Made by a program: the position numbers and the translations under genes. The notes beneath the pieces are model-generated. The model had not been told where the DNA came from. It saw only the letters and a program-made list of their open reading frames with translations, and did not search any database. 23,013 nt of DNA from a virus, in IMG/VR virus record IMGVR_UViG_3300023118_000027, positions 1 through 23,013 of that record; one strand, written 5' to 3'. Shown here piece after piece: positions 1-23,013 of this stretch (position 1 is the stretch's first letter; each line of letters starts with the position of its first letter).

Positions 1-48
1 AAAGAAAGTTATAACGACTTCCTTGAGATGTTTAAAGAACTAAGCTAA
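1..48 (+). CDS. C-terminal end of a plus-strand gene (partial)
   Basis: Frame 1 of the plus strand is open from the window edge and encodes KESYNDFLEMFKELS before a TAA at 46-48. Six bases later a strong hairpin terminator begins, which is what one expects at the end of a real gene. The visible tail is amphipathic and probably helical; nothing more can be said about function. It converges on the minus-strand late block, so it belongs to a different transcription unit. The call rests on the open frame plus the well-placed terminator, since the start lies outside the window. Confidence 0.6.
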   Translation, partial: KESYNDFLEMFKELS

Positions 49-53
49 AACGC

Positions 54-121
54 AAAAGGCCCCGTAGGGGACTTCTACTTGTATCAGAAGATACAGGCGG
101 AGGTTCCTTACGGGGCCTTTT
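54..121. terminator. Bidirectional intrinsic terminator between convergent gene blocks
   Basis: Bases 54-66 (AAAAGGCCCCGTA) are a perfect 13-base inverted match to 109-121, and the plus-strand RNA is followed by nine T (118-126). In plus-strand RNA the stem continues through 67-76/99-108 with several G.U pairs, one A/C mismatch at 77/98, then an eight-base-pair stem 78-85/90-97 closed by an AGAA loop. On the minus strand the wobble pairs become mismatches, but the 13-bp core remains and is followed by TTTTGCGTTTT. It therefore stops the plus-strand gene ending at 48 well, and the late transcript ending at 129 less strongly. Confidence 0.9.
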
Positions 122-128
122 TTTTTGT

Positions 129-3100
129 TTATCGTCCAAGGATACCCTTGGCACTATCCATTGCACCACTGAACATACGTTCACCAGAACGAGCAGCAGG
201 AATAAACCCACGCTCTTCATTGCTTTGGTATGATCTGAATGTTGCACGACGGAGGATCTCCCCGGCACGCTTTCTCTGTTGCTTGGATACCTGATCCTTT
301 GTGACAGACTTCATGAGTTCCGACGCGAAGTCAGGGTCCTCAACCATCATATTCACAAGGCTCTTCATGTTGGCTTCAACTTCTTCAAGACTTTCTACAG
401 TCATTGGAGTGATCAAACTACTAGTCGTAGCAGACTTTCGATTGAGGCGGCCAAGAAGAGTGTGGATCAAAGTAGATACAGCGGCCTGTGGATTTTCGGA
501 CCTCAATGTCCTTCTACCAAAGAGTACACTCTTGTCGACCTGAGGGGTCTTCTTAGAGATACGCTGGTATGTGTCAGACAAGTCTTCAAGGGCATCCACA
601 ACTTCCGGCTTATCCCTGAATACTTCACGCATCACGGCAAAGTCATGACCTTCGTCGTCAAACATCTTGTCAATCTGACGGTCATTAGATCTCTTGGCAA
701 AACCCAAATCAGGTGCCACCATATCCATCTTAGAGTTCCCAGTGATCTTACCCTTGAGCCAACGGACATAGGTGCCTTGGGCTGCGTCACGAATGACCTT
801 CCCACTTTCACCCATCTCGTCGACCTCATCCATAAGACCCTTGATCTTCGTCTCACCGTTTTTACCGGCAAAGAGTTGTTCAAGATTGCGACCTGCGTCA
901 GAACCCTCGACAGGTACAAGACCCTTACGGGACTTTGTCACAAAGTTATGGAAGATGGACTGTTGTGCATTAGCAGTGAGTTCGTCTGCAGCCTCTTTCA
1001 TCTCCTTGGCGACAGCATCTTTAGCCTTTGCGTCTGCACCAAGAGTATTGATCTTGGCTTCCATATCCTTGAAGACCTTGACCGAGGGATGATTAGTCCT
1101 TTCGAGGTTCTCAATGATATTGCTCAGGCTACCACGAAGAGTACTGATGCTTTCGGCACCACCCTTCGCAAGACTGTCAGAGAGGTTATTGACGGCCTTA
1201 CCGAGGTAGAGGTTATCAATGTCAGGACGGATATCTTGTCCACCCTCAGAAGCGGCATGTTCGATGTCTCTCGCATATGTGTTACGTTCTGTCGTAGACA
1301 GGTTGTTATTGACATAACGAGACACACCGATGTCGTAGTCACCCTTGCCCCTTGGAATACGAGACTCCGAAGAACGGATGATCTGCTCACCATCATCAGC
1401 GACACTCTGCAAAGAACTGTTCTTGTTCCCGTAGAATGCGTTCTGATACTTCACGTACTTGTCCTTAGCATCTTCGACCATCTTCTTGATGTTATCGTCT
1501 CCACCCTGAGCCACATGATCCAGCTGGGTTTCGTTGATGTTGTCACGAAGTTTATAGAGGGTCTGTAGACGTCCCTGAGGGTCACCTGACTTCTGTGCAG
1601 CAGAAATCTGATCAGAGATTTGATTACGGACGTTGTTGTAGATGTTACCAATACTAGGATCGGCTTCTACACTTTCGGCTATCTGCTTCAAGAAGGGGTC
1701 ATGGAGGGTAGTCTTAGGACTAGGTGGACCCATACCAAGAGGCATGTCACCCGGACCTACATCACCAGTCTCCTTAATGATCTGCAGGAGTGATACAGGA
1801 TCACCCTCGGCACCAGTGTCTGCGATAGCCTTATATGCGTCATCACTTTCAGTCTTAAGTTTAGTCTGTGCAGCAATGAGCTTAGGATTGATGTTTTCAG
1901 ACACAACCTTCTGGAGTTCAGTGTTGGAACCAAGGGTGTTGTTAGCCTTACGAAGTTCCATACCAAACTCAGGGTCGTTAGACATAGCAGTGTCAGCCTT
2001 GATCTTGGCTTCGTCAGCAGCCTTACGGGCGGCATCGGCTTCGATCTGAGGTGCTTCCATGTCGTTGATGTTCTTTTGACCAGCCACCTGAGCAGCCTCC
2101 TTCTGAGCACCAACAAGACCGTCTTTATGGACACTATTGGTGGCATCGTCAAGAAGCCCTTGTAGTTCCTTCACACCCTTAGAAGATGTTCCGGCAGAAC
2201 CCATGGCAGTACGAAGTTTATACAATCTCATAGAGGCATCAGCGGCCTGGGCATCGACCCAATTATCGAAAGCCTTAGGATCCTTAGCATTCATGATTGC
2301 CTTCTGATCGGCATATGCGATAGAGAAGTAATCCTTTGCAGCTTCGTTGAATGAAGAAGCCGTGTCCTGAGGGATTGCACGACCTGCACCCATGAGCTGC
2401 ATATTCTTCGTACCATGACGGTTGACCGTATCAGCCATAAGCTTCATACGGTGGATCGCCTGTTCAGGAGAAGACGTCTGAATACCCGGATCGAGCCAAG
2501 TCATAAACTTGATACCAGCAGCCTTGTCACCGAGACGCATCCCAGGGATTTTGTTGATGTCAAAACCGATGGGCTTCATATTACGGAGACCACCGAATGC
2601 AGGAGTAATCAACTTGTCTACGGCTGCGTTACGGATTGCACCAAAGGTAGAGAGGGTAGCACTCATGAGAGGACCGTCTGCAAGGAAAGACATGTCGTCT
2701 GCACGTTCCTTAGACATACCCCAGTTCTTCTCGAAGTAAGAAGACGGGATTACACCACCAGACGCATCCTCAGGGGATACGACACCTTCTGCAAGACTGA
2801 GATTACCCACACGGGCAGCCGTAGCCGCAGTCTGCATACCAGGAGTAGAACGGACACCAAGACCGAAACCGGCGATGACACCGTTGGCAGCTTCGATGGA
2901 AGCCTTCTTTGCGAGTGCTTCATTACCCGTGGCTGCGAGTGTCTTTGCGTAAGTCTCACGAATGGCAGTCTTAGCCTCTGGAGAGATAGCACGGGCAACC
3001 TTCCCGAATAGAGCACCACCTCCACCCATGATAAGCTTGTCTGCCGCGACACCACCTACTGCGTAAGTAGCAACGTCAGTCGCAAACTTCTCGCCCATAT

Positions 3101-3932
3101 GATTCGGGACAGTCTCTGGAAGAGCCTTACCAATGGCACCTTCGCCAGTGATCTTACCCTCAGTGACAAAATCACCGACACCACCAGCGACGTTCTGTAG
3201 AACCTGATAGGCCATGCGCTGGAGGGCATTGGCTTCTGGAGGATCTACGATATAACGAGTGGACACCATAGAAGGATTGTCATCACTCTCTGGAAGATTG
3301 GCGTCGTAGTTAGGGTTGTTCTCACGCTTCTCCTGAGTCCTGATAGGGAAGCCAAACAGAGAGCTCTCTTCACCAGTAGAAGAAAACTTCTGGAGCTTCT
3401 CTTCGGAACGCTGGCTCGAAAGGGTCGCTATGTCGTCAGGCTGGAACGCCTTGTCATAGAGTTCACCACCAAAACCACCAAGGGTTCTACTGGCAATCTG
3501 TCGTCCCATACCACCTTCATACTCACGGAGCTTCTCATACTTAGGGTCATTTTCGATACGACCATAGAGATCAGAGTTGCTCTGTAGAGGATTGAGAGCC
3601 TCAGGTGCAGGAGCACTTTCGAAGGCACCAGCCTCTCTGTCGGCATTCAACTGGGCATTCAGGTCTTCACCCTGAGGGGCGTCGGCAGGAACGACAGCAT
3701 TATGATCCAACTGAGACACAGGAGTTCCAGGCATAGCCTCACCCTCTGCCTGACCGTTAGGCGCCAAGTTGGGAGGAATGATTTCCCCTGTACCAGTGGC
3801 ATAACCGTCAAGAGCTGGTTCCTCAGGCGTTTCCACCTGAGGAGTCACAGTCGGTTGTGCGTATTTGGCAAAGGGGTTCTCTGGCGCTATCGCCTCTGTA
3901 GGCTGGGCATACTTAGCGAATGGATTGGCCAT
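129..3932 (-). CDS. Large internal virion (ejection-type) protein, 1267 aa
   Basis: This is the last and largest gene of the late block. A large, mostly helical, Ala/Lys/Asp-rich protein placed last after the tail genes fits the internal or ejected proteins of podoviruses, comparable in size and position to T7 gp16. I see no convincing lytic transglycosylase motif. The N-terminus carries two copies of NPFAKYAQPT (residues 3-12 and 19-28), followed by a Pro/Glu-rich linker. A Gly/Ala-rich, mildly hydrophobic stretch lies around residues 240-390, and long coiled-coil-like helices around 620-1010. The ATG at 3932 follows AGGAAAG and lies three bases after the stop of the 659-aa gene. The stop at 129-131 abuts the terminator. 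Ejection-type role is inferred from size, position and composition. Confidence 0.75.
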   Translation of the reverse strand: MANPFAKYAQPTEAIAPENPFAKYAQPTVTPQVETPEEPALDGYATGTGEIIPPNLAPNGQAEGEAMPGTPVSQLDHNAVVPADAPQGEDLNAQLNADREAGAFESAPAPEALNPLQSNSDLYGRIENDPKYEKLREYEGGMGRQIASRTLGGFGGELYDKAFQPDDIATLSSQRSEEKLQKFSSTGEESSLFGFPIRTQEKRENNPNYDANLPESDDNPSMVSTRYIVDPPEANALQRMAYQVLQNVAGGVGDFVTEGKITGEGAIGKALPETVPNHMGEKFATDVATYAVGGVAADKLIMGGGGALFGKVARAISPEAKTAIRETYAKTLAATGNEALAKKASIEAANGVIAGFGLGVRSTPGMQTAATAARVGNLSLAEGVVSPEDASGGVIPSSYFEKNWGMSKERADDMSFLADGPLMSATLSTFGAIRNAAVDKLITPAFGGLRNMKPIGFDINKIPGMRLGDKAAGIKFMTWLDPGIQTSSPEQAIHRMKLMADTVNRHGTKNMQLMGAGRAIPQDTASSFNEAAKDYFSIAYADQKAIMNAKDPKAFDNWVDAQAADASMRLYKLRTAMGSAGTSSKGVKELQGLLDDATNSVHKDGLVGAQKEAAQVAGQKNINDMEAPQIEADAARKAADEAKIKADTAMSNDPEFGMELRKANNTLGSNTELQKVVSENINPKLIAAQTKLKTESDDAYKAIADTGAEGDPVSLLQIIKETGDVGPGDMPLGMGPPSPKTTLHDPFLKQIAESVEADPSIGNIYNNVRNQISDQISAAQKSGDPQGRLQTLYKLRDNINETQLDHVAQGGDDNIKKMVEDAKDKYVKYQNAFYGNKNSSLQSVADDGEQIIRSSESRIPRGKGDYDIGVSRYVNNNLSTTERNTYARDIEHAASEGGQDIRPDIDNLYLGKAVNNLSDSLAKGGAESISTLRGSLSNIIENLERTNHPSVKVFKDMEAKINTLGADAKAKDAVAKEMKEAADELTANAQQSIFHNFVTKSRKGLVPVEGSDAGRNLEQLFAGKNGETKIKGLMDEVDEMGESGKVIRDAAQGTYVRWLKGKITGNSKMDMVAPDLGFAKRSNDRQIDKMFDDEGHDFAVMREVFRDKPEVVDALEDLSDTYQRISKKTPQVDKSVLFGRRTLRSENPQAAVSTLIHTLLGRLNRKSATTSSLITPMTVESLEEVEANMKSLVNMMVEDPDFASELMKSVTKDQVSKQQRKRAGEILRRATFRSYQSNEERGFIPAARSGERMFSGAMDSAKGILGR
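3849..3926 (-). repeat. Duplicated NPFAKYAQPT motif coded by fully different synonymous codons
   Basis: Residues 3-12 (bases 3897-3926) and 19-28 (bases 3849-3878) of the 1267-aa protein are the same ten amino acids. Copy 1 reads AAT CCA TTC GCT AAG TAT and so on; copy 2 reads AAC CCC TTT GCC AAA TAC and so on. All ten codons differ, each only at the third base. N-terminal tandem motifs of the NPF-x-x-F/Y type are, as I recall, common in phage internal proteins, so this is likely a short binding or packaging tag. Confidence 0.9.
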
Positions 3933-3935
3933 TAA

Positions 3936-5915
3936 TTACTTTCCTTCTAGTGCGCGTTGAGCTGCCCCTGGTCCAAAGACTTCGTCGAAAGCCTTACGAT
4001 TGTCAGGGGTGTTGGCAGCCTTAAGATCTTTAATTGCATCAGGCACCACTGGAGCGTAGGTCTGATTGTTCACAGGCTGTACCTGAGGTTGAACATTTGC
4101 AGGTGGCTGGATTTCAACCGGTGCTGCATATGGCTTGTCAAGGCTCCTGAGATATTCAAGCTGAGGCGATCCCTCACCATACAGATTGATGACACTCTGT
4201 TCGATACGCTCTGGACGAAGACCAGTCTTGAACGGCTTACCGTCAGGACCTGCATGTCTACGTTCAAACTCTTCGACCTGAGCATTCTTACCGAGGACGT
4301 ACTGTTCAGACTTAAGCTTGTTGAAGCTCTCCTTGACCATACCCTGAATAGTCGGAAGGACCAGTTCAGGAGTCTTACCATCGGCAATGATCTTCTGTGC
4401 ACGATCGAAGTCGGCATTAGAGACCTTACCGTCAGTCGCCATGGACTGGGCAAGATGGTTGGCTGTGGAGAGGAGCAGAGCGTTGTACTTGGCAGCGTTG
4501 ATAGCCGACTGGTCGTTACCAGCACCAATGCTATTACTGTTACCAAGGAACTTCTTGACTGCTTCTTCTTGCTTGGCGACGAGAGCCTCGTACTGACCTG
4601 GATTCTTATCCTTGTCTACGACAGCAATCTGCTTCTGGAAGTCTTCAATGGCAGACATAGCAGCCTGGGCTTCACCCTTAAGGTCCATGACAGTACCAAG
4701 ACCCTTAGACACCATAGAGGCGGCACGAGGATCGTCATGAAGCAACTGAGCCATCTGTTGACCAGAATCGAGTGCACCTGCGAACTGTACGAACTTGTTG
4801 TCGTATTCGGTACTGGCTTTGCCATATGTCTGGACAAGACCGTTATACTGATCACGATCTGGCTTATCCATAGCAATGACACGGCCACCTGTGACAATCA
4901 AAGGCTTACCATCAGGGCTAGAAGTCGTATCCATAAGATGTTCACCATCCTGACGACCGAAGAACTGACGAGGACCATTTGGAGTTTCTTGGAAGTAGGT
5001 CATACCACCAGTACCCTCTGCCTTAGCCTTGGCTTCTGCCTCCATGACACGAGCCGTCTGAATAGCCTTGATGTTATTCTCGGCAGTACGACGAGCGGCT
5101 GGATCATTCCCATCATTGGCACGCTGTAGGTTAGAGAGTTCCTGTTCCAAAGAACCAACCTTGATTGTGTCTGTAGGCTGATACTTGTAGGCAGTACCAG
5201 AGAGGTCGATACCCTTGAGGTCAGGACCTTCGACAGGTTCCAGAAGACCAGGATTGACACCCTTGATACGTTCTCTCGTCGCAGCATCGAGACCCATTTC
5301 TTCACCAAGATCTTTCTTCTTGGCAGGAACAGGCATACCTGTGATTGGATTCTGTGCATCAGTGGCACCCGGAGTAACACCCGGAGGAAGCTTGAGTTCC
5401 TGTGTAGGCTGTACGTAATTCGGATCCTTGACAAGCTGCTTCTTTTCGATCATGTCTTGGATCTTATCGACAGTCACACCAGACTTACGAAGCTTGAGGA
5501 TAGTACCGGCAAGACCACTGTCACCACCAGAAAGAACACGAGCAGACTCGACCATTTCTTTGTCTTTGGCAACTGCGGCTTCACGAGTCTCACGATAGTT
5601 CTGTAGACCCTGATAGGTATACTGATAGTCTACATTCTTACGGGCGTTCTCTGCGGCGGTCTTTTGGTCTGTGAGCTGTTGGGCACGCTGCTCTGCATCC
5701 TTCTTCTCCTGATAGGCTCGATCATCAAGACGGATACCGGCAGTATACTTACGGGTATCTTCGGTATCAGCCTTCTGATCTGCACGAGACCTCAGATACA
5801 TCTTCTCTTGGAGAGCAAGTGCGTCCTGCTTGTCCTTTTCTTTTTGTGCACGATCCTCAGACCGTTCACGGGCACGAATAAAGCCCTGAGCAAAACCTGA
5901 TGCAAATGTTTCCAT
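3936..5915 (-). CDS. Internal virion protein, helical, 659 aa
   Basis: The product is hydrophilic and mainly helical. Residues about 10-125 are rich in Arg, Lys, Glu and Gln with coiled-coil character. A proline-rich linker spans about 168-200. A helical region around 470-515 contains NHLAQSMATDGKVSNADF, a pattern I associate with large internal proteins of podoviruses. The C-terminal part (about 600-640) is rich in Pro, Gln and Val. The start at 5915 has a good AAGGAG site that sits in the end of the preceding gene, and the gene ends three bases before the 1267-aa gene. Its place between other internal-type proteins supports a role in the capsid core or ejection machinery. No enzymatic motif was recognised. 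Confidence 0.7.
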   Translation of the reverse strand: METFASGFAQGFIRARERSEDRAQKEKDKQDALALQEKMYLRSRADQKADTEDTRKYTAGIRLDDRAYQEKKDAEQRAQQLTDQKTAAENARKNVDYQYTYQGLQNYRETREAAVAKDKEMVESARVLSGGDSGLAGTILKLRKSGVTVDKIQDMIEKKQLVKDPNYVQPTQELKLPPGVTPGATDAQNPITGMPVPAKKKDLGEEMGLDAATRERIKGVNPGLLEPVEGPDLKGIDLSGTAYKYQPTDTIKVGSLEQELSNLQRANDGNDPAARRTAENNIKAIQTARVMEAEAKAKAEGTGGMTYFQETPNGPRQFFGRQDGEHLMDTTSSPDGKPLIVTGGRVIAMDKPDRDQYNGLVQTYGKASTEYDNKFVQFAGALDSGQQMAQLLHDDPRAASMVSKGLGTVMDLKGEAQAAMSAIEDFQKQIAVVDKDKNPGQYEALVAKQEEAVKKFLGNSNSIGAGNDQSAINAAKYNALLLSTANHLAQSMATDGKVSNADFDRAQKIIADGKTPELVLPTIQGMVKESFNKLKSEQYVLGKNAQVEEFERRHAGPDGKPFKTGLRPERIEQSVINLYGEGSPQLEYLRSLDKPYAAPVEIQPPANVQPQVQPVNNQTYAPVVPDAIKDLKAANTPDNRKAFDEVFGPGAAQRALEGK

Positions 5916-5917
5916 GA

Positions 5918-6475
5918 TTATTTCTGCTCCTTAGGAGTTTCCTGTGGCTGACCCGTAGGACCGCCAGTCATAGCCATAAAGCCTTCCTGTTGTAGGGGCT
6001 TAGTCTCTTGTGCACCCTGCTTCTCTTCGACGGCTGCCTTGACATCCGGAAGCTGCTCATCAAGAAGTTTGAAGTCACCATTCGGTGTACGAAGGTCCTG
6101 TTCTCCCTTGAAGAATGCACCAGTAGTAATCTCTTCGTCGTCTTCGATACCCAGAGTGTAGTCGACACCAAAGCCGACACAAATGAGTTCGATCATACGA
6201 GTCAGAGGACCACCGAGGAGTAGAGTAAAGTCTACCGTCCAGAGACCAGCACCCACACCCTGAGTAAGAAGCATGTCTGCAATCTTATAGAGCGGGATAC
6301 CTAGTTCAGCCATGTTGAGAATACCGTTGGCCGACTGGATCTTGTGGATCTTCCTGACAAGAAAGTCTAGGCAATCATTGACATCAGTAAACTGAGGAGG
6401 CTGCCTCCAAGGATAGTTCTTGGTGTCAGAGGTATAGTTTTCACCCGGAATAGGGCCAGCATTCAATTGTGCCAT
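5918..6475 (-). CDS. Conserved phage structural-type protein, 185 aa
   Basis: The N-terminus contains PIPGENYTSD and NYPWRQPPQFTD, followed by a largely hydrophobic middle (residues about 50-105) with GVGAGLWTVDFTLLLGGPLT, then an acidic and Gln/Pro-rich tail. From memory, small proteins with this 'PWxxPPxFTD' opening and hydrophobic middle occur among structural genes of marine and soil phages, without a defined function. The start codon overlaps the stop of the 63-aa gene by one base (TAATG). The hydrophobic middle could be buried in a protein core or interact with a membrane during DNA entry; both are guesses. Confidence 0.6.
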   Translation of the reverse strand: MAQLNAGPIPGENYTSDTKNYPWRQPPQFTDVNDCLDFLVRKIHKIQSANGILNMAELGIPLYKIADMLLTQGVGAGLWTVDFTLLLGGPLTRMIELICVGFGVDYTLGIEDDEEITTGAFFKGEQDLRTPNGDFKLLDEQLPDVKAAVEEKQGAQETKPLQQEGFMAMTGGPTGQPQETPKEQK

Positions 6476-6666
6476 TACTTCTTTACCTCTTTACTTTCGA
6501 GCTCATCCTTGGAAACTAGTCCCTTACGGATATGTGCTTCTTGATCATCAAAGAACTTCTTCGTGTACTTGATTGGCTTACCAGTAGCTTTTTCCAGTGA
6601 CTCAAATCCAGCACCGTCATAGTACGCCTTAACTGCGCGTCTCATTGCTTCATCGTCATCGATCAT
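6475..6666 (-). CDS. Small acidic/basic hypothetical protein, 63 aa
   Basis: It starts at an ATG preceded by AAGGTGA and its stop shares a base with the next start, so it fits tightly into the operon. The sequence begins MIDDDEAMRRAVKAYYDGAG and is highly charged, with no membrane segment or signal peptide. It resembles helical adaptor-type small proteins only in a general way, and I do not recognise a family. Its position among the internal virion genes suggests a minor structural or assembly role. Confidence 0.6.
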   Translation of the reverse strand: MIDDDEAMRRAVKAYYDGAGFESLEKATGKPIKYTKKFFDDQEAHIRKGLVSKDELESKEVKK

Positions 6667-6682
6667 ATTGTCACCTTATCCT

Positions 6683-8323
6683 TTAACTGAAAATACCGCT
6701 CATCATGCTTGTGAAACTATCGGAACCCACGAATGCACCGGCGATAGAGCCGAGAGCAGCCATGTTGGCACCCTTAGTAGAAGCCTTGATTTGGAGTTTA
6801 GCCATTGCCACTGCTGCGTCTCGATCCTTCTGGCTTTCAGAAGACTTAAACGCATAATCGAGTAGGGCGTCTGAACGATCCCAAAGCTGATTAAGTGCGG
6901 CAGTCGAGATATCGACATTGTTCTTTACGTCGGTAGTCGCGGCTTCGAAGTTCTGTTGGTCGTCTTGCAGCTGGATCTGTTGTCTCCAGTTTGCGTTGGC
7001 GACAGCAATGTTGTACTGCTGGTCCGAGTAGAACTTCTGACGACTGTCTTCCATCGTAGAATTGAACTTGTCTGCATCCAACGTCTGACTAGAGTTGAAC
7101 TGAGAAATCTGTGTGTTCAATGAGGCATAGAACTTATCGACGTCATTCTGGCTCTGTGCCATGAACTGGTCCTTGACGTTCTGCGCATTGGCATCTGTAA
7201 GGATACTCTGGATGCGTGCCTGATTGTTAATTACGTTAGCCTGTTGCTCATTGTCTAGGTTCTTAAGGTCCATGGCAAGAAAAGACTGAGCGTTCTGTAC
7301 GGCTGCAGTCATTCGATTGTCTAGGTTTGTCTGTTCGAACTTAGCGAGAACGTTAGCCGCATTGATCGTAGACTGCTGCTTGTTGTCGAGGTTCTTGACA
7401 GTCAGTGTCTGGAAGAATGTAGCGTCAGACTGGGCAATCGGTAGAGATGCTTCGAGAAGGGCCTGAGACATGGCAGCTGTAGCAGCAGTACCAGTCATAC
7501 CACCAAAGGCAGCAATCTTAGATACGTTACGTGCGGTCGCCGCTGCCCACGAGGGGATCTTAGGTTCACCAGTATTAGGGTCTACAAACTGCTGCTGCAG
7601 AATGGCAAGCTGACCCTCTAGGGTGGCCTTACTGTCGACGTAGTTACCATCGCCTAGCTGTTGGGCAAGAAGCTTACCAGCGGCCGTGCTCGTGTCAATG
7701 ACGTTAGACATGTCCTGATGGGCATACTGCTGTAGTGCAGTACCGAGCTCATTCTTAGTCCCGTCTTTGTTTGTACCAGTGGCGATACCAGTCGTATCAG
7801 CCTGAGGGACATCCTTGATCTGAGCCTTGTCAGAGACAGTACCCTGAGCCGCTTCCATCTGATTGTCTTTGACCTTGTCTTCGGTCTTAGTGACGTCATA
7901 GTCATGGGCGGCAGTAGGATCAACCTGATCGATATTGGTGTTAGTCACCGTAGGGGTGTTACCAAGACCAAGCTTAGGGTCGTTACCATCTACCTGAGCA
8001 GCAGTACCAGTCTGTCCCTGAGTAGCCTGTACGGCAGAAGTACCGTTTGCACCAGAGATAAAGTTGTCTGGATTATCAGGAACCAACTGCCCTGCATAAG
8101 AAGTGGCATTGGCTGGATTGACGTCAGCACCAGGTGTATACGTGGCATCGGCCTTAGCCTTGGCAGCAGAGTCGGCTGCATTCAACCAAGTACCACCTTT
8201 AGACTGATAGTCAGCCCAAGCTCTGGCACCTTCGTGATCCTTGTCGGCTTTATCACCCTGTTGAATTCCAGGGTTGGCAGCCATATAACCCTGCCAGTCA
8301 AAATTGTCCTGAGTATAAGCCAT
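6683..8323 (-). CDS. Internal virion protein with 22-residue repeats, 546 aa
   Basis: The N-terminal 200 residues are Asp/Thr/Ala/Gly-rich and probably extended. From about 200 onward the protein is helical and rich in Gln, Asn and Ala. Three copies of (K/T)NLDN lie exactly 22 residues apart (310, 332, 354), consistent with an 11-residue (hendecad) coiled-coil period. A weakly hydrophobic segment MAALGSIAGAFVGS lies near the C-terminus (521-534). The start overlaps the o-spanin stop by one base (TAATG) after AAGGAAA. The composition and its position right after the lysis genes, leading the run of internal proteins, suggest an ejected or core protein of the virion. No catalytic motif was seen. 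Confidence 0.7.
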   Translation of the reverse strand: MAYTQDNFDWQGYMAANPGIQQGDKADKDHEGARAWADYQSKGGTWLNAADSAAKAKADATYTPGADVNPANATSYAGQLVPDNPDNFISGANGTSAVQATQGQTGTAAQVDGNDPKLGLGNTPTVTNTNIDQVDPTAAHDYDVTKTEDKVKDNQMEAAQGTVSDKAQIKDVPQADTTGIATGTNKDGTKNELGTALQQYAHQDMSNVIDTSTAAGKLLAQQLGDGNYVDSKATLEGQLAILQQQFVDPNTGEPKIPSWAAATARNVSKIAAFGGMTGTAATAAMSQALLEASLPIAQSDATFFQTLTVKNLDNKQQSTINAANVLAKFEQTNLDNRMTAAVQNAQSFLAMDLKNLDNEQQANVINNQARIQSILTDANAQNVKDQFMAQSQNDVDKFYASLNTQISQFNSSQTLDADKFNSTMEDSRQKFYSDQQYNIAVANANWRQQIQLQDDQQNFEAATTDVKNNVDISTAALNQLWDRSDALLDYAFKSSESQKDRDAAVAMAKLQIKASTKGANMAALGSIAGAFVGSDSFTSMMSGIFS

Positions 8324-8613
8324 TATTTAGTTTCCTTCTGAATTCGTCCGTCCCTCAATAGGATATATTCGACAAATGCTTTATGTCTGTAGTAGCAATC
8401 AATGAGTGAAACCCGATCAGAAATCCAAAGCTTTTCCACCTGCTTCTGAGTCAATGGACCTATGACATCCACAGGGATGTTACAGTCTTTCATCATCTCT
8501 TGTTCAGCGGGGGTTAGTTGGACTGGTCCGAGGGATATTAACTTTGTTGATCCGCACGCTGCTAGGAGCACTGATAGCAGGCTTATTAGCATCAGGGTCT
8601 TTATCTGCTTCAC
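8323..8613 (-). CDS. o-spanin (Rz1-like outer-membrane lipoprotein)
   Basis: A basic start is followed by a hydrophobic signal and the lipobox LLAAC, giving lipidation at Cys20 and a mature lipoprotein of 77 residues. Spanin outer subunits sit in the inner leaflet of the outer membrane and join with the inner-membrane spanin to fuse the membranes in the last step of lysis. The gene starts inside the i-spanin gene in another frame and runs past its end, a classic Rz/Rz1 overlap. The mature part is longer than the lambda Rz1 and has a helical, non-proline-rich tail with Cys44 and Cys73, so it may form disulfide-linked dimers. Lipobox plus overlap make the call firm. Confidence 0.85.
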   Translation of the reverse strand: MKQIKTLMLISLLSVLLAACGSTKLISLGPVQLTPAEQEMMKDCNIPVDVIGPLTQKQVEKLWISDRVSLIDCYYRHKAFVEYILLRDGRIQKETK

Positions 8614-8872
8614 TTTCGAGCTCCTTGACTTTGGTGTCTAGCTCTTGCTTGAGCTTTGTGATTTCTTTGATACGTTCTGCTTCTTTGTCTTTGGCATACT
8701 GGTTGGCTGCAGCAATACGATTTCTCTGCTCGGTCACTGCCTGAGTAACCTCTAGCTGATAGGCGTAGTACTTACCGATACCTAATTTGTATCCAAGGTA
8801 GATGCCCCCCAGAAATAGGAGGACACCACCAAGGGCGAAATAAGTCTCTTTCTTAAAGAGGAGTTGTATCAT
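8504..8872 (-). CDS. i-spanin (Rz-like inner-membrane protein)
   Basis: It has one N-terminal membrane segment (residues about 11-30, YFALGGVLLFLGGIYLGYKL), a periplasmic coiled coil rich in Glu, Lys, Ala and Gln (about 38-92), and a Pro/Ser/Asn-rich C-terminal tail. This is the standard layout of the inner-membrane spanin, which pairs with the lipoprotein encoded in its 3' half. The start overlaps the end of the endolysin gene by 20 bases, as usual for coupled lysis genes. Its upstream site (AAAAGG) is modest, so translation is probably coupled to the endolysin. Length (122 aa) is normal for the group. Confidence 0.85.
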   Translation of the reverse strand: MIQLLFKKETYFALGGVLLFLGGIYLGYKLGIGKYYAYQLEVTQAVTEQRNRIAAANQYAKDKEAERIKEITKLKQELDTKVKELESEADKDPDANKPAISAPSSVRINKVNIPRTSPTNPR

Positions 8873-9320
8873 TGCAGAACGCCTTTTCTTTTACTCGACG
8901 ATTAGTCAATCCAGCCCAGATCTTACCACCGGCTCTGTTAAACGACATAAGTGTTTCACATGCCTGAGAGTAGAGCTTAAGGTTGAGCTTGTTTGGAAGA
9001 GATGATTTGCAGAAGCCTCCGACGCCAATATTGTAGGTCAGAGATACCATCGCTATGTAAGGTCTGATAGGGATACCATCGGGATCCTTTAGACACTTCC
9101 TCATTCCCTCTTCGTGTTCCTGAATTGCAGCAATGAACTTCTCGTCGCATTCCTTCTTGGTGAATGTCATCCCCTTCTTGATACCCTTCGTCAACCCCTG
9201 ACACGCAGTCCACACACCGATCACGTCTTGGTAGGCCGTCGCTCTGTATCCTTCGAAGCCACCGATCAAGCTGACAGCCACCAATGCAGCAATCGAACCG
9301 TTCCTTAGTCTGCTCGCCAT
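8853..9320 (-). CDS. Endolysin: GH24 lysozyme with probable SAR anchor
   Basis: This muramidase cuts the glycan strands of peptidoglycan at lysis. The canonical E-x8-D-x5-T catalytic triad is complete: Glu23, Asp32 and Thr38 in FEGYRATAYQDVIGVWTACQ. Residues 8-22 are weakly hydrophobic and rich in Ala, Gly, Val and Ser, typical of a signal-arrest-release segment that lets the host Sec system export the enzyme in an inactive membrane-tethered form. There are six cysteines (40, 58, 76, 104, 121, 149), as in SAR endolysins that are activated by disulfide changes. The start at 9320 has a strong AAGGAG and lies inside the holin frame. Length (155 aa) is normal. Confidence 0.92.
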   Translation of the reverse strand: MASRLRNGSIAALVAVSLIGGFEGYRATAYQDVIGVWTACQGLTKGIKKGMTFTKKECDEKFIAAIQEHEEGMRKCLKDPDGIPIRPYIAMVSLTYNIGVGGFCKSSLPNKLNLKLYSQACETLMSFNRAGGKIWAGLTNRRVKEKAFCNDTTPL

Positions 9321-9534
9321 TTTCTCTGAACTCCTTTTGAGACACTAGTTTCATTACGTTACTCGCTATGATGACAAAGAATGACACCAGAGCAAAAATA
9401 CCTCTCGGCAATTCTGGGAACCAATCAGGAACAAACCAGAGAATAAATTCTAGGAAGGAGAATATGCCAGCAACGATATTCAGTCGAAATGACCAAGCGT
9501 GCTTGATTTGATTCTTCCAATCTCTTACCAGCAT
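8977..9534 (-). CDS. Holin-like membrane protein with long overlap into the endolysin
   Basis: The first 70 residues look like a two-helix phage holin: membrane segments at about 18-36 and 44-63 around a Trp/Pro-rich turn (WFVPDWFPELPRG). Position directly before the endolysin and a strong AGGAG before the ATG support a holin, which would permit or time lysis by collapsing the membrane potential. The frame does not stop at the usual length near residue 75 but runs to 185 aa, with residues 72-185 lying over the endolysin gene in another frame. That extension is rich in Cys, Arg and Gly and looks like overprinted sequence. Either the tail is translated or a stop was lost by mutation or sequencing error. 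Confidence 0.7.
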   Translation of the reverse strand: MLVRDWKNQIKHAWSFRLNIVAGIFSFLEFILWFVPDWFPELPRGIFALVSFFVIIASNVMKLVSQKEFRENGEQTKERFDCCIGGCQLDRWLRRIQSDGLPRRDRCVDCVSGVDEGYQEGDDIHQEGMRREVHCCNSGTRRGNEEVSKGSRWYPYQTLHSDGISDLQYWRRRLLQIISSKQAQP

Positions 9535-9546
9535 ATTCGTCTCCTA

Positions 9547-11058
9547 TTAAGTTTTGATGCAGTACATGAATGCAAAGTTACGTGGTCTGGTTTCAATACC
9601 ACCAGTAGCGGCGATAGTAATACCAGTCCCAGAAGTAGTAGTATCAAGGTTACTACCGTTACCAGCATAACCACCAGTACTAGAGTTACCAGAACCGATG
9701 TACGACACGCCGATAGCATGTTTATGTCCCGGATCGATTACAGTATGGGTATGGCTCGATAGTGCATCCGTCTGAGATGAACCCAGAGCACGGCCACTGT
9801 CTGTACCTTTACCATGATCCCAACCTCTGATGAATTCACCACGAAGGTCTGGGAGGTTGAAGGTAGTCGTTCCGTTACCAGAACCGTAAGTCGTAGAGAC
9901 AATACCGAAGAGTACCGAGTAGGTCGTCCTAGAGACTGCAGAACCGTCACATTCGAGCCATCCCGTAGGGGCAGTCGAACGGGCAAACGGCATGATTGCA
10001 GAACTAGGGACAGAGGCTACGGCACCAAATCCGGCGTCGACTTCTGCCTTACTGTATACGTCAAGGTTGGTTCTTGCACCAGAGGCGTCAGAAGCACCAG
10101 TACCACCGTCGGCGATAGTGATGTCAGTCATACCAGTGACAGAAGTCCCAGTCAGTGTACCACCAGTGATGGCTACCGAGGTAGAGTTCTGTAGGGCCAT
10201 CGAACCGAGTCCGAGGGTCGCTCTCTGTGCAGTCGTATCTACGTCATCGATGAGGGCACGTCCTGCAGAGGTGAGATCAGTCGTAGTAGCCGATCCTGTC
10301 CCTGTGAAGTATGGAAGCTTATTGGCTGCCGAAGTCACAGAGGCGAGAGCGTCAAGTTCCTGATCCCATGCCTGTACCTGAGTACCGATAGAGACACCCA
10401 GAGTAGCCCTTGCAGTAGTGGCATCGGCATCATCGAGAAGTGTCTTGATGTATGTAGATACACCGAGTGTACTCAGTACTGTAGAGGCGTCAGTATCGTC
10501 TAGGATAGTCTTGACGAAGGTAGATACACCCAGAGTACTCAGCCAAGTGCTGGCGTCAGTATCGTCTAGGAGTGTTCTGCTGAACGGTGTCAGTGCAGTC
10601 GTGGCATATGTGTCTACACCAGTCGTATAGAGCATCTGGTTGGCTGCAGTAGTCAAAGATGCAATCGAAGTCAGTGGACCACCATAGGGCTGGAAGCGAG
10701 TCCAGACGGCGGCGGCACCAGAGGCGTCGACACAAATAAAGACTAGCTTCGAGGTAATGTTGATCCAGAGAGAACCTACTGCATATCCCTGACTATTGTC
10801 GTTGTTAGCCGCAGGATTGACTGTGGCATCCAACTTGTTGATACCAGAGATACCACCATTGGCCGTAGGGAGGACACCAGTGATGGAAGTCGTGAGGTTG
10901 ATCTTAGGACCTTCACCAGTCGTTCCGTCATGAGTGTGTCCAAGGTTACCGTCGAAGGCTCCCTGTAGGGCATTGAATTCAGCATTGATAGGTCCAGCCT
11001 CGACTTCATTACCGTCGACGATTTCAGCTGAACTCTGACGAGTATAACTAAGTCCCAT
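9547..11058 (-). CDS. Tail fibre protein with phage tail collar domain, 503 aa
   Basis: It probably binds the host surface as a trimeric fibre. The C-terminal half carries a tail collar domain (about 352-415) with APTGWLECDGSAVSR and NLPDLRGEFIRGWD, then SHTHTVIDPGHKHA, whose H-x-H pairs bind metal in T4-type fibres, and the typical ending ETRPRNFAFMYCIKT. The middle contains fibre repeats: two modules of about 45 residues (130-178 and 238-284) and 22-residue copies of LLDDTDASTWLSTLGVST type at 162-222. The motif IADGGTGASDASGARTNL (315-332) is a common tail-fibre linker. The N-terminus presumably attaches to the tail. The start shares a base with the nozzle stop (TAATG). Confidence 0.88.
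   Translation of the reverse strand: MGLSYTRQSSAEIVDGNEVEAGPINAEFNALQGAFDGNLGHTHDGTTGEGPKINLTTSITGVLPTANGGISGINKLDATVNPAANNDNSQGYAVGSLWINITSKLVFICVDASGAAAVWTRFQPYGGPLTSIASLTTAANQMLYTTGVDTYATTALTPFSRTLLDDTDASTWLSTLGVSTFVKTILDDTDASTVLSTLGVSTYIKTLLDDADATTARATLGVSIGTQVQAWDQELDALASVTSAANKLPYFTGTGSATTTDLTSAGRALIDDVDTTAQRATLGLGSMALQNSTSVAITGGTLTGTSVTGMTDITIADGGTGASDASGARTNLDVYSKAEVDAGFGAVASVPSSAIMPFARSTAPTGWLECDGSAVSRTTYSVLFGIVSTTYGSGNGTTTFNLPDLRGEFIRGWDHGKGTDSGRALGSSQTDALSSHTHTVIDPGHKHAIGVSYIGSGNSSTGGYAGNGSNLDTTTSGTGITIAATGGIETRPRNFAFMYCIKT
10384..10578 (-). repeat. Tandem 66-base repeats within the tail fibre gene
   Basis: Three adjacent copies encode LLDDTDASTWLSTLGVST, ILDDTDASTVLSTLGVST and LLDDADATTARATLGVS. 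The first two are close at the DNA level (GCGTCAGTATCGTCTAGGA occurs in both on the plus strand), so they arose by recent duplication; the third and a separate copy at about 10204-10257 are more diverged. The unit is a coding repeat, not an intergenic element. Confidence 0.85.
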
Positions 11059-12641
11059 TATTTTCTTCCTTCTACGGTAAAGTCATAGAGCGCACCCTGA
11101 ATGGTGTACGGAGATTTTGTATCGTATGTCGTATAAGCCATCTGGACTGAGTTACCCGATCCTTCCACGTTAGTGACAAGTACTGGAGTAGTAGTTGTAG
11201 CATAAGTAGAGACTCCATAGATCGCCTGTCCGTAGACAGCCCCTTCGGTAGCACCATCAAATGAGTAGGTGTCAGGATTGAGTTTTTCTGTATTGGCCCA
11301 GTCGTATGTAAGATTGGTAGAGATGGTGCACTGTCCCTCAGGACGAATGAACAACCGAATTCTCTTCATCGTCTTACGGACACCGGCTTCACCGAAGTCG
11401 AGATAAGGCGTCTTGTAAATTGCCTGTACGGCGGCACCGTCGAAAGAGTTACCCTGTTCCTGACGATAGACCTTACCGTTGTAGTCACCATGGATGATGT
11501 ACTCGGTAGGACCGATATACTTCGAGACACAGCAAGAAGCTCTGATCCCTTTGATGCGACCCCATTCCCAAGAAGTGGCTCCATCCTGTCCAGCACGGAT
11601 ACAACCGACGATACCATAGGTGGCGTTAGTGCTCTTGCTAGGACTAGAGAAGAAGAACCGAACCTGAGACTTGCTTCGGATGAGGACTGACGTCAATTGT
11701 GTCATGTCGTTAGTCTCGGCCTCAGAAGTCACGAGCTGTTGGATCTTACGAGAGAGTGTCTCAAGGTTGACGTCTCCGATGTAGTCAGTACCAGAGATCG
11801 GCCTAAAGCCGTCCTGAGAGAGGAAGACTAGGTTACCGTCTACTTCCTGTACCGAGTCACCAGCGAGGCAACCAATCTGTGTCGTCACGTCATTGAGGAC
11901 AAAGTCTGTACCAGAGACAGAAACCTTCTTGATCTGGGTGACACCAAAGACGTAGAGCTCGTCACGGAAAGGCTTGAGCTGATTGATTGAGTAACCAATC
12001 GGGATCTGCCCCGCACCACCAGCGGCCGTCCAGTCATACTCCGAGAGAGGAGAGCTGTGGCAGACAAGATGGTCCTTACCAAAGAAGACGTGGTTTCTAA
12101 AGACTTCTACGTACTCAGGATTATCGATTGTCTGATTGCCACCTGCGGCTGCATAGCTCGCACCAGAACCTGCTATGAGAATCTGTGTCCATGTGACACC
12201 GTCATAAACCATTCCTGGGTTTACACCGTCTGTGAAGACGATCTTAGGAGTCCCGTTAAAGTTGAACTCTCTGTGTCGAATACGGAGGACACCTACAGAG
12301 CTCTTAGTGAATGCCGTAGGAAGCTTAGTCCAAGTAGAACCAGAGTAGGTGTAGAAGTCGTAGGTGTTTCCAGCCTTCTGCTTTCTTGCAGCAAAGAGGG
12401 AGTCACCGTAGAATGCCACACCAAGGATAGGCCCTTCGGCCCCCGAGGGATCAACCTCAGGAGCACCTTCTGAGAAGGGAAGAAAACCTGAGAGCCGACG
12501 ATATCCACCGTAAAGACTAGACTCAAAGTTGACTAGTTCTACGGCAGAACCTGGTTCATAGTCAGACAACATAAGATGATTGACTGTCGAATTGAGCCCA
12601 CCGATACTAATGACCTTTTGGCTCTCAAGTGTTTCCATCAT
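11058..12641 (-). CDS. Tail nozzle protein (tail tubular protein B-like), 527 aa
   Basis: The sequence is beta-rich with blade-like repeats. The opening ISIGGLNSTVNHLMLSDYEP followed by LVNFESSLYGGYRRLSGF is characteristic of short-tailed phage nozzle proteins, which form a six-part beta-propeller tube below the adaptor. VFLSQDGFRPISGTDYIGD (about 273-291) is another recurrent pattern of the family. It works in the tail, at the exit of the DNA channel. Two ATG codons overlap the stop of the adaptor gene (12641 and 12638); GGAGT upstream favours the first. Its order after the adaptor and before the fibre is the usual podovirus order. Confidence 0.82.
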   Translation of the reverse strand: MMETLESQKVISIGGLNSTVNHLMLSDYEPGSAVELVNFESSLYGGYRRLSGFLPFSEGAPEVDPSGAEGPILGVAFYGDSLFAARKQKAGNTYDFYTYSGSTWTKLPTAFTKSSVGVLRIRHREFNFNGTPKIVFTDGVNPGMVYDGVTWTQILIAGSGASYAAAGGNQTIDNPEYVEVFRNHVFFGKDHLVCHSSPLSEYDWTAAGGAGQIPIGYSINQLKPFRDELYVFGVTQIKKVSVSGTDFVLNDVTTQIGCLAGDSVQEVDGNLVFLSQDGFRPISGTDYIGDVNLETLSRKIQQLVTSEAETNDMTQLTSVLIRSKSQVRFFFSSPSKSTNATYGIVGCIRAGQDGATSWEWGRIKGIRASCCVSKYIGPTEYIIHGDYNGKVYRQEQGNSFDGAAVQAIYKTPYLDFGEAGVRKTMKRIRLFIRPEGQCTISTNLTYDWANTEKLNPDTYSFDGATEGAVYGQAIYGVSTYATTTTPVLVTNVEGSGNSVQMAYTTYDTKSPYTIQGALYDFTVEGRK

Positions 12642-13369
12642 GTGTGATATACTCCATTGCTGACATCTACCGGCCCACCGAAGTTGACCCGAGTGTCTCT
12701 GATATGGTCTCCGTGGATACCGACAAGAATGTTGTACATTGCCTTGATACCAGCCTTGAACTTCTCTTGGGCGATACCAACACCGGGAGCATTCTCACGG
12801 AAGAGGTTCATATGCCAAAGAGCACCCATGACGATGATGTTATCGAACTGTACCGGAATATCCGTTTTGTCACCAAAGACAGACATCGGAGTTTCATTCC
12901 TGTAGTATCGATATTCAATCGTGTAGGTCTTGTCAGGGGCTGGTGTCACACCAAAGCCGATACCGTGGGACTTAAAGACATAGACAGGGAGACGTCCGTT
13001 GACGCCGTTGTCTTCGTCTATATCTTTTTGATAGCTGTACCACTCGTCCCTGTCGATGTATCTGAGGTGAGTGTTGTTGATGTTAAACTCTTCGGATTTC
13101 ACAATCTGGAATGAATTCCAATCAACAGTCTTGAAATCGATCGGCCATACATATTCATTAACCCCAGGCTGTAACGTCTGAGTAGTCTGAATTGCATGAT
13201 ACGGCCAATCCCAATCCTGTTGATTGATCTCCATGATCGAGTCACGAACGGCGTCCTTACAGATAGACTGTAGACCTCTTGTCGAGGCAAAGTTACTCTC
13301 TGTAAGTTCGACTTCGTTAATCTTCCGAAGGACTCTGTTTGTTAGTTCGAGAAATGTACTACCAGCCAT
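12638..13369 (-). CDS. Tail-tube adaptor (tail tubular protein A-like), 243 aa
   Basis: The opening STFLELTNRVLRKINEVEL, the helical region with INQQDWDWPYH and the later beta part ending with a helical IVMGALWHMNLFRE region match the adaptor proteins of short-tailed phages that dock under the portal and carry the nozzle (T7 gp11 type). Length is normal for the family. It directly precedes the nozzle gene with a four-base overlap (ATGA), as in T7-like and marine podovirus maps. The start at 13369 follows AAAAGGATAACAA, a usable ribosome site only three bases after the stop of the 1167-aa gene. Confidence 0.82.
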   Translation of the reverse strand: MAGSTFLELTNRVLRKINEVELTESNFASTRGLQSICKDAVRDSIMEINQQDWDWPYHAIQTTQTLQPGVNEYVWPIDFKTVDWNSFQIVKSEEFNINNTHLRYIDRDEWYSYQKDIDEDNGVNGRLPVYVFKSHGIGFGVTPAPDKTYTIEYRYYRNETPMSVFGDKTDIPVQFDNIIVMGALWHMNLFRENAPGVGIAQEKFKAGIKAMYNILVGIHGDHIRDTRVNFGGPVDVSNGVYHT

Positions 13370-13372
13370 TTG

Positions 13373-16300
13373 TTATCCTTTTACATCGTATGGAAGATTA
13401 GTATAAAGATTGTTAGTCTTAGTCTGGAATGGTGATCCATTCGAGTTAGTCTCTACGTCATAAGGAAGACGGCTCTCATTCTCTTCGATACCGTATGGAA
13501 TTCTGATCATGATCGAAATTAGTATGTCAGAATCGTCTGTCAGAGAGAGGGAGGCTTCCCGAGGTTTACCACCGAAGGCAGTAAGGAAGTCATCCATATC
13601 CGTCACAGACAGGGTACCAGAGAGTTTCAGTAGTCCGACGCTAGATAGTATGTCGTCTACGTCAGAAGCTCCCAGAGAGGCTCGTATGGCAATCCTAGAG
13701 GCACTCACGACAGTGTCGTCACCCTCATAGACAAAGACAGTTCCTTCGACACCCCTGAGGATGATAGAAGACAGCGTATCGTTCTCGTCGAAGTTAGCGA
13801 CAAAGCCTGTATGACCATCACCGACAAAACTCAACGAATCGAGAGTGTCGTCCCCTTCCGTGACTGCCAGAGTCCCCTTGATGAGTAGTGCACCAGAACT
13901 CGTGAGAGTATCCGAGGCATCCGTCACCGAGAGTGTGCCCTTGATGAGCAACGTAGCGGTAGAAGAGACAGTGTCATTACTGTCAGTACTTGCCAGAGTT
14001 CCTGTCGTGGTCAATTGGAGAATACCGTTGGCGGAGAGTGTTTCGTCCGCGTCAGTAGTTCCGAGTGTCGCCTTGATCAGAAGTGTGGCTGTACTTACTA
14101 GGGTGTCAGAAGCGTCTGTACTAGAAAGAGTACCCTTGATTAGGAGAGTACCATTCGAAGACAGGGTGTCTGAACTGTCAGTCGTAGAGAGTGTAGCCCT
14201 AATCGCCAGAGTGCTCGTAGAACTAAGGAGATCGTCTACGTCTGTCGACGAGAGGGATGCCTTAATCTGTAGGGCAGCATTAGACGACAAAGTGTCAGAA
14301 TCGTCGGTACTGGCTAGTGTGGCATTCACCCCGAGAGGAGCGTCTGTCCATCTAAGATCCATACCGTAGTCTGCACCTGCTCCGGCACCACTAGTCGCGT
14401 TGACTACTGATGTACTCGATCCGATGTAGTCGTATCTGTTATTCTCACCTGCGTTGGTTTCAGTTAGTGCAGGAGTATAGACAGAAGAGGTCGAGTCGTA
14501 ATAACCAGTAATGGAATAGTATCCATTGACTGCGGGATATTCCCGTCTTACAGAGACTGCAGTATAGTAGTTAGAGAAGACAGGTAGGTTACCCTCACCC
14601 GTCAGTGTCAGAGGAGTGTTAAGAGGGATGTCTATCCACTGACCGACACCGGTAGGCTCAGAAGAGCTAGTACCGAAGGCGACCTGTGTCCCTGCATTGT
14701 TATAGATTGCTACTTCACGAGAAGTCAGTGCGTCTGCAGAAGTCTTCCAGATACTGACGTGAGTAATCTTGACTGTCTTAGCAATGGCAAAACGTATACC
14801 AGTGACTAGGTTCTGACCGTCGTTAAAGCTTCCAGAGAAAGTCTTAGACGAGTGGTCAAAGATGTAGTAACGGGGTGGTCTTGCATCGGCGACTACAGTG
14901 TCGTCTGCATCAGTACTGGCTAGGGTACTTTTAATGGCAACCTGAGAGTTTGAACTCAGAGTGTCGTCACTGTCGGTACTTGCAAGAGAGGCAGATCTGC
15001 TTACCGTAAAGGTAGTCTTTAGGACTGCACCACGTCCCGTATTGGCATAAGTTCCAGTACCCCCTACTAGAGAGGTGTCACCAGTACGAATCCAGTTATT
15101 AGTGCTGGTGAATGTACTGTCAGAAACAATGCCGAGGGCGTTACCAGAAGTCCAACCCGACCGACTGACAATAGCCTGTACGATTGAGTTAATCTTTACA
15201 TTCTTAAATGACGAGTCAGGATCTGATGCCCTGTCATAATAGTCGACTTGGTTTGCATCGAGTGTCCTTGTCGAAGGACGTGATCCAGTCGTGAATGCCG
15301 AGACGTTGTCGTCTGCGACTGCCTGTAGTTTTGCGACTATAGTACTCGTACTACCAACAACCGGTACCGTAGGTGCTAGATTGGCATGAGTAATAGTAGC
15401 CCCTTGAGGGATAGATATTCCAGTGAATCTCCAGAATGGAAGATACTGGGCAGTACTGTTACCACCTGCACGACCACTATCACTAGAGGCGTCAGGATTG
15501 TCCGTATAGGCAGACGTCACACCACTGGTGAATGTCTCGTAACCGTCATCACTGTTTGTCGTGATCTGAGAGATTACAGTCTTTTCGTCACTGTCTTGAC
15601 CCCAAGGAGTAAAGTTTGTCGGGAGTGCGTAGAGGAAGTTCCTAGTCCTAAGAAGGACTTTAGCACCAGCCGTGGTTAGCTGGGCAGAGATACCGTAGGC
15701 AGAACCAGGGGTTCTTCCGAATGCAAGACCCGGATTGGTGCCACCAGACGACGTAGGAGTGTTACCTGCCACCTGGGCAGATCCATTCCAACCGTACCAA
15801 GAACCACCATTGCGCCTGATCCAAGCGATATTATTGTCAAAGTCGACTGCATAAGAGACAGTGTCACCAGCCACGATTGTACCGAGACCGGGAATTGAGT
15901 AAGAACCTGTCACAGGTCCCACAGCACTCATTGCTGTACCAGAGGCGACTGGCTTATAGAGACCGTTGTATATGTTATGGTCTGCTACGGCGACAGAGTT
16001 TACCGTACCGGCTTGGACAGTGATTTCAGCGTATCTTTTACCAGTCGTGTACATAGCCTTAGAGATTGGCCATGCCGAGAAGGCACCGTAGGTCGCAGTG
16101 TCGTTGTCGTCGATAAGACTACTGTAAGTAGGACGGGCAATCCAAGCAGCCTGATAGCTGTCATAAGTGCTGTCCCAACCAGTCCCCGTATATGCGTAAG
16201 GACCACCTGCGTAAGATAATACGGTATCATTTGCATCAGTAGTAGAAGATGTGGCAGAGATAGGTGCGTATTCGACGAGTCGGAGTTTAATACCCATACT

Positions 16301-16876
16301 ATTGCCGGCAGTACCACCGATAGCAATCGTCTGCGTCGCGTTACTACCGTTGCTCGCTATGTGGGCGTTCGAGTCGTAAAGGACTGTTTCGACGTTAGTA
16401 CCAACAAAATTTGCACGAAGCGTCGCCGTGTTTGTCGCGGTAGTGACTGCTTCTATCGTACTATTGATCGAAGACGTACCACCAAAAAGCAAAATCCACT
16501 GGTTAGAATATCCAGTCGTAGTGGCAGTACCGTTACCAGTGACCCAGTTAGTACTCGCTGCGGAAGTTCCTACAGTACCGATCACAGGAGTAAACCACTG
16601 ATTTGCACTGGCCTTACTATATGCGGCTGCAATCGTTCCAGTCGTACTACTCAGAGTTCCTGTAGTCGTGCCTGCCGCAGTCGCAATTCGATAACTCAGT
16701 CGGTATGCAGAAGTCGTTCCGGTAGACGTTCCTAGATTGGTGAAACCAGAAGGTAGGCTAGGGATGCTAGTAGATGTACTGTTGTAACTAAATATGACAA
16801 GCATGTCACCGGCGGCATGGGTGGGGAAAGTGGCGGAGGTCGTGCCTGTACCGGAACCGATATAAGAAATAGCCAT
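13373..16876 (-). CDS. Mosaic fibre-like protein with 21-residue repeats, 1167 aa
   Basis: It is rich in Thr, Ser, Gly and Asp and nearly lacks Cys. The first 200 residues form a beta-rich domain of a kind seen in phage tail proteins (AAGDMLVIFSYNSTSTSIPS). Residues about 225-425 look like a SPRY/jelly-roll domain (GKRYAEITVQAG, GDTVSYAVDFDNNIAWIRR, and ALPTNFTPW at its end). Residues about 440-625 resemble a beta-sandwich with ISIPQGATITHANL. Residues about 668-848 resemble a DUF4082-type binding domain. Between and after these lie about sixteen copies of a 21-residue unit, GTLSSTDASDTLVSTATLLI-like. The C-terminus has short PY repeats. These features suggest a long surface-exposed fibre or decoration that binds glycans; the function is inferred. 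The start follows GGGGAAGG. Confidence 0.7.
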   Translation of the reverse strand: MAISYIGSGTGTTSATFPTHAAGDMLVIFSYNSTSTSIPSLPSGFTNLGTSTGTTSAYRLSYRIATAAGTTTGTLSSTTGTIAAAYSKASANQWFTPVIGTVGTSAASTNWVTGNGTATTTGYSNQWILLFGGTSSINSTIEAVTTATNTATLRANFVGTNVETVLYDSNAHIASNGSNATQTIAIGGTAGNSMGIKLRLVEYAPISATSSTTDANDTVLSYAGGPYAYTGTGWDSTYDSYQAAWIARPTYSSLIDDNDTATYGAFSAWPISKAMYTTGKRYAEITVQAGTVNSVAVADHNIYNGLYKPVASGTAMSAVGPVTGSYSIPGLGTIVAGDTVSYAVDFDNNIAWIRRNGGSWYGWNGSAQVAGNTPTSSGGTNPGLAFGRTPGSAYGISAQLTTAGAKVLLRTRNFLYALPTNFTPWGQDSDEKTVISQITTNSDDGYETFTSGVTSAYTDNPDASSDSGRAGGNSTAQYLPFWRFTGISIPQGATITHANLAPTVPVVGSTSTIVAKLQAVADDNVSAFTTGSRPSTRTLDANQVDYYDRASDPDSSFKNVKINSIVQAIVSRSGWTSGNALGIVSDSTFTSTNNWIRTGDTSLVGGTGTYANTGRGAVLKTTFTVSRSASLASTDSDDTLSSNSQVAIKSTLASTDADDTVVADARPPRYYIFDHSSKTFSGSFNDGQNLVTGIRFAIAKTVKITHVSIWKTSADALTSREVAIYNNAGTQVAFGTSSSEPTGVGQWIDIPLNTPLTLTGEGNLPVFSNYYTAVSVRREYPAVNGYYSITGYYDSTSSVYTPALTETNAGENNRYDYIGSSTSVVNATSGAGAGADYGMDLRWTDAPLGVNATLASTDDSDTLSSNAALQIKASLSSTDVDDLLSSTSTLAIRATLSTTDSSDTLSSNGTLLIKGTLSSTDASDTLVSTATLLIKATLGTTDADETLSANGILQLTTTGTLASTDSNDTVSSTATLLIKGTLSVTDASDTLTSSGALLIKGTLAVTEGDDTLDSLSFVGDGHTGFVANFDENDTLSSIILRGVEGTVFVYEGDDTVVSASRIAIRASLGASDVDDILSSVGLLKLSGTLSVTDMDDFLTAFGGKPREASLSLTDDSDILISIMIRIPYGIEENESRLPYDVETNSNGSPFQTKTNNLYTNLPYDVKG
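13493..14323 (-). repeat. Main array of 21-residue repeats (63-base units)
   Basis: Residues 852-1128 of the 1167-aa protein contain about thirteen units of pattern (G/A)TL(S/A)(S/T)TDxxDTLSSxxxLxI(K/R). Units at 852, 873, 894, 915, 959 and 980 are exactly 21 residues; the unit at 936 is 23 and some near 1001-1045 are degenerate. The invariant positions are Thr-Asp early, Asp-Thr-Leu in the middle and a hydrophobic-x-Ile-Lys end. This fits a small beta-strand pair repeated along a stalk, possibly with Asp-bound metal. Confidence 0.9.
14873..14992 (-). repeat. Two isolated units of the same 21-residue repeat
   Basis: Residues 629-668 (ASLASTDSDDTLSSNSQVAI and STLASTDADDTVVADARPP) are two more units of the array found at 852-1128, separated from it by a globular domain of about 180 residues. 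A further single unit, ATSSTTDANDTVLSYAG, lies at residues 208-224. Confidence 0.85.
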
Positions 16877-16899
16877 AGGTCACCTTCCCCTTTAATTAA

Positions 16900-17301
16900 T
16901 TAGGCATTACCAGCAGTCAGTGTAAACGAAGTAACCGAGAATGCCTGACCAGCCGTGAACGCAGTCGAGTCCACAATCATGTCAGTACTAGAAGTTCCCA
17001 CGGTGCCCTGCATGTGGCAAGTCGTGCCAGTCGAGTCGTGGATACGGAAGTGGGCTGCAGTACCAGTATTGTCGGCGGAAGTATCCTGCCAAGTACCAGA
17101 GAGGGCCTTAGTGCCCGAGGAGGCAGCCGCCATCCAGTCAGAAGGAAGAGTGCACGTAGCCAGTACAGTACCACTATTTGCAGTGGCGCAGTTAGCCGGT
17201 GCAGCACCAGAACGAATTGTAAGAATTGCGGACGTACCAGTCGTAGACTCGAATGCATCGAGCTTGGCATTACGTACTGCAACAGAGTATTGTACAGCCA
17301 T
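16900..17301 (-). CDS. Virion-type beta-rich protein of a common phage family, 133 aa
   Basis: The sequence AVQYSVAVRNAKLDAFES, then RSGAAPANCATANSGTVLA and LPSDWMAAASSGTKALSGTW, belongs to a family I recall from many phages and prophages of Gram-negative bacteria, usually beside tail or fibre genes and without assigned function. It is small and beta-rich, has no signal peptide and is flanked by structural genes. It could be a fibre-associated or capsid-surface protein. The start at 17301 has a strong AAGGAG. Family membership is from memory and its role is unknown. Confidence 0.65.
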   Translation of the reverse strand: MAVQYSVAVRNAKLDAFESTTGTSAILTIRSGAAPANCATANSGTVLATCTLPSDWMAAASSGTKALSGTWQDTSADNTGTAAHFRIHDSTGTTCHMQGTVGTSSTDMIVDSTAFTAGQAFSVTSFTLTAGNA

Positions 17302-17311
17302 TTAGATCTCC

Positions 17312-17563
17312 TTAAGGTAGATTTATATGTGATGGTAGGGCAAGACCGCCAGCGGCGACCCACCTGATTATTAGAACAATGACGGCTGCCCAAATGGTAT
17401 AGGACAAATTCCTCATCGATTTCTTAAAGTCTTTGATCTCTTCTTTGATGTCATTGAGTTCTTGTTTGACGTATGAACGATCTACATCATTCTTGCCAAG
17501 GGCAACGTCGACAACAATTCTCCAATTCTCAAGAATGGAAAGCCTTTGGTCATAATTATCCAT
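17312..17563 (-). CDS. Small coiled-coil plus membrane-anchor protein (XhlA/holin-like), 83 aa
   Basis: Residues 1-50 are charged and coiled-coil-like (VKQELNDIKEEIKDFKKSM), followed by a single membrane segment at about 54-76 (SYTIWAAVIVLIIRWVAAGG). This soluble-coil-then-membrane layout is that of XhlA-type holin accessory proteins and some single-span holins. It lies among head and fibre genes about 8 kb from the lysis set, so it could instead be a virion or membrane-docking protein. The ATG at 17563 follows AAGGGG. The membrane topology is clear; the role is inferred. Confidence 0.6.
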   Translation of the reverse strand: MDNYDQRLSILENWRIVVDVALGKNDVDRSYVKQELNDIKEEIKDFKKSMRNLSYTIWAAVIVLIIRWVAAGGLALPSHINLP

Positions 17564-17590
17564 AACTAACCCCTTTTACAGATAGACCAA

Positions 17591-17611
17591 TGGGGGCCAC
17601 AAGGACCCCCA
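17591..17611 (-). other. Stem-loop after the decoration-type gene
   Basis: TGGGGG (17591-17596) pairs with CCCCCA (17606-17611), with CC/GG able to extend the stem across a one-base bulge, closed by ACAA. It sits 15 bases after the stop of the 167-aa gene. The minus-strand RNA lacks a following U-run, so it is more likely an RNA-stability or attenuating hairpin than a full terminator. Confidence 0.55.
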
Positions 17612-17625
17612 CAGGATTAGGTTAA

Positions 17626-18129
17626 TTAGGACTTAGGCTGGGCAATCGTCCCACGGGCATCTACAGTCGTGTCTGCAACGAGGACTGCAACGAGGATTTT
17701 ACCACCCGTCAGAGTACCAGTCAGAGATGCGAGTAGAATGTCAACGGTGTCACCACCGACTGCAGATACGATGACCGGAGTCGAAGCACCAGGAGTCGAG
17801 TAACCACCGACGGCAGCACCGAAGGCATCCCATGCGTTGGCATAAGCCGTAGCATTGACACCAGTGATACCAGCCGAGACAGTCAGGACAGAGACAGTAC
17901 CTGTGAGAGCAGCAGTCTTCTGAGCCCAACCACCGAGGATGACCGAGTTAGCCGGAACACGGACGGTCTCGATGACGTCGGTAGCGACGAGGGCAGAACC
18001 CTTAGCCGTAGCGGCAGCAGCGAGATCGATTTCCTTCCAGACAACCGACACCAGCTTGGTGTTATCCATATGGCGGACGAGCGTGCCGACCGGGCCAAGT
18101 GGATTAGAGAGAGTCGTAATAGTAGCCAT
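17626..18129 (-). CDS. Possible capsid decoration/stabilising protein, 167 aa
   Basis: The gene lies directly after the major capsid gene, with a strong AAGGAG 24 bases downstream of the capsid stop. The product is beta-rich, dominated by Ala, Val, Thr and Gly, with no charge clusters and no signal or membrane segment. A small abundant-type beta protein in this position is often a head decoration or head-fibre protein. The sequence PANSVILGGWAQKTAALTG resembles the strand-turn patterns of phage surface beta-sandwiches I know only loosely. The function is inferred from position and composition. Confidence 0.5.
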   Translation of the reverse strand: MATITTLSNPLGPVGTLVRHMDNTKLVSVVWKEIDLAAAATAKGSALVATDVIETVRVPANSVILGGWAQKTAALTGTVSVLTVSAGITGVNATAYANAWDAFGAAVGGYSTPGASTPVIVSAVGGDTVDILLASLTGTLTGGKILVAVLVADTTVDARGTIAQPKS

Positions 18130-18153
18130 TTAATTTCTCCTTAGCTTTTAAGA

Positions 18154-19197
18154 TTAGTTCTTGTTGTAAGCAGCGCGGAGCAGGCCCTGCGGACGCAGGA
18201 TCTTACGACCGTACATGTGCATACCACGAACGATGTCGGAGAAGCCGAACGGCGACCGGAAGCTTTCCGTCTTGTTGATCTGCTCTGCCGTAGCAACAGC
18301 CGAATCAATACCAGCGACGATGAAGCCGTAGTCCGTCTGCGAACCGTTGTTGTCTGGAGTACCCGGACCGTTGCCGATGTAGGCAAGGTTGTTCGAGGAG
18401 TACACGCGGAAACCACGGATCTTCGAGGCAGAGATCTTACCGTTAGAAAGCTGTTCGCCTTCCTGCCAGTCAGAATTCACAAACTTCGAATTTTCGTCCA
18501 TCAGGATTTCGAGGAAGACCGGATCAACAACAACCCAGCGACCTTCCTTCTCAACGTTCTGCTGGTCGAGCAGACGGTTGAAACGGTTGAGGATCTGGAG
18601 AGGAGTTGCGTCATAGGTACCCGAGACACCAACAGCGATCGAGTCGGCAGCAGCGCCACCGGAAACGAACGAAGAACGGTTCAGCTTATGGATGCCGAAG
18701 AGTTCGTCAGAGTCAGCAGAGGCTTCCGACTTGGTACCGACTGGAGCCGAACGTGCAGTCCACAGACCTGTCGAGGTGCTCTTTTCGTAGCCGGTCAGAT
18801 AACCGAGAACGTCAGAGTCGAATTCCTGAGCGAGGTTGTAGGCAGCGCGGTCGGTTGCCATGTCCATCCAGTTGACATGCGACTGCTTCTTTTCGATGTC
18901 ATCGACCTGGAACTGGAACGAGTTAGCACGGTCAACGATCAGGGTGAAGTCCTGGTCTTCGAGGTCCTGCGACGTCAGCTGAGTGCCACGGGCATACTTG
19001 CTGATAGCGATTTCAGGTTCCTTGATGATCTGGACAGAGTCACCATAGTTAGAGATTTCACCGAAGTATTCAGAGTTCGTAATGTCTTCAACTACAGACT
19101 TCTTACGGAACTGCTTCTGAACCTTCTGCGAATAGATTACCGGGCTAAACTTGCCATTAGGAAGGTTGCCATAGCCGGTTGCACTTGGAAATGCCAT
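18154..19197 (-). CDS. Major capsid protein, 347 aa
   Basis: It forms the icosahedral shell. It directly follows the scaffold gene, has a typical capsid length and begins MAFPSATGYGNLPNGKFSPV. The stretch from 29 to 75 (VVEDITNSEYFGEISNYGDS, EPEIAISKY) is the N-arm and E-loop pattern of HK97-fold capsid proteins in podoviruses, and later parts (PLQILNRFNRLLDQQNV, GRWVVVDPVFLEILM, then a YGFIVAG strand) match the usual P- and A-domain layout. An upstream ATG at 19266 would add 23 residues, but the ATG at 19197 has a consensus AGGAG seven bases before it and is chosen. Leucine CTG and glycine GGC codons look more frequent here than in neighbouring genes. Confidence 0.88.
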   Translation of the reverse strand: MAFPSATGYGNLPNGKFSPVIYSQKVQKQFRKKSVVEDITNSEYFGEISNYGDSVQIIKEPEIAISKYARGTQLTSQDLEDQDFTLIVDRANSFQFQVDDIEKKQSHVNWMDMATDRAAYNLAQEFDSDVLGYLTGYEKSTSTGLWTARSAPVGTKSEASADSDELFGIHKLNRSSFVSGGAAADSIAVGVSGTYDATPLQILNRFNRLLDQQNVEKEGRWVVVDPVFLEILMDENSKFVNSDWQEGEQLSNGKISASKIRGFRVYSSNNLAYIGNGPGTPDNNGSQTDYGFIVAGIDSAVATAEQINKTESFRSPFGFSDIVRGMHMYGRKILRPQGLLRAAYNKN

Positions 19198-19204
19198 ATT
19201 AATT

Positions 19205-19240
19205 CTCCTATTAAAAATTGATTGATTGTTAAAGTAACAA
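19205..19240 (-). promoter_or_regulatory. Leader of the capsid gene: small hairpin plus strong ribosome site
   Basis: On the minus strand TTGTTA-CTT-TAACAA (19226-19240) forms a six-base-pair hairpin, followed by an A/T-rich spacer and AGGAG (19205-19209) seven bases before the capsid ATG. A 5' hairpin next to a strong site can protect mRNA and raise translation of a highly needed protein. The A/T-rich spacer also holds weak promoter-like hexamers that I do not call. Confidence 0.5.
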
Positions 19241-19280
19241 AGATCAAAATCTACTAGAGAGGTCATTCTATGTAGGTAAT

Positions 19281-19300
19281 CCTCCCCAGGTTAGGGGAGG
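19281..19300 (-). other. GC-rich stem-loop between scaffold and capsid genes
   Basis: CCTCCCC (19281-19287) is a perfect match to GGGGAGG (19294-19300) around a six-base loop. It lies in the largest gap of the window, 56 bases downstream of the scaffold stop. There is no U-run on the minus strand after it (ATTACCTAC follows), so an intrinsic terminator is unlikely. An RNA-processing or stability element that sets the ratio of scaffold to capsid message is plausible. Confidence 0.55.
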
Positions 19301-19355
19301 GGCTATTAGTATGAGTTGTCTTCTATGAATTTGTTCTGTCAGTAAGACTCAGAAC

Positions 19356-20153
19356 TTAGCGGGCACCACCCGAAAGGTCCATGAGGATCTTACCCTTGCG
19401 CATTGCATCCATGATCTTCTCTTCATTCTTATCAAACCAACGAGAGTCCTTCTTGGACATACGCTCGATCTGGGACTCACTAAACTCAAAGTCACCATCG
19501 ACCACAGGCTCATCTACAACCTTTGCCTGACGTACCACCTTGGCAGCGTCATTAGGGTTGAAGCCATCGTCGTCATCCACCTTGGATGCTGGCGAGGAAG
19601 CCTTATACTTGTCAATAACAAAGGAAGCCTCTTCGACATCGAGGGAACTATAAATAGCGTCCTGATATCGCTTCGACTGGCTCTGTAGCCAAGCGTGGAA
19701 CTTTGGATCCTGAGTAAGGGTGTCCAGATCAGTATGACGCTTCTTGAGCGCCATGTATGCACGTTCTGCATCGAGTTCCTTTTTCTCGGTCTCGATCTCA
19801 GCAATCTTTTTAGTCGTTGAGGCAGTGGCCTCGGTAATACGCTTCTGTACGATGGTTTCTAGAATTCCAGCGAACTCAGGGTATTCTTTGACCCATGCTT
19901 CGACTTCCGTGTCAGACTTGGGTGCCTTAAGCTGTCCCCGAAGAGCAGCATCTAGTTTACGTTCAAGCTCATCAGTACGAGCCTTTGCTTCTGCAATAGA
20001 CTGGTCACTGTGTCGCCTTAGGTCTCCATACCTCTTCTTCCACATTTCATCTTCGACGGTAGTGGCAGGTTCGGCAAGCCGCTTCTGTTCCTTCTCGACT
20101 TCATCGAGTTCAGCATCTTGAGCGTCTTTACGGATGTTACGATATTTAGACAT
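19356..20153 (-). CDS. Capsid scaffold protein, 265 aa
   Basis: It is highly charged and almost wholly helical, with coiled-coil stretches at about 10-70 and 100-140, an acidic linker (KVDDDDGFNPNDAAKV) and a C-terminal helical end SQIERMSKKDSRWFDKNEEK followed by a basic helix and DLSGGAR. Such a C-terminal helix binds the inside of the capsid in podovirus scaffolds, and the order hydrolase, scaffold, capsid fits. It guides shell assembly and leaves before DNA packaging. The ATG at 20153 follows AAGGAG. No protease motif is present. Confidence 0.85.
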   Translation of the reverse strand: MSKYRNIRKDAQDAELDEVEKEQKRLAEPATTVEDEMWKKRYGDLRRHSDQSIAEAKARTDELERKLDAALRGQLKAPKSDTEVEAWVKEYPEFAGILETIVQKRITEATASTTKKIAEIETEKKELDAERAYMALKKRHTDLDTLTQDPKFHAWLQSQSKRYQDAIYSSLDVEEASFVIDKYKASSPASKVDDDDGFNPNDAAKVVRQAKVVDEPVVDGDFEFSESQIERMSKKDSRWFDKNEEKIMDAMRKGKILMDLSGGAR

Positions 20154-20213
20154 ATGTTCTCCTTATGGGGCCACAAGTAGTCCACGGTATTGTGGAGGTA
20201 ATGGGTAGCCGGA

Positions 20214-22496
20214 TTAGTAAGAGCGTTGACCCCAACCACCTTGAGTGGTCTTATCTTTGTCAGTGCTCTTGGTTGATGCAGACGTTGCGGCTGTGCTCAT
20301 CGAGCTCATCAGTCCGGCTGATCTGCTACTACCACTATTAGTATTGCTAGCCGTGTCATTCGAAGATCTGGCAAAACCAGTTCCAGAAGTGTTGGCGGTA
20401 GGCGATGTACTACTAGTGGCAGGTCTATTAGCCACCGTCTCGGTACGACCAGAGAACGAAGGCAAACTGTCATCAGCCATCTTACCTGCGAATGTAGGTG
20501 AGGTAATTGCGGCTGTATTAAATACTGTATGCGGCTGGACGGACGTAGGGGCTTTTGCCGTATACTCTGGAAGAGTACCAAACGTGTGAGGTCCAATGGT
20601 TGTAGGATTCTCCATCTTTGCAGACCAAGAAGGATTGACCTTCTGGTTGTGGTAAGAAGTGAAGCCTAGATTTTGTGTAGGATCGCTGACATACTTACTG
20701 ACGATACTATCGAAGGTAGTCTTGTCTGCGTCATAATTCTTTGTGGCCGTATTGGCGGCTGCAGGATTGTTCCAAGTCGAGAACTGATTGGGTGCCTGAA
20801 TGGCTCCGGTGACAGACCCGTACTTAGATACTCTGTTTTCGATAGAAGAGAGAATACCCTGTGCTTCTTTTTGTCCTTCTGGTGTCGAGAGGTCTGTCTG
20901 ACTTCTGTCGATCTCACCGGCAAGTGTCTTACCCATGAGTCCACGTTCTTCGTCAGTCAGTCCCTTGAACCGATCAGGGTTGACAGTAGTCTGTGCCACA
21001 GCAGCGTCATACGAGGGCAGAGAAGACTTCTTAGGACCGTTAGCAAAGCCACCTACCTGTCTGTCTCCGTAATCCTGTCCGGCCATCTCTGGACCCTGTG
21101 TAGGATCGTCAAAGCCACCTGCAGGACGTTCCTGAGGGGTAGGGGCATTCTCTATGTCATAGTACTGAGAAGGCATGACACCGTTTGCTCTGGACTGATC
21201 GAGGGTACTACCAATCTCTTTACCGAAGGAGGCCCACTGGGGTCCTGCTCCAGGATGAGACGCAAGGTCCATCGTATCCATATGCATCGTCTTGTCACCC
21301 ATGTATTCCTTACCCATCCCGAAGTTACCTCCGTAGCGGGCAGCCATACCTTGTGCGACGTCTGCAATGGCCTGTCGATCCTGAGGATTGTTTAGGCTTA
21401 GGGGACGTCCCTGAGGGTCACGAATATCTAGGTCGGCAGCAGTACCTTCTGGATGCCTGTACTTAGTACCGACAGGAGAACGTCCTTCTGGTTCCTGACC
21501 AGATGTGACATGGACTGTATAGCCAGATCCGAGTACGTCAGTCACGACGTCAGAGACCTTAGAACCGATACCCGAAGAAGGGATCTCAGAGCGACCTGCC
21601 TTATCGAGGTCATAGGCGACTTTAGCCATGTCTCTCGTAGGAAGATCAGGATCGTCTGACGGAGCAAAGTCTGCAAGACCTAGACCATGATAGGCCAGAG
21701 ACTGAGGAGAGACAGCACCCTTTACAGGAGACGTCTTGCCCATTGGGACAGAAGGTCTCTCAGAAGGAGTCGGAAGATCAAGAGCACCAAGGGGAGACTT
21801 TTCAAGGGTCGCCTTCTTGTCTGTCTTGAAGTCTTTAAGATTCTGCTGCTTCTCTTCTCTAGTAGCCTCATGAAGACCACCTGCCAACATACCCCTTGTA
21901 CGGGCTTCGTCAGGAGTCATCGTCGTACGCTTCTTAGAGTCTTGTGCGTCTAGACCGACTGCATAAGTATTAGGATTGTTTTCAAACTGGACGTCACCGA
22001 CATAGCCCTTACGATCTTTCATGGCTCCACCGATGGAAGACATCAGACCCTTTTCTTCAAGACCGAGATACTCACGAGCCTTATTGGTACTATGTGTGTT
22101 ACCGGCGTTGATCGCCATGCTGACACCCTTGGCTGCCATACCGAGAGGACCCGGTAGGATTGCTGCCATTAGACCAAGACCTTTTGGCTTAGAGGTGTAA
22201 CCGAAGTTGTTAGAGGCATCCGTCGAACGGTCACTATTAAAGTTTCCCGATGGATCTCCATTACCTTGGTCACGATACCTCTGCCAAAAGGGTTCTGGTT
22301 CTTCTGTGTCGATACCTGCGTCTACAGTCGTATTAGAATAACTCTTAGTGTTGGACGGTTGCCCATTCTGCCAGTCATCTACGATCTGATAGCCCTCTGC
22401 ACTCGGCAAAGGATCACCTGTATTCGCATCGATGTATTCAACAACCTGATTGCCACGGACATCAGTAGATACGTTTCTAATAGCTATCTTATCCAT
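20214..22496 (-). CDS. Two-domain peptidoglycan hydrolase of the virion (M15-like plus SleB-like), 760 aa
   Basis: Two cell-wall domains can be read. Residues about 325-410 hold HPEGTAADLDI (His348, Asp355) and MHMD (His405, Asp407), the zinc-ligand spacing style of M15-type D,D-peptidases. Residues about 508-625 hold the SleB/hydrolase-2 pattern: a candidate catalytic Glu528 in KTLAGEID, then SSIENRVSKYGSV, APNQFSTWNNP and GFTSYHN. A mildly hydrophobic stretch lies at 106-135 (GLGLMAAILPGPLGMAAKGV), and a Ser/Thr/Asn-rich tail runs from 690. The gene sits between the portal-side and scaffold genes, far from the lysis set, so the protein is probably packaged and helps DNA entry by cutting the wall. 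ATG 22496 follows GAGGG. Confidence 0.72.
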   Translation of the reverse strand: MDKIAIRNVSTDVRGNQVVEYIDANTGDPLPSAEGYQIVDDWQNGQPSNTKSYSNTTVDAGIDTEEPEPFWQRYRDQGNGDPSGNFNSDRSTDASNNFGYTSKPKGLGLMAAILPGPLGMAAKGVSMAINAGNTHSTNKAREYLGLEEKGLMSSIGGAMKDRKGYVGDVQFENNPNTYAVGLDAQDSKKRTTMTPDEARTRGMLAGGLHEATREEKQQNLKDFKTDKKATLEKSPLGALDLPTPSERPSVPMGKTSPVKGAVSPQSLAYHGLGLADFAPSDDPDLPTRDMAKVAYDLDKAGRSEIPSSGIGSKVSDVVTDVLGSGYTVHVTSGQEPEGRSPVGTKYRHPEGTAADLDIRDPQGRPLSLNNPQDRQAIADVAQGMAARYGGNFGMGKEYMGDKTMHMDTMDLASHPGAGPQWASFGKEIGSTLDQSRANGVMPSQYYDIENAPTPQERPAGGFDDPTQGPEMAGQDYGDRQVGGFANGPKKSSLPSYDAAVAQTTVNPDRFKGLTDEERGLMGKTLAGEIDRSQTDLSTPEGQKEAQGILSSIENRVSKYGSVTGAIQAPNQFSTWNNPAAANTATKNYDADKTTFDSIVSKYVSDPTQNLGFTSYHNQKVNPSWSAKMENPTTIGPHTFGTLPEYTAKAPTSVQPHTVFNTAAITSPTFAGKMADDSLPSFSGRTETVANRPATSSTSPTANTSGTGFARSSNDTASNTNSGSSRSAGLMSSMSTAATSASTKSTDKDKTTQGGWGQRSY

Positions 22497-22498
22497 GT

Positions 22499-22714
22499 TT
22501 AATCCCTCGGGTTATTGACTTCGTCTCTCAATTTTGAAAAGCGTTTGAGTTCTTCGATTGCACCCTGAAACTTTTGGACTGTATCCCATGCCGTGGCAGA
22601 GGCTAGCTCATCCTTGAGGAAATCAATCCTAAGGTTCACATAGAGGTTTAGGGCATCCATGTTAGCCTTAGTATTGACGAGTGCGTACAATTCGTTTGCT
22701 ACTTCTTTCCTCAT
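22499..22714 (-). CDS. Small helical protein between portal and hydrolase genes, 71 aa
   Basis: It overlaps the portal gene by four bases (ATGA) and ends three bases before the next start, so it is translationally coupled. The sequence is helical and charged: YALVNTKANMDALNLYVNLR followed by AIEELKRFSKLRDEV. I recognise no family with certainty; small helical proteins at this point of podovirus maps are usual and may assist portal or packaging assembly. There is no membrane segment. Confidence 0.6.
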   Translation of the reverse strand: MRKEVANELYALVNTKANMDALNLYVNLRIDFLKDELASATAWDTVQKFQGAIEELKRFSKLRDEVNNPRD

Positions 22715-23013
22715 GCTGGCGGCCCTGAGAAGCCTTCACCACCGGGTGCAGGAGCATTACCGGGGGCAATGTTTCCGTTACCGTTACCGGTAGGGTCTGA
22801 TGGAGCAGGGGTTCCTGCACCTTCTACTGGTGCACCTCCGGCTCCAGCCTCTGGACCAGCGCCCATGAGTTCCTGCATCTTCTTCATTTGAAGAGCCTGA
22901 ATACCTGCGGCACGAGGGTCGTTGACAACCTTGTCTTCATCGAGATCAAGAGAGGCTGCGTATTCTCTAAGGATATAGTCCCACTTAATGAATGGGGCCA
23001 TAGAAGGATTAGG
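22711..23013 (-). CDS. C-terminal end of the portal (head-tail connector) protein, partial
   Basis: The minus-strand frame is open from the window edge, with PNPS before the ATG at 23001, so that ATG is likely internal. The ending PFIKWDYILREYAASLDLDE resembles the helical C-terminus of podovirus portal proteins, and it is followed by a low-complexity Gly/Ala/Pro tail (GAGPEAGAGGAPVEGAG onward). The position directly upstream of the small gene, hydrolase, scaffold and capsid genes matches a portal. The portal forms the twelve-part ring through which DNA is packaged. The main part is outside the window, so the call depends on this tail and on the gene order. Confidence 0.65.
   Translation of the reverse strand, partial: PNPSMAPFIKWDYILREYAASLDLDEDKVVNDPRAAGIQALQMKKMQELMGAGPEAGAGGAPVEGAGTPAPSDPTGNGNGNIAPGNAPAPGGEGFSGPPA

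Follow-up and report, generated by a model that had tools for sequence, protein, structure and literature searches.

Why does a large phage protein begin with the same ten residues twice, each time written in different codons? The question is raised by a 1267-aa protein, P0001, encoded at 129–3932 on the − strand of the window, which is the whole stretch of viral DNA analysed here (23,013 nt). The N-terminus of P0001 reads MANPFAKYAQPTEAIAPENPFAKYAQPTVTPQ. The decapeptide NPFAKYAQPT occupies residues 3–12 (copy 1, 3897–3926, − strand) and again residues 19–28 (copy 2, 3849–3878, − strand), which places two tags within residues 1–40, and the ten codons of copy 2 are synonymous to those of copy 1. 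An earlier note had reported this repeat, with ten of ten codon pairs differing at the third base alone; the peptide is exact in the ORF translation and the codon comparison is exact as well. Judged from sequence comparison, the peptide repeat is far beyond chance, because relatives of P0001 and hundreds of unrelated phage proteins place two motifs in the same manner.

The late gene block of the window is located on the − strand. It encodes a capsid protein (PHROG 267), an SU10-type adaptor, a tail fibre with a collar domain and an endolysin, and is completed by genes for proteins of 546, 185, 659 and 1267 aa. Downstream of the capsid, adaptor, tail fibre and lysis genes, the last three follow a small–medium–large order (185, 659 and 1267 aa), which is also found in most tagged loci among the matches listed. 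The 185-aa protein (5918–6475, − strand) is the first of the three and takes the place of T7 gp14. The 659-aa protein P0002 (3936–5915, − strand), directly upstream of P0001, takes that of T7 gp15 or the octameric ejection protein. P0001, the largest and last, is placed by synteny at T7 gp16 or the tetrameric ejection protein. Searches of Pfam, PHROGs and the PDB gave no match for P0001 or P0002, nor any similarity to known ejection proteins; the names gp16-like and gp15-like accordingly refer to position only, as does the equivalence of all three proteins to gp14, gp15 and gp16. Three bases separate the P0002 stop codon from the P0001 start, and the two genes are in frame across that stop codon. 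The 185-aa protein is homologous to the gene product two genes upstream of the tag in loci L107 (77% identity), L139 (36%) and L162 (26%), and 36% identity was found between P0002 and the protein encoded directly upstream of the tagged gene in L107. Two further features of the window were observed. At 45–120, just past the end of the 1267-aa gene, an inverted repeat and the T run after it likely form the terminator of the late block. A 760-aa protein encoded upstream of the capsid gene (20214–22496, − strand) has, close to its C-terminus, a match to the Cell Wall Hydrolase family (PF07486, E = 3e-6), which is unusual for this position.

P0001 is about 45% identical to proteins of the Rhizobium phages RHph_I3_11, RHph_N3_13 and RHph_N3_19 (68 kb), in each of which the relative is the largest and last late gene, and 39% identical over 1179 residues to the protein of L107. 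The tags are NPFARFKP and NPFLKFKP in I3_11 and N3_13, FPWEEGY and NPWDEGY in N3_19, and NPFDQFD, twice, in L107. When the N-termini of these homologues were scored for copy number, two copies were found in four of four, with the second neither lost nor freely variable. The proposal that the peptide is selected twice within one protein is upheld by this retention and by the concerted change of the copies described below.

The tandem N-terminal tag Nx[FYW][D/A]x[FY] is carried by more than 200 phage proteins of great diversity. IMG/VR was scanned twice at the DNA level for two tag motifs 12–42 bases apart, which gave at least 239 stretches. Among the matches listed, the gap was a multiple of three in 242 of 245, the first tag was situated no more than 10 residues from the first ATG in 215 of 236, and the proteins behind the tag formed at least 59 clusters without detectable homology between them. 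Domains found in some tagged proteins include SLT transglycosylase, DarB-like, virion RNA polymerase, DNA transfer and DNA ejection protein; the number of tag copies can also be one, three or four. Within a protein, the copies agree at positions 4, 5 and 7 in 93, 80 and 85% of the clusters, compared to 56, 34 and 50% between proteins (permutation p ≤ 0.0005; values for the matches listed). Since the agreement of the copies exceeds that between proteins, both copies change together. The first tag pattern occurred in 32 stretches of 257 Gb of bacterial and archaeal contigs, about ten of which resemble the same kind of tagged gene, and tagged prophages among these contigs belong to Pseudomonadota and Verrucomicrobiota. 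Few named phages were matched by tblastn with short or full tagged proteins.

The possibility that a phage equips several cargo proteins with the tag was rejected, as the loci examined show no convincing second tagged ORF apart from a membrane-protein ORF in L138. This 376-aa ORF stands beside the tagged ejection gene (L138:6402–7532, − strand, and 7666–9291, + strand). Its product has a zinc-ribbon-like start, hydrophobic segments and two of the same tags (NPFAQFVKPQEKKEENPFAQFVQ), which are part of an inverted repeat of 75 nt (97%). A membrane decoy excluding related phages is one possibility, an invertible segment another.

The codon divergence between the copies needs to be considered separately from the peptide. 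From the codon usage of P0001, about 5 of 10 codon differences are expected; the observed 10 of 10 has a probability of 4.4e-4, or of 1.0e-3 with the codon usage of the 13 late genes of the window, and is mildly improbable in itself. The earlier note had considered selection against a recombinogenic repeat. Applied to P0001, this reading, in which a recombination-prone direct repeat is selected against separately from the function of the peptide, draws on these p values (4e-4 to 1e-3) and on the rare codons AAA, CAA, CCC and CCG in copy 2. The trend in 119 other tagged proteins is, however, the opposite: among the matches listed, the same codon is used in 532 of 874 identical residue pairs, against 463.5 expected (z = +4.9), and only one other pair with a run of at least six residues has all codons different, where 0.57 are expected. 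A slight excess of common codons is the pattern of duplicates of varied age. In the relative I3_11, the codons for N, P, F and the final P are common to both copies, and with about 120 pairs surveyed, one case such as P0001 is expected per roughly twenty surveys. Avoidance of repeated DNA as a property of the class is thus ruled out by the codon test in the 119 proteins listed, and as a general rule it had to be given up. The full divergence is peculiar to P0001, an outlier with respect to the tagged class, for which we regard selection against the repeat as rather unlikely, though worth keeping in mind; duplication age, chance after saturation or selection against slippage may each account for it. 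A relative close to this phage and including the N-terminus was not found.

As the dock of the tag, the portal, scaffold or capsid protein had been suggested. The evidence points instead to the C-terminus of the protein encoded directly upstream. A BLAST search with P0002 revealed that, besides the homologue in L107, the last 30–80 residues alone match, in otherwise unrelated upstream proteins. The C-terminal consensus of these is AAIxxLKxNPxxxxxFDxKYGxGAAxxxLG or variants of it, often FxxKYGYLPEG, and the upstream gene nearly always ends in FDx(K/IV)(Y/F)GxGAA. Inspection of the directly upstream gene in 159 tagged loci allowed the core [FY]xxx[YFH][GDK] to be placed in 147 of the 159 C-termini (matches listed). 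P0002 itself ends in AFDEVFGPGAAQRALEGK, in agreement with FDxx[YF]GxGAA. Its proposed dock comprises residues 626–659 (DAIKDLKAANTPDNRKAFDEVFGPGAAQRALEGK; 3939–4040, − strand) and matches C-termini upstream of many unrelated tagged loci; the dock core FDEVFG (3972–3989, − strand) includes V646 and F647, the two residues whose variation goes with that of tag positions 4 and 7.

The association was also examined in reverse. Two scans by the C-terminal motif alone, unselected for the tag, led to 97 usable new loci, and in nearly all of them a tag starts the downstream gene. Two copies were again the commonest number, with one copy in 17 loci and three copies in 4. New tag shapes were encountered in this set, namely NFFDQFD, NVFDQFD, NYFDKYD, NRFAKYV, NPYAQF and PPWE. 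Neither the tag nor the dock motif matched an entry in Pfam, PHROGs or the PDB. Tag and motif are adjacent on the same strand in 159 of 162 combinations, and two of the other three resemble chance matches. In L138, tag and dock are 6.2 kb apart with other genes between them, and their types still match (n = 1).

Tag and core covary at specific sites. Among the matches listed, D at tag position 4 was combined with K in the core in 87 cases and with another residue in 2, whereas A was combined with K in 0 and with another residue in 55. With one pair taken from each of 51 clusters, the median p value of Fisher's test was about 8e-9 (matches listed). Among 216 unique pairs, the core has K for every one of the 114 tags with D at both position 4 and position 7, and lacks it for 101 of the 102 tags of other types; the sole exception is a 60-codon spurious ORF in L011 and not a tagged gene. 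Mixed tags of the form NPFAxFD occur in three clusters (L076, L190, L209), all with [WY]Y cores. Of 29 C-terminal positions, core positions 4 and 5 reach z values of 8–12 for mutual information with positions 4 and 7 of the tag, and the other 27 stay at or below 3.8. Tag position 5 covaries with no position of the C-terminus. The tree of tagged bodies in the largest cluster (cluster 0) implies no fewer than 13 switches of tag type; the core follows the tag in 9.7 of 10 independent phylogenetic pairs and does the opposite in 0 (p = 0.002). The window agrees with this rule, its A...A tag being paired with a VF core, and so do I3_11 (FDQQFG), L107 (KY) and the Shewanella phage ZP9 (KY).

Covariation that is confined to two residues, chemically complementary and recurrent has direct contact as its simplest cause, and we consider such contact between tag and dock likely. 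The idea of a short functional tag is thereby strengthened: by its pattern of variation the peptide behaves like a short docking tag, and it is probably that of a phage ejection protein which binds the C-terminus of the upstream protein. In the mechanism that we propose, P0001 would be the large ejection protein, whose N-terminus offers two equivalent tags of the form Nx[FYW]-x4-x-[FY]-x7. The gp15-like medium ejection protein would provide, at its very C-terminal end, a small helical motif for each tag to plug into, with the dock end AAIxxLKxNPxxxxxFDx-K/V-Y/F-GxGAAxxxLG; tag positions 4 and 7 would then lie opposite the residue pair that precedes the conserved glycine. The putative pairing classes are D...D with KY, A...A/V with [IVTQ]F and A...D with [WY]Y; in the window, NPFAKYA would pair with FDEVFG. 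With two tags, one large protein could hold two medium ones, by which eight docks would be filled. That this 4:8 stoichiometry is the reason for the two copies is a plausible suggestion by analogy, at somewhat less than even chances.

The pairing might direct how the internal core is assembled, keep the proteins joined in the trans-envelope channel once they have been ejected, or do both. In T7, the gp16 N-terminus acts as a tape organising the C-terminal regions of gp15 after ejection (PMC8954989), and the contact may accordingly serve the head, the channel or both. A role confined to the time after ejection, in the channel or with a host partner and not in core assembly within the head, would be compatible with this precedent, since the same contact could work mainly in the periplasm, and with tagged prophages in both Pseudomonadota and Verrucomicrobiota. 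A host partner, on the other hand, would not covary with a neighbouring phage protein, and we judge this restriction to be unlikely. Still less probable, though the chief competing explanation, is that tag and C-terminal motif are linked without contact, being inherited or swapped as one DNA cassette at the gene boundary. The near-constant adjacency of the two and the 13 or more type switches on the cluster 0 body tree are what cassette swaps would give. A swapped cassette, however, would covary at all variable positions, and core positions 4 and 5 alone do so, with tag position 5 covarying with none. The changes are furthermore chemically complementary (acid with K, acid lost with K lost), mixed tags pair with mixed cores in three clusters, and the single non-adjacent pair (L138) matches as well. 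It is very improbable that the peptide is a loading tag for the portal, scaffold or capsid and that the neighbour's C-terminal motif binds this same third protein, which could then select both motifs and for which the portal contacts of the T7 core via gp14 and gp6.7 (PMC11784390) would be a precedent, since the tag–motif coupling is near perfect, residue-specific and most simply explained by direct contact, and since the N-terminal tag is found on one ORF per locus where a common cargo dock might serve several.

The preferred docking of the tag on the C-terminus of the upstream protein was also modelled with AlphaFold, using the natural in-frame read-through from dock to tags, with 48 further loci read likewise as alignment. 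The dock was predicted as three helices (pLDDT 82–85), with values of about 54 and 71 for the tag blocks. In the control with the N-terminus alone, the tag blocks reached 85 and 77, which is higher than with the dock; the comparison carries no weight for or against docking. Foldseek with the predicted model returned no similar structure.

The closest known counterpart by gene order is the gp14/gp15/gp16 core and DNA ejectosome of T7, which is likewise encoded by three consecutive late genes of rising size past the tail genes (PMC8954989, PMC11784390). A four-fold gp16 ring sits on an eight-fold gp15 ring in T7 (PMC11784390), and a tetramer on an octamer of ejection proteins in PhiM1 (PMC11440229); both arrangements would fit two tags per large protein. 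In contrast to T7, no similarity of P0001 and P0002 to gp16 and gp15 could be detected at the sequence level, and a lytic transglycosylase domain was not found in P0001. The available portions of the T7 papers mention neither a tandem NPF tag nor an FDxxYG C-terminus (PMC8954989, PMC11784390), and that of the PhiM1 paper describes polar contacts between both proteins and mentions no N-terminal tag (PMC11440229). In ZP9 (OR636717), gp12 begins with MANPFDQFDAQQENPFDQFD and the preceding gene ends with FRAKYGYLPEGV, obeying the combination of D...D with KY. The tag of gp12 is thus of the D type, and its body is not recognisably related to that of P0001. Some tagged proteins match DarB-like, ddrB-ParB, RadC, methyltransferase or virion RNA polymerase domains, as do polyvalent proteins, in the description of which the NPF tag is not mentioned (PMC5512222). 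No domain was found in P0001, which thus differs from polyvalent proteins, with their at least two effector domains per chain. Eukaryotic EH domains bind a short linear NPF motif. This system resembles ours in using a short NPF-containing linear motif in tandem, and differs in that the dock proposed here is a C-terminal helical motif without structural match.

The proposed pairing bears on the question of how the ejection proteins of podoviruses find one another although their sequences are extremely divergent; a review describes these proteins as mosaic and rapidly diverged (PMC8954989). We tentatively suggest, while regarding it as the less probable outcome, a general docking code of short-tailed phages, in which matching tandem tags and C-terminal cups form specificity classes, the code selects the protein that is loaded and ejected, and two tags solve the 8-to-4 mismatch. 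The classes would comprise DxxD/KY, AxxA/[IV]F and AxxD/[WY]Y, as well as differently shaped tags that pair with C-termini of other kinds, and very different large proteins could plug into the same core. If true, a seven-residue tag with a two-position code would make it possible to recognise the medium and the large ejection protein in hundreds of phage genomes that lack annotation, to predict fitting partners and to explain the two copies per large protein; the tag would also be a short peptide testable as a loading signal in laboratory phages. The ejection machine is of a known kind, and the docking code appears to be new. The open-access literature searched yielded no description of the tag or code; one in subscription journals is possible.

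The tags of L041, L043, L080, L122, L137 and RHph_N3_19 pair with other C-termini. NPFDEF[RK] tags were observed in L041, L043 and L080, where the upstream protein ends in ..ALKPGTVFIDPQGVERIR or similar and not in FDxxYG; these loci perhaps represent another tag/dock class. L122 and L137 have NPFAKYGG or NPFAEFGG tags with a different type of upstream C-terminus, in which NG...I occurs, and perhaps form a further class. In RHph_N3_19 (L005:4178–9717), the tags FPWEEGY and NPWDEGY are W-shaped and the upstream protein ends in ..IYGGPDGKKFEYLGGPVNDPKSYKEVK. Along with the differently shaped tags, the C-terminal motif is absent there as well, and compared to the relative I3_11, tag and dock seem to have been replaced together. 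Other starts were noticed in two named phages. The untagged DNA injection protein of ct7QV12 (L276:7808–10392) begins with a FEITAPDGKTYEVTGPEG module, and its neighbour is without the C-terminal motif. A 3782-aa protein of vB_Pae_CF24a (L281:2707–14055) begins with a different tandem-looking motif, WGENDKIVD and FGANDEVV.
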